From contig NZ_CP152412.1 of NCBI RefSeq assembly GCF_038957035.1, positions 1,980,501-2,044,500 on the forward strand: a DNA stretch of 64,000 bases, read 5' to 3'. Every line of letters starts with the position of its first letter. Positions within the stretch are counted from its first letter, which is position 1. Below are positions 1 through 64,000 of this stretch, in pieces. The position numbers and the translations under genes were made by a program. The notes under the pieces were generated by a model, which was given only the letters and a program-made list of their open reading frames with translations, was not told where the DNA came from and made no database searches. Source of the stretch: Bradyrhizobium sp. B097 (GTDB taxonomy: Bacteria > Pseudomonadota > Alphaproteobacteria > Rhizobiales > Xanthobacteraceae).

Positions 1-194
1 GGCACGCCGAGCGTCTCGGCGCAGATCTGCCGCGTCACCGATTTCATGCCCTGGCCGAGATCGATCGAGGACAGCGCCACCGTGAACTTGCCGCTCGGGT
101 TGGAATGCACCAGCGCCTGGCTCGGATCGCCGCCGAGATTCATGCCGATGGGATAGTTGACCGACGCGATGCCGCGTCCGCGATGCCGGGTCAT
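1..194 (-). CDS. Molybdenum hydroxylase large subunit, C-terminal ORF (partial)
   Basis: This is the 5' part (about 64 codons) of an ORF that runs off the left edge. It begins with ATG at 194-192, two bases after the stop of the preceding ORF, and AGGAGG lies 8 nt upstream inside that ORF, so it has its own ribosome binding site. The peptide contains GRGIAS, a GGDPSQA stretch and LGQGMKS, typical of the second molybdopterin domain of the xanthine dehydrogenase/CoxL family. It supplies the half of the large subunit that the upstream ORF lacks. The family's catalytic Glu would be encoded further downstream, outside the window. The two ORFs are probably made together and assemble into one molybdopterin subunit. 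Confidence 0.8.
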   Translation of the reverse strand, partial: MTRHRGRGIASVNYPIGMNLGGDPSQALVHSNPSGKFTVALSSIDLGQGMKSVTRQICAETLGV

Positions 195-196
195 GG

Positions 197-1789
197 TCAG
201 CGCCTCCTGGTGCCGAAGACGGAAGAGAAGCGGGTCGCGCCGTGCGACGGCGCGCTCGGTCGCGCCGAGGGAGGCGACGGTGGCGGCGAGGAGGGCGGCG
301 GTGGTGGCGGCTCGCGGGTCGCGGCCGGCGCGCGGTCATATGTCGTGCGCTGCTGGACCGGTGCGGCCGCCGGTGCATGCGATTCCCGCGGCGTCAGCGG
401 CACGGCGGCACGGATCCCGCCACCATCCTTGCGCGACGACATCCGCTTGAACTCATCACGGATCGGCCATTTCGCTTTCTCGGCTGCGACCTGCACGCAC
501 TCGATCAGCGCCGTGTTCTTGGCCTCGCGGCGGTGCGCCTTCATGTCGCCGTCGCGATACGCATTGAGGATCCGGAACTCCATCGGGTCCATGCCGACCA
601 GATGGGCGAGCTTGTCCATCTGGCATTCGATGGCGAAATCCATCGCCGTGACGCCGAAGCCGCGCATCGCGGTGGCGGGCGTGCGGTTGGTGAAGACGCA
701 GTAGACGTCGCCATGGACGTTCGGGATCGTGTACGGGCCAGGCAGATGCGCAGCGCATTTCACCGCGGCATAGCTCGACAGCCGCGTATAGGCGCCGCTG
801 TCGAAATAGGCGCGCACCTTGCGGGCGACGACGCGGCCGTCGCGCATCACGCCATCCTTGATGTAGATGCGCTCGGCGCCGCGCGGGGGGCCGTACTGCA
901 TCTCCTCTTCGCGCCCGAACACGTAGCGCACCGGCCGCCCGGTCAGCATCGCGCCGAGGATGCAGAGCGGCTCGGTCAGGGTATCGACCTTGCCGCCGAA
1001 GCCGCCGCCGACCGTGCCGCCGATGAAGTGGAAGGTGTTGGAGGGTACATCGAGGATCTTGGCGCAGGTGTCGACCGAGAAAAACAGCGCCTGCGTCGAG
1101 GTGTAGACGATGTAGCGGCCGTTGGTGTCGGGCGCTGCGATCGAGCCGTTGGTTTCGGTCGGCGCATGCTCGATCGGCGACATCTGGTAGCGCTGCTCCA
1201 GCACATGGTCGGCCGTGGCAAGCGCCCGGTCGGCGTCGCCGAAGCGCAGCTGCTGGCGATCATAGGTCTCGTGATAGGTGAAGGTGTTCTTGGGGTAGAC
1301 CTCGTTGACCACGGGCGCGCCGGGCTTCAGTGCCTCCTCGACGTCGAATACCGCCGGCAGCGGCTCGTAGTCGATCTTGACCTTGGCGATGGCCTCAAAG
1401 GCTTCGCGCGGGCTGTCGGCGACGATGGCGACGATCGGCTCGCCCTTGTAGCGCACCTTGTCGACCGCGAGCGACGGCTCGTCGTCCTTGCCGAAATTGA
1501 TCAGGCTGAGCAGCGTGTTCAGGTTGCGAGGCACGTCGGAGGCGCGGATCACGCGCCGCACCCCTGGCGACCGCTCGGCCTCCGAGGTGTCGATGCGCCG
1601 CAATCGTGCATGGGAATGCGCGCTGCGGACCACCTTCAGGTGCAACATGCCCTGCAGCTTGTGGTCGTCGAAATAGGGCGAGGTGCCGGTGACATGGCCG
1701 AGCATGTCCTGGCGCTGCGTGCCCTTGCCGATCTCCTTCAGGTTGTCGTCGCGCTCGTCGGCGAAGAGGTCCTTGCGCAATTCCAGCAT
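197..1789 (-). CDS. Molybdenum hydroxylase large subunit, N-terminal ORF (CoxL/XdhB family)
   Basis: This 530-residue protein covers the aldehyde oxidase/xanthine dehydrogenase a/b hammerhead domain (about 20-140) and the first molybdopterin-binding domain (about 160-440). GGGFGGK is at 261-267 and RGFG at 376-379. Family members are usually 750-790 residues in one chain. Here the similarity stops near residue 455 and is replaced by a proline-rich tail (about 481-515) ending in SVFGTRRR, after which the rest resumes in a new ORF two bases downstream. It follows the FAD and 2Fe-2S subunits, so the complex is a complete three-cofactor hydroxylase. The substrate is unknown. The split could be a real two-chain subunit or an ancient frameshift fixed with a new start; the good Shine-Dalgarno favours the former. 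Confidence 0.85.
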   Translation of the reverse strand: MLELRKDLFADERDDNLKEIGKGTQRQDMLGHVTGTSPYFDDHKLQGMLHLKVVRSAHSHARLRRIDTSEAERSPGVRRVIRASDVPRNLNTLLSLINFGKDDEPSLAVDKVRYKGEPIVAIVADSPREAFEAIAKVKIDYEPLPAVFDVEEALKPGAPVVNEVYPKNTFTYHETYDRQQLRFGDADRALATADHVLEQRYQMSPIEHAPTETNGSIAAPDTNGRYIVYTSTQALFFSVDTCAKILDVPSNTFHFIGGTVGGGFGGKVDTLTEPLCILGAMLTGRPVRYVFGREEEMQYGPPRGAERIYIKDGVMRDGRVVARKVRAYFDSGAYTRLSSYAAVKCAAHLPGPYTIPNVHGDVYCVFTNRTPATAMRGFGVTAMDFAIECQMDKLAHLVGMDPMEFRILNAYRDGDMKAHRREAKNTALIECVQVAAEKAKWPIRDEFKRMSSRKDGGGIRAAVPLTPRESHAPAAAPVQQRTTYDRAPAATREPPPPPPSSPPPSPPSARPSAPSHGATRFSSVFGTRRR

Positions 1790-1801
1790 GGCACTGTTCC
1801 C

Positions 1802-2281
1802 TTACGCGCGGGCCCGGCCGCCGGAAGCGGCTGCCAGCACGGCGTTGATGATCGGCTCGTAGCCGGTGCAGCGGCAGATGTTGCCAGAGATCGCCTCGAC
1901 GACCTCGGCGCGGCTCGGTTGCGGATTACGGTCGAGCAGCGCCTTGGCGGCCATCAGCATGCCCGGCGTGCAGTAGCCGCACTGCGCGGCGAAATTGTCG
2001 GCAAAGGCGCGTTGCAGCGGGTGCAGATTGGGACCGTCCTTGATGCCGTCGAGCGTCTCGACCGAGCGGCCGGCGACGGTTTCGGCGAGCGTCAGGCAGG
2101 AGAGATGCAGCTCACCATCGATCAGCACGCTGCAGGTGCCGCAGCCGCCCTGACCGCAACCGAATTTCGGCGTCATGTCGCCGATCAGCTCACGCAGCGC
2201 GACCAAAAGGTTGGTGCCGCCGTCGACGAAGATCGCGACGTCACGGCCGTTGTGTTGAAACTGGAGAGGGGTCTTGGCCAT
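1802..2281 (-). CDS. (2Fe-2S)-binding small subunit of molybdenum hydroxylase
   Basis: This is a 159-residue CoxS/XdhC-type electron-transfer subunit. The N-terminal plant-ferredoxin-like cluster uses Cys42, 47, 50 and 62 (CGQGGCGTC then SC), and the C-terminal helical domain holds the second cluster through Cys101, 104, 136 and 138 (CGYC and CRC). All eight ligands are present and the length is normal. It carries electrons from the molybdopterin subunit to the FAD subunit in the cytoplasm. It sits 6 nt after the FAD subunit gene and 12 nt before the large-subunit gene, so the three are one operon. Confidence 0.95.
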   Translation of the reverse strand: MAKTPLQFQHNGRDVAIFVDGGTNLLVALRELIGDMTPKFGCGQGGCGTCSVLIDGELHLSCLTLAETVAGRSVETLDGIKDGPNLHPLQRAFADNFAAQCGYCTPGMLMAAKALLDRNPQPSRAEVVEAISGNICRCTGYEPIINAVLAAASGGRARA

Positions 2282-2287
2282 GACGAT

Positions 2288-3106
2288 CTATTCCTGACCG
2301 GACAACAGGCGCCTGAGATGCACGCCGACGATCTCGCGGCGATACCAGGCGCTGGCGAGCGCATTGTCGCCGGGCGAAGTTCCTTCGACCGCTGCCGCGG
2401 CAGCCGCATTGATCGTGGAGGCGTCGAGCGCGCGCCCTTCCAGCGCGCGCTCGGCAGCGCGGGCGCGGATCGGCGTCGGCGCCATCGACCCGAGCGCGAC
2501 GCGGGCGCCGACGATGCGGCTGCCGTTGACCGGCAGATGGGCCGCGAGCGTGATCACCGCGCCGCCCTTGGGCTTGATCCGCGCGATCTTGCGGTAACGG
2601 AAGGCGTCAGCGCTGCCGGGCTTGGCAAGGGAGATCGCGAGCACCAGCGTGCCGGCCTGACGGTCGCGCGATTGCAGGAATTCCTCGATTCCGATCTCGC
2701 GGCCGCCGAGGCCGCCCTGCACCGACACGACGGCATCGAGCGCGAGCATGGCGACCGTGAAATCGCCATATGGCACCGGCGCGAACAGATTGCCGCCGAC
2801 CGTGCCCATGTTGCGCACCGCCGGTCCGCCGATCGAGCGGGCGGGGGCGTGCAGGAAGCCGAGATCGCGCTCGGCCAGGATGCGCGCGAAGGTGACGCCG
2901 GCGCCGAGCGTGATGCGCGAGGCGGAGGCGTCGATCCGCCTCATCGCTTGGTCGCTGGCGCGCACGACGGTCGAGATCGAGATGTCGCCCTCGTTCAGCG
3001 CCCGCATCACCAGCGTGCCGCCGCCGAGATAGCGCGCGCCCCGATCCGACGACAGCGCCGCCGCGGCCTCGTTGGTGCTGGTGAAGGTCTTCACCGTGAC
3101 TGGCAT
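2288..3106 (-). CDS. FAD-binding medium subunit of molybdenum hydroxylase (CoxM family)
   Basis: This 272-residue protein is the flavin subunit. The two FAD-contact loops are visible: GGGT at 28-31 and the IGGPAVRNMGTVGGN segment at 92-106. The C-terminal CO-dehydrogenase flavoprotein domain follows (about 165-270). It passes electrons from the iron-sulfur subunit to an acceptor such as a quinone or oxygen. It is first of the three enzyme subunits and lies 15 nt after the SRPBCC gene, the order seen in many CoxMSL-type clusters. The length is normal. Confidence 0.93.
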   Translation of the reverse strand: MPVTVKTFTSTNEAAAALSSDRGARYLGGGTLVMRALNEGDISISTVVRASDQAMRRIDASASRITLGAGVTFARILAERDLGFLHAPARSIGGPAVRNMGTVGGNLFAPVPYGDFTVAMLALDAVVSVQGGLGGREIGIEEFLQSRDRQAGTLVLAISLAKPGSADAFRYRKIARIKPKGGAVITLAAHLPVNGSRIVGARVALGSMAPTPIRARAAERALEGRALDASTINAAAAAAVEGTSPGDNALASAWYRREIVGVHLRRLLSGQE

Positions 3107-3121
3107 GATGTCCTACCCCGC

Positions 3122-3565
3122 TTACGCGGCCTCCTTCAGATGCCGGCGGATGGCGTCGAAGCCGGCCTGGTAGATGTCTTCCGAAACCATGTGCGTGATG
3201 CGGTCCGTGTCCTCGGTCCGCGTCATGAAGCGCGACTCCCAGTGCCAGAACGTGCGGTCGCCGTCGGTCACCGGCAGCAGGCGGACATGCGCCACGTAGT
3301 TGAACATCGGGACCGGCGTATCGAGCAGGCAGTAGCTGAAGCTCTGCTCCAGGTCGGACAGCGCGAGCAACTGCTCGCGCAGCTCGGAGCCGTCCTTCAG
3401 CTTGAAGCGCCTGACGCAGCCGATCTTGTCGGACGGCTGCGCGCGCTCGATGCCGCTGGTCGCCACCGCCGGGTGCCAGCGGTCATGGCCGTTGAAATCG
3501 CGCAGCACGGCCCACACCGTATCGGTCGGCGCATCCAGGATCGTGCTTTTGACGATATGCGGCAC
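3122..3565 (-). CDS. SRPBCC-family protein (first of a tandem pair)
   Basis: I start this gene at GTG 3565 (147 residues), because the open frame upstream is only an intergenic repeat and this start matches the N-terminus of its neighbour. It has the START/SRPBCC fold signature, with an N-terminal strand (PHIVKSTILDAP), a DFNGHDRWHP helix region and a C-terminal long helix. It is clearly a paralogue of the protein at 3782-4219: both share PSDKIGCVR and LPVTDGD/LTPVTDGD blocks. SRPBCC (CoxG-like) proteins often accompany CoxMSL enzymes, where some are membrane-association or maturation factors. Here it could also bind a hydrophobic substrate. The exact role is unknown. Confidence 0.82.
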   Translation of the reverse strand: MPHIVKSTILDAPTDTVWAVLRDFNGHDRWHPAVATSGIERAQPSDKIGCVRRFKLKDGSELREQLLALSDLEQSFSYCLLDTPVPMFNYVAHVRLLPVTDGDRTFWHWESRFMTRTEDTDRITHMVSEDIYQAGFDAIRRHLKEAA

Positions 3566-3611
3566 GGCTAGCGTCCAATGTCTATCGTTTGCATCGATGT
3601 GGCCGCGTGCA

Positions 3612-3745
3612 CCACCTCTCCCCAACGGGGAGAGGTCGCGCCGAAGGCGCGGGTGAGGGGGCGCAGGTCCCTCGATAGACCGCAACCCCTCACCCGGATC
3701 CCATCTCGCGATGCGATCCGACCTCTCCCACAGGGGGAGAGGTGG
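3612..3745. repeat. Intergenic inverted repeat, CCTCTCCC family, copy 1
   Basis: The spacer between the two SRPBCC genes is an imperfect palindrome. It begins with ACCTCTCCCC and ends with GGGGGAGAGGT, and both halves carry secondary arms (GGTGAGGGG and CCCCTCACCC). It is a diverged relative of the elements at 29765, 33493, 40586 and 51506. It explains the spurious open frames through this spacer and could fold as a strong RNA hairpin between co-transcribed genes. Confidence 0.75.
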
Positions 3746-3781
3746 ACCGTCTGCGCGGAAAAAGTTGACCTACGCATTTCG

Positions 3782-4219
3782 TTACCCCCCGAACGCCCGC
3801 TTCAGCGCGTCGAATCCACCCTGGAACACGCCGCCGCCGATATTGTTGACAAGCTCGGTCTCGCGCTCCGGCGCGCAGTCGAACTCGGCGGTCCACTCCA
3901 TGAACGTCTGGTCGCCATCGGTGACCGGTGTCAGCCGCAGCGTCGCGACGTAGTTCTCGACGCCCATCGGGGATTCCAGGATCGAGTAGGTGCAGAACAT
4001 GTCGTAGTCGGACAGGCCGAGCAGCTTCTCGCGGATACGATCGCCGTTGCGCAGTCGGAAATCCCTGACGCAGCCGATCTTGTCCGAGGGCTCGCCGCCC
4101 TCGATCCGGCTCTCCGCGATCGCGGGATGCCAGTTCGGCAAGCCATTGAAATCGCGCACCCGGGCCCAGACCCGGTCGTTGCGGGCGTTGACGACGGTGG
4201 AGACGTAAACCCGTGCCAT
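3782..4219 (-). CDS. SRPBCC-family protein (second of a tandem pair)
   Basis: This 145-residue protein has a compact START/SRPBCC fold: VYVSTVVNA at the N-terminus, DFNGLPNWHP near 23, PSDKIGCVRDF near 47, and a C-terminal helix ending in DALKRAFGG. It is of the polyketide-cyclase/dehydrase type that binds hydrophobic ligands. It resembles the SRPBCC protein immediately downstream along its full length, so the pair arose by tandem duplication. It sits 9 nt after the flotillin gene and belongs to the same transcription unit. Function is inferred only from fold and neighbourhood. Confidence 0.85.
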   Translation of the reverse strand: MARVYVSTVVNARNDRVWARVRDFNGLPNWHPAIAESRIEGGEPSDKIGCVRDFRLRNGDRIREKLLGLSDYDMFCTYSILESPMGVENYVATLRLTPVTDGDQTFMEWTAEFDCAPERETELVNNIGGGVFQGGFDALKRAFGG

Positions 4220-4228
4220 GTTGCGAGC

Positions 4229-7120
4229 TCAGTCCTTCTTGCGCGGCGCGCGTTCGGGGCGGGGTTCGCCGCCGCCTTCGGGCGCTGCCGGCTTGGCCTC
4301 ACCGCCGCTCTTGCGTGCGCTCTCCTTGATGCCTTGCATGTCCCGGGCCTCGCGGATCAGGCCGGGCATCTTGGCGAGGCTGCCGCCCTCGACGCCGATG
4401 TCCGAGAGGATCGAGTCGATCAGCGGCGCCTGCACGCGGTAGCGCAGCGCCGAGTCGATCACCTCGTCGGTGGCGCTGCGGCCGGAACCGCCGCCATTGC
4501 CATTGCCATTGAGCCCGTCGACCTGGAGGATGCGGATGCCCTCGATCTTCTCCATCGGCTTGACGCTCTCGCGCACGATGCCCTCGATCCGGTCGAGCAG
4601 CTTGCGGCGGAACAGCGAGTAGCGGGCCTGGTCGGTCAGCACGTTCTCGGCCTCGTTGAGCAGGCGCTGCGCCTCGGCCTCGACCGTGGCACGGACACGT
4701 TCGGCGCCGGCCGCGATCCTGGTTTCCTCGGCCTGCTTCTCGGCGAGCAGCACCTCGACGGTCTTGCGCCGCTTGGCGATCTCGCTCTCGCGCGCGGTAA
4801 CGACGCGCTCGGCCGCTTCGGTGGCGTGGACCCTGGCGTCCTCGGCGGCGGCGCGCGCCGCGGATTCCTCCAGCGACTTCTGGTGCAGCGCGATGGCCTT
4901 CTCCATCAGCGCGGTTTCGACGTCCTTCTCCCGGTTCACCTCGAGCTTGCGCAGCTCGCGCTCGCGGCCGACCCTCGCCTCGTCGAGGCCGCGGTCGGAG
5001 GCGATGCGGGCGCGCTCGACCTCTTCACGCGCGGCGATCTCAGCTTCTTGCAGCGATTGATTGCGGGCGACCTCGAGTTGCTCGATCGAACGGCGCCGTT
5101 CGATCCGCGCCGCCTCCAGCGCCTGCTCGCGGGTCACGTCGGTTGTTTCGACCTCCTTGCGGGCCGTGATCTCGGCCTGCTTGACCTGCCGGTCGGCGTC
5201 GATCCGTTCCGAGCGCTTGGCGGCGAGCGCGATCACGCGCTCCTCGTCGGCGAGCTCGATCGCCCGTTTCTGGTCGATGTTGAGCACCTCGCGGGTCTTG
5301 GAGGAGGTGATCCGCTCGCTCTCCAGCGCCAGCTCGACATCGATCCGCTGCCGCTCGACCGCGTCACGGCGCTTCAACTCGGCGGCCTCGATGGCTCCCG
5401 TGCGCTCGATCTCGAGCGCGCGGGTCTCGCGCTCAGCGCGGATGCGCTGCGCGGCGACCGACTTCTCCTGCGAAATGCGTGCCGCCTCGATCGATTCGCG
5501 CGAGGCGATGTCGGCCTCCTCGATCGCGCGGGTGCGGGCGATCTCCAGGGAGCGTACGTGTTCCTCCTGTGCGATCCGCGACGCCTCGGTGGCGTCGCGC
5601 GCGGTGATCCCGGCGATCTCGATCGCCTGGTTGCGTTCGATCTCGAGCTTGCGCGTGGTGTGATCGGCGGCGATGCGCTCGGCCGCCAGCGTCTTTTCTC
5701 TGATGATCCGAGCGGCTTCGACCGACTTCTGCGCCTCGATCTCGGCTTCCTGGATGGTGCGGACTTGCTGGATTTCCAGCGCGCGGGTGCGCTCGTCGGA
5801 GGAGATGCGCTCGACATTGACCGTCATGGTCTGGGCGATGCGCGCCTTTTCGGTGGCCTCGCGAGCCGCGATTTCGGCTTCTTCGACCGCGCGGGTGCGC
5901 TCGATCTCGCGCCGCCGAGTCTCTTCCTCATTGGCGATGCGGGCATCGGTGACGACGCGATCCTGCTGGATGCGGGCCTTTTCGATCGACTCGCGGGCCG
6001 CGATCTCGGCCTCCTCGACGGTGCGCATCCGCTCGATCTCGCGCTGGCGGACCTCGCGTTCGGAAGCGATGCGCGTGGTGTCGACCGAGCGCTGGTTGGC
6101 GATCCTGGCCTTCTCGATCTCTTCGCGCGCCAGCAATTCCCGTTCTTCCACCGCGCGGGTGCGCTCGATCTCCCGGTGCCGGGTCTCGCGTTCCGACGCG
6201 ATCCGGGCTTCGGTGATCGCCTGCTCGTTGGCGATGCGTGCCTTCTCGATGGCTTCGCGCGCGGTGATCTGGGCCTGCTCGGCCTCGGTCTCGCGCAGCG
6301 CGCGTTCACGTGCGACTTCGGTGCGCTGCAGGGCGCGGCGCATCTCGATGTCGCGCTCCTGCTCGAGGCGGGCGGTCTCGCTCTCGCGCTCGATGTCCAG
6401 CGCCTGCCGCTCGGCCTCCAGGTTGCGGGAGCGGATCTTGATCATCGAGTCTTGCTCGATGTCGTTGCGCAGCTTGCGCTTGGCCTCGATGTCCTCCATC
6501 AGCCGGGTCAGGCCTTCGGCGTCGAAGCGGTTCGAGGGGTTGAAGTATTCGAGGTCGGTCTGGTCGAGATCGGTGATCGCAACCGATTCCAGTTCGAGGC
6601 CGTTTTGCGCCAGCGCTTCGGCGGCATTGGCCTTGACGCGGGAGACATATTCGCCGCGCTGCTCGTGCATCTGCTCCATCGTCATCTCGGAAGCAACGGA
6701 GCGGATCGCGGAAATGAACTTGCCGGAGAGCAGGGTGTGCAGCTGCTCGGGCTCCATGGTGCGGCGGCCGAGCGTAGCGGCGGCGATCGAGACGGCCTCG
6801 CGGGTCGCCTGCACCCGGACGTAGAAATCGGCCTCGATGTCGACGCGCATGCGGTCGCGGGTGATCACCGCATCCTGCCTGGAGCGCACGATCCCCATCG
6901 GCAGCACGTTCATGTTGACCGGCGTGTAGTCGTGGATGAACGGCAGCACGAAGGCGCCGTCATTGATCACCACGCGTTCGCCGAGGAAACCGGTCCGGAC
7001 GAAGGAGGTTTCCTTCGATGAGCGGTGGTAAAGCCAGTTCACCACATAGACGATGATGACGATCGCGACGATTGCGACGATGAGCCAGAGGATCAATTCA
7101 CCGACCAGCATCCCTGACAT
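4229..7120 (-). CDS. Flotillin/SPFH-domain protein with very long hendecad coiled coil
   Basis: This is a 963-residue membrane protein. Residues 8-31 form one N-terminal transmembrane helix, an SPFH/band-7 domain spans about 38-215, and residues 220-830 are an uninterrupted Glu/Arg/Ala-rich helix. From 316 the helix is built of 44-residue repeats starting REIER or LEIER (316, 360, 404, 448), one 33-residue unit at 492, then 44-residue units at 525 and 569, with another 44-residue unit later. The units are 4 or 3 times 11 residues. The tail is a Gly-rich linker (near 875) and a short basic end. YqiK/flotillin proteins normally have 450-700 residues. Such proteins form ring or cage microdomains in the inner membrane. 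It follows the ABC/Tm-1 genes and precedes the SRPBCC/hydroxylase genes, so it may scaffold them. Confidence 0.9.
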   Translation of the reverse strand: MSGMLVGELILWLIVAIVAIVIIVYVVNWLYHRSSKETSFVRTGFLGERVVINDGAFVLPFIHDYTPVNMNVLPMGIVRSRQDAVITRDRMRVDIEADFYVRVQATREAVSIAAATLGRRTMEPEQLHTLLSGKFISAIRSVASEMTMEQMHEQRGEYVSRVKANAAEALAQNGLELESVAITDLDQTDLEYFNPSNRFDAEGLTRLMEDIEAKRKLRNDIEQDSMIKIRSRNLEAERQALDIERESETARLEQERDIEMRRALQRTEVARERALRETEAEQAQITAREAIEKARIANEQAITEARIASERETRHREIERTRAVEERELLAREEIEKARIANQRSVDTTRIASEREVRQREIERMRTVEEAEIAARESIEKARIQQDRVVTDARIANEEETRRREIERTRAVEEAEIAAREATEKARIAQTMTVNVERISSDERTRALEIQQVRTIQEAEIEAQKSVEAARIIREKTLAAERIAADHTTRKLEIERNQAIEIAGITARDATEASRIAQEEHVRSLEIARTRAIEEADIASRESIEAARISQEKSVAAQRIRAERETRALEIERTGAIEAAELKRRDAVERQRIDVELALESERITSSKTREVLNIDQKRAIELADEERVIALAAKRSERIDADRQVKQAEITARKEVETTDVTREQALEAARIERRRSIEQLEVARNQSLQEAEIAAREEVERARIASDRGLDEARVGRERELRKLEVNREKDVETALMEKAIALHQKSLEESAARAAAEDARVHATEAAERVVTARESEIAKRRKTVEVLLAEKQAEETRIAAGAERVRATVEAEAQRLLNEAENVLTDQARYSLFRRKLLDRIEGIVRESVKPMEKIEGIRILQVDGLNGNGNGGGSGRSATDEVIDSALRYRVQAPLIDSILSDIGVEGGSLAKMPGLIREARDMQGIKESARKSGGEAKPAAPEGGGEPRPERAPRKKD

Positions 7121-7144
7121 CTCTTCCTCCCTTGGTCACGGCGG

Positions 7145-7978
7145 CTAGCGCGCGCCGATCGCCTTGAACTTGCGAACCTGATCCGTCAGCGCCCGCTCGA
7201 TCGGCAAGCGCTCCATCGAGGAGGCACCGTAGAAGCCGTGGCAGTTGCGGGTCTGCTTCATGATGAAATCGGCATCCGCGGGGTCCGCGATCGGACCGCC
7301 ATGCGCGAGCACGATGATGTTCGAGTTGACGCTGAGCGCGGCCTCGGCCCAGGCCTCGATCCGGACGGGGCAGTCGGCGAGCTTCAGCGCGGTCTGCGCG
7401 CCGATCGTGCCACCCATCGTCAGCCCCATGTGACAGACGATGATGTCGGCGCCTGCGATCGCCATCGCGGTCGCCTCCTGCTCGCTGAACACATAGGGCG
7501 TGGTCAACATGTTCTTGTCATGCGCCTTTGCGATCATGTCGATCTCGAGCGCATAGGACATCCCGGTCTCTTCGAGATTGGCGCGGAAGGTGCCGTCGAT
7601 CAGGCCGACGGTCGGGAAGTTCTGCACGCCGGCAAAGCCTATCGCCTTCAACTGGTCGAGGAACACATCCATGTCGCGGAACGGATCGGTGCCGTTGACC
7701 CCGGCGAGCACCGGCGTCTTGGTCACGACCGGCAACACCTCGCCGGCCATCTCGACGACGATGGCGTTGGCATCGCCATAAGGCATCAGGCCGGCGAGCG
7801 AGCCGCGGCCGGCCATGCGGTAGCGGCCGGAATTGTAGATCACGATCAGGTCGACGCCGCCGGCCTCCTCGCATTTCGCCGACAGACCTGTGCCGGCGCC
7901 GCCGCCGACGATCGGCTCGCCGCGTGCGATCATGGCGTGAAATTTTTTCAACAGCGCAGAGCGTTCAAACCTGGGCAT
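7145..7978 (-). CDS. TIM-barrel PEP-hydrolase-family protein (Tm-1 C-terminal-half homologue)
   Basis: This 277-residue protein belongs to the phosphoenolpyruvate hydrolase-like TIM-barrel family. Recognisable blocks are [15 protein letters not shown] near 27, [12 protein letters not shown] near 49, AGVNGTDPF near 92, [11 protein letters not shown] near 181 and [12 protein letters not shown] near 250. Its partner UPF0261 domain is encoded directly upstream, with only 3 nt between the genes. In the plant antiviral protein Tm-1 the same two domains are joined in one polypeptide, so the pair forms a bacterial two-gene equivalent. The reaction catalysed by this family is not established to my knowledge, and a lyase/aldol-type reaction on a small carbonyl acid is only a guess from the fold. 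Confidence 0.88.
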
Positions 7979-7981
7979 GGG

Positions 7982-10192
7982 TCACCTCGCCACTCTCCGC
8001 CGGCCACCGGCGCGTCCGAGCAGCGGACGGAACGCGCTGACGATGGCGGCCGTGAACTCGGGATCGTTGATGTTGCGCTTGATGCGGATGATCTGCCGGT
8101 TGCCGGTCTGGCGCACGGTCTGCTCCAGCGCGCGGAACAGCGTCGTGTCGGCATCGGGGTCCCAGAACGGCTGGCCGGGCGCATCGAGCGCGGAAACGCC
8201 GCCTTCGGCCAGGAAGAAGCGCACCGGCCCGTCCATCTGGTTGAGACGTTCGCCGATCCAGCGGCCCATCCGCTCGTTCTCTTCCGGCGTGGTCCGCATC
8301 AAAGTGACCTGCGGATTGTGGACGTGGAATTTGCGCTGCCGGTAGCGCTCCGGAATGGTGTCGGGTGCGCCGAAATTCACCATATCCAGCGCGCCGACCG
8401 AGCCGACATAGGGCACGCGGCTGCGGATGATGGCGCCGAAGCGGTCGTCGGTCGCCGGGAACACGCCGCCCATCAGGAGGTCGCAGACCTCTGTCGTTGT
8501 GAGGTCGATGACCCCCGCGAGCTGGCCGGATTCGACGAGCTTCTCCATCGAGCGGCCACCGACCCCGGTGGCGTGGAACACGAGGCACTCGAAATCTTCG
8601 CGGAGGTCAGCCGCGATCTTCTGCACGGCCGGCGTGGTGACGCCGAACATGGTGATGCCGATGGCCGGAAGATGAGCGCCGGTATCGCGTGGCTTTCCGG
8701 TCTGTCCCTCGTGCCGCGCCTTGACCATGCCGACCATGGCATGGGCGCCGTTGCCGAGCACCGTGCGCGAAATCGAGTTGAGACCCTGCACGTCGGTCAC
8801 CGAATACATCATGGTGATGTCGGCGGGACCGACATAGGGACCGACGTCGCCGGACGCGACCGAGGAGATGATGAGCTTCGGCACGCCGATCGGAAGCGCG
8901 CGCATGCCCGGCGCGACCAGCGACGCGCCGCCCGAGCCGCCGGCGGAGATGATGCCGGCGACATTGCCCTGGCGGCGCAGCCACCGCTCGAACGCGTCCG
9001 CCATCGCGGTCACCGAGGCGCCGCGATCGGTGCCGAACACGCCTGAGCCGCCACGGCCGTGGTTGAGGGCAATCTCCTGCGCGGTGACGTCGCAGCTCGC
9101 CGCCTTGCCGCTGGTCGAGACGTCGACCAGCCGGGTGCGCAGGCCGCTGGCCGCGATGAGATCGCGGATGAAGCGCAGCTCAGCGCCCTTGGTGTCGAGC
9201 GTGCCGACGACCAGCACGACGGGAGGCCCCGATGTCCTCGACGTCGTCGGTTCGCGCCGCGTACGGGTTGCTTCCTCGAGCCGCGTGACGGCGACGGACT
9301 GCGTCCGCGCGGCGGCCTCGATACGGGCGATCGGCACCGGCTGCGACCAGCGCGTCGGCAGCACGGGATTGGAGACGTAGATGCGAGCCGGACCCTTGCG
9401 GTCCGGCTGCGGTGTGCCGGCCGCCTCAGCTCTTGCCGGCGCCGTCTCGGCATCGATCTCGTCAGCGCCGTGGGTGCCGACGCCGAGCAGCCGCTGCTGC
9501 AGTTCGCGGTCGGTCGCAAGCCGCGCGGAGTCGATGATGCGGTTGATTCGGCCATTGACCATGATGGCGACGTTGCGCGACACCGCCGTCGCGACGCCGA
9601 TGTTCTGCTCGATGACCAGGATGGACATGTCGCCTTCGTCACCGAGGCGGAGCAGCATCTCCTCGACTTGCGCGACGATCACAGGCGCGAGGCCCTCGGT
9701 CGGCTCGTCCATGATCAGCAGCTGCGGGTTGGTCAGCAATGCGCGCGAGATCGCGAGCATCTGCTGCTCGCCGCCGGAGAGCTGGTTGCCGCCGTTGTTC
9801 TTGCGTTCGGCGAGGCGCGGGAAGGTGTCGTAGATGCGCTCGATGGTCCAGGCGCCGCGCCGCAGGCCGCCGGCGAGCGCAAGGTGTTCGTCGACCGTCA
9901 GCGAACGCCACAGCCGCCGGCCCTGCGGCACGTAGCCGACGCCGAGCCGTGCGATCCGCGCCGGATTCAGCCGCGTGACTTCCTCGCCGCGAATCCGGAT
10001 CGAGCCGCTGCTGGCGCGAACCAGGCCCATGATGGCCTTGCACAGCGTGGTCTTGCCCATGCCGTTGCGGCCGACCACCGAGAACACGCCGGCATCGAGC
10101 GTGAGGTCGACGCCCTGCAGTGCATGCGAATGCCCGTAATAGACGTCGAGGCCCTTCACCTCGAGTGCGGGAACTGGGCGGCGTTCATTCAT
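7982..10192 (-). CDS. LivF-type ABC ATPase fused to Tm-1-like (UPF0261) domain
   Basis: This 736-residue fusion has a complete branched-chain amino acid-type ATPase in residues 1-240: Walker A GRNGMGKTT at 41-49, signature LSGGEQQ at 138-144, and Walker B LLIMDEP at 158-164. A low-complexity linker covers about 241-323. Residues 324-725 are a Tm-1-like ATP-binding/UPF0261 domain starting with VVGTLDTKGAE and containing a long Gly-rich segment (SAGGSGGASL) and GVIDLTTTEVCD. Both parts are normally separate proteins. The gene overlaps livG by 8 nt and is 3 nt from the TIM-barrel gene. The fusion ties import of the substrate physically to the Tm-1-type module. There is no frameshift; one reading frame covers everything. 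Confidence 0.92.
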   Translation of the reverse strand: MNERRPVPALEVKGLDVYYGHSHALQGVDLTLDAGVFSVVGRNGMGKTTLCKAIMGLVRASSGSIRIRGEEVTRLNPARIARLGVGYVPQGRRLWRSLTVDEHLALAGGLRRGAWTIERIYDTFPRLAERKNNGGNQLSGGEQQMLAISRALLTNPQLLIMDEPTEGLAPVIVAQVEEMLLRLGDEGDMSILVIEQNIGVATAVSRNVAIMVNGRINRIIDSARLATDRELQQRLLGVGTHGADEIDAETAPARAEAAGTPQPDRKGPARIYVSNPVLPTRWSQPVPIARIEAAARTQSVAVTRLEEATRTRREPTTSRTSGPPVVLVVGTLDTKGAELRFIRDLIAASGLRTRLVDVSTSGKAASCDVTAQEIALNHGRGGSGVFGTDRGASVTAMADAFERWLRRQGNVAGIISAGGSGGASLVAPGMRALPIGVPKLIISSVASGDVGPYVGPADITMMYSVTDVQGLNSISRTVLGNGAHAMVGMVKARHEGQTGKPRDTGAHLPAIGITMFGVTTPAVQKIAADLREDFECLVFHATGVGGRSMEKLVESGQLAGVIDLTTTEVCDLLMGGVFPATDDRFGAIIRSRVPYVGSVGALDMVNFGAPDTIPERYRQRKFHVHNPQVTLMRTTPEENERMGRWIGERLNQMDGPVRFFLAEGGVSALDAPGQPFWDPDADTTLFRALEQTVRQTGNRQIIRIKRNINDPEFTAAIVSAFRPLLGRAGGRRRVAR

Positions 10193-10967
10193 GGCCGCCT
10201 CCGAGATAAAGCTCCTGCACCTCGGGATCGGACTCGATTTCGCGCGGCAGGCCCTCCTTGAAGATGCGGCCGTTGTGCATCATCGTCACGCTCTCGACGA
10301 CGCGCAGCGCAACATCCATGTCGTGCTCGATGATGATGTAGCCGATATGCGCAGGCAGCGAGGTCAGGATCTCGATCAGCTCGCGCCGCTCGGTTGGCGA
10401 CAGTCCGGCCGCCGGCTCGTCGAACAGGATGAAGCGCGGCGCGCCGGCCAGCGCCAGCGCGATCTCGAGCTGGCGCTGCTGGCCATGCGCCAGCTCGGCA
10501 ACGCGCTGGTCCTTGACGCCGGCAAGGTGCACGGCCTGCACCAGCGTTTCGGTCGCGTGCGTCAGCGCATCGTTCTGCCCCGCGCGCAGCAACGAGAACC
10601 GCCCGCGCGAGACGCCGCGGCAGGCGAGATAGACGTTGTCCTGCACGGTGAGGCCGGGGAACAGCGCCGAGATCTGGTAGGTGCGGCGCAAGCCCCGGCG
10701 AATGCGCTCATAGGGCGGGAACTGGGTGATGTCCTCGCCGAAGAAGCGGATCGTGCCGGAGGAGGGCGGGAAGTCGCCGGTGATGCAGTTGAACAGCGTC
10801 GTCTTGCCGGCGCCGTTGGAGCCGAGCACCGCGCGGCGTTCGCCGGGGCGCACGGTGATGGTGACGTCGGTCAGCGCAGCCAGCGCACCGAACAGCCGGG
10901 TCACGCCGCGCAGCTCCAGCGCCGCGCCGGCGCCGACCACGGACAGTCGCTGCGCGACGCTATCCAT
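10185..10967 (-). CDS. Branched-chain amino acid-type ABC transporter ATPase (LivG)
   Basis: I choose ATG 10967 (260 residues), which has GGAGG 5 nt upstream; a GTG 12 nt earlier is less likely. With this start Walker A (GSNGAGKTT) is at about 49-57. The signature reads LAHGQQRQ, a LivG-like variation of LSGGQ, and Walker B is FILFDEP with a LivG-typical AAGLSPTE D-loop. It powers the LivHM permease from the cytoplasmic face together with the LivF part of the downstream fusion. It overlaps livM and the fusion gene by 8 nt each, showing translational coupling. Confidence 0.92.
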   Translation of the reverse strand: MDSVAQRLSVVGAGAALELRGVTRLFGALAALTDVTITVRPGERRAVLGSNGAGKTTLFNCITGDFPPSSGTIRFFGEDITQFPPYERIRRGLRRTYQISALFPGLTVQDNVYLACRGVSRGRFSLLRAGQNDALTHATETLVQAVHLAGVKDQRVAELAHGQQRQLEIALALAGAPRFILFDEPAAGLSPTERRELIEILTSLPAHIGYIIIEHDMDVALRVVESVTMMHNGRIFKEGLPREIESDPEVQELYLGGGHE

Positions 10968-12042
10968 GGCGGCCTCCACCCGGACGTTGCGTCGTGGATG
11001 CGCTACGCCGCCAGCGGTCCCAGAGCCCGATCACGCCGTCCGACGACCAGAACACGATGGCGAGGAACCCGAGCCCGATCAATAGCCGGAAGCGGTTGCC
11101 GTCGAGCCCGAACTTGATCAGGACGTCGAGCGCGAAGGTGCGCAGCAGGACGAAGATTAGCGCACCGATGAACGGGCCGATCGGCCGGGTGATGCCGCCG
11201 ACCACGGCGATGATCAGGACGTCGATGCAGGCGCCGACGCTGACCGAGCCCGGCGAGATCTGCCGGTAGTTCCAGACTTGCAGCACGCCGCCGAGCGCGG
11301 CGATGAAGGCGGCGAAGGCGTAGGCGGCGATGCGGTGGGCATTGGGATTGAAGCCGAGTGCGGCCATGCGGCGGGGGTTGTCGCGGACGCCTTGCAGCGC
11401 GAGGCCGAAAGGGGCGCGAGAGACATACTGGACGGCGAAGTAGCAGATCGCGGCGACGCCGAGCGTCACATAGTAGAAGGCGATGTCGGCACGCCAGTCG
11501 ACGCCCCAGAAATGCGGCGTCGCGACGGTGTTGATGCCGGTATGGCCGTTGAAGATCGCCCAGTTCTGGTTGGTGAAGTAGTAGAACGCTGCGCCGATCG
11601 CCAGCGTGATCATGATGGTGTAGATGCCTTCGGTGCGCACCGCGAGCGCGCCGCCGAGTGTGCCGAACAGCGTCGCCAGCGCCAGCGCCATCGGGGTCGC
11701 GAGCCACCACGGCCAGCCCAGGCTGATATTGGCGTTGCCGCTCATGCCGAACACCGCGACCATGTAGCCGGCGAAGCCCGCGATGGTGAGCTGCATCAGG
11801 CTGACCATGCCGCCATAGCCGGCGAGGAACATCAGGCTCAGCGCGATGACGCCGAGGATCAGCGTGGTGGCGAAGATCTCGATCAGGAAGAAGCCGTTGG
11901 CGATCAGCGGCATGATCACGAGGATCAGCGCGACCAGCCAGGCCGCCGGGTTCTGGAATTCCGGCCAGGCGCGGATCAACGCGCGGCGGGTCGCGTTGGC
12001 GGACGGGTCGGGGCGGAACTGGGTGCTCTGCAGCAACGACAT
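10960..12042 (-). CDS. Branched-chain amino acid-type ABC permease (LivM)
   Basis: This 360-residue inner-membrane permease starts with a cytoplasmic tail (about 1-35) and then carries roughly eight to nine hydrophobic helices. The LivM hallmark GYGGMVSLMQLTIAGF segment lies near 75-90 and the GGITRPIGPFIGA coupling region near 280. It pairs with LivH to form the channel. The start lies 1 nt after the livH stop, and the end overlaps livG, so livH-livM-livG-livF is a tight operon. The substrate cannot be told from the sequence; this superfamily also imports aromatic acids, urea and amides. Confidence 0.92.
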   Translation of the reverse strand: MSLLQSTQFRPDPSANATRRALIRAWPEFQNPAAWLVALILVIMPLIANGFFLIEIFATTLILGVIALSLMFLAGYGGMVSLMQLTIAGFAGYMVAVFGMSGNANISLGWPWWLATPMALALATLFGTLGGALAVRTEGIYTIMITLAIGAAFYYFTNQNWAIFNGHTGINTVATPHFWGVDWRADIAFYYVTLGVAAICYFAVQYVSRAPFGLALQGVRDNPRRMAALGFNPNAHRIAAYAFAAFIAALGGVLQVWNYRQISPGSVSVGACIDVLIIAVVGGITRPIGPFIGALIFVLLRTFALDVLIKFGLDGNRFRLLIGLGFLAIVFWSSDGVIGLWDRWRRSASTTQRPGGGRHG

Positions 12043-12043
12043 C

Positions 12044-13054
12044 TCATCGCCTCGCGAGCAGGCCCTGCGGCCGCAGCGCCAGCACCACGACCATGATCAG
12101 GAAGGTGACGACGATGGCGTAGGTCGGGATGTAGACCGAGCCGAGCTGCTCGGCGAGGCCGATGATGACGGCGCCGAGCGCAGCCCCCGGGATCGAGCCC
12201 ATGCCGCCGACGATCACGACCACGAGGGAGGCGAGCAGGAAGCGTGTATCCTCGCCCGGCGACAGCGACTGGAAGGTGCCGCCGACGACGCCGGCGATGC
12301 CGGCGAGCCCTGCGCCGAGCGCGAACACCAGCACGAAGACGAGCTGGATCGGCACCCCGGTCGCGGCCAGGATGTCGCGGTCGTCGACCCCGGCGCGCAC
12401 GATCATGCCGATCCGCGTGCGGTTGAGCGCCAGCCACATCGCGATGCCGATCACGACGGAGGCCGCGAAGATCACCAGCCGCACCAGCGGATATTGCAGA
12501 TAGACCGGCTCGCCCGATGATTTGATCGCTGTGAGCAGTGGCAGCTGCACCGGGCCGATCAGCCAACTCGGGGTCTGCACCTGGTAGAAGTCGCCGCCGA
12601 ATACCCAGAGCATCAGATCGGCGAACACGATCGAGAGCCCGATCGTGACCATGGTTTGCCGCAGATCCTGCCCCTCCATGCGGCGGAACACCGCGAGCTG
12701 CAGGATCACGCCGACCAGCGCCGCCGCGATGAAGGCGACGATGAAGGACAGGATCCACGACCCGGTCCAGGTGCTGATGGCGTAGCCGATATAGCCGCCG
12801 AACAGATAGAGCGAGCCGTGCGCGAGGTTGACGTTGCGCATGAGGCCGAAGATCAGCGTGAAGCCGCTCGCGACCAGGAAATACAGCCCGCCGAGCGTGA
12901 TGCCGTTCAGCACCGCGTTGAGGAACACGCGCTTGCGGCCGATCGCGGCTTCCAGCCCCGACGGCCAGATCGCGAACACCAGCCACAGCAGCACCGCGAC
13001 CGCAATGATCACGATCAGCGCCCAGGCCGGATGGCGTTCGATGAACCTGGCCAT
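12044..13054 (-). CDS. Branched-chain amino acid-type ABC permease (LivH)
   Basis: This 336-residue permease has the LivH pattern: a first helix (about 12-32), NAVLNGITLGGLYFLVASGFTL near 45-67, then NLAHGSLYLFGGYIGY near 75, and the conserved GGMGSIPGAALGA coupling loop near 285. It forms the membrane channel with LivM. It is preceded by an AraC regulator with about 120 nt of spacer, so a promoter may lie at 13055-13175. The length is slightly above that of E. coli LivH because of an N-terminal extension. Confidence 0.92.
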   Translation of the reverse strand: MARFIERHPAWALIVIIAVAVLLWLVFAIWPSGLEAAIGRKRVFLNAVLNGITLGGLYFLVASGFTLIFGLMRNVNLAHGSLYLFGGYIGYAISTWTGSWILSFIVAFIAAALVGVILQLAVFRRMEGQDLRQTMVTIGLSIVFADLMLWVFGGDFYQVQTPSWLIGPVQLPLLTAIKSSGEPVYLQYPLVRLVIFAASVVIGIAMWLALNRTRIGMIVRAGVDDRDILAATGVPIQLVFVLVFALGAGLAGIAGVVGGTFQSLSPGEDTRFLLASLVVVIVGGMGSIPGAALGAVIIGLAEQLGSVYIPTYAIVVTFLIMVVVLALRPQGLLARR

Positions 13055-13175
13055 CTCCGTCGCGTTCCCTCAGTGCTCGCGACCGTCTTGCGGGCCGCGT
13101 GTCCTTGCATCCTACCGAGGGCGAAAGCGGCGGATTTGATCGAGAGTATCTTTTATCGTCTGCTCTGGAACTCCT

Positions 13176-13994
13176 TCACGGCCGCAACACCTTGGCGGCG
13201 CGGCGATAGTCGGTCGGGGCCATGCCGACATTGGCGGCGAAGAAGCGGGTGAAGCCGCTCTGCGAGGAGAAGCCGAGATCGAAGCCGATATCGGCGATCG
13301 GCGCTTCCGTCGCCACCAGCGCATCCAGCGCCTGCTCCATGATCAGCGTGTTCATGTAGAGGTGAGGGGTGACGCCGGTCTGGGTGCGGAACAGCCGGTA
13401 GAAATGCGGCCGCGACAATCCCGCTTCGCGTGCGATCGCATCGAGCTCGATCTCGGCGCCGGGGCTTTCCGACATCAGCTTGATCGATTTGCGGACCCGG
13501 AAATCGGTCACCGCGGCGGCGGCGGGCGCGTCCTGCGCGGCCTGCCAGCTCTCCTCGTAGCAGGAATCGATCAATTGCCTGAGCTCGCAATCGAGGCTGC
13601 GCAGCGACGGCGCGCCGCACACCAGTGCTGCGGTGCGGCGGATCAGCCGGTCGAGCGCCTCGGTGCGGGGAAAGAAGGTGCGGCCGAACCGCAGGCCCTG
13701 CGCGCTCGCGGGCTGCGGCGCGAACCATTCGGCATTGACATAGAGCACGAAGAAGATCGCGCCGTGGTCCATGTCGGTCGGCAGAAAATTGTGCGGTTCC
13801 CACGGGTTGACCGCAACCACGGTGTCGTCCTTGAGCAGCAGGCGCTGCTCGGAGACATCGATCTGCGCCGGCGTTCCGCCGACGTGAAAGATCAGGTGCC
13901 CTTCGCGGTGCGCATGCACGTTGAAGGGACGGTTCAACTGATAGACCGTCGCGCGACCGAACCGGCCGTGGAAGACGGCAAGCGCCCTGCTCAT
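13176..13994 (-). CDS. AraC-family transcriptional regulator
   Basis: This 272-residue regulator has an N-terminal cupin-type AraC ligand domain (about 10-150; HAHREGHLIFH and NPWEPHNF supply the His-rich strands). A C-terminal double helix-turn-helix (about 170-270) contains AGLSRPHFYRLFR and IADIGFDLGFSSQSGFTRFFAAN. It lies in the same direction between the solute-binding protein gene and livH, inside the transport cluster, so it is probably the local regulator. The ligand may be the imported compound or a product of the Mo-hydroxylase. There is no sign of damage. Confidence 0.9.
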   Translation of the reverse strand: MSRALAVFHGRFGRATVYQLNRPFNVHAHREGHLIFHVGGTPAQIDVSEQRLLLKDDTVVAVNPWEPHNFLPTDMDHGAIFFVLYVNAEWFAPQPASAQGLRFGRTFFPRTEALDRLIRRTAALVCGAPSLRSLDCELRQLIDSCYEESWQAAQDAPAAAAVTDFRVRKSIKLMSESPGAEIELDAIAREAGLSRPHFYRLFRTQTGVTPHLYMNTLIMEQALDALVATEAPIADIGFDLGFSSQSGFTRFFAANVGMAPTDYRRAAKVLRP

Positions 13995-14132
13995 GCCTCC
14001 CCTCCCGCGGGATGTTCTTGTCTTTTCGACAAGCGTTCATCATCCGCCCGCGGAAAGCAAGGGCGAGCAGGGCTGTTCATGCAACCGCGCGCTTCCGTCA
14101 CGGTTGGCTTGCTCGCACCTGCAACAAATACG

Positions 14133-15383
14133 TCAGTACTTCTTGCACTCCGGGACCGTGCGGCTCGGCAGGCCGATCTTGGCGAACACCGCCGGATCGT
14201 AGCCCAGCGTCTGGTTGACGTTCGGGATCACCTTCACGACCTTGCTGAACAGCGCGCCCTTGCCGTCGTCGACCACCTCGGTGACGAAATTGGTGCCGAT
14301 CGCCTGGCGGTTGGCGTCGAGCTTGATCTTGCCGTTCGGGGCGTCGATCTCGATCTTCGCCAGTGCGTCCTTGAGCTTGGCCTGGTTGTTGGAGAGATCG
14401 CCATTGACCTGCCGCAGCGCCAGGATCAACGCCATGGTCGAGCCGTAATAGTTGGTGGCGAGCAGCGACGGGCTCGGGAAGCGTTTGCTCTCCGGGAACG
14501 AGTCCTGATAGGCCTTCACGAACTTCTGCCAGCCCGGATCCTCCCAGGTATCGGCCTGGCCGCTCGCGGCGATGGTGCCGATCAGCGCGTTCTTGGCGCT
14601 GCCCTTCGACGACAGGATGGTCTGGTCGATCATGATCGAGCCGCCCATCAGATGCGCCTTGCCGCCGGCCTGCTGATACTGGTTGAGGAAGTTGACGGCG
14701 TCGGCGCCGCCGAGGCCGAGATAGATCGCATCGACATCGTCGGGCAGTGCTGCGATCACGGAGGCGAAGTCCTTGGTGCCGAGCGGCACCCATTGCCGGT
14801 TGGTGACCTGGCCGCCGGCGCCGCAGAACTCGAGCACGAGGCCGAACACCTGGGTGTAGATGAACGAGTAATCCTCGCCGACGGTCGCGATCTTGCGATA
14901 GCCCTTGGTCTCATAGGCATACTTGCCGAGGCCGACCTGCCACTGCGCGCCGTCCATGTTGTAGCGGAAGAAGTTCGGCGCCGGGTCGACGTAGGTCGTC
15001 TCCTGCGCGCCGGAGGCGGCGTTGACGAAGGTCAGCTCCGGATGGGTCTTGGCAAAATTCTTCACCGCGATGCCCTCGTCGCCGGACAGCGGCGACAGCA
15101 GGATCTGCACCTTGTCCTGCTCGATCAGCTTGCGCACCGCACGCACCGCGGAGTCCGGCGTCGCGTCGGTCGAGGCGACGACGAATTCGAGCTCCTTGTC
15201 GCCGATCTTCTTGCCGAGCACGTTGAGCGCGGTCTGGTGGCCGCGCATGCCATCCTCGCCGAGCACCGTATAGGTGCCTTCGAGCGTCGCGGTGACGCCG
15301 ACCTTGATCTTCTCCTGGGCGAGCGCCGTGCCCGAAAGCAACAGGCTGCTCAACGCAATCAGTCCCAAACTGCCTTTCAACAT
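14133..15383 (-). CDS. ABC transporter periplasmic substrate-binding protein (LivJ/amide-binding type)
   Basis: This 416-residue protein begins with a signal peptide (about 1-22, LLLSGTALAQ then EKIKVG). It continues as a type-I periplasmic binding protein with EGTYTVLGEDGMRG near 34, LLSPLSGDEG near 94 and the AYETKGYRKIATVGEDYSF segment near 155. GGAGG lies close upstream of the ATG. It delivers the substrate to LivHM. Comparable proteins bind branched-chain amino acids, amides, urea or aromatic acids; the pocket residues cannot be assigned by eye. It is the first gene of the cluster, which fits a promoter in 15384-15480. Confidence 0.92.
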   Translation of the reverse strand: MLKGSLGLIALSSLLLSGTALAQEKIKVGVTATLEGTYTVLGEDGMRGHQTALNVLGKKIGDKELEFVVASTDATPDSAVRAVRKLIEQDKVQILLSPLSGDEGIAVKNFAKTHPELTFVNAASGAQETTYVDPAPNFFRYNMDGAQWQVGLGKYAYETKGYRKIATVGEDYSFIYTQVFGLVLEFCGAGGQVTNRQWVPLGTKDFASVIAALPDDVDAIYLGLGGADAVNFLNQYQQAGGKAHLMGGSIMIDQTILSSKGSAKNALIGTIAASGQADTWEDPGWQKFVKAYQDSFPESKRFPSPSLLATNYYGSTMALILALRQVNGDLSNNQAKLKDALAKIEIDAPNGKIKLDANRQAIGTNFVTEVVDDGKGALFSKVVKVIPNVNQTLGYDPAVFAKIGLPSRTVPECKKY

Positions 15384-15580
15384 CGCTCTCCTCCCTCTGT
15401 GTTGTCACCGGCGTCCACATGGCCTGACGAAGGCTGATGGGCGTCCGGTTGTTGCCGGCAAAGCTAGCCGAAGGCAGGCGCGGCGCGGATGTCGTCGCGG
15501 CGGGGGTGCTTAACGGGCAGTCTCATTTTGATTGTTGCGCCGCAACGAGGTTCGCGGCGCGACGTGGTGGTTACTTGCTC

Positions 15581-15651
15581 GGTGTCATCACCCGCGCATG
15601 CGGGTGATCCAGTATTCCAGAGGCGGCTGTGCTTGAGCCGAGAGGCCGCGG
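15581..15651. repeat. 71-bp direct repeat, copy A
   Basis: This 71-bp unit starts GGTGTCATCACCCGCG and runs to AGGCCGCGG. It recurs at 15821-15891 with three mismatches, exactly 240 bp away. The first part (ATCACCCGCGCATGCGGGTGAT) is itself a near-perfect palindrome. It lies in an 840-bp spacer (15384-16224) that contains no convincing gene. The spacer is made of these units alternating with longer palindromes. Confidence 0.9.
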
Positions 15652-15661
15652 CTTCTCCGGT

Positions 15662-15782
15662 GTCGTCCCTGCGAAAGCAGGGACCCATAACCACCGCATG
15701 TGGTGATGAAGCGGATCGTGGCCCCGGCGTCGTGCAACGATTGAGATTTGGGGTAATGGGTCCTGGCTTTCGCCAGGACGAC
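15662..15782. repeat. About 121-bp imperfect palindrome, copy 1
   Basis: The element opens with GTCGTCCCTGCGAAAGCAGG and closes with its near complement CCTGGCTTTCGCCAGGACGAC. Inner arms are GACCCATAACCAC and TAATGGGTC. The centre carries a conserved GTGGCCCC-GCGTCG-GCAAC string that recurs in copy 2. This is the usual form of a Bradyrhizobium extragenic palindrome. It could fold as a long RNA hairpin and terminate or stabilise transcripts. Confidence 0.85.
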
Positions 15783-15820
15783 GATGAGGGTGGGTCGCAA
15801 TTCAAGATGTCAAACAGCGC

Positions 15821-15891
15821 GGTGTCATCACCCGCGCATGCGGGCGATCCAGTATTCCAGAGGTGGCTGTGCTTGAGCCGATAGGCCGCGG
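15821..15891. repeat. 71-bp direct repeat, copy B
   Basis: This is the second copy of the unit at 15581-15651, differing at three positions (for example GGGCGAT for GGGTGAT). It is followed by TACTGGATCGCCCGGTCGAGCCGGGCGATGAC, whose arms GATCGCCCGG and CCGGGCGAT form a further hairpin. There is no coding potential beyond chance open frames on both strands. Confidence 0.9.
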
Positions 15892-15981
15892 CGTACTGGA
15901 TCGCCCGGTCGAGCCGGGCGATGACGGTGTGGGTGAGGCTTTGCCTATCCTGGAGTCCGATGCAGCGCCGCATACACAATC

Positions 15982-16103
15982 GTCGTCCCGGCGAAGGCCG
16001 GGACCCATAACCACAGGATTGGATTGGCGAGGAAAGCTGTGGCCCCAGCGTCGCGCAACAATCACCTTCGGTGGTTATGGGTCCCGGCCTGCTCCGGGAC
16101 GAC
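15982..16103. repeat. About 122-bp imperfect palindrome, copy 2
   Basis: The element opens GTCGTCCCGGCGAAGGCCGG and closes CCGGCCTGCTCCGGGACGAC, with inner arms GACCCATAACCAC and GTGGTTATGGGTC. It shares the outer arms and the central GTGGCCCC-GCGTCG-GCAAC string with copy 1 at 15662. The loop sequences differ, so the copies are not a recent duplication. Confidence 0.85.
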
Positions 16104-16224
16104 ACTGAGTTTGTCGCGCCGCTTATGAGTCACACATCCGCATTCCCGCGACATGACTTGTCCGAACTAGCGCTACCGCGGGGCCCGAAGTGGCGGTAGC
16201 GCCAACGTGGTCCGGGCATCGCTG

Positions 16225-16944
16225 CTACGGCATGTGGTGGCCGGCGGCCTGTCCGCCGTCGACGTGGAGCACTTCTCCGGTGACGAATCCCGCGCCATCG
16301 AGGTAGAGCACGGCGCCAACGATGTCGGAGATCTCTCCCATCCTGCCAACCGGGTGGAGCGCGGCCAGCGCTTGATGCGCTTCCGCCGGGTGCATCGGGG
16401 TCTTGATGATTCCGGGCGACACCGCGTTGACGCGGATTCCGCTCCTTGCATATTCGATGGCGAGCGCGCGGGTTGCGGCGTTCAGGGCGCCCTTGGTCAG
16501 CGAGGCGAGGGCGGCGGGAACGCTGCTCATCGGCTGGTCGACGAGACTGGTCGTGATGGTGACGACGTGGCCGTGGCCCTGCTTGCTCATCAGCTCCAGC
16601 GCGCGCCGGGTCATGTGGAAGAAGCCGGTCACGTTGGTCGAGATGTAGCTGGCGTAGTCATCCTGCGTATAGGCGGTGAATGGTTTCGCCATGAAGATGC
16701 CGGCGTTGTTGACCAGCGTGTCGACGCGGCCGAAACGCTCCAGCGCCGCCTTGAACACGTGCTCCGCCGTCTCAGTAGCGCCGACGTCGCCCGCCACCGT
16801 GACGATATCCGCATCGGCGACCGGCTTGATCGCGCGCGACGTCGCAACGACCCGGCAGTTTCGATCCCTGAAGGCCTGAACGATACCGGCGCCGATCCCT
16901 TGCGATGCGCCGGTGACGACTGCCACTTTCCGCTCTGTGCTCAT
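16225..16944 (-). CDS. SDR-family protein lacking the catalytic Tyr
   Basis: This 239-residue Rossmann-fold protein has the cofactor motif TGASQGIGAG at 11-20, NNAG near 90 and the C-terminal GEVLHVDGG typical of classical SDRs. The active-site Ser region is present (TITTSLVD), but where YxxxK is expected the sequence reads ASLTK, so the catalytic Tyr is Ala while the Lys is kept. It is therefore either a non-canonical reductase using another acid or a binding protein. It starts 20 nt after the acyl-CoA dehydrogenase-like gene and is probably co-transcribed with it. The substrate is unknown. Confidence 0.85.
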   Translation of the reverse strand: MSTERKVAVVTGASQGIGAGIVQAFRDRNCRVVATSRAIKPVADADIVTVAGDVGATETAEHVFKAALERFGRVDTLVNNAGIFMAKPFTAYTQDDYASYISTNVTGFFHMTRRALELMSKQGHGHVVTITTSLVDQPMSSVPAALASLTKGALNAATRALAIEYARSGIRVNAVSPGIIKTPMHPAEAHQALAALHPVGRMGEISDIVGAVLYLDGAGFVTGEVLHVDGGQAAGHHMP

Positions 16945-16964
16945 GATTGCACTCCTTTTTCGCG

Positions 16965-18209
16965 CTACGCTGCGCCGCTTGCGGCGAGCGGGATGTAGTC
17001 GCGGCTCTTGAACATCGTGTGCAGTTGCCGCCGCCGGATGCCGAGATTGCCGCCGTCGAAGATCGGCAGCGCGAGCGCGTCCTGCAGCAGGCCGCCGAAT
17101 GGCGCTTCATGATCGTAGCTGTCGATCCCGACCACCCGCATCAGATCGGTGATGACCCGCACGGCGGCCTCGGAGCCGAAGATCTTGGCCTGCACGGCCA
17201 GCTCCTCGGCCGCCGGCGACTGCGTGTCCAGGGCATGGCAGGCGCGCCAGCTGAGACTGCGCGCCGCTTCGATCGTGGTCTTGGCATCGGCGAGCGCGTA
17301 TCCGACCGCCTGATGCTCGATGATGGGATGAACGCCGCCGCGCTTCTCGCTGCGGGCAAAATCCAGCGCGAACGCGAAGGCTGAGCGCATCAGCGCGACG
17401 CCGAAGATTCCGACCAGCGCGGCGGTCCCGGTGAATGCGGCCGCGGTCAGCGCCAGGCCGGCACCTTGCTGCCCGAGCAGATTGTGGTGCGGCGCCGCGA
17501 CGTTCTGCAAGCCAAACTGCGGGACGAGGTGGGCGCGATGACCGATGCTGTCGATCGCGCGTTCGAGCACAAGGCCGGTCACCGGTCCTTGCACGGCAAT
17601 GATCGAGATCGCCGCATCGGGTGCCGCTGCCGGATCGGTGCGGCACACGACGGTCAGAAGATCGGCGCCCTCGCGATTCCAGCCGGTCGCCGAGGACACC
17701 CACTTCTTGCGGCCGTTGATCAGCCAATTGTCGCCCTCGCGCCGCGCGGTGGTGCGGACGCCCTCGCCGGGCGGCGGCGAGGCGGCGTTGGCGCTGCCGC
17801 CCGGCTCGCTCGAGCAGAAGGCGGCGAGCGGCGCGCCGGTGGTCTTCAGGAACGGCGCGAGCAGCCGTTGACACTGCTCCGGCGTGCCGCCGAGCAGCAG
17901 CGGCAGCAGGCCGAGCACGCTGCCGAGCATGGTGAGCGTCACGCTGGGGTTCACGCTGTAGAATTCCTCGGCGAGGATCGCCATGTCGATCATCCCGGCA
18001 TTGTCTCCGCCCGCCGGCGCCGGAATGCATTTGCGTAAGTAACCGGCCGCCACCATCGCCTCATAGGTCGGCTTGGTCGCGAGAAAGCGTTGCTCGGGCG
18101 TCGCCAGCTTTTCGGCGGCCCTGGCCTCGGCCAGCACCTCCCTGGCAAACATACGGGAGGCGAGCTGCAGCTCGCGCTGCTGTGCCGTGAGCGTGAAATC
18201 GATCGCCAT
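16965..18209 (-). CDS. Acyl-CoA dehydrogenase-family flavoprotein
   Basis: I start at ATG 18209 (MAIDFTL), giving 414 residues; the open frame upstream is non-coding. The order is a helical N-domain (1-120), a middle beta domain with AFCSSEPGGSANA near 130 and WLINGRKKWVSSA near 165, then the C-terminal helical bundle. The segment that carries the catalytic Glu of chain-length acyl-CoA dehydrogenases (YEGT) reads FDGGNLGIRRRQ here, an Asp. The overall sequence is closer to flavin monooxygenase-like members (DszC/SfnB style) than to beta-oxidation enzymes. It lies with an SDR gene under an adjacent AraC regulator. Confidence 0.85.
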   Translation of the reverse strand: MAIDFTLTAQQRELQLASRMFAREVLAEARAAEKLATPEQRFLATKPTYEAMVAAGYLRKCIPAPAGGDNAGMIDMAILAEEFYSVNPSVTLTMLGSVLGLLPLLLGGTPEQCQRLLAPFLKTTGAPLAAFCSSEPGGSANAASPPPGEGVRTTARREGDNWLINGRKKWVSSATGWNREGADLLTVVCRTDPAAAPDAAISIIAVQGPVTGLVLERAIDSIGHRAHLVPQFGLQNVAAPHHNLLGQQGAGLALTAAAFTGTAALVGIFGVALMRSAFAFALDFARSEKRGGVHPIIEHQAVGYALADAKTTIEAARSLSWRACHALDTQSPAAEELAVQAKIFGSEAAVRVITDLMRVVGIDSYDHEAPFGGLLQDALALPIFDGGNLGIRRRQLHTMFKSRDYIPLAASGAA

Positions 18210-18322
18210 GCCAATGCCCTCCGTGTCGGCGGTTCGGGCTATGGCTATCGCGGCGTGGTGGGGAAATCTTGGACGGCAGTGCCCGATTTCTTGGCGCGGA
18301 GTGAACCCAATCTCGCCGCGCT

Positions 18323-19258
18323 TCAGTGCGCGGCGGTGCGGCGGAACTCGCGCGGGGCGAGGCCATTGTGGCGCTTGAACAGGCGGTTGAAATGCGAGAT
18401 GTCGCGGAAGCCCGCGGCAAAGGCGATCTCGGCAATGGTCTTGTGCGCTGAGGTGCGATCGAGCAGGGCGCGCGTGCACGCGGTGATCCGCTGTTCGTTG
18501 AGGTGTTCGCCCACCGAGCGGCCGGTGCTCGCAAACAGGCGATGCACGTAACGCTCGGAGCAGCGGAATTTTGTGGCCAGCGCCGGCGCGCCGAGCTCGG
18601 GGTCGTCGCTGTGCCGGGCGATATGGTCAAGCATGACAGACAGCAGCACCGGCGTATGCACGCGCTCCGCCGGCATGTCGGCGAGGATAGCGGGTGCGTG
18701 CGCGATCAGCTCGGCGATATGCGTGCCCAGCATCGTCGAGGTCGTTGCGATGCGACCGCCGCTCAAGCAGAGCTCGGCGTAGCTCGCCAGCGTCCGCGAC
18801 AGCGCGCGGCCGGTTTCGGTCGCAGACAGGCCGAGCCGCGGGCGATCGAACAGCGTGTCCGGCAACAGGCGCCGCGGCACGGCAAAGCAGAACAGCTTGA
18901 AGTGATGCCGGTGGGCGATCTCGAACGGCTGCGTCGTATCGGCAAGCGCGAGATCGCCGGGGGCGCTGATCTGCTCGTGGCCATGCTGCAAGGTGCGTCC
19001 GAGCCCTTCGAGCTGGAGGTTGACGAAGCAGAGGTCGTCGGTGCTCGCAGCGATGTGCGAGGCGAGCCGGTGCACGATGTGTCCGCTGGCCGTGACCCGT
19101 GATATCTGCAGCGGCGCGGCGTCGACCTTGCAGATCGCGCCGGCGAACGATTCCTCGGCGATCCGGCGCGGCTCCAGTCGCACGAAGGCAGCTGCGAGGT
19201 CGTCGGCCCAGCTGCCGAAGGGCTGATCCGGACGGGCCGGCCTGGTCGACCATTCCAT
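18323..19258 (-). CDS. AraC-family regulator (FeaR-like ligand domain)
   Basis: This 311-residue regulator has an N-terminal AraC-binding-like domain (about 20-190) and a C-terminal double helix-turn-helix (about 205-305). The latter contains LATKFRCSERYVHRLFA and IAEIAFAAGFRDISHFNRLFKRHNGLAPREFR. The N-domain resembles the family of activators that includes FeaR. It is immediately upstream of, and in the same direction as, the acyl-CoA-dehydrogenase/SDR pair with a 113-nt spacer, so it is the likely regulator of that pair. Confidence 0.9.
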   Translation of the reverse strand: MEWSTRPARPDQPFGSWADDLAAAFVRLEPRRIAEESFAGAICKVDAAPLQISRVTASGHIVHRLASHIAASTDDLCFVNLQLEGLGRTLQHGHEQISAPGDLALADTTQPFEIAHRHHFKLFCFAVPRRLLPDTLFDRPRLGLSATETGRALSRTLASYAELCLSGGRIATTSTMLGTHIAELIAHAPAILADMPAERVHTPVLLSVMLDHIARHSDDPELGAPALATKFRCSERYVHRLFASTGRSVGEHLNEQRITACTRALLDRTSAHKTIAEIAFAAGFRDISHFNRLFKRHNGLAPREFRRTAAH

Positions 19259-19393
19259 GTGCGCCTCGAATAGACCGTCACTGCGAAGGGCCCAGCGAGG
19301 CGAAAGATATCGCCGGCCAAACCGGCGGTCAAATTCCGCCGGCGGCCCGTTTTCCCTGCAGAGAGTGGCGCGTGCATGCAGAGGACGACGGCC

Positions 19394-20167
19394 TCACTTC
19401 GTGGTGTAGCCGCCATTGACCAAAATGGTCTGCCCGGTCATCCACCAGCCATCCGACACCAGGAGGCGAATCCAGGGCACGATATCCTTGATGTCGGTAA
19501 GACCGGTCTTCGAGAAACCGGACAGCGCCGCTGCCGATTTGTGATAGGCGACCGCATCGGTGCCTTCGGCCGGATAGAAGAACGGCGTGTCCATCGGGCC
19601 GGGGCCGATCGCGGTGACCGAGATGCCGCGCGCGCCGAACTCCTTCGAGGCCGCGCGGGTGAAATGCTCGACCGGCGCCTTGGTGCCGGCATAGGCGGCA
19701 TAGAACGGCGTGTAGGCGCCGAGCAGCGACGTCACCAGGGTGCAGATCTTGCCGTTGTCGTTCAGATGGCGGCCGGCTTCCTTGAGGAAGAAGAACGCCG
19801 ATTTGGCGTTGACCGCGCTCATCGCGTCGTATTCGGCCTCCGAGATCTCGACCATCGGTTTCTTCAGCACCTTGCCGACGGTGTTGATCGCGATGTCGGG
19901 ACGGCCGATCGCAGCGACGGCGTCAGTGAACAGCTTCTCCATCGCGCCCGATGTCGTGAGGTTGGCCTGGAACGCGACCGCGTTGGCGCCGGCAGCCTTG
20001 ATCGCGGCGACGGTCGCTTCGGCGTCGGCCTTGGTCGCGGCGCTGTTGTAGTGGATCGCGATCGCCTTCGCGCCGTGGGCCGCAAGATCGCGCGCGATCA
20101 GGCCGCCGAGGTTCTTCGCGCCGCCGGCGATGATGACGGTCTTGTCCTTGATGCTGTGGTCGGTCAT
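19394..20167 (-). CDS. SDR-family oxidoreductase
   Basis: This 257-residue short-chain dehydrogenase/reductase has the cofactor loop GGAKNLGG at 15-22. NTVGK appears where NNAG is usual, with a Ser in VTSLLG and the catalytic YAGTK (about 157-161). The insert around 190-215 (FFYPAEGTDAVAYHK) forms the substrate lid. It is probably an NAD(P)-dependent reductase of a small ketone or aldehyde. A LysR regulator is divergently transcribed 138 nt away, and such pairs usually regulate one another. Confidence 0.9.
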   Translation of the reverse strand: MTDHSIKDKTVIIAGGAKNLGGLIARDLAAHGAKAIAIHYNSAATKADAEATVAAIKAAGANAVAFQANLTTSGAMEKLFTDAVAAIGRPDIAINTVGKVLKKPMVEISEAEYDAMSAVNAKSAFFFLKEAGRHLNDNGKICTLVTSLLGAYTPFYAAYAGTKAPVEHFTRAASKEFGARGISVTAIGPGPMDTPFFYPAEGTDAVAYHKSAAALSGFSKTGLTDIKDIVPWIRLLVSDGWWMTGQTILVNGGYTTK

Positions 20168-20305
20168 GACGTTCGCCTCTCCGGATCGTGCGGCTGCGCC
20201 TTGCGGCCGCTCTCAGGGAAGCAACGATATCGTCTAGGATTTCCCGATAAAGCCGTGCATTCTGACGTCACTTGTCAGGAACGGCGAACAATCGGGGCGC
20301 TAATC

Positions 20306-21214
20306 GTGGACCGCATCGATCTCTTCCGCATCTTCGCCCGCGTCGTCGAGTGCGCGAGCTTTACGCGGGCGGCCGACACGCTCGGGCTGCCGCGCTCGTC
20401 GGTCTCGTCGGCTGTCGCCGAGCTCGAGCAGCGCATCGGCGCCCGGCTGCTGCACCGGACAACGCGAAAAGTGTCGCCCACCCATGATGGTGCGGCGTTC
20501 TATGAACGCTGCCTGCGCGTCGTCGCCGATGTCGAGGAGGCCGAGAGCCTGTTCCGCCATGCCGCCGCCGAACCGTCGGGCCGGCTCAGGGTCGACGTGC
20601 CCGGGCGGATCGGACGCCTGATCATCGCGCCGGCGCTGCCTGCTTTCCTCGATCGCTATCCGCAGATCGACATCGATCTCGGCATCACCGATCGTGCCAT
20701 CAACCTGATCGCGGACTCCGCCGATTGCGTGGTGCGCGTCGGCCCGCTCGGCGATTCCGGTTTGATCGCGCGGCCGCTCGGCAATCTCGTGCTGATCAAT
20801 GTCGCGAGCGCGGCATATCTCGCGCGCCACGGCACGCCGCAGACGCCGGATGATCTTCCAGCGCATTGGGCGGTCAATTACGCGTCGCCATCCACCGGCC
20901 GCATCGAGGAGTGGGAATGGTCCGAGCAGGGCGCGTCGCGGACCATTGCGATGCGTGGCCGCGTCACCGTCAACAGCGCCGAAGCCTATATCGCCTGCTG
21001 CCTTGCCGGCCTCGGGCTGATCCAGATTCCCGCCTACGACGTGAAGCGGCATCTCGATGCCGGAGAACTCATTGAGCTGATGCCGCAGCACCGCGCGGCG
21101 CCGATGCCGATGACCTTGCTCTATCCGCACCGCCAGCATCTGTCGCGGCGGCTGCAGGTGTTTGCCGATTGGCTGACGGCACTGCTGAAAGAGCAGCTGC
21201 TTGCCGCGGGCTAG
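20306..21214 (+). CDS. LysR-family transcriptional regulator
   Basis: I choose GTG 20306 (302 residues, starting VDRIDLFRIF). The much longer open frame upstream is antisense to the SDR gene. The winged helix-turn-helix covers 1-60 (SFTRAADTLGLPRSSVSSAVAELE), and the co-inducer domain is of the CrgA/AaeR type (GRLRVDVPGRIGR near 93; YIACCLAGLGLIQIP near 225). It diverges from the SDR gene at 19394-20167 and probably controls it. The predicted intergenic promoter region is 20168-20305. Confidence 0.9.
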   Translation: MDRIDLFRIFARVVECASFTRAADTLGLPRSSVSSAVAELEQRIGARLLHRTTRKVSPTHDGAAFYERCLRVVADVEEAESLFRHAAAEPSGRLRVDVPGRIGRLIIAPALPAFLDRYPQIDIDLGITDRAINLIADSADCVVRVGPLGDSGLIARPLGNLVLINVASAAYLARHGTPQTPDDLPAHWAVNYASPSTGRIEEWEWSEQGASRTIAMRGRVTVNSAEAYIACCLAGLGLIQIPAYDVKRHLDAGELIELMPQHRAAPMPMTLLYPHRQHLSRRLQVFADWLTALLKEQLLAAG

Positions 21215-21251
21215 AACTTGAGCCTGATGCGGGCCCGAGAGCCGCGCGGCA

Positions 21252-21404
21252 TCATCGCCTGCTGTTGCCGGCGCGTGTCGAGGCCGTCCTTGTCGCGCGC
21301 TTCACCTCGGCCTTGGGTTTGAAAAACAGGCCGGGCATCACCGAGACCAGTCCGAAGGTCATTCCGAGGAATGCCAGGAACGTATCGAGATAATTGATCT
21401 CCAT
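21252..21404 (-). CDS. Small single-span membrane protein, hypothetical
   Basis: This 50-residue ORF (MEINYLDTF start) has GGAG 9 nt upstream. One hydrophobic segment (about 7-27, FLAFLGMTFGLVSVMPGLFF) is followed by a basic tail rich in Arg, Lys and Thr. Longer starts exist upstream in frame but have poorer ribosome sites. Two CGGTACA direct repeats lie upstream at 21475-21493. I do not recognise a family. It may be a real small membrane protein. Confidence 0.4.
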   Translation of the reverse strand: MEINYLDTFLAFLGMTFGLVSVMPGLFFKPKAEVKRATRTASTRAGNSRR

Positions 21405-21522
21405 TTCAGTTGTCTCCATTCGGCCTGCACCGGGCTGCCCCGGTGCAATGCGTTCGTTGAACCTAGATATGGTCCGGTACATTGCTCGGTACAATAGAAA
21501 CATTGATCTCGGAGCAATACTT

Positions 21523-22011
21523 TCAATGCTCCGCGTCTAGGCAGCGATCCGGGCCCTTCTGAAGCGCGTCCGCGTTCCGCTGCTCGATGGCCTTGACGGA
21601 GTTTTCGAACGCCTTCTCCAGGACGCTTCTGCCGATCGACCCGAGCACGAGACCGAGGACCCATCCTTTGAGATTCTTGCCGTCGCGCACCACGACCACG
21701 TCAATGTCGGTCGTGCCATCGGACCGCCGCGCGAAGTTGTAGATGTGGCCCGACTTGCCGCCCCACACATTGGAGTCGGTCGTCGTCAGGACGACATGGT
21801 CGAGGTCGGACCAGTCGTAGTGCAAACGTTCCCAGATGCCGTTCGAGCCCTCGGTCACATCCGCCTGCGTAGGGCCGCGATCATGCACCTTGAGATAGGC
21901 GTCGGCGCTGTTGCCGAACAGTTTGGAACGGCCCGGCCCGAAGTCGATGAGGCCGGCGACGTACTGCTCGGGCGTCAACCTGGTCGTCCGATGAAGGTGG
22001 ATCGTGGACAT
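21523..22011 (-). CDS. SRPBCC-like protein, hypothetical
   Basis: I start at ATG 22011 (MSTIHLHRTT, 162 residues), which has AGGAG 6 nt upstream. The sequence has the alternating strand pattern of SRPBCC/polyketide-cyclase-like proteins, with HYDWSDLDHVVLTTTDSNVWGG near 67-88 and a C-terminal amphipathic helix (LGSIGRSVLEKAFENSVKAI). It has no signal peptide. The ligand is unknown. It is co-directional with the secreted protein upstream at 22058-22408. Confidence 0.7.
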   Translation of the reverse strand: MSTIHLHRTTRLTPEQYVAGLIDFGPGRSKLFGNSADAYLKVHDRGPTQADVTEGSNGIWERLHYDWSDLDHVVLTTTDSNVWGGKSGHIYNFARRSDGTTDIDVVVVRDGKNLKGWVLGLVLGSIGRSVLEKAFENSVKAIEQRNADALQKGPDRCLDAEH

Positions 22012-22057
22012 CTGTGGCTCCTGCACCTTTGTCGGAAGGCTCCGACCGCTGTGCCCA

Positions 22058-22408
22058 CTAGTTGGAGAGCGTGCCCGACTTGCGGACAGTCACGCTGTCG
22101 CCGTTCCGGCTGATCTCCACTGTGCCTGCCTGGTTCGGCGTCGAGAGCAGGGCACGCTGACCGGGCGCCAGCACCGACACGAAGCGGACGGGGGTTCCGG
22201 ACTCGCCCTGTGCGAGCGTGGTCACGACGCGATATCCGTCGGGCTCGACCGTGTAGTAGGCGACGCCGGATACGTCGCCGAGATGAATGCTTTGTGCCTC
22301 GATCGGCCTGAGCCCGCGCGCCTCTGCGGCCCCAAGCGAGGCGCCAAGTGAGGCGCCAAGTGAGGCGAGGGTGAACGCGGCGGCGAGAACTGTGCTGCGG
22401 ATCGACAT
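22058..22408 (-). CDS. Small secreted protein, hypothetical
   Basis: ATG 22408 (116 residues) has GGAGG 6 nt upstream and is followed directly by a signal peptide (about 1-31). The signal's hydrophobic core contains a threefold LGAS repeat encoded by near-identical 12-bp repeats at 22335-22370. The mature part is a small beta-rich domain (DVSGVAYYTVEPDGYRVVTTLA) without a recognised catalytic motif. It is divergent from a LysR gene, which may control it. Confidence 0.65.
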   Translation of the reverse strand: MSIRSTVLAAAFTLASLGASLGASLGAAEARGLRPIEAQSIHLGDVSGVAYYTVEPDGYRVVTTLAQGESGTPVRFVSVLAPGQRALLSTPNQAGTVEISRNGDSVTVRKSGTLSN

Positions 22409-22523
22409 GGGATCCTCCATTGGCTTGAGTGTCAGAACCTGGGCGGCGAGCGATGGCCCGTCTGCTCCCTTGCCGGAGGAGATGGTGAGGCTATGATCAT
22501 CGATCAAACAGATAGGATCGATA

Positions 22524-23456
22524 ATGGCCATCGATGCCGTCAATTTGGGTCGGATCGACCTGAATTTGCTTGTTCATCTCAATGCGCTGCTCACCGAACG
22601 GAGCGTGACCCGGGCGGCCGGCTCCGTCGGCATCGGTCAATCCGCGATGAGCCACAATCTCGCGCGCCTGCGCGAACTGTTCGATGATGAGCTGCTCACG
22701 CGAGGGGCCGATGGCATGCGCCTCACCCCCCGTGCGATGACCTTGCTCGATCCGGTGCGGACGGCGCTCGCACAGGTTGAGGCGGTGCTGCTGCGCGACC
22801 AGACCTTCGACCCGGCCACCGCGGTGCGGACGTTCAGGCTCGGCCTGTCCGACAGCATGGAAATCCTGATCGTGCCGCGCCTTCTGGCGCGCATGCGCGA
22901 GATCGCGCCGGGCATTCACCTGCGGCTTTACAATGTCGATACGTCCCGGCTGCTCGATGACCTCGACGCCGACGAAGTGGATCTCGCGCTCTCCTATGGG
23001 CCGATCCAGCAAGGACAATTGCATCACAAGCAGCGCGTGCTGTTCACCGAGAGCTTTCTTTGCATGTTCAATGCCGAGAAGACCGGTGTCACGCCGCCCA
23101 TCTCGCTCGAGGACTACGTCCGGCTTCCGCACGTGCTGACCAGCCTGCGGCCGGGGCGCAGCGTGCGCGGCTTCGTCGATGAAGCGCTCGAAGAGCTCGG
23201 CCTGCAGCGGTCCGTTGCGCTGACCACGCCGCGTTTCCTGACCGTGCCGTATCTGGTGGCGCAGGCGCCCGTGATCGTCACCATGGGCGAGCGGCTGGCG
23301 CGCCGCTTCGCCGCCGAACTCGGGCTCAGCCTCAGTCCGCCGCCGGTGAAGGTGAAGGACGTCACGGTGTCATTGCTGTGGCACGCGTCCTACCATCACG
23401 ACCCGGCCCATGTCTGGTTGCGGGACCAGCTGGTCAAACTGGTCGCCGAACTGTGA
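22524..23456 (+). CDS. LysR-family regulator (NodD/LinR-like)
   Basis: This 310-residue protein has an N-terminal winged helix (SVTRAAGSVGIGQSAMSHNLARLRELF, about 26-52) and a periplasmic-binding-like effector domain (from about 92). The DLNLLVHLNALL start and LTPRAM wing are typical of the NodD/aromatic-responsive branch of LysR. It diverges from the secreted protein gene at 22058-22408 across 115 nt. No adjacent enzyme is an obvious target. Confidence 0.9.
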   Translation: MAIDAVNLGRIDLNLLVHLNALLTERSVTRAAGSVGIGQSAMSHNLARLRELFDDELLTRGADGMRLTPRAMTLLDPVRTALAQVEAVLLRDQTFDPATAVRTFRLGLSDSMEILIVPRLLARMREIAPGIHLRLYNVDTSRLLDDLDADEVDLALSYGPIQQGQLHHKQRVLFTESFLCMFNAEKTGVTPPISLEDYVRLPHVLTSLRPGRSVRGFVDEALEELGLQRSVALTTPRFLTVPYLVAQAPVIVTMGERLARRFAAELGLSLSPPPVKVKDVTVSLLWHASYHHDPAHVWLRDQLVKLVAEL

Positions 23457-23490
23457 GCCGGCACGGCGGGCGCGCCTCGCGCCGGCCTCG

Positions 23491-25764
23491 TCAGAACTTC
23501 TGTGTGATGCCGGCGTAGAAGCCGCGACGCGGGCCGTATTGCGGCGCGAACACGCCGATGCCGGAGCCGTCGCGGATCTGGTACACGGTGTCGAACAAAT
23601 TGACGACGTCGAAACGCAGCGTGGTCGGCTTGTTTGGCGCGACAATGTTGAAGTCGTGCGAGACGCCGACGTTGACCTGCGCGTAGGGCGGCACCGTGCC
23701 GGTATTGGCGAAGCCGTCGCGCAAGCCTGAGCCGTAGATCACCGACGCGCTGAATTTGGTGTCGCGCCATTGGTACCAGCCGCCGACCGATGCGGTCAGC
23801 GTCTGGGCATGGTCGGTGTTGACGTAATTGTTGGCGATGTAGGCCAGCTCGTCCGGATCGAACAGATACTGGTTCGAGACAACCTGGGTGGCGACCTGCC
23901 TGGCGATCGCGACATTGCCGTAGAGATGCAGATTGTCGTGATCGTATCTCGCGGTCAGCTCGACACCTTCATTGGTGCCTTTCGCATAGTTGAAGGCGGT
24001 CAGGACGTAGGCCTGGCCGAACTGGCCGTCGTCGAGCAGATCGGTCGCGATCTTGTAATAGGCGTCCATGCCGACCTCGAGGCCCGGAATCGCGTATACT
24101 TTCTGTGTGACGCCGATGTCGAACACGTGCGAGCGCTCCGGCAGCACGGGGTCATTGGCGGTCGTCGCCGGCTGCGCCGTCGTGTTCTGCACCAGCGCAA
24201 GATTGGTCGGCGCCGCCAGCACTTGCTCGGGCGGCGTGAAGTTGCGGGCATAACCGGCATGGAAGGTCGTGCCGTCAGTGGGCTTCCATGTCAGGCTGAT
24301 CCGCGGGCTCAGCTGGTTGGCATCGACATATTGCCACATCTGGTCGAAGCGCAGGCCGGCGTTGAGCGTGAGCTGGTTCGTGATCTTCCATTCGTCGGCG
24401 ATGTAGGTGGAGAACAGATATCCGGTCTTGGCGCTGGAATCGAACACGGAGAGCGGCGCATCGATCGGGTTGCCGGAATCGTCGAGCGGCAGCACGGTCG
24501 AGCCGTTGTTGACCAGCGAGCGCTCGGCGCTGAACGCGACGCCGAACTTCAGCGTGTGCGCGAAGCCCAGCCGGTAGGCAGTGTCCTCCTGGATGCCGTT
24601 GATGAAGCTCTGGCGATAGACGTCCGACGCAACGCCGTTGAAGACGAGATCGCCGACCGGATCGGGCATGAAGTGCAGCTGGCTGTAGCGATTGAAATAG
24701 GCGATCTGGTAATCGAACCCGTCGCCGGCCTTCTGATAGGCCACGACGTTGAACTGGTTGAACTCGTGTTGCCGCTCGTTGAGCAGCGCGGAATCGAAGT
24801 TCGAGACGCCGTAGGCGGTGAAGGCCGGGGCCTGGCCGGGATTGTTGGGGATCTGATAGGCGCCGTTCGAGACGCCGCCGATATAGGTCAGCCGGCTGGT
24901 CGGATCGAGCGCGGTCGACACGTAGGCAAAGCCCTTCTCCTGATCGGTCCGGTCGTGGATGGCGCTGTAGGCCGGCGTCGGGTTCTCGATGCCGACATCG
25001 CTGCCGAAATAGCGGCCGGAGACGTAATACTGGGTTTGTCCGATCGTGCCGCCATAGTCGACGCTGGTCGTGAAATTGCCGTGGCTGCCGCCATAGACGC
25101 TGACGCTGCCGGAATTGTTGAAGGCGTCGGTCTTGGTCTGGATGTCGAGCACGCCGGCGGTGCGCAGGCCATACTGTGCGGGCAGCGCGCCCGTGATCAG
25201 CGCCATGCTGCCGACGATTCCGGTGTCGATGATCTGGCCGAAAGCGCCGACACCGTCGGGCAGCATGATCCCGTTGATGCGGTATTGCAGGTTGGCGTGC
25301 TCGTTGCGCACGTGCAGTTCACCGCTTGCGGCGGAGTCCTGCGAAACCCCGGGCGCCTGCAGCAGCGCCTTGTCGAGGGTGGTGTTGGTGCCCTGTGGCA
25401 GCGCCTCGAGGGCTTGCCGGCTCATCTGGTAGCTGTTGGCGCCGGTCGGCGCCAGCAGCGCCGCGCGGGCCTGGTCGAGCCGCGAGTTCTGGCTGGCGAC
25501 GGCCTGAGCCTCGGTCTGTTCTGGAGATTCCGGCGTCGCCGATACCGCACCGGTTCTTCGCGCGCGGCGACCGCCTCCGGTCGTAACGCGCGTCTTCGGC
25601 TTGTTCGACCCGGCCGGCGCGGTGTGGCGCTGCGGTGCCGTCACCGTGATATCAGGAAGTGTCGTTGTCGGCGTGGTCGTCTGCCCGAATGCGGCGCCGT
25701 TGATCCCGCAGACCAAGAGCGATGCAGCGCCGGCGGCGGCGCGTCGTCTGATATGTCCTGACAT
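23491..25764 (-). CDS. TonB-dependent outer-membrane receptor
   Basis: I start at ATG 25764 (757 residues; MSGHIRRRAAAGAAS), so that a signal peptide (about 1-28, ending FGQ) is N-terminal. A TonB-box-like DITVTA lies near 37, a linker to about 110, a plug domain to about 240 (LHVRNEHANLQYRINGIMLPDG), then a 22-strand barrel ending in the aromatic C-terminus GFYAGITQKF. It imports a ligand with TonB energy. The gene follows a DUF2946 protein, a combination seen with metal-responsive, often copper-associated, receptors. The substrate remains an inference. Confidence 0.9.
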   Translation of the reverse strand: MSGHIRRRAAAGAASLLVCGINGAAFGQTTTPTTTLPDITVTAPQRHTAPAGSNKPKTRVTTGGGRRARRTGAVSATPESPEQTEAQAVASQNSRLDQARAALLAPTGANSYQMSRQALEALPQGTNTTLDKALLQAPGVSQDSAASGELHVRNEHANLQYRINGIMLPDGVGAFGQIIDTGIVGSMALITGALPAQYGLRTAGVLDIQTKTDAFNNSGSVSVYGGSHGNFTTSVDYGGTIGQTQYYVSGRYFGSDVGIENPTPAYSAIHDRTDQEKGFAYVSTALDPTSRLTYIGGVSNGAYQIPNNPGQAPAFTAYGVSNFDSALLNERQHEFNQFNVVAYQKAGDGFDYQIAYFNRYSQLHFMPDPVGDLVFNGVASDVYRQSFINGIQEDTAYRLGFAHTLKFGVAFSAERSLVNNGSTVLPLDDSGNPIDAPLSVFDSSAKTGYLFSTYIADEWKITNQLTLNAGLRFDQMWQYVDANQLSPRISLTWKPTDGTTFHAGYARNFTPPEQVLAAPTNLALVQNTTAQPATTANDPVLPERSHVFDIGVTQKVYAIPGLEVGMDAYYKIATDLLDDGQFGQAYVLTAFNYAKGTNEGVELTARYDHDNLHLYGNVAIARQVATQVVSNQYLFDPDELAYIANNYVNTDHAQTLTASVGGWYQWRDTKFSASVIYGSGLRDGFANTGTVPPYAQVNVGVSHDFNIVAPNKPTTLRFDVVNLFDTVYQIRDGSGIGVFAPQYGPRRGFYAGITQKF

Positions 25765-25911
25765 GTTGGTTCTCGATCTCGCGAGGCTGCGATCCGGATC
25801 CTCACCGAAGGACGCGGTCGAGCCCGCCGTCGATGCGCGACGGCGAAATTCCCCATTGATCAAACGGCAGCCGATATGTGGCCGCGTTCGACGTTCAGTC
25901 GTGCAGGGAGT

Positions 25912-26283
25912 TCAGGAGATCGGAGGCGCGCGCGGCTGATAGTGCAGCCGGCCGATGTCGAGCGGCGCCGCATAATTGTCGATGTGCCAGGCGAGCAGAG
26001 CTGCGGCATCCGGCAGCTGGAGTGGCGGCAGCGCCGGCGCGGGCATCGCCGAATTGACCATCGCCACGACGGCGCAGATGGCGCAAAGGTCGGCGGCCTG
26101 ATCGGAATCGGGATTCGAATAGGGCGCGTCGCGCGAGACGTTCTCGACATGTGCCGCTGATGACGTCGTCGCCTGTGCCGGCGCAATGGCATGAAAATGG
26201 CCGAACGACAGCACGAACTGGATCGACAGCGCCAACAGCGCCAGCCGAGCCCCGTGCCTGATGTTCGAACGAAACCACTTCAT
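25912..26283 (-). CDS. DUF2946-family protein
   Basis: I start at ATG 26283 (MKWFRSN, 123 residues). One hydrophobic N-terminal helix (about 10-30) is followed by HFHA, and a CAICAVVAM motif lies near 67. His and Cys pairs of this kind characterise DUF2946 proteins, which are frequently encoded beside copper-linked TonB receptors. The receptor gene lies 147 nt downstream in the same direction. A role as periplasmic metal-binding accessory is inferred, not shown. Confidence 0.75.
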   Translation of the reverse strand: MKWFRSNIRHGARLALLALSIQFVLSFGHFHAIAPAQATTSSAAHVENVSRDAPYSNPDSDQAADLCAICAVVAMVNSAMPAPALPPLQLPDAAALLAWHIDNYAAPLDIGRLHYQPRAPPIS

Positions 26284-26394
26284 GACGACGCCATTTCCGC
26301 GTCGAGAGGTCACAAGACCGATGGACGGCGCCTGCGACGCGGTGTCGCACAGTTTCGAAAACGTGCCAGCCTGTCAATCCGCATTGCCCGTTGA

Positions 26395-26577
26395 TGCGAT
26401 CAATTTCCGGCCGTTCTGGTGATCGTGCAACACCGTGTTCGCGTCAGGCTGCTGGCCGAGTGGACGCCGCCCTATCCGGGGATCTGCCTTTATTATCCCA
26501 GCGGCCGCCACGTGCCCGCAGGCTTGCGCGCCTTCATCGATCTGATCCAGCAGCGGCGAAGGCAGGCTCCGGGCTGA
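26395..26577 (+). pseudogene. LysR C-terminal remnant
   Basis: One frame ending at TGA 26575-26577 encodes ARVRLLAEW-like residues followed by TPPYPGICLYYPSGRHVPAG and LRAFIDLIQ. This is the typical C-terminus of a LysR regulator. The frame opens after a stop at 26392 and has no start, HTH or effector domain. Only about 50 codons survive of a gene normally near 300. It sits between the DUF2946 gene and the EF-Tu gene and must be a decayed gene end. Confidence 0.7.
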
Positions 26578-26600
26578 TCGCGTGGCTCCGGCATCTGTGA

Positions 26601-26632
26601 AATGGGGGCCCGGCTCGCGCCGCGCCCCCATT
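26601..26632 (-). terminator. Hairpin terminator after the EF-Tu gene
   Basis: AATGGGGGC (26601-26609) pairs perfectly with GCCCCCATT (26624-26632) around a GC-rich loop, beginning 2 nt after the stop codon of the EF-Tu gene. There is no long T run on the minus strand, as is common in this GC-rich group. Confidence 0.7.
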
Positions 26633-26634
26633 CC

Positions 26635-27840
26635 TCACTCCACGATCGCAGTGACCACGCCGGCACCGACGGTGCGGTTGCCTTCACGGATCGCAAAGCG
26701 CGACCGCGCCTCGAGCGCGATCGGCTTGTTGAGCTCGATCGTGAACTCGGCGCTGTCGCCCGGCATCACCATCTCGGCGCCGTCGGCGAGCTGGACGGTG
26801 CCGGTGACGTCGGCGGTCCGGAAGTAGAACTGCGGACGATAGTTGGCGAAGAACGGCGTGTGCCGGCCGCCTTCGTCCTTTGTCAGCACGTACACTTCCG
26901 CGCGGAAGGTCCGGTGCGGCGACGCACCACCCGGATGCGACAGCACCTGACCGCGCTGCACGAGAGCCTTGTCGATCCCGCGCAGCAGGCAGCCGACGTT
27001 GTCGCCGGCCTGCCCCTGATCGAGGATCTTCCGGTAGCTCTCGATGCTGGTCACGACCGACTTGCGGGTCTCGCCGAGGCCGACGATCTCGACCTCGTCG
27101 CCGATCCTGATCGTGCCGCGCTCGACCAGCCCGGTCACCACCGTGCCGCGGCCTGCGATCGACTGCACGCCCTCGATCGGCATCAGGAACGGGCGATCCT
27201 TCGGCCGCTCGGGCAGCTCGATATAAGCGTCGAGCGCCTCGAACAGTTTGAGGATCGCTTGATCCGCCAGCGGACCGTGCTCGCCGCGCAGCGCCTGCAT
27301 CGCCGCACCGCGCACGACCGGTGCGTTGTCGCCGTCATACTGGTACTTCGACAACAGATCGCGCACCTCGATCTCGATGAGATCGACCAGCTCCGGATCG
27401 TCAGCGACGTCGCACTTGTTCAGGAACACCACGATGCGCGGCACGCCAATCTGGCGCGCGAGCAGGATGTGCTCGCGCGTCTGCGGCATCGGTCCGTCGA
27501 CGGCGGAGACGACCAGGATCGCGCCGTCTATCTGCGCCGCGCCCGTGATCATGTTCTTCACATAATCGGCGTGGCCCGGGCAGTCGACGTGCGAGTAATG
27601 GCGTGCCGCCGTCGAGAACTCAACGTGGCTCGTCGCGATGGTCAGGATCTTCGTATCGTCACGCGTACCTTGCGCGGCCGACGCCTTGGCAACATCCTGG
27701 TAGGAGACGAACGCGCCCCAGCCGTGATCGGCTGAAACCTTCGTCATCGCTGCCGTTAGCGTCGTCTTGCCATGATCCACGTGGCCGATCGTGCCAACAT
27801 TGCAGTTGGGCTTGAGGCGGATGAACTTCTCTTTGGCCAT
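26635..27840 (-). CDS. Divergent elongation factor Tu paralogue
   Basis: This 401-residue protein has all three EF-Tu domains and full length. G1 is GHVDHGKT (19-26), G3 DCPGHADY (86-93) and G4 NKCD (141-144). Switch I is altered: where EF-Tu has RGITI the sequence reads TKILTIAT, so the effector Thr (Thr67) is kept but the conserved Arg-Gly is lost, and the preceding segment (51-63) is longer and unlike the canonical PEEKA. G5 is GAAM rather than GSAL. The gene stands alone, with no fusA, rpsL or rpsJ next to it. It may be a specialised translation GTPase or a slowly diverging duplicate; the main tuf gene must be elsewhere. Confidence 0.9.
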
Positions 27841-28199
27841 GGGACACCTGTGGTGTTCGAGCTCCCGTGCTGGGTTTGCACGACTCGAGGCACCGCGAGA
27901 GCCCGTTCGGCGCCAGGAGCCGCTTCCGCTCCGGGCTGCCTTCCAATGTCAGGTGTGACGTGAGGTCAGGTCCAAAGCAGAATGGCGGCGGACGAGGGCA
28001 TTAGCCCTCCCGTCATCAGCATCGATGCTCGCTGTGACTGCCGCATGTTGGAAACCTGGGTCGCTCGCTCTACAAGAGGAGGCGCGTACATAAGCGGTCG
28101 CCGCGCGATTGGCAAGAGGCGGGGCTGTCGCGCCGAAGCGCAGCGCTGGCATTGTCGACGTCCGACGGGTATAGTTTGGCCGCACGTGACGGTAACCTG
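27841..28199. other. Intergenic region, EF-Tu leader and divergent promoter
   Basis: These 359 bases separate two divergent genes. They hold the 5' leader of the EF-Tu gene on the minus strand and the upstream region of the outer-membrane protein gene on the plus strand. I see no tRNA, no convincing ORF and no long inverted repeat. The chance open frames here lack ribosome sites and known motifs. Confidence 0.5.
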
Positions 28200-28820
28200 A
28201 TGTCCACTTTCGCAAGCAAATCCGGTCTCGCAATCATCGCCGCAGTGCTCTGTCTCGGCGCCCAGCAGGCCAACGCCCAGGCCGGCCCCGTGCGCTACTG
28301 GACGCCAGGCTCGCTGTTCGGCTTCGGCGGCAGCCTGGCCGACGGCCAGAAGGCGGACACTTACGGCAACTTTCCGGGCTTCGACGCCACCGCCCCGCAA
28401 GGCGGCGACTTCTCGTATCTGAACGGCCGTCCGGATGGCTGGTTTATCGGTGGCGAAGGCGGCCGCGTCGGCTGGAACACGCTCGGTCAATCGGCGGCGT
28501 TCGGCTCGCTCGAATATCAGGGCGCGCAGGTCGGCTACAATTTCAAGGGTGTCGGTGATACGCCGGTGACGTTCTTCGCCGGCTTCGACTCGTTGAAATA
28601 CAATCCGCCCGGCGCTGGCGGCCCGCTGGCGCCGTTCAGCGGCAATCCCGGCGTCAACGCCGGGTATACGGCGCGTGCGGGACTGGAGTTCCGCCCGACC
28701 TCGAATGTCACCCTGTCGTTCGGGGCCGGTTTCACCCAGCTTGGGGCGGAGCGCATGGACAGCGACATCCATTCGCAGCTGCTGCCCGGTCAGTCACCGG
28801 TTCTGTTCGGCGGCCGCTAG
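28200..28820 (+). CDS. Outer-membrane beta-barrel-like secreted protein
   Basis: ATG 28200 (206 residues) is chosen because a signal peptide (1-27, ending ANAQ) follows directly; an earlier in-frame ATG at 28152 would bury it. The mature part is rich in Gly, aromatic and Ser/Thr residues and has alternating strands (GWFIGGEGGRVGWN, VTFFAGFDSLKY, VTLSFGAGFTQLG). This matches small outer-membrane barrel proteins (Omp25/OmpA-like) common in this order. No enzymatic motif is seen. Confidence 0.75.
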   Translation: MSTFASKSGLAIIAAVLCLGAQQANAQAGPVRYWTPGSLFGFGGSLADGQKADTYGNFPGFDATAPQGGDFSYLNGRPDGWFIGGEGGRVGWNTLGQSAAFGSLEYQGAQVGYNFKGVGDTPVTFFAGFDSLKYNPPGAGGPLAPFSGNPGVNAGYTARAGLEFRPTSNVTLSFGAGFTQLGAERMDSDIHSQLLPGQSPVLFGGR

Positions 28821-28944
28821 CGCGAAGCCGGCCGCGTGACGGTAGCGCGTCAGCGCAAGACCGCGGCGCTGCGCTCCTGATCCAACCAGAACTTCGACCA
28901 GCACCAAGAAGGCTCGAGCTCGCGAGCACAATCAGGATCGAACC

Positions 28945-29718
28945 ATGGACATGCAAGGCAAGATCGCACTCGTCACCGCCGCGGCGTCGGGCGCCGGCCG
29001 CGCCGGCGCGCTCATTCTCGCGCGCGAGGGGGCGGCGGTCGCGGTGGTCGACCAGAACGAGGCCGGCGCGAAGGCGGTGGTCGACGAGATCAAAAAGGGC
29101 GGCGGACGCGCGCTGGCGCTGACCGGCGATCTGCGTGACGACGGCTTTGCGCGCGACATCGTCGCTGCGACCGTGAAGGAGTTCGGCGCGCTCGACTGCG
29201 TCTGGAATCATCTCGGCATTCCCGGGCCCTCTGTGATCGATGATCTGGAAGGCTGGGATCTCAGCGTCGATCTCAATCTGCGCTCGCAGCTGATCACGAC
29301 CAACGCGGCGCTTGGGCAGATGACGGCGCGGCGCAAGGGCAGCATCCTGTTCACCGCATCGACCTCGGGCCTGGTCGGCTCGCCGTGGAGTCCGACCTAT
29401 TCGGCGGCCAAGGCCGGCGTGATCGGCCTCGCGCGGGCGCTCGCCAAGCGCCACGCCAAAGACGGTGTGCGCGTCAACGCGATCTGTCCCGGCGCGATCG
29501 ACACGCCGATGCTCCGGGTGTTCGTCAATCGGCCCGACCAGCCGGGCCACAACGAGGCCGACCCCGAGGAATTGATCAAGGCCGCGGTGACCCGTAACCC
29601 GATGGGCCGCGCGGCGCGCCCGGAGGAGATCGCCGAGGTTGCGGTGTTCCTGCTGTCTGACAAGGCCTCGTTCGTCACCGGCATCGCGATGCCGGTCGAC
29701 GGCGGGACGGTGGCGTAG
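28945..29718 (+). CDS. SDR-family oxidoreductase
   Basis: This 257-residue classical short-chain dehydrogenase has the cofactor motif TAAASGAGRAG (11-21), a variant NHLG in place of NNAG near 89, and a Ser in TASTSGLVG. The catalytic tetrad residues YSAAK lie near 152-156. The C-terminus FVTGIAMPVDGG is standard. No partner genes are adjacent, so the substrate is open. Confidence 0.9.
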   Translation: MDMQGKIALVTAAASGAGRAGALILAREGAAVAVVDQNEAGAKAVVDEIKKGGGRALALTGDLRDDGFARDIVAATVKEFGALDCVWNHLGIPGPSVIDDLEGWDLSVDLNLRSQLITTNAALGQMTARRKGSILFTASTSGLVGSPWSPTYSAAKAGVIGLARALAKRHAKDGVRVNAICPGAIDTPMLRVFVNRPDQPGHNEADPEELIKAAVTRNPMGRAARPEEIAEVAVFLLSDKASFVTGIAMPVDGGTVA

Positions 29719-29764
29719 CCGTTTGATGGGTTGAAGTCGAGCTGTACCCTCGAAGGGAACTGCG

Positions 29765-29889
29765 CCCCCTCTCCCGCTTGCGGGGGAGGGTCGGGGTGGG
29801 GGTATCTCCGCGAGTCACATTGTGGAAAGAGCCCCCACCCGCATCGCATCTTCGATGCGATGCGACCTCCCCCGCAAGCGGGAGAGGTG
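29765..29889. repeat. CTCTCCCGCTTGCGG-family inverted repeat, copy 2
   Basis: The element begins CCCTCTCCCGCTTGCGGGG and ends with CCCCGCAAGCGGGAGAGG, its complement. Internal arms are GGGTGGGGG and CCCCCACCC, and ATCGCATC-GATGCGAT lies in the 3' half. It fills the space between two convergent genes (SDR and TonB receptor) and may serve as a bidirectional terminator. Confidence 0.9.
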
Positions 29890-29938
29890 GCAGCGAGTCT
29901 ATCGCTGGACAAAATTAGCGAACGAGATTTCCCTGGAA

Positions 29939-32482
29939 CTAAAATTTCGCCCTGATGCCGGCGTACGCGGCGAGCGGCATGCCGGGCACGAAGGTGCGCG
30001 GATCGCTCAGCTGCGCCATCAGGTTGGGGAGGCCGCCGGCGCTGGTAAAGCCGCCCGTTTGATAGAACGCGCCGCTCAGATAGTAGTGCCGGTTGAACAC
30101 ATTGTTGATCAGGCCGAACACCTCGATGTTCTTCGTGACCTGGTATGATGTGTGCAGATTGACGACCGAGTAGGCCGGCACCTTCGGGCTCTGGTTGGTG
30201 TAGTCATGGATGATCCACTGGCTGCCCACGAAATTGAGGTCGGCGCCGACCTTCCACGCATCTGTCACGTTGTAGTCGACGCCGGCCTTGAAGCGGTGCG
30301 CGGGAATGCCCGGGATGTGGTCACCCGGCGTGACGTTGACAAATTGCGCGCCGGCATCGTTGGTCAGCGCATTCGGATTGTTCGGCGAGGATAGCGTGAT
30401 CGCGCTTCGATAGGTCGCGTCGACATAGGTGTAGTTGGCGTAGGTGTTCCAGCGATCGAAGCGATAGTCGAGCTTGGCCTCGATGCCCTGCCGCAGGGTC
30501 TGTCCGGCATTCTGGAAGAACCCGAAATTGTTGACGCCGAGCGGGCTCGTCACCTGGATGATGTCGTCGTCGGACAGGGTGTGGAACACGCCCAGGCCCC
30601 AGCTCAGCACGCCGGTCCTGGCGTCGCGGCCCCAGCTGCCGCGCAGGCCGGCCTCGACAGTGTGCGACACCACCTGCTTGAGCGGCGGGTCGGCCACCAG
30701 GAAGGTGTCGATCATGCAGGGATGGTTCGGATCGGAGCAGCCGAGCTCCAGCGGTGTCGGTGCGCGGTTGGCCTCCGAATAGCCGGCATAGGCGGTGAGG
30801 TTCGGGGTGATCTTGAAGGTGCCGCCGATCACCGGGTTGAACCGCTGGAAACGATTGCTGCTGTTGAGCAGGTCGTTGGTCCCGGTCTGGTCCTGCAGGT
30901 CGATCTGGGCATAGTTGAACCGTCCACCGGCGGTGACCGAGAACCTGCTCGTCACGTCGAACGTGTCGGTGAGGTAGACGCCCGTATAGGTGTTGGTGGC
31001 GCGCAGATCGACCGGGCTGAGACCGGCGTCGGGCTGGTTGATGAAGACTCCGGTGCCTGTCACGAACAGATTCTGGTCGACGGTGCCAAGCTCGCTGGTC
31101 GCGGTAAACTTGGTGTTGCCATGGTCGACGCTGACACCCATCACGACGTGGTTGTCATGCCCGAACAGTCTGTCGGTATTGGTGAACTGGGCCGTACCGC
31201 CAAAGCTGTTAGTGGCGGCCCGGTTACGATCGAGTTCGCCAAGGAAAGCGTTCCCCAGCGTGTTCGGAGTTGCGGGACCATCCGCAGGACCGAAAACCGG
31301 AAGGCCGTCGCCGATGCACAAATTCGTGGGATCGTCGCACGGCGCAACGTCAGTGCCGTTGCCGTCGGCATGGGTCTGCCGGAAGCCGCGGAAATAGGCG
31401 TTGCCCTGGAACGACCAGGTGTCCGAGAAATTATGGCTCAGCGTGGCGTTGACGAAGGCGAGCTGCAGCATCGTCGATTGCGGCCAGGTATAGACGCTCG
31501 ACCAGCGCTGGTTGAGCATCTCGACCGGCGTTGCGGCGACGTTGCCGAGCAGATTGCTGGCGCCGGTGAAATTGACGTGGAATTCGGTGTCATCGTAGCG
31601 CGCGCCGATGTCGACATACATGCGGTTGACGTGCGACGAATTGGCGTAGTCGCGCCATCCGCGGTCATAGGCGGATTCGAACGCGGCATAGGCCGAGATA
31701 TTGTCCTTCTGGCCGCCGGCCTGCACGCTGCCCTGCACGCGCCCAAAGGAGCCGCCGAACACTTCACCCTCGACGCCCTGATAGGTGAAGCCGTTCTTCA
31801 TCTGGATGCTGAGCGCGCCGCCGATCGCGTTGAGGCCGAACACGGGGTTGTTGGGAACCAGCGACACCCGGTCGATGGCCTTTTCCGGGATGAAATCCCA
31901 GTTGACCACGTCGCCCCAGGATTCGTTGATGCGCACGCCGTTCTGATAGACCGCGATGCCCTGTGGCGTTCCCTGAACCGGCGAGGCGACGAAGCCGCGA
32001 TAGTCGAGATTGCGCTGGAACGGGTTGCCGGTCTGGTCGGTGAGCGTGACGCCTGGCAGCTTGCGGTTCACCGAGTCGAGAAAGTTCGTCGAATAGTTGC
32101 GGCTGAAATCCGCCGAGGTCAGCACCTCGGTGTTGGACGGGATCTTGTCGCGATCGAGCAGGCTCGAATCCCGGTCGGAGGGGCCCGGGACCCCGGTACC
32201 GCCCTCGGGCGCCGCCGCGGTTTGGGCCGGCGCGGCCCGTGTTCGGGCGGTTCGCGAGGTCCGCACCACCGGCCGGGCGGCAGGCTTGATGCTGCGTGTG
32301 CCTGAAAGCGGTGAGGGGGCAATCACGGTGACCGGCGGCAGTTCGGTCGGGGCGGCGGTCTGGGCCTGCACCATCGTCAGCGGCGCTGCGGCTCCGATGG
32401 CGGTGAGCACGGCCGCAGCGCCGCGCGTCGTGGCCGAAGAAGACAAAAATCGTGTTGCCGTAAGCAACAACGCACCAGCCAT
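29939..32482 (-). CDS. TonB-dependent outer-membrane receptor
   Basis: ATG 32482 (847 residues, MAGALLLTATRF) has AGGG 8 nt upstream; a GTG 9 nt earlier is the alternative. The signal peptide is about 1-38, a TonB-box-like PPVTVIA near 47 follows, then a Pro/Arg-rich linker to about 95. The plug carries LPGVTLTD, GGALSIQMKNG and PQGIAVYQNGVRIN, and a long barrel ends in AAYAGIRAKF. The plug and barrel resemble FecA/Fiu-like siderophore or substrate receptors. No siderophore or regulatory genes are adjacent, so the ligand is unknown. Confidence 0.9.
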   Translation of the reverse strand: MAGALLLTATRFLSSSATTRGAAAVLTAIGAAAPLTMVQAQTAAPTELPPVTVIAPSPLSGTRSIKPAARPVVRTSRTARTRAAPAQTAAAPEGGTGVPGPSDRDSSLLDRDKIPSNTEVLTSADFSRNYSTNFLDSVNRKLPGVTLTDQTGNPFQRNLDYRGFVASPVQGTPQGIAVYQNGVRINESWGDVVNWDFIPEKAIDRVSLVPNNPVFGLNAIGGALSIQMKNGFTYQGVEGEVFGGSFGRVQGSVQAGGQKDNISAYAAFESAYDRGWRDYANSSHVNRMYVDIGARYDDTEFHVNFTGASNLLGNVAATPVEMLNQRWSSVYTWPQSTMLQLAFVNATLSHNFSDTWSFQGNAYFRGFRQTHADGNGTDVAPCDDPTNLCIGDGLPVFGPADGPATPNTLGNAFLGELDRNRAATNSFGGTAQFTNTDRLFGHDNHVVMGVSVDHGNTKFTATSELGTVDQNLFVTGTGVFINQPDAGLSPVDLRATNTYTGVYLTDTFDVTSRFSVTAGGRFNYAQIDLQDQTGTNDLLNSSNRFQRFNPVIGGTFKITPNLTAYAGYSEANRAPTPLELGCSDPNHPCMIDTFLVADPPLKQVVSHTVEAGLRGSWGRDARTGVLSWGLGVFHTLSDDDIIQVTSPLGVNNFGFFQNAGQTLRQGIEAKLDYRFDRWNTYANYTYVDATYRSAITLSSPNNPNALTNDAGAQFVNVTPGDHIPGIPAHRFKAGVDYNVTDAWKVGADLNFVGSQWIIHDYTNQSPKVPAYSVVNLHTSYQVTKNIEVFGLINNVFNRHYYLSGAFYQTGGFTSAGGLPNLMAQLSDPRTFVPGMPLAAYAGIRAKF

Positions 32483-32608
32483 AACGCCCACCCTGTTGTC
32501 CCGGTTCGACTTTTATCCCCGACGAACCTTGGTTTCGAGACTGCGGGAGCGCTGGTGCTTTGGCAAACAAGATGTGTCCCGGAGGTCCGGGATTCTTTTC
32601 CATCCGTG

Positions 32609-32627
32609 ATCGGGAAAAATTCCCGAT
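32609..32627. other. 19-bp perfect hairpin, terminator or operator
   Basis: ATCGGGAA (32609-32616) and TTCCCGAT (32620-32627) are perfect arms around AAA. The site is about 110 nt downstream of the RraA-family gene and about 130 nt upstream of the TonB receptor start. It could end one transcript or act as an operator for the other. Confidence 0.45.
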
Positions 32628-32735
32628 GCCGGTCGACGGGCCCGCCAACCGGTTGCGGGGCGATGATTCTCGTTGGTTTTGCGGAGACTTATGCCCACGA
32701 GGCAGGCATCCCGTCTCCTGGCCAGCGGCCGCAGG

Positions 32736-33410
32736 TCAATCCTTGAACTCGCAGCCGAGGCGCTGCAGGGCCTCATCGACCCAGCGGCGGTCGCTGGTGC
32801 CGGCGAGGATCTGCTGGATGGCTTTTTCCTCGGTCGCCTTCTTGGCCTCGGTCAGCTTGCAGACAGCTTCGGCGTCGTTATGGGGCACGCAGAGTACGCC
32901 GTCGTCGTCGGCCACGATGAGATCGCCGGGCTCGACGATCATGCCGTCGATCGAGATGGCGCAATTGATCTCGCCCGGGCCGTCCTTGTAGGGGCCGCGA
33001 TGGGCGACGCCGGCGGCGAACACCGGGAACGATCCGGCGCGGATCGCGCCGGCATCGCGGATCGAGCCGTCGATCACGAAGCCCGCGACGCCCTTCTTCT
33101 CGGCCAGCGTCGACATGATCTCGCCGATGATGGCGTTGACCAGGACGCCGCCGGCGTCGACCACGATGACGTCGCCCGGTTGGGCCAGGTCGATCGCCTT
33201 GTGCACCATCAGATTGTCGCCGGGCCGGGTCTTCACGGTCAGCGCCGGGCCGCCGAGCCAGCCGCCGGCATGCATCGGCCGCAGCCGGTTGGTACCCGCG
33301 ATCCGCGACATCACATCGCTGATATTGGCGACCGGCAGCGTGCGGTAGCGCGTGACGAGGTCGGGCGACACTTTCCGCTTCGCCTTGTGAATTGCAAATC
33401 CTATGGCCAT
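32736..33410 (-). CDS. RraA-family aldolase, probable 4-carboxy-4-hydroxy-2-oxoadipate aldolase
   Basis: ATG 33410 (224 residues, MAIGFAIHKAK) has GGAG 8 nt upstream; the longer open frame is intergenic repeat. It has the RraA/HMG-aldolase fold with GDNLMVHKAI near 65, VIDGSIRDAGAI near 115 and VADDDGVLCVP near 170. These resemble LigK/GalC, which splits 4-carboxy-4-hydroxy-2-oxoadipate into pyruvate and oxaloacetate with a divalent metal. The adjacent LigJ-type gene makes exactly that substrate, which supports the call. A generic RraA-like oxaloacetate decarboxylase is the alternative. Confidence 0.72.
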   Translation of the reverse strand: MAIGFAIHKAKRKVSPDLVTRYRTLPVANISDVMSRIAGTNRLRPMHAGGWLGGPALTVKTRPGDNLMVHKAIDLAQPGDVIVVDAGGVLVNAIIGEIMSTLAEKKGVAGFVIDGSIRDAGAIRAGSFPVFAAGVAHRGPYKDGPGEINCAISIDGMIVEPGDLIVADDDGVLCVPHNDAEAVCKLTEAKKATEEKAIQQILAGTSDRRWVDEALQRLGCEFKD

Positions 33411-33492
33411 CGGTGTTCTCCGGGGTCTGTTGGGGCGTGATTGCTTGGAGCACGATTGGATCGGGTCAAACTGTGGCCGCGCAGTAGATGGG

Positions 33493-33618
33493 CTCCCTCT
33501 CCCGCTTGCGGGGGAGGGCTGGGGTGGGGGCTCTCTCCACGAGTCATGCTGTGGAGAGAGCCCCCACCCGGATCGCATCTTCGATGCGATCCGACCTCCC
33601 CCGCAAGCGGGAGAGGTG
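33493..33618. repeat. CTCTCCCGCTTGCGG-family inverted repeat, copy 3
   Basis: This copy begins CTCCCTCTCCCGCTTGCGG and ends CCGCAAGCGGGAGAGGTG. It also carries GGGTGGGGG/CCCCCACCC arms and the ATCGCATC-GATGCGAT block, as in copy 2. It lies between the LigJ-type and RraA-family genes of the same operon, so the hairpin would be inside the message. Confidence 0.9.
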
Positions 33619-33653
33619 AAGCGGGTCTGCGGCCATATCGGCTCAAGCATCAA

Positions 33654-34679
33654 CTAATGCGCGCGGCGGTCGAGATGGGCGTTGAGGCGCGGATAGACGC
33701 GGCGGGCATTGCCTTCGAAGATCTTGGCCTTGTCCTCCGCGCTCAGCGGCAGCGCATCGATGTAGCGGCGGGTGTCGTCGAAGTGATGACCCGTTTCAGG
33801 ATCGATGCCGCGGACCGCGCCGACCATCTCCGACGCAAACAGGATGTTCTCGACCGGGATCACCCGGGTCAACAGCTCGATGCCGGGGAGATGATAGACG
33901 CAGGTGTCGAAGAACACGTTCTTCAACAGATGCTCCGACAGCGGCGGCAGCTTCATGTCCTGCGCGAGGCCGCGGTAGCGGCCCCAGTGATACGGCACCG
34001 CGCCGCCGCCATGCGGGATGATGAACCGCAGGGTCGGGAATCGCTTGAACAGGTCCGAGGTCAGGAACTGCATGAAGGCGGTGGTATCGCCGTTGAGGTA
34101 ATGCGCGCCGGTGCCATGGAAGCACGGATTGCAGGACGAAGAGACATGGACCATCGCCGGCACGTCGAGCTCAGCCATCTTCTCATAGAGAGGATACCAC
34201 CATTCATCGGTCAGCGGCGGATCGCACCAATAGCCGCCGGCGGGATCGGGATTGAGGTTGCAGCCGACGAAGCCGAGCTGCGTCACGCAGCGCTCGAGCT
34301 CCTCGATGCAGTTCGCCGGCTTGACGCCGGGGCTCTGCGGCAGCTGGCACACGGGTACGAAATTCTGCGGGAACAGCGTGCAGACCCGGTGCACGAGGTC
34401 GTTGCAGATCGTGGTCCATTCCCGGCTGGTCGCTTCCTTGCCGACATGGTGCGCCATGCCGGCGGCGCGCGGCGAGAAGATGGTGACGTCGGTGCCACGC
34501 TCCTTCTGCAGGCGGAGCTGCGCGCCCTCGACGCTTGAGCGGATCTCGTCGTCGGTGATGCCGAGATTGGTGGTGAGCGGCCGGCGCGATTTGTCGGCGA
34601 GGCCGGCGAGCTGCTTGTCGCGGAAGATCTGCAGCTTGGCCGGCTCGGTGGTGTAATGGCCGTGACAGTCGATGATCAT
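33654..34679 (-). CDS. ligJ: 4-oxalomesaconate hydratase (LigJ type)
   Basis: This 341-residue amidohydrolase-superfamily protein matches LigJ along its length from memory. It has the N-terminal metal motif MIIDCHGHYT (HxH at 6 and 8), SPRAAGMAHH near 69, LPQSPGV near 113, HVSSSCNPCFHGTGAHYLNGDT near 178-199 and IPHGGGAVPYHWGR near 221. LigJ adds water to 4-oxalomesaconate in the protocatechuate 4,5-cleavage and gallate pathways, giving 4-carboxy-4-hydroxy-2-oxoadipate. Neighbours are the aldolase for the next step and an aromatic-acid-type MFS transporter. A generic decarboxylase/hydrolase of the same superfamily is less likely. Confidence 0.85.
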   Translation of the reverse strand: MIIDCHGHYTTEPAKLQIFRDKQLAGLADKSRRPLTTNLGITDDEIRSSVEGAQLRLQKERGTDVTIFSPRAAGMAHHVGKEATSREWTTICNDLVHRVCTLFPQNFVPVCQLPQSPGVKPANCIEELERCVTQLGFVGCNLNPDPAGGYWCDPPLTDEWWYPLYEKMAELDVPAMVHVSSSCNPCFHGTGAHYLNGDTTAFMQFLTSDLFKRFPTLRFIIPHGGGAVPYHWGRYRGLAQDMKLPPLSEHLLKNVFFDTCVYHLPGIELLTRVIPVENILFASEMVGAVRGIDPETGHHFDDTRRYIDALPLSAEDKAKIFEGNARRVYPRLNAHLDRRAH

Positions 34680-34713
34680 GGTTGCGTCCTTGCTGTTCCC
34701 TTTGGCAGGGTTG

Positions 34714-36042
34714 TCAGTGTGCGACGGTTGACGGGATCGCGCCCGTCAATTCCGTCTCGCGCGGTTTGACCCGCATGGTGGCGGCGATGGCGGAGGCGAC
34801 GAACAGGAAGCCGGCGATGCCGACCAGTGCCCAGGAGAAGCTTCCGGTGGAGTCCTTGATCAGGCCGATGCACCAGGGGCCGATCAGGCCGCCGAACTGC
34901 GCCAGCGTGTTGACCATGGCGATCGCGGCGGCGCCGGCCGCGCCGGTCAGCAGCGAGGCGTTGATGCTCCAGAACAAGGGATTGCCGGCGTTCAGGCTGA
35001 AGCCGACGACGCAGAGGAACACGAAGGCCAGCACCGGGCTCGCGACATAGGCGCTGCCGAGCATCGCGACGGCGGCGAGCAGATAGACGGCCGCAAGATG
35101 AAACTTGCGGTCGCCTGTCTTGTCCGAGCTGCGGCTCACCACGATCGTGCCGACGACACCGAGCAGCGGCGGGATTGCCGACAGGAAGCCGACCTCGATG
35201 TTGCTGAGATGGCCCATGCCCTTGATGATCTGCGGCAGCCACAGCAGCAGGCCATAGATGCCGACCAGCGCGCAGCCGAACAACGCCGCCAGCAGCCAGA
35301 CCCGGATATCGAGCACGCATTCGATCAACCTCTGCTGACCCTGTTGTTCGATCTCGGCCCGCTCAGTGGCGAGCTCGCCCTCCAGCCAGGCGGCCTGCTC
35401 TTTGGTGAGCCAGCTCGCCTTGGCGGGACGGTCGGTCAGATAATAGAGCGTGAAGAGGCCGAGCAGAATGGTCGGCACGCCCTCGGCGATGAACATCCAT
35501 TGCCAGCCATGCAGGCCGGCCGCGCCGTCGAGGAAGGTCATGATGCTGGTCGAGATTGGCCCGCCGAGCACGGCCGAGAACGAGCCGGCGATGATGTAGC
35601 CGGCGACCGCGCGGGCCCGATAGCGCGCGGGGAACCAGTAGGTCAGATAAAGCACCACGCCGGGCATGAAGCCGGCTTCCGCGACGCCGAGGCTGAACCG
35701 CATCACGTAGAGGCTGAGCGGATTCCAGACAAAGGCGGTCAGCGTGGCGACGAGGCCCCAGGTGATCAGGATGCGCGCGAGCCAGATCCGCGCGCCGAGC
35801 CAGTGCAGCATCAAATTGCTCGGCACCTCGAGCACCATGTAGCCGAGGAAGAAGATGCTGGCGGCAAAGCCGAAGATCGCGGGGCTGAGGCCGAGGTCCT
35901 TGTTCATCGTCAGCCCGGCGTAGCCGAGATTGATGCGGTCGAGATAGTTGAAGAACATCATGACGAAGAGGATCGGGATCAGCCGCCAATAGACCCGGCG
36001 GATGGTTTGCTGTTCGAGCTCGCTGACGGACGCTTGGCCCAT
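34714..36042 (-). CDS. MFS transporter, anion:cation symporter (aromatic/dicarboxylic acid) family
   Basis: This 442-residue inner-membrane permease has twelve predicted helices. The ACS-family signature FFNYLDRINLGYAGLTM lies near 29-45 and FFLGYMVLEVPSNLML in helix 2, followed by GARIWLARILITWG and RFSLGVAEAGFMPG. Members import phthalate, 4-hydroxyphenylacetate, hexuronates, tartrate and gallate. Its place in front of ligJ suggests uptake of an aromatic or oxo-acid feeding that route. It is divergent from a LysR gene with a clear operator at 36198-36215. Confidence 0.9.
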   Translation of the reverse strand: MGQASVSELEQQTIRRVYWRLIPILFVMMFFNYLDRINLGYAGLTMNKDLGLSPAIFGFAASIFFLGYMVLEVPSNLMLHWLGARIWLARILITWGLVATLTAFVWNPLSLYVMRFSLGVAEAGFMPGVVLYLTYWFPARYRARAVAGYIIAGSFSAVLGGPISTSIMTFLDGAAGLHGWQWMFIAEGVPTILLGLFTLYYLTDRPAKASWLTKEQAAWLEGELATERAEIEQQGQQRLIECVLDIRVWLLAALFGCALVGIYGLLLWLPQIIKGMGHLSNIEVGFLSAIPPLLGVVGTIVVSRSSDKTGDRKFHLAAVYLLAAVAMLGSAYVASPVLAFVFLCVVGFSLNAGNPLFWSINASLLTGAAGAAAIAMVNTLAQFGGLIGPWCIGLIKDSTGSFSWALVGIAGFLFVASAIAATMRVKPRETELTGAIPSTVAH

Positions 36043-36197
36043 TGGAATCCTCCCTTGCTTTCTTGTTATCGCGCTTGTGATCCGAACCGGGCGGAGCGCC
36101 TGTTATTCGCGGCGATTTCGCATGGCTGACCGGCTGCGCGTGTTGCCCCTTGGAGCATCCGCGTTTTGACGCCAAGATCGGGAAACGGACCTGGGAG

Positions 36198-36215
36198 GTC
36201 AAATACCGCTTTGAC
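36198..36215. promoter_or_regulatory. LysR operator palindrome
   Basis: GTCAAATACCGCTTTGAC is a perfect inverted repeat (GTCAAA, six-base spacer, TTTGAC). It lies between the divergent MFS and LysR genes, 30 nt before the LysR start, and contains the T-N11-A core of LysR sites. It is the likely binding site of the adjacent regulator. Confidence 0.65.
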
Positions 36216-36244
36216 CCGTCACTTATAGGGAAACGGAATAAGCG

Positions 36245-37180
36245 ATGGATTACAGGCAGCTTCGCTACTTCATCGCGGTCGCCGAAGAGCTCAGCTTCAG
36301 CCGCGCCGCCAAGCGGCTGCATGTCAGCCAGCCGCCGCTGAGCACGCAGATCAAGGCGATGGAGGAGGAGCTCGGCACCCAGCTGTTGTCGCGGACGCGG
36401 CGCGCGGTCGAACTCACCCAGGCCGGCCAATTGCTGCTGGAGCACGCACGGCGTGCCGTCAGCGAGCTCGACCTCGCATCGGAGACGGTGCGCCGCGCCG
36501 CGCGCGGTGAAGCCGGCGCGGTCCGTGTCGGCTTTACCGACTCGGTTCCGATGCTCGACATGTTCGCCGAACTGTTCCGCAGTTTCCGCGGCAGCTATCC
36601 GCGGGTGAAGATCGAACTCAGGCACATGTCGACAGCGAAACAGCTGCAGGCCCTCGCCGACGCCGAGCTCGACGTCGCGATCATGCGTCCGCCGCTGGAT
36701 TTCCGGCCCGCGGCCGACTTGCAGGTTCATGTCGTCTGGCGCGACCGGTTGATGGTGTTCCTGCCGATCGATCATCCGCTGGCCGCTGCGGCCGGCAAGC
36801 TCAACGTTGCCGACCTTGCCGAGCATGAATTCGTCGGCATGGCGGAGAGCGGCTGCGGCGTCGGCGACCAGGCGGCGATGCTGTGCCGGCGCGCCGGCTT
36901 TGCGCCGCGGATCGCGCAGGAGGCGCACGAACTGCGCACGGTGCTCAGCCTCGTCGCTGCCGGAATCGGGCTTTCGATCCTGCCGTCGTGCTACCAGCAG
37001 GCCGGCGTCATGAACGTTGTCGCAAAAGCGCTGGACACGCCGGATGCGGAGAGCCGCATGCTGGTGGCGATGCGCTCGAACGCCTCGCTGCTGCCGCGCC
37101 GGTTCGTCGAATGCGCGCTGCAAGCGGCATCGCGAAGCGCGCCGCCGCTAGTTCCCGAGGTCGCTGCGGCGATCCGCTGA
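36245..37180 (+). CDS. LysR-family regulator of the ligJ/MFS operon
   Basis: This 311-residue protein starts MDYRQLRYFIAVAEELSF and has the winged helix at 1-60 (AAKRLHVSQPPLSTQIKAMEEEL) and a BenM/CatM-like co-inducer domain (RVGFTDSVPMLDMF near 94; GIGLSILPSCYQ near 241). It is transcribed away from the MFS-ligJ-aldolase operon, the normal arrangement for an aromatic-acid-responsive activator. The effector would be the imported acid or a pathway intermediate. Confidence 0.9.
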   Translation: MDYRQLRYFIAVAEELSFSRAAKRLHVSQPPLSTQIKAMEEELGTQLLSRTRRAVELTQAGQLLLEHARRAVSELDLASETVRRAARGEAGAVRVGFTDSVPMLDMFAELFRSFRGSYPRVKIELRHMSTAKQLQALADAELDVAIMRPPLDFRPAADLQVHVVWRDRLMVFLPIDHPLAAAAGKLNVADLAEHEFVGMAESGCGVGDQAAMLCRRAGFAPRIAQEAHELRTVLSLVAAGIGLSILPSCYQQAGVMNVVAKALDTPDAESRMLVAMRSNASLLPRRFVECALQAASRSAPPLVPEVAAAIR

Positions 37181-37428
37181 TCGAGCTGTGCCGAAGGCGA
37201 ACGCGCGCGCATGAGAAGGCGACCTGCCGTGCGCGGCACGCGACGGTCCGCGTTCCCATACTTTCGTCGGCCGTAGTCTCCCGGGATGCAGTTTGGCGTC
37301 GCTCTTGCATACTCGAATGCCAGGTGCTGGGGCGCCGATTCGTCGTGTTTCGCCCGCGACGGCAATGTCGCCGGCGAACAGTAAATGATGCGCGCCCGCA
37401 GCTGGATCAGATCTGCGGAGACCACAAC

Positions 37429-37779
37429 ATGCACGCCATCACGCGTGCGGCACTGCTGCTGGGGGCGATGTGGCTGACATCGCCGACCCTGGCGCGCGAC
37501 GACGGCCGCTACGCCAATTCACCTCTGAAACCCTGGTTTGAAAGTCTGCACAGCGGCTACGGACAATGCTGTTCCGACGCCGACGGATACGTGGTCGCCG
37601 ATCCGGACTGGGAGTCGGACCACGGCCATTATCGCGTGCACATCGACGATGAATGGGTCGTGGTGCCGGACGAGGCCTTGATCACCGAGCCGAACAAGAT
37701 CGGCCGAACCATGGTGTGGAAGCACTATATCGACGGCCACCCGCGCGTGCGCTGCTTCATGCCGGGCAGCATGACCTGA
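37429..37779 (+). CDS. Small secreted protein, hypothetical
   Basis: ATG 37429 (116 residues) has GGAG 9 nt upstream and opens with a signal peptide (1-23, ending TLARDD). The mature part has YGQCCSDADGYVV near 44 and a late Cys (VRCFMPG). It is rich in Asp, His and Trp (DWESDHGHYRVHIDDEWVVVPD). Proteins of this form are common in Bradyrhizobium but have no assigned function that I know. It stands alone between the LysR gene and a convergent GATase. Confidence 0.75.
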   Translation: MHAITRAALLLGAMWLTSPTLARDDGRYANSPLKPWFESLHSGYGQCCSDADGYVVADPDWESDHGHYRVHIDDEWVVVPDEALITEPNKIGRTMVWKHYIDGHPRVRCFMPGSMT

Positions 37780-37788
37780 AGCGCTGTC

Positions 37789-38502
37789 TTACGCGAGCTT
37801 ATGGCCGGTGAGGAAGCGCGTGACCACGCCGCCGAGCGTGGCGTGGTCGAGAGGTGCGGCGAGCGATGCCTTGGCGGTTTCGACCACGGCATCGGGCGCG
37901 AATCCGCGGCGCAGGTCGCACAGCGCGTCGGCGTAGTCGACGGTGAATTCCGGATGCGGCTGCACCGACAGCGTCGTGCCGTTGGCATAGAGCAGGCCGG
38001 CATGCGGGGTGAACGCGGACGCCATGATGGTGCGCGCGGAGGCGGGCGGGGTGATCACCTGGTCCTGATGCGAGGCGGCCGCCGCGATTGTCTCGCCGTC
38101 GATCAGCCCGTTGTCCGGCGCCAGTCGATAGACGTGGCGGCCGATGCCCCAGCCCTTCTCCGATTTGCGCACGGTGCCGCCGAGCGCTTGCGCGATCAGC
38201 TGATGGCCGAAGCAGACGCCGACCATCGGAACGTGCTTGCCATGGGCGGCGCGCACGAAGGCTTCGAGCGGGGCGATCCAGGCGACATCGTCATAGACAC
38301 CGGCCGCTGATCCCGTGATCAGGATCGCATCCAATCTGGCCGGATCCGGAAGTGTCTCACCGTTGGCGACGCTGACGACGTCGCAGGCGACCGACGGATC
38401 TGAAGTCGCCACCATCCGCTGGAACATCTGCGGATAGCTGCCGTGGCGCTCGCGGAATTGCGGACTGACGAGCCCGGTTTCGATGATGGTGATGCGGGGC
38501 AT
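37789..38502 (-). CDS. Class I glutamine amidotransferase-domain protein
   Basis: This 237-residue stand-alone GATase1 domain has the nucleophile Cys97 in VGVCFGHQL and the His-Glu pair in QPHPEF (His183, Glu185). The ITGSAAGVYDD loop near 62-72 is typical of the GMP-synthase-like or gamma-glutamyl-hydrolase-like group. No synthetase partner is adjacent. It may release ammonia for an unlinked enzyme or hydrolyse gamma-glutamyl compounds, as the PuuD/YfeJ relatives do. The triad is intact. Confidence 0.88.
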   Translation of the reverse strand: MPRITIIETGLVSPQFRERHGSYPQMFQRMVATSDPSVACDVVSVANGETLPDPARLDAILITGSAAGVYDDVAWIAPLEAFVRAAHGKHVPMVGVCFGHQLIAQALGGTVRKSEKGWGIGRHVYRLAPDNGLIDGETIAAAASHQDQVITPPASARTIMASAFTPHAGLLYANGTTLSVQPHPEFTVDYADALCDLRRGFAPDAVVETAKASLAAPLDHATLGGVVTRFLTGHKLA

Positions 38503-38581
38503 GAACGCGCTGATGGATGAGCGGGGATGATCCAGCCTTTACTCCGGAAGCGCTGGCGGCCGCAAGCCGCGCGGCCGCCGC

Positions 38582-39562
38582 TCAATTCCGCGACGGCGCC
38601 GCCGCGTCGATCGTTGCGGTGTGCTGCGCCGCCGGAACCGTGCTCACGATCGCCGGTGCCGGGCTTTCGATCGCCGGCGTCGTCGCGACGATCGCAGGCT
38701 CGGTGCGGTAACGCGGCAGCTGATCCTCGAGCGAGTAGCCGACGCAGAGCGCGAGGCTCGACCACACCGCCATGCTGAAATACAACGACATCCAGGCGAT
38801 CTCCTCGCGCCACTCGGCGATGTCGTGGGTCACGACCCAGCGCCGGCTGACGTCGCGCAGGCCATCGAGCGGATGCAGCAGCGTGCCGCCGGCGGCGAGA
38901 TTGGCGCGCCAGCGGTTCAGATACATCGGGACGTCGACGGTCATCAGGAAGGCGAGGAAGGCGGCGATGCCGACGATCGCGACGATGAAGGCCCAGCGCA
39001 CTGGGCCCTGAAACTCGGGCAGCAGCCGGCACAGCGCGATCCCGACCAGGAAGAACACCACGGCCCAGATCGAGTTCTCGATCGCGTTGCAGAGATAATG
39101 GGTGGTCAGCACCGCGTACCAGGAGAAGCATTCCGCGATCACGATCAGCGGCACGATGATCCAGGCGATGTTGATGGTGGTCTCGGCGCCGGTCATGGTG
39201 CCGAGCTGATGCAGGATGATGGCCCATTGCGCGGCGAAGCAGACCTCGGCGACGGTCGCGACGGTGCGGCCGACCACGACGCTCGACAGCCAGGTGTCGA
39301 ACAGGCAGATGCGCTGCACGTCGGCGCGCGGCAGCACCGAGCGGAAGGCGCAGCCGAACACATAGGCCGCGCAGAGCAGCAGCATCAGGCCGATGCCGGA
39401 CGTATTGCTGAGGCTGCCGTTCGACTGCTCGTGGAACTGGCGGTACAGCGCGAACCAGATCGCGATGTTGGCGGCACTGACGAGGCTCAGGAAGCCCCAC
39501 CACCGGACCACTGGATTCGACCAAGCCAGCGAAACCGGCCGCGCCCGCCACTCCATGCTCAT
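38582..39562 (-). CDS. Multi-pass membrane protein of unknown function
   Basis: This 326-residue protein has about seven hydrophobic segments (near 22-40, 57-75, 104-118, 130-150, 163-182, 191-210 and 265-282). Charged loops contain CLFDTWLSSVVVGRTVATVAEVCFAAQW and a WREEIAW motif near 257. The C-terminal 40 residues are Ala/Pro/Thr-rich low complexity. I do not recognise a family and see no transporter or enzyme signature. It lies 79 nt upstream of the GATase gene in the same direction. Confidence 0.7.
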   Translation of the reverse strand: MSMEWRARPVSLAWSNPVVRWWGFLSLVSAANIAIWFALYRQFHEQSNGSLSNTSGIGLMLLLCAAYVFGCAFRSVLPRADVQRICLFDTWLSSVVVGRTVATVAEVCFAAQWAIILHQLGTMTGAETTINIAWIIVPLIVIAECFSWYAVLTTHYLCNAIENSIWAVVFFLVGIALCRLLPEFQGPVRWAFIVAIVGIAAFLAFLMTVDVPMYLNRWRANLAAGGTLLHPLDGLRDVSRRWVVTHDIAEWREEIAWMSLYFSMAVWSSLALCVGYSLEDQLPRYRTEPAIVATTPAIESPAPAIVSTVPAAQHTATIDAAAPSRN

Positions 39563-39671
39563 TCACAGCTCCGCGTGTAACCGAACTGATATTGAATTGT
39601 AGCAATTCTGTCATAGAAGGTGGCGAATCACGACTAAAAAATGCGTGTGGCGCGGGGCCGGGCGGCTCCGA

Positions 39672-39709
39672 TTGTGACAGCTTTTGTGACAGCGCGGCGT
39701 TTGTGACAG
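39672..39709 (+). repeat. Three TTGTGACAG direct repeats
   Basis: TTGTGACAG occurs at 39672-39680, 39684-39692 and 39701-39709, with start-to-start spacings of 12 and 17 bp. The array lies in the 426-bp spacer (39563-39988) upstream of the membrane-protein gene on the minus strand and of the cytochrome gene on the plus strand. Binding by a regulator is possible but unproven. Confidence 0.4.
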
Positions 39710-39746
39710 TGAGCGCTTGGCTGCGCGGCCCACGAAACCTCCCCTT

Positions 39747-39847
39747 GTCATTCCGGGATGCGCCGAAGGCGCAGGCCCGGAATCCATCGCGCCGCAGTGT
39801 TGCGGTTGAATGGATGCCGGGCTCGCGCTTCGCGCGCCCCGGAATGA
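39747..39847. repeat. 101-bp extragenic palindrome (GTCATTCCGGG family)
   Basis: The element starts GTCATTCCGGG and ends CCCCGGAATGAC. It has nested arms GCGCCGAAGGCGC, CCCGGAATCCAT and ATGGATGCCGGG, so the whole can fold into a branched hairpin. No gene overlaps it. The rest of the 39563-39988 spacer shows nothing else recognisable apart from the direct repeats just upstream. Confidence 0.85.
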
Positions 39848-39988
39848 CGATGGAGGGAGCCCCGGCCTTCGCGATCGTGATCGAAGTTGGCGCCCGCGCC
39901 GGTAGGCAGGCATCGCGCGATCATCTATTGAACGGTTTCCTTTTTTCGGGCCGAACCCGCACGGGCTGGCTTCAAGCGAAGGCGCCTT

Positions 39989-40549
39989 GTGACGACGGAC
40001 ATGACGGCCAGCTACGATCCGCTGCTCCGCCGGATTCACTGGGCGACGGCGGTGCTGTTCATCGCGGCCATGCTGATCGGGCTCTATTGCGGGCTGCAGC
40101 CGGCGGGGACGTCGCCGCGGCGCGAGCTGCTCGAGGTGCACAAGTCGCTCGGCGTCACCCTGTTCTTCCTGGCGATCCTGCGGCTGATGGTGCGCGCCGT
40201 GACCACGGCGCCGCCGGAGCCGGGCTCGCTCTCGCCGCTGGTCAGGATCGCGGCACGGCTCAATCACTGGGCGCTCTACGCCATCCTCTTCGTGATGCCG
40301 GTGACCGGATACATGTTCTCGTCGGCCGGCGGCTACTCGCTGCGCTATTTCTGGACCTTCAGCTGGCCGCGCCTGTTCGCCGACAACAAGACGGTGGCGG
40401 AGGCGGGCGAGCTCGCGCATGGCGTGCTGGCCTACTTCGTTTATGCCGTGGTCGCACTGCATATCGCGGCGACGCTCTGGCATGTCGTCGTCAAGAAGGA
40501 CGAGACGCTGGCGCGGATGTGGCCGCGCGCGAGCCGCAATCCGTTCTGA
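39989..40549 (+). CDS. Cytochrome b561-type membrane protein
   Basis: This 186-residue protein starts at GTG 39989; ATG 40001 is an equally good start 4 codons later. It has four transmembrane helices with conserved His in RRIHWATA (helix 1), EVHKSLGV (helix 2), LNHWALY (helix 3) and VVALHIAATLWH (helix 4), the di-haem ligands of bacterial CybB. It transfers electrons between the quinone pool and periplasmic acceptors, and related proteins oxidise superoxide. It is alone, with repeats on both sides. Confidence 0.9.
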   Translation: MTTDMTASYDPLLRRIHWATAVLFIAAMLIGLYCGLQPAGTSPRRELLEVHKSLGVTLFFLAILRLMVRAVTTAPPEPGSLSPLVRIAARLNHWALYAILFVMPVTGYMFSSAGGYSLRYFWTFSWPRLFADNKTVAEAGELAHGVLAYFVYAVVALHIAATLWHVVVKKDETLARMWPRASRNPF

Positions 40550-40585
40550 AGTCGAGATTAAATCAGTCTAGCGGCAGACTCGCTG

Positions 40586-40706
40586 CACCTCTCCCGCTTG
40601 CGGGGGAGGTCGGCATGCGTAGCGTGCCGGGTGGGGGCTCTCTCCACAATGTGACTCGTGGAGAGAGCCCCCACCCCAACCCTCCCCCGCAAGCGGGAGA
40701 GGGGGC
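40586..40706. repeat. CTCTCCCGCTTGCGG-family inverted repeat, copy 4
   Basis: It begins CACCTCTCCCGCTTGCGG and ends CCGCAAGCGGGAGAGG, with inner arms GGGTGGGGGCTCTC and GAGAGCCCCCACCC. It lacks the ATCGCATC block of copies 2 and 3 but has GGCATGCGTAGCGTGCC, like copy 5. It lies between the convergent cytochrome b561 and Lrp genes and may act as a terminator for both. Confidence 0.9.
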
Positions 40707-40742
40707 GCAATCTCGTCGCGGTCGCAACTCGACCATTCCGGA

Positions 40743-41216
40743 TTAGCCGCGCAACGCGGTTTCGGGAATAGTGCGGCGGACCACCTCGCGCATCGCGAAG
40801 CTGGAATGGATGCGGGCGACGCCCGGCATCCGCGACAGATGCTGCTTGTGGATGCGCTCGAAATCGGCGATGTCGCGGGCAATGACCTGCAGATGATAAT
40901 CGTCGCTGCCCGACATCAGATGGCAGGACACAACGTCGGGGCAGCGCGCGATCGCGGCCTCGAAGGCTGCGAGATAATCCTCGCTCTGCTTCTCCAGCGT
41001 GATGGTGACGACGACGGTCGTTACAAGGCCAAGTGCCGTCGGCTCGAGGTCGACGCGGTAGCCGCGGATCACGCCGATCTCCTCGAGATGGCGGATGCGC
41101 CGCGCGCAGGCGGTCGGCGACAGCCCGACCTTCTCGGCGAGCTCAATCTGGCTGGCGCGCGCGTCGGCGACGAGCTCGGCAAGGATTCTGAGATCGATAC
41201 GATCGAGACCGTCCAC
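40743..41216 (-). CDS. Lrp/AsnC-family regulator
   Basis: I start at GTG 41216 (157 residues, MDGLDRIDLRIL), which has AAGGA 9 nt upstream; the longer open frame runs antisense to the alanine dehydrogenase gene. The N-terminal HTH (SQIELAEKVGLSPTACARRIRHLE) is followed by the RAM ligand domain (TALGLVTTVVVTI, SGSDDYHLQVIARD). It is divergent from alanine dehydrogenase and is most probably its amino-acid-responsive activator, as AldR is elsewhere. Confidence 0.92.
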   Translation of the reverse strand: MDGLDRIDLRILAELVADARASQIELAEKVGLSPTACARRIRHLEEIGVIRGYRVDLEPTALGLVTTVVVTITLEKQSEDYLAAFEAAIARCPDVVSCHLMSGSDDYHLQVIARDIADFERIHKQHLSRMPGVARIHSSFAMREVVRRTIPETALRG

Positions 41217-41357
41217 GCAGTTTTCCTTCGAGCGGTGAGCTGGAAACGAAGGATATGAGCGTAACTGTATGTGCACAAGCCGGAATTCGCTGAGAAACGC
41301 CATGTGACGAGGAATAGCGTTGGGGGCAACGGAAACGAATCCTTCAAGGAGCGGACC

Positions 41358-42473
41358 ATGCGCATCGGCGTGCCCAGGGAAATCAAGGTCGAGGAATATC
41401 GGGTCGGGCTGACGCCTGCCTCGGTGCGGGAATATGTGGCGCACGACCACGAGGTGGTGGTCCAGCGCGGCGCCGGCGACGGCATCGGTGCTGGCGATGA
41501 CGTCTATACCCAGGCCGGCGCGCGCATTGCCGACACCGCCGAAGAGGTGTTCTCGGTCGCCGAGATGATCGTGAAGGTGAAGGAGCCGCAGCCGTCCGAA
41601 TGGATCAGGCTGCGCGAGGGCCAGATACTGTTCACTTATCTGCATCTTGCGCCCGACGTGCCGCAGACCGCGGGGCTGATTGCCTCCGGCTGCACGGCGG
41701 TGGCCTATGAGACCGTGACCGATGCGCATGGCGGGCTGCCGCTGCTCGCGCCGATGAGCGAAGTCGCCGGCCGGCTTGCGATCGAGGCCGCGGGCGCCGC
41801 CCTGCGCAAATCGGCCGATGGTATGGGCAAGCTGCTCGGCGGCGTGCCGGGCGTTCCGCCGGCGCGCGTTGCGATCATCGGCGGCGGCGTGGTCGGCACC
41901 CATGCGGCGCGGATGGCGGCCGGGCTCGGCAGCGACGTCACCATTCTTGACCGCTCATTGCCGCGGCTTCGCGCGCTCGACGACCTCTTCCTCGGGCGCG
42001 TCCGCACCCGTTACGCCACGCTGGAAGCGATCGAGCAGGAGGTATTTGCGGCTGACGTTGTGATCGGCGCGGTGCTGGTGCCCGGCGCGAGCGCGCCCAA
42101 GCTGGTGTCGCGCGCGCAGCTCGCAGGCATGAAACGCCGTGCGGTGCTGGTCGACGTCGCGATCGACCAAGGCGGCTGCTTCGAGACCTCGAAGGCGACC
42201 ACGCACCAGGCGCCGACCTATCTGGTCGACGACATCGTGCATTATTGCGTTGCCAACATGCCGGGCGCGGTGCCGGTCACCTCGAGCCATGCGCTCAACC
42301 ACGCCACCTTGCCGTTCGGCCTGGCGCTGGCCTCGAAGGGACTGCGGGCGCTGGTCGAGGATCCGCACCTGCGCGCCGGCCTCAACGTCCATCGCGGCCG
42401 CATCACCAACCGCGCGGTGGCCGAAAGCCAGCATCTGTCGGCCGTGATGCCGGAGGAAGCGCTGGCGTCGTAG
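41358..42473 (+). CDS. ald: Alanine dehydrogenase
   Basis: ATG 41358 (371 residues, [10 protein letters not shown]) has AAGGAG 7 nt upstream. It has the alanine dehydrogenase/transhydrogenase fold: an N-terminal catalytic domain with RVGLTP (Arg near 15) and VKVKEPQ (Lys and Glu near 74), and the NAD-binding [10 protein letters not shown] near 176. The [12 protein letters not shown] segment near 295 follows. It deaminates L-alanine to pyruvate and ammonia, or the reverse, in the cytoplasm. The divergent Lrp regulator supports a catabolic, alanine-induced role. The length is exactly normal. Confidence 0.95.
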
Positions 42474-42491
42474 GAATTTCGACGCGCATTT

Positions 42492-42579
42492 GTAGCCCGG
42501 ATGGAGCGAAGCGAAATCCGGGGCCGACCTCTCCGCGGAGGGACTGCCCCCGGATTGCGCTTCGCTCCATCCGGGCTAC
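42492..42579. repeat. 88-bp extragenic palindrome (GTAGCCCGGATGGAGCG family)
   Basis: The left arm GTAGCCCGGATGGAGCGAAG and the right arm CTTCGCTCCATCCGGGCTAC are exact complements. Inner arms AATCCGGGG and CCCCGGATT extend the stem. It lies 18 nt after the alanine dehydrogenase stop and before the convergent IclR gene and may terminate both. Confidence 0.9.
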
Positions 42580-42619
42580 GGCACCGTCATCCGCGCGACG
42601 CGTTAAGCGTCCTGAGACG

Positions 42620-43408
42620 TCATTTTTCAACGACTCCTGGCCCGGCTACATCTGTCAGCTCTTTCAGCCGGCTCTGCATGACTTCAATAATGTGCGCGCG
42701 CTTTGCCGCGATCCGTTCGATTGGTCCGCCGACGCCGATCGCGAGCGGAGCGCGTCGCTTTGGCAGGGGAACAAGCATGCCGATTGTGTTTGCGCCCGGC
42801 GTCGTGCGGCCGCTCGACTCGGAAAAGCCACGGCGGCGGATGCGCTCGACCTCTTCGAGAAAGGCCGCTTCGCGAACGCGCGCCGACTGGCTGGGCTCCT
42901 CAGCGTTGTTGCGACGGATAATGCCGCGAATTTTGGTGTTCGGCATCTGGCTCAGCAGCACGTGTCCGAGCGCGGTGCGAACCATCGGTCGTATTTGACC
43001 GGCATTCGCAATGAACTGAAGCTGAGAGCCGCCGGGGACAACGTGTAGATATCGCATCCCGGCGGCGCCTGCCTGTTGCCCAAGCATGACGGTTTCGCCG
43101 CCAGTCGCGGTCCAGAGTTCCTCCATCAGATCGGTGAGCTTTCGATCACGGAACGGAGAACGACGGATCCAATCGCCAAGCAGATTGACCCGGTAGCTGG
43201 GGATGAAACGCCGGGTCTGCCGGTCGTATTCAAGGTAGTTCAATTCAACGAGACTGCGAAGCAACACGGACGTGCTCGATTGGGGCATCTCCAGCGCGGA
43301 AGCTATCTCGGTCACGGAAGCAGCCCGCTTGCTTTCCCGAAAGAACTCCAGAACCGCAAACGTCCGCATGGCGGATTTGACGATGGCCGTCTTGTTCGCG
43401 TTCGGCAT
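42620..43408 (-). CDS. IclR-family transcriptional regulator
   Basis: This 262-residue protein has the N-terminal winged helix (VTEIASALEMPQSSTSVLLRSLVEL, about 32-56) and the IclR effector domain (about 80-255; GGETVMLGQQ, VVPGGSQLQF and LGHVLLSQ). IclR proteins usually repress or activate catabolic operons in response to organic acids. It diverges from the leuC-like gene across 145 nt that contain a perfect palindrome, so it is likely to control the leuCDB-ABC operon. Confidence 0.92.
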   Translation of the reverse strand: MPNANKTAIVKSAMRTFAVLEFFRESKRAASVTEIASALEMPQSSTSVLLRSLVELNYLEYDRQTRRFIPSYRVNLLGDWIRRSPFRDRKLTDLMEELWTATGGETVMLGQQAGAAGMRYLHVVPGGSQLQFIANAGQIRPMVRTALGHVLLSQMPNTKIRGIIRRNNAEEPSQSARVREAAFLEEVERIRRRGFSESSGRTTPGANTIGMLVPLPKRRAPLAIGVGGPIERIAAKRAHIIEVMQSRLKELTDVAGPGVVEK

Positions 43409-43442
43409 GGCTGTCTCCGCGGCGGGGCAACGACCGCGCCTC

Positions 43443-43458
43443 CATCACATATGTGATG
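43443..43458. promoter_or_regulatory. 16-bp palindrome, probable IclR operator
   Basis: CATCACATATGTGATG is a perfect palindrome 35 nt upstream of the IclR start and about 96 nt upstream of leuC. Its position between the divergent genes fits an operator controlling both. A second short palindrome, TTGGCGCCAA, lies at 43501-43510 nearer leuC. Confidence 0.6.
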
Positions 43459-43553
43459 TTAGGCCGAAACGGCTTCACTTGACGACAACTTTGGCACAGA
43501 TTGGCGCCAATTAGATCAAGCCGCATGGAAACGCGGAGAGCAGGGGAAGGCCG

Positions 43554-44957
43554 ATGCCCGGACGGAGTTTGCTCGAGAAGATCTGGGACCAGCATGTCAT
43601 TGCCCGCCTCAGCGAGGACACGGACCTCCTGCATATCGACCGCCATTTGTTGCACGATCTCGGCGGCTCGCGCGGCCTGCTCGATCTCAAGAGCCGTGGG
43701 CTCAAGGTTCACAATCCCGAACTGACGTTTGCGACGCCGGACCACGCGCTCTCCACGGCGCCCGGTCGCGCCGGGACCAGCAAGATCGGCATGGAATTGC
43801 TGGCCGCGCTGCGGGCCGAGACGGCGGCAAGCGGCATCACGCTGTTCGATGTCGATCAGCCCGGCCAGGGCATCGTCCACGTCATCGGGCCGGAGCTCGG
43901 CTTGAGCCTGCCGGGCGCGACGATCGTCTGCGGCGACAGCCACACCTGCACCCATGGCGGCCTCGGCGCGCTCGCCTTCGGCATCGGGTCGAGCGAGCTC
44001 ACCCATGTGCTGGCGACGCAGGCGCTGATCCAGAAGCGTCCGAAGACGATGCGCGCGCGCTTCGAGGGCAAGCTGCCGCTCGGCGTCACCGCCAAGGACA
44101 TGATCCTCGCACTGATCGGACATATCGGCGCCGCCGGCGGGACGGGTTACGCGGTCGAATATGCCGGCAGCGCGATCCGCGAACTGCCGATCGAGGGACG
44201 GCTGACGATCTGCAATCTCTCGATCGAGCTCGGCGCCAAGATGGGCATGGTGGCGCCCGACGAGACAACCTTCGAATTCCTGCGCGGCCGCCCCTACGCG
44301 CCGCAAGGCGAGATGTGGGATCTCGCGGTCAAGGCATGGCGCGAATTGCCGAGCGATCCCGATGCGGTGTTCGACCGCGAGGTTGTGATCGATGTCGAAA
44401 AGATCATCCCGCAGGTGACCTGGGGCATCAGCCCCGAGCACGTCGTCGGCGTCGATGGCGTCATTCCCGATCCGAAGACGGTCGACGATCCGGCGCGGCG
44501 CGCCGCGATCGAAACCGCGCTCGAGTATATGGGCCTGCAGGGCGGCGCGCCGATTGCCGGCACGCCGGTCGACTGGGTGTTCATCGGGTCCTGCACCAAC
44601 AGCCGGCTCAGCGATCTGCGTGCCGCGGCCGAGGTGGCGCGCGGCCGCAAGGTCGCCGCCGGGGTCCGCGCCTGGGTGGTGCCGGGCTCGGAAAACGTCA
44701 AGCGCGAGGCGGTTGCCGAAGGGCTCGACAAGATCTTCATCGAGGCCGGCTTCGAATGGCGCGAGCCGGGCTGCTCGATGTGCCTTGCCGCCAATGGCGA
44801 GGTGGTGGCGCCCGGGCAGCGTTCGGTCTCGACCTCGAACCGCAACTTTGTCGGCCGGCAGGGGCCGCGCGCGCGGACCCATCTGGCGAGCCCCGCGAGT
44901 GCGGCGGCCTCGGCCATTGCCGGCTCGATCGCCGATGTCAGGATGATGGGGCGCTAG
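43554..44957 (+). CDS. leuC: 3-isopropylmalate dehydratase-like large subunit
   Basis: This 467-residue aconitase-family protein has the substrate/cluster segments GDSHTCTHGGLGALAFGIG near 124 and the 4Fe-4S Cys ligands in GSCTNSR near 345 and GCSMCLAANGE near 405. The length and cysteines are normal, so it is active. It isomerises a 2-alkylmalate. Because it is under an IclR regulator and coupled to an importer, it may act on a catabolic substrate rather than in leucine synthesis, with the biosynthetic copy elsewhere. The symbol reflects family only. Confidence 0.9.
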   Translation: MPGRSLLEKIWDQHVIARLSEDTDLLHIDRHLLHDLGGSRGLLDLKSRGLKVHNPELTFATPDHALSTAPGRAGTSKIGMELLAALRAETAASGITLFDVDQPGQGIVHVIGPELGLSLPGATIVCGDSHTCTHGGLGALAFGIGSSELTHVLATQALIQKRPKTMRARFEGKLPLGVTAKDMILALIGHIGAAGGTGYAVEYAGSAIRELPIEGRLTICNLSIELGAKMGMVAPDETTFEFLRGRPYAPQGEMWDLAVKAWRELPSDPDAVFDREVVIDVEKIIPQVTWGISPEHVVGVDGVIPDPKTVDDPARRAAIETALEYMGLQGGAPIAGTPVDWVFIGSCTNSRLSDLRAAAEVARGRKVAAGVRAWVVPGSENVKREAVAEGLDKIFIEAGFEWREPGCSMCLAANGEVVAPGQRSVSTSNRNFVGRQGPRARTHLASPASAAASAIAGSIADVRMMGR

Positions 44958-44960
44958 ACG

Positions 44961-45626
44961 ATGCCAAAACCGTTCGACAAAATCACCGCAACCGCTGCGC
45001 CGATCATGCGCGCCAATATCGATACCGACGTGATCATCCGGATCGAGCGCCTGGTCGGCAACGGGGTCCGCGGCTCGCTCGGCAAATGGGCGTTCGGTTC
45101 GCTGCGCTATCTGGCCGACGGCTCGGAGAATCCGGATTTCATCCTCAACCGCGAGCCGTATCGGGAGGCGGAGATCCTGGTGACCGGCCCGAATTTCGGT
45201 TGCGGTTCGTCGCGCGAGGGCGCGGTGTGGTCGCTGCAGGAACGCGGCATCCGCGCCATCATCGGCTCCGGCTTCGGCGACATCTTCTTCGCCAACTGCT
45301 TCCAGAACGGCATCCTGCCAGTCCTCGTCGACAAGGCGGTGGTGGATCAGCTTGCCGCCGACATCGAGGCGACGCAGGGCGCCGGCAAGGTCTCGATCGA
45401 CCTCGAAACACAGACCATCATCTCGCCGTCGGGCGCGCGGCATTCCTTCGAGATCGATCCGAGGCGGCGCGAAGGGCTATTGAAGGGGCTCGACGAGGTG
45501 GCGCTGACATTGCAGCGCGACGACGAGATCCACGCCTTCCAGGCTGCCGACCGCACGGCACGGCCCTGGATTCATTTTCAGAGAACACCCGCTTCAAGGA
45601 CACCCGTTTCAAGGACATCTGCATGA
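44961..45626 (+). CDS. leuD: 3-isopropylmalate dehydratase-like small subunit
   Basis: This 221-residue aconitase swivel-domain protein has DTDVIIRIERL near 22 and GPNFGCGSSREGAVWSLQ near 75, the loop that contacts the substrate in LeuD. It starts 3 nt after leuC. The last residues (RTPASRTPVSRTSA) are encoded by a tandem 15-bp repeat and make it about 15-20 residues longer than usual. The final ATGA overlaps the start of the next gene. Confidence 0.9.
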   Translation: MPKPFDKITATAAPIMRANIDTDVIIRIERLVGNGVRGSLGKWAFGSLRYLADGSENPDFILNREPYREAEILVTGPNFGCGSSREGAVWSLQERGIRAIIGSGFGDIFFANCFQNGILPVLVDKAVVDQLAADIEATQGAGKVSIDLETQTIISPSGARHSFEIDPRRREGLLKGLDEVALTLQRDDEIHAFQAADRTARPWIHFQRTPASRTPVSRTSA

Positions 45627-46756
45627 GCACGCAATCCAACATGGTCAAGGTCGCCGTCGTCGGCGGCGAGGGCATCGGTCCTGAGGTCACCGCGCAGTCG
45701 CGCCGCGTGCTCGAGTGGTTCGCGGCGAAACGGAACGTGCCGATGACCTTGCGCGAGGCGCAATACGGCCTGATCCCCTATCTGGCGACCGGCAAGGTGC
45801 TGCCGGAGGACACCGCGGAAGCGATGGACGAGGCCGACGCCATCCTGTGGGGCGCGACCGGCGGACCGGAGACCACCGAAGTGCCGGCGGCGGCGCGCAA
45901 GGCCGGCAGCCTGCTGGGGCTGCGCAGCAAATACGATCTATACGCCAATTTGCGGCCGATCGTGGCCAGCCCGGCGCTGTCGGCGTCGGCGCCGCTCAAG
46001 CCCGAGGTGCTCGACGGCGTCGATTTCGTCATCATCCGCGAATTGACCAGCGGCATCTATTTCGGCGAGCCGCGCGGCATCGAGACCTTGCCGGATGGCC
46101 AGCGCCGCGGCTTCAACACCGAGCAATACACCACCAACCAAATCCGCCGCGTGGCGCGCTCGGCGTTCGAGCTGGCGCGGACCCGGCGCAACAAGGTCTG
46201 CTCGGTCGACAAGGCCAATGTGCTGGAGACCAGCGTGGTCTGGCGCGAGGAGGTGATCAGGCTGCACAAGGAGGAGTTCTCCGACGTCGATCTGACCCAC
46301 CTTTATGTCGACAACGCAGCGATGCAGATCGTGCGTGAGCCGCGGCAGTTCGACGTGATGGTGACGGGCAACATCTTCGGCGACATCCTGTCCGACTGCG
46401 CGGCGATGGCGTCGGGCTCGCTCGGCATGCTGCCGTCGGCCTCGCTCGGCCCGGTCGATCGCTTCGGCCGGCGCAAGGCGCTGTATGAGCCGGTGCATGG
46501 CAGCGCGCCCGATATCGCGGGCAAGGGCATCGCCAATCCGCTCGGCTCGATCCTCAGCGTCGCGATGCTGCTGCGCCTGACGCTCAACCGCCCCGAGGAT
46601 GCCGACCTGCTGGAGCACGCGGTGCAGACCGCGCTCGCCTCCGGCGCCCGCACCGCCGATATCGCCGAGGCCGGGGCGAAGAAGCTGTCGACCGCCCAGA
46701 TGGGCGATGCCGTGCTCAGCGCGCTCGAAAAGATTTCGGCGAAGGAGCACGCGTGA
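45623..46756 (+). CDS. leuB: 3-isopropylmalate dehydrogenase-like beta-hydroxyacid dehydrogenase
   Basis: This 377-residue member of the isocitrate/isopropylmalate dehydrogenase family has GEGIGPEVT near 15, ANLRPI near 109, the catalytic REL-TSGIYFGEPRG near 131-145, DKANVLET near 194, and VTGNIFGDILSDCAAMASG with metal-binding Asp residues near 249. In the specificity helix the usual RPE of LeuB reads ARK (just before AGSLLGLR), so the substrate may differ. The start overlaps leuD by 4 nt (ATGA), and AAGGA sits 7 nt upstream in a duplicated 15-bp repeat. It oxidatively decarboxylates the LeuCD product with NAD. Confidence 0.88.
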   Translation: MSTQSNMVKVAVVGGEGIGPEVTAQSRRVLEWFAAKRNVPMTLREAQYGLIPYLATGKVLPEDTAEAMDEADAILWGATGGPETTEVPAAARKAGSLLGLRSKYDLYANLRPIVASPALSASAPLKPEVLDGVDFVIIRELTSGIYFGEPRGIETLPDGQRRGFNTEQYTTNQIRRVARSAFELARTRRNKVCSVDKANVLETSVVWREEVIRLHKEEFSDVDLTHLYVDNAAMQIVREPRQFDVMVTGNIFGDILSDCAAMASGSLGMLPSASLGPVDRFGRRKALYEPVHGSAPDIAGKGIANPLGSILSVAMLLRLTLNRPEDADLLEHAVQTALASGARTADIAEAGAKKLSTAQMGDAVLSALEKISAKEHA

Positions 46757-47817
46757 TGGCCCGCCTCACCATGCCCCACCTCTCAAGGCGATCGGCCTTG
46801 ACGGTGATCGCCGCGGGCGGCGCGGCGCTGGCGACCGGGCGTGCGTGGGCGCAGGCAGCCACCGGGCGCGCGATCTATCCGGTCGCGGTGCCGGTCTATC
46901 AGACGCAATTTGTCGCGGACCGTATCGGCTACTTCAAGGAAGCCGGGCTCGACTGCAAGCTGGTGCAGGGCGGCAGCGGCGTGAAGACCCGCGAGATCAT
47001 CGCCTCGTCGCAGGGCGACATCGGCATCGGCGACGTCACCCATCCGATGCAGCTGACCAACCACGGCCGCGCCGGGCGCGTGCTGCTGCCGGTCGACACA
47101 CGGTCGAACTCGGTGATGTTCATCCTGCGCAAGGATCTGAAGGATCAGGGCATCAACACGCTGGAGGCCTTCACGCAATGGAAACGGCCTGACGGCCGCA
47201 AGCCGATCGTCTCGGTCTCCTCGCTCGGCGGCACCAACCATGTCTGGTCGTCTTACTACATGGAAACCATGGGGCTCGACGACAAGGTGACCTGGATCGG
47301 CACCGGCAATGTCGACACCATGCTGGGATCGCTGAAGTCGAAGCAGGTCGATATTCTCGTCAGCTCGCTGTCGCTGCTCAACGAGGCGCAGCAGCAGGGC
47401 TGGGGCGAATTGCTGTTCGACGGCACCGATGAGGCGATCTGGAACAAGCATATCGGCGGCAAGGTACCGGTGACCGCGCATTTCACGTTGCAGGCCACCA
47501 TCGACAAGGATCCAGCCAAGATGCAGGCCTACGTCACCGCGCTGTGGCGCGCGTCGCAGTGGATCAAGGCGCACAAGCCGGCCGAGGTCTATGATGCCAT
47601 CGAGCCCTATGTCGGCAGCACCTCGCGCGACGCCAATCTGCTGGAGATATCAGCGATCCAGAAGGTCGCGGACTATGAGGGCATTGTCGACGCGGCGAGC
47701 TTCGCGCGCGGCGAGAAGGTTTGGTTCCGCGAGATGACCGGCATCAAGCCGCTCAAGATCGCCGACGTGATCAACTCCAACCTCATCGAAGCGGCGCGAA
47801 AGGCCTATCCGGGTTGA
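46756..47817 (+). CDS. ABC substrate-binding protein, nitrate/sulfonate/taurine type
   Basis: I use ATG 46756 (353 residues); an overlapping GTG lies 3 nt earlier. The N-terminus has a twin-arginine-like signal (SRRSALTVIAAGG, cleavage near AWAQA). The mature domain is NMT1/SsuA-like (RIGYFKEAGLDCKLVQGGSG near 56; GDIGIGDVTHP near 86). It binds a small anion or organic acid in the periplasm. It overlaps the leuB-like stop by one base (TGATG), so uptake and the three enzymes are translated together. Confidence 0.9.
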   Translation: MARLTMPHLSRRSALTVIAAGGAALATGRAWAQAATGRAIYPVAVPVYQTQFVADRIGYFKEAGLDCKLVQGGSGVKTREIIASSQGDIGIGDVTHPMQLTNHGRAGRVLLPVDTRSNSVMFILRKDLKDQGINTLEAFTQWKRPDGRKPIVSVSSLGGTNHVWSSYYMETMGLDDKVTWIGTGNVDTMLGSLKSKQVDILVSSLSLLNEAQQQGWGELLFDGTDEAIWNKHIGGKVPVTAHFTLQATIDKDPAKMQAYVTALWRASQWIKAHKPAEVYDAIEPYVGSTSRDANLLEISAIQKVADYEGIVDAASFARGEKVWFREMTGIKPLKIADVINSNLIEAARKAYPG

Positions 47818-48647
47818 GCGCGCTCGAGACGAGCGCACCCGTATCGCCGCGCGCCTCGGCCGATCGCCGCGTCGAGGTCAAGGGCCTGAGCAAGTCGTTC
47901 CAGCTCGCCAGGACCACGATCGAGGCGGTTCGTGACGTCAGCTTCGACGTTCGACGCGGCGAGTTCGTCGCGCTGCTCGGCCCGTCGGGCTCCGGCAAGA
48001 GCACCGTGCTCAACATGATCGCCTCGCTGATCCGCCCCACCGGCGGCGAGATCCTGATCGACGGCAAGCGCGTCGTTCCCGGCAAGGCGACGCCCGATGT
48101 CGGCTACGTGTTCCAGCGCGACACGCTGTTCCCCTGGCGGACCGTCGCCGACAATATCGGCTACGGGCTGGAGCTATCGGGCGTGCCGGCTCAGGAACGG
48201 AAAGAGCGCATCGCGCAATGCGTCGCGCAGGCAGGCTTGAAGGGATTTGAGAACGCCTATCCATCGGCGCTATCAGGGGGCATGCGCCAGCGCGCGGCGT
48301 TGATGCGGACGCTGATCGTCGAGCCGCAGATACTCTTGATGGACGAGCCATTCGGTGCGCTCGACACCCACACCAAGATCGACATGCACGAGGTGCTGCT
48401 GCGGATCTGGGAGCGCGAGCAGCAGACGGTGCTGTTCGTCACCCACGATCTCGGCGAGGCGCTGACCTTGGCCGACCGCATCATCCTGTTCTCGGCGCGG
48501 CCGGGCCGCATCAAGGACATGTTCGCGGTCGACTTCGCGCGCCCGCGCGATGCGGTGAAGGTGCGCGAGACCCCGCGCTATGCCGAGCTGTTCCAGCACA
48601 TCTGGCACTCGCTCGGAGAGGAATTCGTCAAGGGCCGCAGCGCATGA
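47814..48647 (+). CDS. ABC transporter ATPase, nitrate/sulfonate/taurine type
   Basis: The start is TTG 47814, overlapping the previous stop (TTGA); no ATG or GTG lies nearby in frame, giving 277 residues. Walker A GPSGSGKST is near 57, the signature ALSGGMRQR near 152 and Walker B ILLMDEP near 172. FQRDTLFPWRTV is the Q-loop region of the SsuB/TauB group. It energises the permease encoded next. Confidence 0.9.
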   Translation: MSALETSAPVSPRASADRRVEVKGLSKSFQLARTTIEAVRDVSFDVRRGEFVALLGPSGSGKSTVLNMIASLIRPTGGEILIDGKRVVPGKATPDVGYVFQRDTLFPWRTVADNIGYGLELSGVPAQERKERIAQCVAQAGLKGFENAYPSALSGGMRQRAALMRTLIVEPQILLMDEPFGALDTHTKIDMHEVLLRIWEREQQTVLFVTHDLGEALTLADRIILFSARPGRIKDMFAVDFARPRDAVKVRETPRYAELFQHIWHSLGEEFVKGRSA

Positions 48648-49516
48648 GGCGATACGGCATCCTCAGCACGATCGGTTGGCAGGTCCTGATCTGCGCGATC
48701 GTGCTGTCGGTGTGGCAATGGGGCTACGATCTGCGCACGTGGCTGCCGTGGCTGGTGCCCGACCTGCTCGATCCGTACTTCATCTCGAAGCCGTCGATGA
48801 TCTTCGACAACTTCTTGATCCAGAGCTGCCTCAAATCGAAGCTGGGCGTCTTCAACGGCTGGTTCAACGGCGAGTTCGCAAAATGCCTGGCGCGCAACGA
48901 GAACAATCTCTGGGCCGCGACGGCGATCACGCTGAAGAACACCTTCTTCGGCTTCGTCACCGGCGTGGTCAGCGGCTTCGTCGCCGGGCTGATCCTCGGG
49001 CGATCCGACCGTCTCAGCGCGATCTTCCAGCCCTTCATCACCGCGGTGAATTCGATCCCGCGGATCGCGCTCGCGCCGATCATCGTGCTGGCGTTCGGGA
49101 TCGGCGACATGTCGAAGATCGTGACCTCCTGGATCGTGGTCGTGTTCCTGGTGTTCTTCAACACCTTCGAGGGCGCGCGCTCAATCGACGAGGGCTTTAC
49201 CAACGCGGCGCGGCTGCTCGGCGCCAGCGAATGGCAGATCACCCGCACCGTGGTGATCCCCTCGACCATGGCCTGGGTGTTCGCCTCGCTGACGCCCGCG
49301 ATCTCTTTCGCACTGATCGGCGTGATCGTCGGCGAGTTCATCGGCGCCGAGCGCGGCATCGGCCGCCTCATCATCGAATCCGAGGCGCGCGGCGAGGCCT
49401 CGGGCATGATGGTCGCGGTCGTGGTGCTGATGCTGGTCGGCGTCGTGCTATCGGCGATCATCTGGCGGCTGCAGGCCTATCTGCTGCGCTGGCAGCGGCA
49501 GCGCAGCGCCGAGTAG
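48644..49516 (+). CDS. ABC transporter permease, nitrate/sulfonate/taurine type
   Basis: This 290-residue inner-membrane protein has six helices. The coupling motif reads EGARSIDEGFTNAARLLGASEWQ near 174-196, followed by VVIPSTMAWVFASL. A periplasmic insert between helices 1 and 2 (about 45-87, with two Cys) is longer than in typical SsuC. The start overlaps the ATPase stop by 4 nt (ATGA), and the gene ends the operon just before a hairpin at 49522. Confidence 0.9.
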   Translation: MRRYGILSTIGWQVLICAIVLSVWQWGYDLRTWLPWLVPDLLDPYFISKPSMIFDNFLIQSCLKSKLGVFNGWFNGEFAKCLARNENNLWAATAITLKNTFFGFVTGVVSGFVAGLILGRSDRLSAIFQPFITAVNSIPRIALAPIIVLAFGIGDMSKIVTSWIVVVFLVFFNTFEGARSIDEGFTNAARLLGASEWQITRTVVIPSTMAWVFASLTPAISFALIGVIVGEFIGAERGIGRLIIESEARGEASGMMVAVVVLMLVGVVLSAIIWRLQAYLLRWQRQRSAE

Positions 49517-49521
49517 AAAGC

Positions 49522-49556
49522 GGCCCGCGGCGACATTTAATTGTCGTGCGCGGGCC
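49522..49556 (+). terminator. Terminator hairpin of the leuCDB-ABC operon
   Basis: GGCCCGCG (49522-49529) pairs with CGCGGGCC (49549-49556), and CGACA (49531-49535) with TGTCG (49542-49546), starting 5 nt after the permease stop. One unpaired base on each side interrupts the stem. It lies between convergent genes and could terminate both. Confidence 0.7.
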
Positions 49557-49576
49557 ATTTCCAGACCTAAGTTGGC

Positions 49577-49783
49577 TCAAATTCGGGCTGCGGTTTCCGA
49601 CGGAGCAGCGGTTGCGGTTTCCGACGGCGAGGTCTCGCCGTCGAGCCAATCCTGCTCCTTGGCCAGCGCGCGCCAAGCTGCCTCCATTCGCTTGTAGCGG
49701 TTGTAGGTCGGCTCATCGTCGGCGCGCTCGGCAAGCTGCGCGCAGTTCTCCGCATTGTCGAGGAAGTGCTGCGATTGCTTCAT
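49577..49783 (-). CDS. Small hypothetical cytoplasmic protein
   Basis: This 68-residue ORF has AGGAGG 7 nt upstream of ATG 49783. The N-terminal 50 residues are acidic and helical, with NAENCAQLAERA, YKRMEAAWRALA and KEQDWLDGE. The C-terminal 15 residues are an S-E-T-A repeat, in which PSETATAAPSETAA duplicates a 7-8-residue unit at the DNA level. Short proteins with the NAENC-AQLAE pattern are frequent in Bradyrhizobium. No function is known to me. Confidence 0.7.
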   Translation of the reverse strand: MKQSQHFLDNAENCAQLAERADDEPTYNRYKRMEAAWRALAKEQDWLDGETSPSETATAAPSETAARI

Positions 49784-49921
49784 GGAATGTCCTCCTGTTG
49801 ATGAGGAGGTGGGCCATCAAATCGGGCTATTCAACGCGTGGAACATGAGCATTTCGCCACACAGGTGAATAGCTGTTCAGCGAGGTTCCCGAACAGGGCC
49901 GCTTTCGCGAACGCTGCGCTG

Positions 49922-51463
49922 CTAGGTGACCGGCGCCGGGTTGAACAGCGTGAGATCGTTGTGAATGCCCCAGCGGTCCGACCACGGCTTGGTCCGGCCG
50001 CTCGCGACGTCGAGGATCAGGCGGAACAGGTCCCAGCCGGTTTCCTCGATCGTCTTCTCGCCGGTCGCGATGCAGCCGGCGTCGAAATCGATCAGGTCCT
50101 TCCAGCGCCGAGCCAGCTCGCTGCGGGTCGCGACCTTGATGACGGGCGCGGCGGCAAGGCCATAGGGCGTGCCGCGGCCGGTCGTGAACACCTGCAAGGT
50201 CATGCCGGAGGCGAGCTGCAAGGTGCCGCAGATGAAGTCGCTCGCCGGTGTCGCGGCGAACAGCATGCCCTTTTGCCGCGCCTTCTCGCCGGGCGACAGC
50301 ACGCCCGCGATCGGGCCGGAGCCGGATTTGACGATCGAGCCGAGTGACTTTTCGACGATGTTGGCAAGCCCGCCCTTCTTGTTGCCCGGTGTGGTGTTGG
50401 CGCTGCGGTCGGCGCCGCCGCGGGCGAGATAGGCGTCGTACCAGGCCATCTCGCGGATCAGCGCGCGGCCGACCTCCTCGTTGACGGCGCGGCGGGTCAG
50501 AAGCTGGATCGCGTCGCGCACCTCGGTGACTTCGGAGAACATCACGGTCGCGCCGGCGCGAACCAAGAGGTCCGCCGCGAAGCCGACCGCGGGGTTCGCC
50601 GTGACGCCGGAGAACGCATCGCTGCCGCCGCATTGCAGGCCGATCACGAGATCGGCGGCCGGGCAGGTCTCGCGCGTGCGGGCGTTGAGCACCTTCAGGC
50701 GGGCCTCGGCCTGGGTCATGACGGCGTCGACGATGGCGCCGAAGCCGTCAAAGGCTTCGTCCTGCATCCGCACGATGGCATCGCTGACGCCTTCGGGCAC
50801 CAGCCGCTCCGGCGCAAGCTTCTCGCAGCCGAGGCCTATGACCAGGATCTCGCCGCCGAAATTCGGATTGAGCGCGAGGTTCTGCAATGTGCGGATCGGC
50901 ACCACGGCGTCGGGCGCCGCGATCGCGACGCCGCAACCATAGGCGTGGGTCAGCGGCACGACGTCATCGACATTGGGATATTTCGGCAAGAGCTCGGCGC
51001 GGATGCGCTTGACTGCGTATTCCATCGTGCCCTTGACGCATTGCACGGAGGAGGAGATGCCGAGGATGTTCTTGGTGCCGACCGATCCGTCGGGATTGCG
51101 AAAGCCTTCGAAGGTAAAGCCTTCGAGCGGCGGCAGCGCCGGCGGCACCGCGGTTGCGATCTCGAGCTGATCGAGCGGCGGCGCGTCGGGCATGCGGATG
51201 CGTGCCTCGTCGACCCATTCGCCGGCCAGGATCGGCGACAGCGCATGGCCGATCACCTCGCCATAGCGGACGATCGCCGCGCCCTCGGCGATGTCCTCCA
51301 GCGCGGTCTTGTGGCCCTGCGGCACGAAGGTGCGCAGCGTCAGGCCGCAGGCGAAGCGCGAGCCGGCGGGCAAGCCGAAATCATTCACGACGATCGCGAC
51401 ATTGTCGCGCGCGTTGAGCTTGATGTAGCGGGGCTGCTCGTGCGCGCCGATCGACTGGTCCAT
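49922..51463 (-). CDS. garD: Galactarate dehydratase (UxaA/GarD family)
   Basis: This 513-residue protein has an N-terminal SAF domain (about 10-95) and the altronate/galactarate dehydratase core with HAYGCGV near 171, VIGLGCEK near 209, [10 protein letters not shown] near 277 and [11 protein letters not shown] near 352. Length and motifs match GarD, which removes water from D-galactarate to give 5-dehydro-4-deoxy-D-glucarate, with iron. It is last of the glucarate operon, so both sugar diacids enter the same intermediate. Altronate dehydratase is the alternative, but the pathway context favours galactarate. Confidence 0.85.
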
Positions 51464-51505
51464 GAGGGCTCTCCTGAGGTTTTCGGCGCCAACGGCACTC
51501 TTGCT

Positions 51506-51628
51506 TCACCTCTCCCGCTTGCGGGGGAGGTCGGCACGCGTAGCGTGACGGGTGGGGGCTCTCTCCACAGTATGACTTGTGGCGAGAGCCCCCACCCCAA
51601 CCCTCCCCCGCAAGCGGGAGAGGGGGCG
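51506..51628. repeat. CTCTCCCGCTTGCGG-family inverted repeat, copy 5
   Basis: It begins TCACCTCTCCCGCTTGCGG and ends CCGCAAGCGGGAGAGGG. GGCACGCGTAGCGTG and the GGGTGGGGGCTCTC/GAGAGCCCCCACCC arms make it nearly identical to copy 4 at 40586. It lies within the operon between the semialdehyde dehydrogenase and garD genes and could reduce read-through into garD. Confidence 0.9.
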
Positions 51629-51653
51629 CAGCACCGACAAGGTGCGACCGCCT

Positions 51654-53102
51654 TCACCCCGGGAACGTATAAGCCGTTTTCACCGTGGTGTAGAACTCGC
51701 GGGCATAGGCGCCCTGTTCGCGTGCGCCGTAGCTCGAGCCTTTGCGGCCGCCGAACGGCACGTGGTAATCGACGCCGGCGGTCGGCAGATTGACCATCAC
51801 CATGCCGGCCTCGCTGTTGCGCTTGTAGTGCGAGGCGTATTTCAGGCTCGTGGTGCAGATGCCCGAGGCGAGGCCGAACTCGGTGTCGTTGGAGATCGTC
51901 AGCGCCTCCTCATAGTCCTTGGCGCGGATCACGCAGGCGACGGGGCCGAAGATCTCCTCGCGGGCGATCCGCATCTTGTTGGTCGCTTCGGTGAACAATG
52001 CCGGCTGCAGATAGAAGCCGGGCGTCTCGCGGTTCAGCAGCTCGCCGCCCCAGTGCAGGCGGGCGCCTTCGTCCTGGCCGATCTTGATGTAGCGGAGATC
52101 CTGGTCGAGCTGGCTCTGGTCGACGACAGGGCCGACATGCACGCCGCTCTTCAGCGCGTCATCCACCGCAAGCCCCTTCATGCGCTCGGTCATCGCGGCG
52201 ACGAAGCGGTCGTGAATCCCTGATGTGACGATCAGGCGCGAAGATGCCGTGCAGCGCTGGCCGGTCGAGAAATAGGCGCCGTTGACGGCGACTTCGACCG
52301 CGACCTTGACGTCGGCGTCGTCGAGCACCACCAGCGGGTTCTTGCCGCCCATCTCGAGCTGGAATTTCTTCATCGGATTGGAGAGCACGCATGCCTGCGC
52401 GATCTTGCGGCCGGTCTGAACCGAGCCGGTGAAGGAGATCGCAGCCACATCAGGATGCTCGAGCAGCGTCTGCCCGACCACCGAGCCCGAGCCGACCACG
52501 AGGTTGAACACGCCGGCCGGAATGCCGGAGCGGGCGATGATCTCGGACAGCGCATGCGCGGAGCCCGGCACCAGCTCGGCCGGCTTGAACACCACCGAAT
52601 TGCCGTAGCAGAGCGCCGGCGCGATCTTCCAGGCCGGGATCGCGATCGGGAAATTCCACGGCGTGATCATGCCGATGACGCCGACCGGCTCGCGGGTGAT
52701 CTCGACATCGAGACCGGGGCGCACCGATGCACCCTTCTCGCCCATCAGCCGCAGCGCCTCGCCGGCGAAGAACGCAAAGATCTGCCCGGCGCGCGCCACC
52801 TCGCCGATGCCCTCGGGGAGCGTCTTGCCTTCCTCGCGCGCCAGCAGGCGGCCGAGCTCTTCCTTGCGGGCGAGGATTTCGACGGAGATTTTGGTCAGCG
52901 CGTCAAAGCGCTCCTGCGGCGTCGAGCGCGCCCAGGCCGGGAAGGCGGCTTTCGCCGCGGCGATCGCCTTTTCGGTCTGCGCCTTGTCGGCCTTGGCGTA
53001 TTCGCCGACCACGTCGGCCGTGTTGGAGGGGTTGATGTCCCGCGTGATGCTTGTTCCGTCGACCCATTCGCCGGCGATGAAGTTCTTCTGGTGGGCGGTC
53101 AT
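51654..53102 (-). CDS. 2,5-dioxovalerate (alpha-ketoglutarate semialdehyde) dehydrogenase
   Basis: ATG 53102 (482 residues) is preceded by AAGG. It is a classical aldehyde dehydrogenase: TPWNFP at 147-152, Lys173 in VVFKPAE, general base Glu250 in LEMGGKN and nucleophile Cys284 in STGQRCTASS. It oxidises the semialdehyde produced by the KdgD-type dehydratase to 2-oxoglutarate with NAD(P), the last step of the route. It is 17 nt from the glucarate dehydratase gene. Substrate assignment rests on the operon. Confidence 0.9.
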   Translation of the reverse strand: MTAHQKNFIAGEWVDGTSITRDINPSNTADVVGEYAKADKAQTEKAIAAAKAAFPAWARSTPQERFDALTKISVEILARKEELGRLLAREEGKTLPEGIGEVARAGQIFAFFAGEALRLMGEKGASVRPGLDVEITREPVGVIGMITPWNFPIAIPAWKIAPALCYGNSVVFKPAELVPGSAHALSEIIARSGIPAGVFNLVVGSGSVVGQTLLEHPDVAAISFTGSVQTGRKIAQACVLSNPMKKFQLEMGGKNPLVVLDDADVKVAVEVAVNGAYFSTGQRCTASSRLIVTSGIHDRFVAAMTERMKGLAVDDALKSGVHVGPVVDQSQLDQDLRYIKIGQDEGARLHWGGELLNRETPGFYLQPALFTEATNKMRIAREEIFGPVACVIRAKDYEEALTISNDTEFGLASGICTTSLKYASHYKRNSEAGMVMVNLPTAGVDYHVPFGGRKGSSYGAREQGAYAREFYTTVKTAYTFPG

Positions 53103-53119
53103 GTTTCCAACCTTTCTTG

Positions 53120-54475
53120 TTAGCGCACGAGGCAGGGACGCTTGTCGTCGAATGTCCAGCCGGGAATCAGGAACTGCATGGCCAGCGCATCGTCGCGGGC
53201 GCCGAGGCCATGCTGCTTGTATAGCGCGTTCGCCGCCTCGATGGCAGCGCGATCGAGCTCGATGCCGAGGCCGGGACGGTCCGGGATCGCGATCTTGCCG
53301 CCCTTGATCTGCAGCGGGTCCCTGGTCAACGCCTGGCCGTCCTGCCAGATCCAGTGGGTGTCGATCGCGGTCACCTTGCCGGGCGCGGCGGCGCCGACAT
53401 GGGTGAACATCGCCAGCGAAATGTCGAAATGGTTGTTGGAGTGCGAGCCCCAGGTCAGGCCGTTGTCGCGGCAGGTCTGCGCCACCCGCACCGAGCCCTG
53501 CATGGTCCAGAAATGCGGGTCGGCGAGCGGAATGTCGACCGCCCCGAGCCGCAGCGCGTGGGAGAGCTGGCGCCAGTCGGTCGCGATCATGTTGGTTGCG
53601 GTCGGCAGCCCGGTGGCGCGGCGGAACTCGGCCATGATCTCGCGGCCGGAGAAGCCGGCCTCCGCGCCGCAAGGATCCTCGGCATAGGCGAGCACGCCAT
53701 GCATGTTGCTGCAAAGCCGGATCGCCTCATCGAGCGACCAGGCGCCGTTCGGATCGAGCGTGACGCGGGCGTTCGGAAAGCGCTTTGCAATTGCGGTGAC
53801 GGCCTCGATCTCTTGTTCGCCCGTGAGCACGCCGCCCTTGAGCTTGAAATCGGCAAAGCCGTAATGCGCCTGCGTCGCCTCGGCGAGGCGGACGATCGCC
53901 TCCGGCGTCATCGCAGCCTGGTGGCGCAGATTGAACCAGTCGGGCTTGCCGGTCTCGCCTTCGACGTAAGGCAGGTTGGTCTTCCTGCGATCGCCGACGA
54001 AGAAGAGATAGCCGAGCGTCTCGACGCTGCTGCGCTGCTGGCCTTCGCCGAGCAAGGCTGCGACCGGGAGATTGAGATGCTGGCCGAGCAGATCGAGCAG
54101 CGCGGATTCCACCGCGGTCACTGCATGGATGGTGACGCGCAGGTCAAAGGTCTGCTTGCCGCGGCCGCCGGCGTCGCGGTCGGCGAAGGTGCGGCGTATC
54201 GACGCCAGGATGTTGTTGCAGGCGCCGATGCTCTGGCCGATGACGAGGTCGCGGGCATCCTCGAGCGTCTTGCGGATCTTCTCGCCGCCCGGCACCTCGC
54301 CGACGCCGGTATGGCCGGAGTTGTCGGTGAGGACGACGAGGTTGCGGGTGAAGAACGGCGCATGTGCGCCGCTCAGATTGAGGAGCATGTCGTCGCGGCC
54401 GGCGACCGGGATCACCTCCATCGCCGTGACGACGGGGGCGCCGGCAAAGCCGGTGCGGATCGAATCTTGAATCAT
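53120..54475 (-). CDS. gudD: Glucarate dehydratase
   Basis: ATG 54475 (451 residues) has GGAGG 6 nt upstream; longer open frames reach into the upstream gene. It is an enolase-superfamily protein with the capping domain ([18 protein letters not shown] near 37), the catalytic KLK in FADFKLKGG near 205, metal ligands in TLDPNGAWS near 235 and EDPCG near 262, and the base His in [11 protein letters not shown] near 340. It dehydrates D-glucarate (and L-idarate) to 5-dehydro-4-deoxyglucarate. The length matches E. coli GudD. Confidence 0.93.
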
Positions 54476-54507
54476 CTGCTCCTCCCTTTGGTCGTTGGCC
54501 GTTCGGT

Positions 54508-55449
54508 CTATTCCGCTGCCTGCTGCGCGGCGGCCTGCGGCAGCTTCGCCACCAGTGCCGCGAGCTCGGCGATCTCCTGCTCGGTGAGATCGGTCAGCGG
54601 CGGCCGCACCGGGCCCGAATCGCGGCCGATCACCTTCATGCCGGCCTTGATGATCGACACGGCATAGCCCTTCTTGCGGTTGCGTATCGCGATCAGCGGC
54701 AGGATGAAATCCTTCAGGCCTGCATGGATGGTCTGATGATCGCGCCGGCGCACCGCGGCGTAGAATTTGGTCGCGAATTCCGGCACGAAGTTGAACACCG
54801 CCGACGAATAGGTGGTCACGCCCATGTCGAGATAGGGCAGCGCAAAGGTCTCTGCCGTCGGCAGGCCGCCGATATAGGTCAGGCGGTCGCCGAGCCTGGT
54901 GTAGACGCGGGTCATCAGCTCGATGTCGCCGATGCCATCCTTGTAGCCGACGAGGTTCGGGCAGCGCTCGCAGAGGCGCGCCAGCGTGTCGGGCTGCAGG
55001 ATCGCATTGTCGCGGTTGTAGACGATGACTCCGATCTTCACCGACGAACACACCGCCTCGACATGGGCGGCGAGGCCGTCCTGCTCGGCATGGGTGAGAT
55101 AGGGCGGCAGCAGCAGCAGGCCGTCGGCGCCGGCCTTCTCGGCGCCAACAGCGATCTCGCGCGCGGTGGCGGTGCCGTAACCGGTGCCGGCCAGCACGGG
55201 AACGCGGCCCTTGGTCTCTTCGACCGCGATCTTCACGACATGGGGGACTTCAGCCGGCGTCAGCGAGAAGAACTCGCCGGTGCCCCCGGCGGCGAACAGG
55301 CCGGCGACGTCATAGCCGCACAGCCAGTCCATGTTGGCGCGATAGGTCGCCTCGTCGAACGAATAGTCCGGCTTGAAAGGGGTCACGGGAAAAGACAGGA
55401 GGCCGCCACCGATTCTCGCGGCCATCTCCCGAGGGGTCATCTTGCTCAT
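54508..55449 (-). CDS. kdgD: 5-dehydro-4-deoxyglucarate dehydratase
   Basis: This 313-residue class I aldolase (DapA/NAL superfamily) has GGTGEF at 55-60, Tyr144 in VYNRDNA and the Schiff-base Lys170 in LVGYKDG. This branch dehydrates and decarboxylates 5-dehydro-4-deoxyglucarate to 2,5-dioxopentanoate and CO2. It is the first gene of the operon, and a conserved promoter element shared with the MFS gene lies at 55514-55564. The final gene order is kdgD-gudD-dehydrogenase-garD. Confidence 0.93.
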
Positions 55450-55513
55450 GGCGCCACTCCTTGAATGATGTTGGGATCAGGGATGCGCGAGCAGCGCGCG
55501 TCCATGGCCGAAT

Positions 55514-55564
55514 TCTTAGGGAATGCTTCGATGCGCGTCCAAGCCAAACGCGGTATCGAGCGAT
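55514..55564 (-). promoter_or_regulatory. Promoter and LysR-type element of the kdgD operon
   Basis: On the minus strand a TTGGAC -35 (55542-55537) is followed by exactly 17 bases and CTAAGA (55519-55514). The 28 bases at 55537-55564, containing the -35 and an ATCG-TCGATACC motif just upstream of it, match 22 of 28 bases in front of the MFS gene (58117-58144). The spacing is the same there. Confidence 0.65.
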
Positions 55565-55576
55565 GCTAACTCTGCA

Positions 55577-56482
55577 TCAATCGCCACGCAGATTCGGGGC
55601 GGCGAGTTCGGTTGCGATCTCGATCAAGGCCGGCAGCAACTGGTTCTCGTGATCGCGCCGCCACACCATGAACAGCTCGACCGGCACCGGCGTGCGCAGC
55701 TTCAGCGGCTTCAGCTTGACGTCCGCGATCTTCAGGCTGGCGGCGGCCTCCGGCACGATCGCGATGCCGAGCCCGGCGCGCACCATCGCGAGGATCGAAT
55801 GGATCTGGCTGAGATGCTGCACATAGCGCGGCAGCACGTCGGCGCGCGTGAACAGCGACACCAGGAGATCGTGGAAGTAGCGTGCCTCATAGGGCGAATA
55901 CATCACGAAGGGCTGGTCGTCGAAATCCTTGATGCTGACGGTGTCGGCTGTGGCCAGCGGATGTTTCTTCGGGATCGCCGCGAGCAGCGGCTCGGCGACG
56001 ACGCGCCGGCTGGCGAATTCCGGCCGCGCGATCGGCGGGCGCAGCAGGCCGGCATCGATCTGGCCGGTGGTGAGCGCCTCGAACTGATCGCCGGAAACCA
56101 TCTCCTTCAGGGAAAAATCGACCTCCGGCAGGCGGGAGCGGGCGGCTGCGATCAGTTCGGGCAGGAAGCCATAGGCAGCCGCAGCCGTGAACCCGATCTT
56201 GAGCGAACCTGTTTTGCCGAGCGCGATGCGGCGGGCGACCTGCGAGGCCGACTCGGCCAGCTTCAGGATGCGCCGCGCCTCGGGCAGGAAACTGCGCCCC
56301 GCCGGGGTCAGCCGCACCGAACGGCTGGTGCGCTCCAGCAGCGGCGCATCGATGATGTGCTCGAGCACCTGGATCTGCCGGCTGAGCGGCGGCTGCGTCA
56401 TGTTGAGCCGCGCCGCGGCGCGGCCGAAGTGCAATTCCTCGGCCACCGTGACGAAACAGCGGAGCTGGTTCAGGTCGAACAT
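55577..56482 (-). CDS. LysR-family regulator of glucarate/galactarate use
   Basis: I start at ATG 56482 (MFDLNQLRCF, 301 residues); the earlier in-frame ATG lies inside an inverted repeat. The helix-turn-helix (GRAAARLNMTQPPLSRQIQVLEHI) and a CbbR/BenM-like effector domain (IGFTAAAAYGFLPELI near 94; GLGIAIVPEAA near 240) are intact. It sits between the kdgD operon and the MFS transporter in the same direction. Both of those have the shared element, which makes it the likely common activator or repressor. Confidence 0.9.
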   Translation of the reverse strand: MFDLNQLRCFVTVAEELHFGRAAARLNMTQPPLSRQIQVLEHIIDAPLLERTSRSVRLTPAGRSFLPEARRILKLAESASQVARRIALGKTGSLKIGFTAAAAYGFLPELIAAARSRLPEVDFSLKEMVSGDQFEALTTGQIDAGLLRPPIARPEFASRRVVAEPLLAAIPKKHPLATADTVSIKDFDDQPFVMYSPYEARYFHDLLVSLFTRADVLPRYVQHLSQIHSILAMVRAGLGIAIVPEAAASLKIADVKLKPLKLRTPVPVELFMVWRRDHENQLLPALIEIATELAAPNLRGD

Positions 56483-56534
56483 CGATGCTAGCCTGGAATG
56501 GATCGCGCGAGGATTTGTACGTTCTAGCATCGAT
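56481..56534. promoter_or_regulatory. Inverted repeat around the LysR start, probable autoregulatory site
   Basis: ATCGATGCTAG (56481-56491) and CTAGCATCGAT (56524-56534) are perfect 11-bp complements 32 bp apart. One arm overlaps the LysR start codon. A related TAGCATCG also occurs in front of kdgD. Confidence 0.55.
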
Positions 56535-56620
56535 GCCTCCCACTGGCCAAGAAGACAAACAGGTAGACAGAGACGGCGGCCGAAGCCGCCGCTTCAAGTT
56601 TTGCGCCCAACTCCATCCCC

Positions 56621-56698
56621 GTCATTGCGAGCGAAGCGAAGCAATCCACCGGGCGGCAAATGCGGAAGCATGGATTGCTTCGCTTCGCTCGCAATGAC
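56621..56698. repeat. 78-bp extragenic palindrome with perfect 28-bp arms
   Basis: The 28 bases from 56621 (GTCATTGCGAGCGAAGCGAA and on) are perfectly complementary to 56671-56698, leaving a 22-base loop. It lies 26 nt after the MFS stop, in the same direction as the LysR gene that follows, and is a plausible MFS terminator. The motif is a well-known style of repeat in this group. Confidence 0.92.
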
Positions 56699-56724
56699 GA
56701 GGCGATAGACGTCGGCGGCCCCGC

Positions 56725-58062
56725 TCAGGCCGCCTTCAACTGTACCCGCTTGATCTCGCCGACGATGAACAGATAGGCGATCGCCGCGACCAGCGCGTTG
56801 GCGCCGACGAACACCAGCGCGCCGTTGAACGAGCCGGTGGCGGCGAGGATGTAGCCGATGATGATCGGCGTGGTGATCGAGGACAGATTGCCGAAGGTGT
56901 TGAACAACCCACCGGAGATGCCGCCGGCTTCCTTCGGCGAGGTGTCGGAGACGACCGCCCAGCCGAGCGCGCCAATGCCCTTGCCGAAGAAGGCAAGCGC
57001 CATGAAGCCGACCACCAGCGCCTGGCTGTCGACGTAGTTGCAGGCGACGATCACCATCGACAACAGCATGCCGCCGACGATCGGGATCTTGCGCGCCATG
57101 GTCAGCGAGCCGGTGCGGCGCAGCAGGTAGTCCGAGATCACCCCGCCAAGCACGCCGCCGACGAAGCCGCACAGCGCCGGCAATGTCGCGACGAAGCCGG
57201 CCTGCAGGATCGAGAGCCCGCGTTCCTTCACTAGGTAGACCGGGAACCAGGTCAGGAAGAAGTAGGTCAGCGTGTTGATGCAGTACTGGCCGATATAGAC
57301 GCCGAGCATCATGCGGTTGGCGAGCAGCTGGCGGATATGGTCCCAGCCGGGGCCGCTGTCGTGCGTCTTGCCGGCCTTCGCCGCGTCCATGTCGACCAGC
57401 GCGCCGCCCTGCTTGATGTAGTCGAACTCGGCCTCGTTGATCCCAGGGTGGTCCTTCGGCTCGTAGATCGTCTTGATCCAGGCGATGCCCATGATGATGC
57501 CGAGCCCGCCCATCACGTAGAACACGTGGCGCCAGCCGTACTCGTGCGCGATCCAGCCCATCAGCGGCGCGAAGATCACGGTCGCGAAATACTGCCCGGA
57601 ATTAAAGAACGCCGATGCGGTGCCGCGCTCATTGCCGGGGAACCAGGCCGCGACGATGCGGGCATTGGCCGGGAATGACGGCGCTTCGGCGAAGCCGACC
57701 AGGAAGCGCAGCCCGAACAGCAGCACCACGGCGGCGCCCGCGGAGAGGAACCCGACCAGGCCCTGCATCGCGGTGAAGATCGACCAGACGATGATGCTGA
57801 TCGCATAGACCCATTTGGAGCCGTAGCGGTCGAGCAGCCAGCCGCACGGTACCTGCGCGATGACATAGGACCAGCCGAAGGCCGAGAACACGTAACCCAT
57901 CGCGATGGGGTCGAGATGCAGTTCCTTGGAGAGGGCTGGGCCTGCGATCGAGAGCGTGGCGCGATCGGCATAGTTCACGGTGGTGACGAGAAACAGCATC
58001 GTCACGATCAACAGCCGGACGCGGGATCGCCGCGCGTCCGTGGCGGACACAATTGCGCTCAT
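56725..58062 (-). CDS. MFS transporter, probable glucarate/galactarate permease
   Basis: This 445-residue ACS-family permease has twelve helices. It shows VTTVNYADRATLSIAGPAL near 22-40, the helix-2/3 motif GWLLDRYGSKWV, and RFLVGFAEAPSFPANARIVAAWFP near 118-141, characteristic of the GudP/GarP/ExuT group. AAGGAGG lies 5 nt before the ATG. The hydrophilic centre loop (about 215-240) is normal. It imports D-glucarate and galactarate with protons for the operon downstream, with which it shares a promoter element. Confidence 0.9.
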   Translation of the reverse strand: MSAIVSATDARRSRVRLLIVTMLFLVTTVNYADRATLSIAGPALSKELHLDPIAMGYVFSAFGWSYVIAQVPCGWLLDRYGSKWVYAISIIVWSIFTAMQGLVGFLSAGAAVVLLFGLRFLVGFAEAPSFPANARIVAAWFPGNERGTASAFFNSGQYFATVIFAPLMGWIAHEYGWRHVFYVMGGLGIIMGIAWIKTIYEPKDHPGINEAEFDYIKQGGALVDMDAAKAGKTHDSGPGWDHIRQLLANRMMLGVYIGQYCINTLTYFFLTWFPVYLVKERGLSILQAGFVATLPALCGFVGGVLGGVISDYLLRRTGSLTMARKIPIVGGMLLSMVIVACNYVDSQALVVGFMALAFFGKGIGALGWAVVSDTSPKEAGGISGGLFNTFGNLSSITTPIIIGYILAATGSFNGALVFVGANALVAAIAYLFIVGEIKRVQLKAA

Positions 58063-58093
58063 TCGCGCCTCCTTAAGATTTCCTCGGGGTCTG

Positions 58094-58144
58094 TCCTAGA
58101 GAGATGACGGCAATGGGTCCAAGCCGAAACGGGTATTGATCGAT
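58094..58144 (-). promoter_or_regulatory. Promoter and LysR-type element of the MFS gene
   Basis: TTGGAC (58122-58117, minus strand), 17 bases, then CTAGGA (58099-58094) gives the same layout as the kdgD promoter. The 28 bases 58117-58144 share 22 with it. Upstream, GGTATTGATCGATACC (58132-58147) is an inverted repeat and a good LysR-type site. Confidence 0.65.
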
Positions 58145-58211
58145 ACCGATTTTGAATGGATCGGCCCGGTGCGATGCCACCTTCGCCGCCCTTGCTTCGG
58201 TTCCTAATTAG

Positions 58212-58226
58212 TGTACTATAAGTACA
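58212..58226. promoter_or_regulatory. 15-bp palindrome upstream of the MetX-like gene
   Basis: TGTACTATAAGTACA is a perfect palindrome (TGTACT, ATA, AGTACA) 42 nt before the ATG of the MetX-like gene. It overlaps a TATAAG that could be the -10 box. It resembles TetR-type operators, and a TetR gene closes this group of genes at 60274-60936. Confidence 0.55.
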
Positions 58227-58267
58227 GTTATTGAGGGCGCAGCGCCGCGCCAGCCGTTCGAGGTCGA

Positions 58268-59305
58268 ATGCGCATGACCACGTCACGCGACTATGAGGTG
58301 TTCGAGGCAGGCAAGGTGACCTTGCAGGGCGGCGCCCTGTTTCCGCAGCTTGCGCTCGCCTACCAGACCTACGGCATGCTGAACGCGGCCAAGGACAACG
58401 TCATCCTCTATCCGACGTCGTTCGCCGCACAGCACACCGACATCGAATGGCTGTTGCAGCCGGGCGGGGCGCTCGATCCCGAGCGCTACTTCATCATCAT
58501 CGCGAACCTGTTCGGCAACGGCCTGTCATCCTCGCCGTCGAATTCGAGCGAGGTGCTCGGCGGCGCACCGTTTCCCGCCTTTACCTGTCATGACGCGGTC
58601 GCCATCCAGCGGCGGCTGCTGGTCGAGCGGTTTGGCGTGACCAGGCTCGCGCTGGTCTACGGCTGGTCGATGGGCGGCATGCAGGCCTATCACTGGGCCG
58701 CGCGCTATCCTGACATGGTCGAACGCGCGGCGGTGGTCTGCGGCAGCGCGCGGTGCTCGCCGTATAATCATGTCTTCCTCGAAGGCGTGAAGGGCGCGCT
58801 GACCGCCGATCCCGGTTATCAGGATGGCCGCTTCGTCGCCAAGCCGACAGCGGGCCTTCGCGCGATGGGGCGCGTCTATGCCGGCTGGGCGATGTCGCAC
58901 GAGTTCTATCGCGAGGAGACCTGGCGCGAGGCCGGCTTCAACTCGTTGGAAGACTACCTCGCGGGATCGTGGGACGGTGCCTTCGCGCGGCGCGATGCCA
59001 ATAATCTGCTGGCGCAGATTGCGATCTGGCAGGCCGGCGATATCAGCCGCTGCGACGAATTCGGCGGTGACTTCGACCGCGCATTGGCCGCGATCAAGGC
59101 AGACGTGCTGCTGATGCCAGGACGCACCGATCGTTATTTCGATCCGCGCGACAACGAGGATGAGCTCGGCCGCCTGGTCAACGCCCGCTCCGCGGCGCTG
59201 CATCCGATCCCCTCGATCCATGGGCACCGGGCCGGCAATCCCGTCAACAACGCCGAAGACCGCGCCTTCATCAACGCCGAAATCTCGGCGCTCTTGCAAC
59301 GCTGA
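58268..59305 (+). CDS. MetX-like alpha/beta-hydrolase-fold acyltransferase or hydrolase
   Basis: This 345-residue protein belongs to the homoserine O-acetyltransferase superfamily: LAYQTYGMLNAAKDNVIL near 30, nucleophile Ser134 in GWSMGGMQA, Asp in PGRTDRYF near 279 and His in SIHGHRAGNP near 318. True MetX has a GGSMGG elbow and a conserved Gly/Ser loop after the first strand; here the elbow is GWSMGG and the loop reads LFGNGLSSSPSN. It is thus probably not a methionine enzyme. It is 14 nt from a fatty-acid desaturase gene and likely acts on an acyl or ester substrate with it. Confidence 0.85.
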   Translation: MRMTTSRDYEVFEAGKVTLQGGALFPQLALAYQTYGMLNAAKDNVILYPTSFAAQHTDIEWLLQPGGALDPERYFIIIANLFGNGLSSSPSNSSEVLGGAPFPAFTCHDAVAIQRRLLVERFGVTRLALVYGWSMGGMQAYHWAARYPDMVERAAVVCGSARCSPYNHVFLEGVKGALTADPGYQDGRFVAKPTAGLRAMGRVYAGWAMSHEFYREETWREAGFNSLEDYLAGSWDGAFARRDANNLLAQIAIWQAGDISRCDEFGGDFDRALAAIKADVLLMPGRTDRYFDPRDNEDELGRLVNARSAALHPIPSIHGHRAGNPVNNAEDRAFINAEISALLQR

Positions 59306-59319
59306 CAGGTGAGACGACC

Positions 59320-60270
59320 ATGAGCACCGCAGAGACCAGTGACGCCGGACCTCGCCTGAAGCCGCTCAACCCGCTGACCTTGCGCGACCTGTCGACCAAG
59401 TCGAACCTTGCCGGTGCGGTGCGCGCGGCCAGCCATTACGGGATGATCGCTGTGGTCGGCGCGCTGATCTGGTTGGTCTCATCGCATTACGGTTTGCCAT
59501 GGGCGTCGCCGCTGATTGCCATCCAGGGCTATTTCGTCGCGTTCCTGTTCATGGTGGTGCACGAGACCGCGCACAAGACGGCGTTTCGCAGTCACGCACT
59601 CAATCTTGTGGTCGGCAACCTGTCGGCCTTCATGATCGGATTGCCTTACCAATATTACTGCCTGTTTCACTGGGACCACCATCGCTACACCCAGGATCCG
59701 GAGAAGGACCCGGAGCTGATCGTCGGTCCCAAGCCCGCGTCGGACACCCAGCTCGCAATCGCCTATTCGGGACTGTTGCAGGTGCTGGTCCGGATCCGGC
59801 TGATGTTTCGGCATGCACTCACCGGGAAGGTGATCGTGCCGTGGATTCCGCAGCACAAGCGCGCCTCGATCGTGCTGGAGTCGAGGCTTTATCTCGCGGG
59901 TTACCTGCTGTTGCTGGCGGCATCGCTCGCGCTGCACAGCGCGATCCTGCTCTTTGTGTGGATCGTGCCGCTGCTCGCCGGCCAGCTCATCCTGCGCCCG
60001 TATCTCTACGCAGAACACACCGGTTGCGAGCGGACGCGGAGCGCATTCGAGAACACCCGCACCACGATGACGGGCCGGATCATGAAATGGTTCGCTTGGA
60101 ACATGCCCTACCATGTCGAGCACCACGCCTATCCGACGGTGCCGTTCCATGCGTTGCCGAAGCTGAACGCGATCGTCGATGGCCACATCGTGTATCGCGG
60201 CAGCAACTACCGCGCCGTGACGCAAGAGACCTGGGCCTGGTTCCGCCGTCAGCGGCAACGCTCGGTTTGA
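59320..60270 (+). CDS. Fatty-acid desaturase family membrane protein
   Basis: This 316-residue di-iron membrane enzyme has the three histidine boxes HETAH (81-85), HWDHH (117-121) and HVEHH (265-269), plus an extra His in AEHTGCER near 233. Four to five transmembrane segments flank the boxes. The spacing fits soluble-acyl or beta-carotene-hydroxylase-like desaturases. It inserts a double bond or hydroxyl using O2 at the inner membrane. It follows the MetX-like gene in one operon and ends 3 nt before the convergent TetR gene. Confidence 0.88.
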   Translation: MSTAETSDAGPRLKPLNPLTLRDLSTKSNLAGAVRAASHYGMIAVVGALIWLVSSHYGLPWASPLIAIQGYFVAFLFMVVHETAHKTAFRSHALNLVVGNLSAFMIGLPYQYYCLFHWDHHRYTQDPEKDPELIVGPKPASDTQLAIAYSGLLQVLVRIRLMFRHALTGKVIVPWIPQHKRASIVLESRLYLAGYLLLLAASLALHSAILLFVWIVPLLAGQLILRPYLYAEHTGCERTRSAFENTRTTMTGRIMKWFAWNMPYHVEHHAYPTVPFHALPKLNAIVDGHIVYRGSNYRAVTQETWAWFRRQRQRSV

Positions 60271-60273
60271 TGC

Positions 60274-60936
60274 TCACGCGTCGGCGTGCGGCCGCAGCAC
60301 CAGATTGACGAGGTTGCGGGCATAGGCCGGCGTCAGCGGCTTGATGCCGAAGACATAGCGATAGAACAGGCTGCCGTAGATCGCGTCATAGATATCGCCG
60401 GGTACGCCCGGCGCGCCAATGCTGCCGTCCTTCTGGCCGGCAGCGATGATTTCCAGCATCCGGCTGCGACGAAGGCCGAGGTAGCGCTCGTAGAACAATT
60501 CCGCCGTGCCGGTCTGCGAGATGCATTCGGAGATCACCGCGAGCTGCACCCGCCCGAACTCGCCCTGCAACGCCTCGACATAGGTCGCGACATGACGGCG
60601 GATGCGGGCCACCGGATGGCCCGCTTCCGGCAGCGGCACCGCCCGCGAGGCCTGGTCGAGGAAGGCATCGATCAGCAAGGCCTCGCGCGATGGCCACCAT
60701 TTGTAGATCGTCATCTTCGAGACGTTGGAATGTCTGGCGATCGCGTCGATGGTGGTGGCGGCAAGGCCGGTGGTCGCCATCAGGCTATAAGCGCTGTGCA
60801 GGATCGCGGCCGTGGTCGCGGCGGAGCGTGGCCGGCCGCGCCGACCCGTTGCCGTATCCTCCGTCTCCGCCTTGCTTCCCGCCATGGCCGGGATTCGTTT
60901 CCTGCGTGTTTGAATCATTGCGTGCCTTGCGGACAT
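60274..60936 (-). CDS. TetR-family transcriptional regulator
   Basis: This 220-residue repressor has an N-terminal HTH (AATTIDAIARHSNVSKMTIYKWWPSREALL, about 58-87) and a C-terminal TetR_C_33/AcrR-like ligand domain (from about 105). It starts with a basic tail. It is convergent to the desaturase operon and divergent from the amidohydrolase gene at 61037, so it may control either. The palindrome at 58212-58226 is a possible target. Confidence 0.9.
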   Translation of the reverse strand: MSARHAMIQTRRKRIPAMAGSKAETEDTATGRRGRPRSAATTAAILHSAYSLMATTGLAATTIDAIARHSNVSKMTIYKWWPSREALLIDAFLDQASRAVPLPEAGHPVARIRRHVATYVEALQGEFGRVQLAVISECISQTGTAELFYERYLGLRRSRMLEIIAAGQKDGSIGAPGVPGDIYDAIYGSLFYRYVFGIKPLTPAYARNLVNLVLRPHADA

Positions 60937-61036
60937 AGCATGAAATCGCGCGCTGTTTCAGATCATCGCCGCCGCTGATACGGTACAACTCGCCAGCGAA
61001 GGCTCAGCTCAACTGCTCATCGAACAGGAGTATCCC

Positions 61037-62062
61037 GTGAAGGCCGTCTACAGTGATCTGCACCGCAGCCACGATCCGCAATTCTTCCTGGTCCGCGGTG
61101 TGGTCCAGCGCACCACCGAGCAGCCCGAGCGCGCCGACCGGCTGCTGGCGGGCCTGAAGGCCGGCAAGCACACGCTGATCGAGCCGACCACATTCGGGCA
61201 GGGGCCGCGGGCGCGGGTGCACAGTCCGGAATATCTGAGCTTTCTCGCTGATGCCTGGGACGAATGGTCGGCGCTCGGCAATGCCGGACCGGAGATGATC
61301 GCGAACATGCACCCGGTGCGCAACGCCGGCACCTATCCCACCCACATCGTCGGCAAGCTCGGCTGGCACACGGTCGACACCGCGGCGCCGATCGGCCCCG
61401 GCACCTGGGCCGGCGCCTGCGCCTCCAGCGACGTCGCGGTTACCGCGGCGCAGATGGTGCTCGACGGCGAGGACGCCGTCTACGCGCTGTGCCGTCCGCC
61501 TGGTCACCACGCCTATCGCGATCTCGCCGGCGGCTTCTGCTTCCTCAACAACAGCGCGATCGCGGCCGAGCATCTGCGCCAGAAGCACGAGCGTGTCGCG
61601 ATCCTCGATGTCGACGTGCATCACGGCAACGGCACGCAAGGCATCTTCTACGAGCGGCCGGACGTCTTCACGGTCTCGATCCACGCCGATCCGTCGTTCT
61701 TCTACCCCTTCGTCTGGGGCTATGCACATGAGCGCGGCGCCGGGCCCGGCCTCGGCACCAATCTCAACATTCCCCTCGCCAAGGGCACCGGCGACGACGA
61801 CTACATCAAGTCGCTCGCGGCGGCGGAGAAGGCGATCCGCTCCTTCGCGCCGACCGCGCTTGTGGTCGCGCTCGGCCTCGACGCCTCCGAGAAGGACCCG
61901 CTCGCGGGCCTCGCCGTCACCACCGACGGCTTCCGGCGGATCGGCGAGGCGCTGGCCCGGCTCGGCCTGCCGACCGTGCTGGTGCAGGAGGGCGGCTATC
62001 TCTCCGATATCCTCGGCGCCAACCTGACGGCGGTGCTCGGCGGATTCGAAGCCGCGCGCTAG
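61037..62062 (+). CDS. Acetylpolyamine amidohydrolase / histone-deacetylase-family protein
   Basis: This 341-residue zinc hydrolase has the His pair H157-H158 in RPPGHHAYRD, zinc ligands Asp193 and His195 in LDVDVHHGNG, a third Asp in ALGLDASEKDP near 280, and the Tyr loop in VQEGGY near 317. Length and residue numbers match the Mycoplana acetylpolyamine amidohydrolase nearly exactly, from memory. It deacetylates N-acetyl polyamines or related acetyl-amines in the cytoplasm. It is next to the TetR gene but not to polyamine genes. Confidence 0.88.
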   Translation: MKAVYSDLHRSHDPQFFLVRGVVQRTTEQPERADRLLAGLKAGKHTLIEPTTFGQGPRARVHSPEYLSFLADAWDEWSALGNAGPEMIANMHPVRNAGTYPTHIVGKLGWHTVDTAAPIGPGTWAGACASSDVAVTAAQMVLDGEDAVYALCRPPGHHAYRDLAGGFCFLNNSAIAAEHLRQKHERVAILDVDVHHGNGTQGIFYERPDVFTVSIHADPSFFYPFVWGYAHERGAGPGLGTNLNIPLAKGTGDDDYIKSLAAAEKAIRSFAPTALVVALGLDASEKDPLAGLAVTTDGFRRIGEALARLGLPTVLVQEGGYLSDILGANLTAVLGGFEAAR

Positions 62063-62126
62063 AGCGGTTTCGAATGATGCGGTGACCGGTTCGCGTGAAG
62101 ATATCCTGCCAAAACAACAACCTGGA

Positions 62127-62156
62127 GCATCGGTTGTGATCGATCAGAACCGATGC
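62127..62156. repeat. 30-bp palindrome, terminator-like extragenic repeat
   Basis: GCATCGGTT-G-TGATC (62127-62141) pairs with its complement to 62156, with one G-G mismatch. The sequence just upstream (AGAGCGGTTTCGAATGATGC and the AAAACAACAACCTGGAGC block) resembles a repeat that follows many Bradyrhizobium genes. It is probably the end of the amidohydrolase transcript. The rest of 62063-62299 holds nothing recognisable. Confidence 0.6.
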
Positions 62157-62299
62157 CACCGCCGCGCGCCGCACAACAAAGCGTCGTGGACTTGCGCCTT
62201 TGCAACCAAAGTCGGAGCAAGCCGTTGGTATTCGGTGCTGGCTTATGATCCTGCCTGGCGGCATCGGCCGGCCAGGCGGGCAGCAACGCGAGGACGGCC

Positions 62300-63229
62300 A
62301 TGAGCGATCTGCTTCGTATCGCCATCGTCGGTTTCGGGGAGATCGCGTGCCGGCAGCACGTGCCTGCGATCGCGAAGACATCAGGCGCCGCACTCGTCGC
62401 GGTGGCCGATCCGGCCAAGAGCCCATCCGGCCTGCCGCATTTCCGCGATTTGCAGGAGTTGTTGCGCGACGGGCCGGAGATCGATGCCGTTGCGCTGTGC
62501 ACGCCGCCGCAGGCGCGTCACGCGCAGGCCGCCGCGGCGCTAGCCGCAGGCAAGCATGTCCTGCTGGAGAAGCCACCTGGGTCTACGTTAAGCGAACTCA
62601 CGCCGTTGATCGCGGCCGCGGGCGAGGCGGGCCGGACATTGTTTGCGGCATGGCACTCGCGCTACGCACCCGCGGTCGGACCGGCGCGGAAATTGCTCGC
62701 CGGCCGCGCGATCAACAAGGTGACCGTCATCTGGAAGGAAGACGTCCGCGTCTGGCATCCAGGCCAGGCGTGGATCTTCGAGGCGGGTGGCTTCGGTGTG
62801 TTCGATCCCGGCATCAACGCACTGTCGATCCTGACCGAGATCCTGCCGCGTTCGGTCTTTGTCAGAAGCGCGGTCCTGGACTTTCCCTCCAATCGGGAGA
62901 CGCCGATTGCCGCAGCAGTCGAGCTGTCCGATGAGAGCGGCCTGCCGATCCACGCCGAATTCGATTTTCGCCAGACCGGGCCGCCGAGCTGGGACATCCT
63001 GTGCGAGACCGAGACCGGGTCTGTGACGCTGTCGAAAGGCGGACGGCAGCTGCGCGACGGCAGCAGGTTGGTGGTCGATGCCACGGACGAGGAATATCCC
63101 GCGCTGTACCGCCGCTTTGTCGCGCTGACGTCGGACGGAAAATCCGAGGTCGACCTCGCGCCCTTGCGGCTCGTCGCCGATAGCTTCATGCTGGGCCGAC
63201 GGCGCCCTGTCGAGGCGTTCGAGGACTGA
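62300..63229 (+). CDS. D-galactose 1-dehydrogenase (Gfo/Idh/MocA family)
   Basis: This 309-residue Rossmann oxidoreductase closely matches Pseudomonas fluorescens galactose dehydrogenase from memory: VGFGEIACRQHVPAI near 11, CTPPQARHAQ near 72, the EKPP motif near 94, WHSRYAPAV near 117, WKEDVRVWHPGQAW near 141 and GVFDPGINALSI near 161. It oxidises beta-D-galactose to galactonolactone with NAD(P), the first step of the De Ley-Doudoroff route. The mutarotase gene starts 2 nt after its stop, in keeping with galactose use. Confidence 0.87.
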   Translation: MSDLLRIAIVGFGEIACRQHVPAIAKTSGAALVAVADPAKSPSGLPHFRDLQELLRDGPEIDAVALCTPPQARHAQAAAALAAGKHVLLEKPPGSTLSELTPLIAAAGEAGRTLFAAWHSRYAPAVGPARKLLAGRAINKVTVIWKEDVRVWHPGQAWIFEAGGFGVFDPGINALSILTEILPRSVFVRSAVLDFPSNRETPIAAAVELSDESGLPIHAEFDFRQTGPPSWDILCETETGSVTLSKGGRQLRDGSRLVVDATDEEYPALYRRFVALTSDGKSEVDLAPLRLVADSFMLGRRRPVEAFED

Positions 63230-63231
63230 CA

Positions 63232-64000
63232 ATGACATCAGCCGGCATTGCTCGCGCGCCCTTCGGCACGTTGCCCGACGGCACCGTGGTCGACCGCGTG
63301 ACGCTGCGCGACGAACACGGCTTTGAGGCCAGCATCCTTCCCTTCGGCGCCACGCTGCAGGCGCTGCTCGCGCCCGATCGCGGCGGGCATTGCGACGACG
63401 TCGTGCTTGGCCACGACGCGTTCGACGGCTATCTCGCGCAGCGCAAATTCTTCGGCGCGACCATCGGGCGCTACGCCAACCGGATCGCCGCCGCGCGCTT
63501 CATGCTCGATGGCGAGACGGTGAAACTCGACGCCAACAACGGCCCCAACGCGCTGCATGGCGGCTTGCAGGGCTTTGATCGCAAGCTGTGGCGGATCGCC
63601 GAACTATCAGATGAACCAGGGCCGACGCTGGTGCTGGAGCGCGAAAGCCCGCATGGCGAAGAGGGCTACCCGGGCAATCTTCAGACGCGGGTGACCTATC
63701 GCGTGGGCGACCCGATGGAACTCTCGATCACCTATGAGGCGACCACCGACCGGCCGACATACGTCAACCTCACCAATCACAGCTTCTTCAATCTCGACGG
63801 CGCGCGCTCAGGCACGCAGATCCTCGATCATCTTTTGACGATCGCTTCCGATCATTTCCTCGCGGTCGACGCCACCGCGATCCCGCTATCGGGCCTGCCG
63901 CGGCCGGTTGACGGCACGCCGTTCGACTTTCGCAAGCCCACCGAGATCGGCGCGCGGATCAGGATGAACGACGAGCAGCTGCGGCTCGGGCGCGGCTATG
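63232..64000 (+). CDS. Galactose mutarotase / aldose 1-epimerase (partial)
   Basis: The frame is open from ATG 63232 to the right edge (256 codons seen, no stop). GalM features are present: GATLQALLAPDR near 38, FFGATIGRYANRIA near 72-85, LHGGLQGFDRKLW near 104 with a substrate-binding His, and TNHSFFNLDG near 178 with the catalytic His. It interconverts alpha and beta anomers of galactose, supplying the anomer used by the dehydrogenase just upstream. The catalytic Glu would lie beyond the window. Confidence 0.9.
   Translation, partial: MTSAGIARAPFGTLPDGTVVDRVTLRDEHGFEASILPFGATLQALLAPDRGGHCDDVVLGHDAFDGYLAQRKFFGATIGRYANRIAAARFMLDGETVKLDANNGPNALHGGLQGFDRKLWRIAELSDEPGPTLVLERESPHGEEGYPGNLQTRVTYRVGDPMELSITYEATTDRPTYVNLTNHSFFNLDGARSGTQILDHLLTIASDHFLAVDATAIPLSGLPRPVDGTPFDFRKPTEIGARIRMNDEQLRLGRGY

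Follow-up and report, generated by a model that had tools for sequence, protein, structure and literature searches.

A LivF-type ABC transporter ATPase and a UPF0261 domain are encoded as a single polypeptide in the window (the whole 64,000-nucleotide stretch of Bradyrhizobium sp. B097 DNA analysed here), and this fusion is real, widespread and strongly conserved. Known kinds of protein, a Liv-type importer and a UPF0261 enzyme, stand here in an unusual physical link. With moderate confidence, and judging from sequence comparisons, we propose that the operon encodes an ABC importer with a tethered UPF0261 kinase, which would phosphorylate the substrate on entry and hand it to the TIM barrel encoded by the following gene.

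The fused gene and its operon

The fused gene, its parts and its downstream neighbor are positioned as follows:

10192-7982, minus strand: fused LivF-UPF0261 ORF, 736 aa, ATG start
9473..10192, minus strand: LivF-type ABC ATPase half, residues 1-240 (ABC_tran at residues 25-165, 101 bits)
9221..9472, minus strand: linker, about residues 241-324, compared among 27 fused linkers
9302..9385, minus strand: conserved linker stretch RIYVSNPVLPTRWSQPVPIARIEAAART, residues 270-297, with the core TRWS at 9344-9355
8024..9220, minus strand: UPF0261 N and C domains, residues 325-723, a putative kinase from the family of the Tm-1 N-terminal half
7978-7145, minus strand: PEP_hydrolase (PF09370) TIM barrel, 277 aa, ATG start, from the family of the Tm-1 C-terminal half

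The earlier note had read one ORF in which an ABC ATPase is joined through a linker to a UPF0261/Tm-1-like domain, with a PEP_hydrolase gene 3 nt downstream, and Pfam bears this out. UPF0261 similarity is strong in the C-terminal half, with the N domain at residues 325-494 (203 bits) and UPF0261_C at residues 509-723 (304 bits), both above the curated cut-offs of 27 and 27 bits (PF06792 and PF23189), and the fold of solved members is matched. By sequence, the solved structures nearest to this half are Tm-1 (332.7 bits) and 9mpy (193.8 bits), and the one nearest to the N-terminal half is 1ji0 (titled ‘ABC transporter’; 166.7 bits). The fused ATPase retains intact Walker A (GRNGMGKT), signature (LSGGEQQM) and Walker B (LLIMDEP) motifs. 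The stop codon of the fused ORF ends at 7982 and is followed by CCC and then by the ATG at 7978, and the 277-aa product matches PF09370 over residues 9-274 (model positions 2-267 of 267) with 433 bits against a cut-off of 33.8. The two families are indeed those of the two halves of plant Tm-1. However, Tm-1 joins UPF0261 to the TIM barrel on one polypeptide, whereas here LivF is the fusion partner of UPF0261 and the barrel has a gene of its own, the two ORFs lying 3 nt apart.

The genome that hosts the fused ORF is 9.25 Mb in size. The operon consists of about 20 genes and continues past the window edge. Besides the genes given above, it comprises:

14133..15383, minus strand: periplasmic substrate-binding protein (Peripla_BP_6, 167 bits)
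13176..13994, minus strand: AraC-family regulator (HTH_18, 82.9 bits)
12044..13054, minus strand: LivH-type permease (BPD_transp_2, 115 bits)
10960..12042, minus strand: LivM-type permease (BPD_transp_2, 100 bits)
10185..10979, minus strand: LivG-type ABC ATPase (ABC_tran, 104 bits)
4229..7120, minus strand: flotillin/SPFH protein, 963 aa (Band_7 and Flot)
3782..4219, minus strand: SRPBCC protein 1 (Polyketide_cyc2, 102.8 bits)
3122..3685, minus strand: SRPBCC protein 2, real start probably near 3568 (Polyketide_cyc2, 62 bits)
2288..3106, minus strand: molybdenum hydroxylase FAD subunit (FAD_binding_5 and CO_deh_flav_C)
1802..2281, minus strand: molybdenum hydroxylase [2Fe-2S] subunit (Fer2_2 and Fer2)
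197..1789, minus strand: first half of a split molybdopterin subunit (MoCoBD_1 and Ald_Xan_dh_C)
14694-7653 of locus L162, outside the window: second half of the molybdopterin subunit and six more genes (MoCoBD_2, AAA, VWA_CoxE, Amidohydro_2, Lactamase_B, SGL+Isochorismatase, Flavodoxin_2)

The HAAT (Liv-type) importer set is complete, with a binding protein, two permeases and two ATPases. The best solved match of the binding protein is 4zpj (126.8 bits), whose name, ‘Extracellular ligand-binding receptor’, is uninformative on the substrate. SRPBCC protein 1 is 52.5 and 50.4% identical to SRPBCC proteins located by unfused pairs on Azospirillum and Terrarubrum plasmids, and 2le1, an uncharacterised protein, is the solved structure that it matches best. 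The molybdenum hydroxylase, recognised by its Pfam domains, is presumably not a CO dehydrogenase, a function that we set aside in view of the active-site motif of that enzyme. Solved matches of the metallo-beta-lactamase, amidohydrolase and SGL proteins are lactonases and hydrolases of several kinds.

Distribution, origin and surroundings of the fusion

The earlier note had asked how often the fusion recurs, and had named a frameshift in the linker as what would undo it. One open frame runs from LivF through UPF0261 in 79 of 80 named loci (the best 80 of 562 confirmed, nearly all Bradyrhizobium), and the fused loci span 21 families, which makes a frameshift or assembly artefact exceedingly improbable. 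In the remaining named locus (L081), a run of Ns breaks the linker; the same interruption occurs in genome G045 (locus L164), on a contig of equal length (7,515,445), and neither is counted as a split gene because the gap, as read in L081, consists of Ns. Among 100 genomes searched, counting this one, 46 of the 60 from the genus and 7 of the 40 others from the order had one full-length match, and two further matches are broken off at a gap or at contig ends.

Broader samples extend the picture. Of 385 genomes sampled evenly across the class, 50 had UPF0261, 19 of them within an open frame of at least 765 aa; all 17 long frames that were fetched run on from LivF without a stop, the other two belonging to this genome and to G020. 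Every genome of this sample with PEP_hydrolase over the cut-off also had UPF0261 (38/38), UPF0261 stood alone in 12 (in one, G438, owing to a contig end), and two genomes gave weak PEP_hydrolase matches only. Across 398 genomes of the phylum, UPF0261 occurred in 38, with an open frame longer than 700 aa in 14, all from the window's class (the LivF half was inspected in 4 of the 14); among the remaining genomes with UPF0261, the five from outside the class had no such frame longer than 468 aa. Among the matches in protein databases, 6 of 120 are listed without ABC_tran, two beginning inside LivF and four inside the linker, and these could be either shortened gene calls or real splits or internal starts.

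Two trees bear on the origin of the fusion, although long branches in both limit the placement of divergent rows. A tree of 53 UPF0261 rows places all 26 fused rows, which represent 21 families, on one side of a single branch (97/96), with no unfused row among them. At two loci, L143 and L152, livF and the UPF0261 gene adjoin but stay separate. Their LivF proteins join the 22 fused LivF rows in a tree of 36 LivF/LivG rows (98/98), apart from 8 other LivF rows; in the UPF0261 tree, by contrast, the fused rows have closer relatives than the UPF0261 proteins of L143 and L152. Judging from these two trees, the importer was probably part of the module before a single fusion event joined the genes. 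That the fusion had one origin, in an importer probably associated with the module beforehand, is new here.

The 27 fused linkers compared are 67-211 aa long, poorly alignable and divergent except for one motif region: RW[SGT] is found in 27/27 and TRW[SGT] in 24/27, as against a mean of 0.65 and a maximum of 5 in 2000 runs with shuffled linkers. In the 80 named loci, 78 linkers were recognised, with TRWS in 75, TRWT in two and NRWS in one, and the ends of 8 unfused LivF proteins contain no RW[SGT]-type motif. The earlier description of the linker as low-complexity therefore holds at its edges but not inside, where the conserved stretch sits. The RW motif is a new observation; it is due in part to common descent, yet it stands where its surroundings have changed.

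Gene maps place the fused loci in two arrangements. Type A, made up of the window and 13 others (L121 included), has the order binding protein, AraC, LivH, LivM, LivG, fusion, PEP_hydrolase, flotillin, SRPBCC1, SRPBCC2 and FAD, FeS and Mo subunits; L158, a type A locus that ends at a contig edge, yielded no binding protein. The arrangement continues with the Mo second half, a MoxR-type AAA protein, CoxE, Amidohydro_2, a metallo-beta-lactamase protein, an SGL-isochorismatase fusion and a flavodoxin-like protein. Further type A stretches carry the first four genes of this continuation in 9/9 cases, the SGL gene in 8/9 and the metallo-beta-lactamase gene in 7/9 (L180 stops before both, and L173 has no metallo-beta-lactamase match), and the flavodoxin-like gene was matched in 0/9. 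Type B, with 11 loci, has the importer, fusion, PEP_hydrolase, flotillin, SRPBCC1 and an SRPBCC2, joined in 6/11 by a sigma-54 regulator with a PEP_hydrolase part. L122 encodes SRPBCC2 as a fusion with a zinc-type dehydrogenase; an FAA hydrolase, an alpha/beta hydrolase and an amidohydrolase come next, and the type B loci searched besides L122 have relatives of most of these extra genes. Two loci depart from the common patterns, L129 being rearranged and L136 truncated.

An association of flotillin with fused loci is likewise new here. Flotillin relatives occur in 24 of 25 fused loci, the exception being L136, which runs off its contig, and in all 26 complete fused loci (the 24, L121 and the window), as against 0 of 23 unfused loci at E 1e-4, some of which are cut short too. 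SRPBCC1 relatives, by comparison, occur in 24/25 fused and 11/23 unfused loci (L121 counted as fused). Since the fusion, the motif and flotillin were inherited from one ancestor, they are not independent.

UPF0261 and PEP_hydrolase as enzyme families

That bacteria carry the halves of Tm-1 as separate, co-evolving genes was published in 2016, in a paper that places the UPF0261/PEP_hydrolase pair in bacteria, archaea, fungi and plants and whose main text contains neither ‘ABC’ nor ‘transporter’ (PMC5028733). In a signature-tagged screen, a Brucella UPF0261 gene is reported to have a combined attenuation score of 4 (PMC2364660); in brown-rot fungi, a UPF0261 gene is among those listed as upregulated late (PMC6867892). 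Our literature searches, mostly judged from listings, brought up no paper recognised as treating the LivF fusion. The LivF-UPF0261 architecture is on record in public annotation, although these searches gave no description of it.

The earlier note regarded the original enzymatic role of the Tm-1 families as unknown, a view that is now out of date. PDB entry 9mpy is a UPF0261 protein with acetovanillone bound (Saro_1862 of Novosphingobium aromaticivorans), and a 2026 paper presents MarK, from the same species, as a single-component kinase that starts acetovanillone catabolism. To judge from titles, species, ligand and authors, MarK, Saro_1862 and 9mpy are probably one protein, and the ligand together with MarK suggests that UPF0261 is a family of small-molecule kinases. 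Thirty-one residues are invariant across the fused and unfused UPF0261 rows, and so by definition in the fused domain; the Asp and Lys of a DTK motif are invariant. Tm-1 (3wrw, 3wry), which has both domain families and 46.1% identity over 401 UPF0261 positions, keeps all 31. Saro_1862, with 406 residues and no ABC part, keeps 23 and differs at 8, two of these being E to D, and matches a model of the fused domain with an rmsd of 6.7; the fused domain may therefore act on another group. No kinase was found among the 50 structure matches listed besides 9mpy, possibly MarK, nor were the four-carbon acid sugar kinases (DUF1537), a possible parallel.

Acetovanillone was considered as the substrate of this operon and not adopted. 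The pathway in the species of Saro_1862 is described as very like Hpe, with a carboxylase and a phosphatase, and neither enzyme was found among the 20 operon proteins scanned (window and L162). Several unfused pairs adjoin sugar ABC transporters, cupins and Gfo/Idh/MocA oxidoreductases, which argues against one aromatic substrate for the family. On pNGR234a and on Mesorhizobium pMLa, for example, adjacent UPF0261 and PEP_hydrolase genes share their locus with ABC transporter genes (of sugar type on pNGR234a), a cupin, Gfo/Idh/MocA and a sigma-54 regulator, with no fusion and no flotillin match. The genes of the unfused pair on pNGR234a carry y4o names.

As for the downstream protein, its nearest solved structure by sequence is Mll9387 (2p10; 399.1 bits), titled only ‘putative phosphonopyruvate hydrolase’, a title that does not fix the reaction of the PF09370 family. 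The barrel matches the fold of the PEP mutase/isocitrate lyase superfamily, and its conserved features are those that would be expected of a phosphate-binding lyase or hydrolase, with the HGGP and GASS segments as candidate phosphate sites.

A proposed coupling of import to phosphorylation

In the scheme that we propose, the binding protein would capture the substrate and the complete Liv-type importer would bring it in, a MarK-like (UPF0261) small-molecule kinase being tethered to LivF through about 85 residues. Phosphorylation at the membrane would trap the compound once imported, and the phospho-compound would then be cleaved or rearranged by the PEP_hydrolase barrel. Perhaps the RW motif of the linker docks something constant, and perhaps flotillin brings the importer and the enzymes together in a single patch of membrane. 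Later steps would fall to the SRPBCC proteins with the molybdenum hydroxylase in type A, or with a zinc-type dehydrogenase and FAA hydrolase in type B, acting on a substrate that is probably plant-derived and perhaps phenolic. A tie of the module to import is plausible, and the LivF tree suggests that the importer was linked to it before the fusion. The Lsr system for autoinducer-2 offers a precedent, in which ABC import is followed by phosphorylation by LsrK, which traps the ligand, and the TIM barrel LsrF acts on the phospho-ligand. Lsr and the proposed scheme would work alike, by analogy rather than family relation, since the Lsr kinase is a separate protein of another family. It is tempting to speculate, as a tentative extension, that the LivF-kinase polypeptide, docked by RW and concentrated by flotillin, performs a PTS-like group translocation with direct hand-over to the barrel.

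Other roles for the joint must be weighed. The fusion might serve stoichiometry only, with UPF0261 acting as an ordinary kinase on free cytoplasmic substrate and the joint setting its amount or place. The same gene order also occurs in operons without the fusion (L143, L152), and therefore the chemistry needs no joint; some database proteins that begin inside LivF or the linker could, moreover, represent a free form. We nevertheless consider this account rather unlikely, given a joint that is open in nearly all named loci, a fused branch without a single unfused row, a linker motif kept amid divergence and a flotillin gene found only at fused loci.

Gating, which the earlier note had entertained alongside direct action on an imported substrate, would have the UPF0261 domain bind ligand or ATP and switch the importer on or off. 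The importer ATPases MalK and MetN carry C-terminal regulatory domains at just that place, and the PEP_hydrolase domains that front sigma-54 regulators in such loci suggest ligand sensing. The invariant residues, complete both in the fused domain and in Tm-1, suggest instead that catalysis has been kept; gating thus appears unlikely, and we favor import-coupled phosphorylation over it. It seems quite improbable, too, that UPF0261 spends ATP in another way, such as ligation or ATP-driven hydrolysis, with no free phospho-intermediate. The differences in Saro_1862 and the scarcity of kinases among the structure matches listed would fit such a use, but acidic and basic residues are retained and the partner barrel has features of a phosphate site.

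The orphan pair UPF0261/PEP_hydrolase, known chiefly from the antiviral Tm-1, thereby acquires a definite place in metabolism, with steps that can be tested: import, phosphorylation, and chemistry on the phosphorylated compound. If the kinase reading is true, Tm-1, with all invariant residues kept, probably functions as an enzyme and acquired the binding of viral proteins later. A kinase joined to an importer motor, with a docking motif and flotillin, would be an uncommon coupling of transport and metabolism in one protein, and if group translocation were also true, it would represent PTS-like vectorial phosphorylation on an ABC transporter, using an enzyme pair related to Tm-1.

Genes of the molybdenum hydroxylase operon

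The operon of the window continues beyond its edge in locus L162, where the large molybdenum subunit is encoded as a split protein by two genes, of 530 and 340 aa.

L162 14697-16289 (window 197-1789): large molybdenum subunit, part 1, 530 aa
L162 13672-14694 (beyond the window): large molybdenum subunit, part 2, 340 aa
L162 8289-9860: fusion protein with a gluconolactonase-type (SGL) and an isochorismatase domain

Consecutive matches to both parts were found in all nine type A stretches read (those with molybdenum hydroxylase genes), and relatives of the SGL-isochorismatase protein were found in eight of nine. Elsewhere in the window, an elongation factor Tu-family protein may be a second copy or paralogue.

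Window 26635-27840: elongation factor Tu-family protein, 401 aa (GTP_EFTU, 175 bits)

Linker variants and unfused UPF0261

The linker joining LivF to UPF0261 reaches 211 aa in locus L132, a sequence that includes a short run of unknown residues.

L132 5253-3414: 211-aa linker containing degenerate RTGEAFDRTGRADE-type repeats

Four database proteins (P0072, P0073, P0114 and P0120) start within the linker, and three of the four share one starting point, V/M-RIFISNP; truncated gene calls or an internal start site may explain these proteins. The Bradyrhizobium sp. B097 genome also carries a second, unfused UPF0261 gene, adjoining genes for a HAD hydrolase, two class-III aminotransferases, an aldehyde dehydrogenase and a copper amine oxidase, a cluster that looks like amine or amino-alcohol catabolism with a kinase step.

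L163 9731-10993: second UPF0261 gene, unfused

PEP_hydrolase in regulators and short proteins

The PEP_hydrolase of L103, a record titled Frankia sp. RB7, is 88% identical to that of Bradyrhizobium, and the record is possibly mislabelled. In two further loci, L119 and the type B locus L122 (with zinc-type dehydrogenase and FAA hydrolase), PEP_hydrolase similarity takes other forms.

L119 11640-13469: sigma-54 activator with a PEP_hydrolase TIM barrel as its front part
L119 7058-7648: short protein with similarity restricted to the central part of PEP_hydrolase (positions 56-175 of 267)
L122 3335-3622: short protein with similarity likewise restricted to the central part of PEP_hydrolase

These and other such short proteins share loci with sigma-54 regulators. 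Within such a locus, the L119 activator may use an enzyme fold to sense a ligand.
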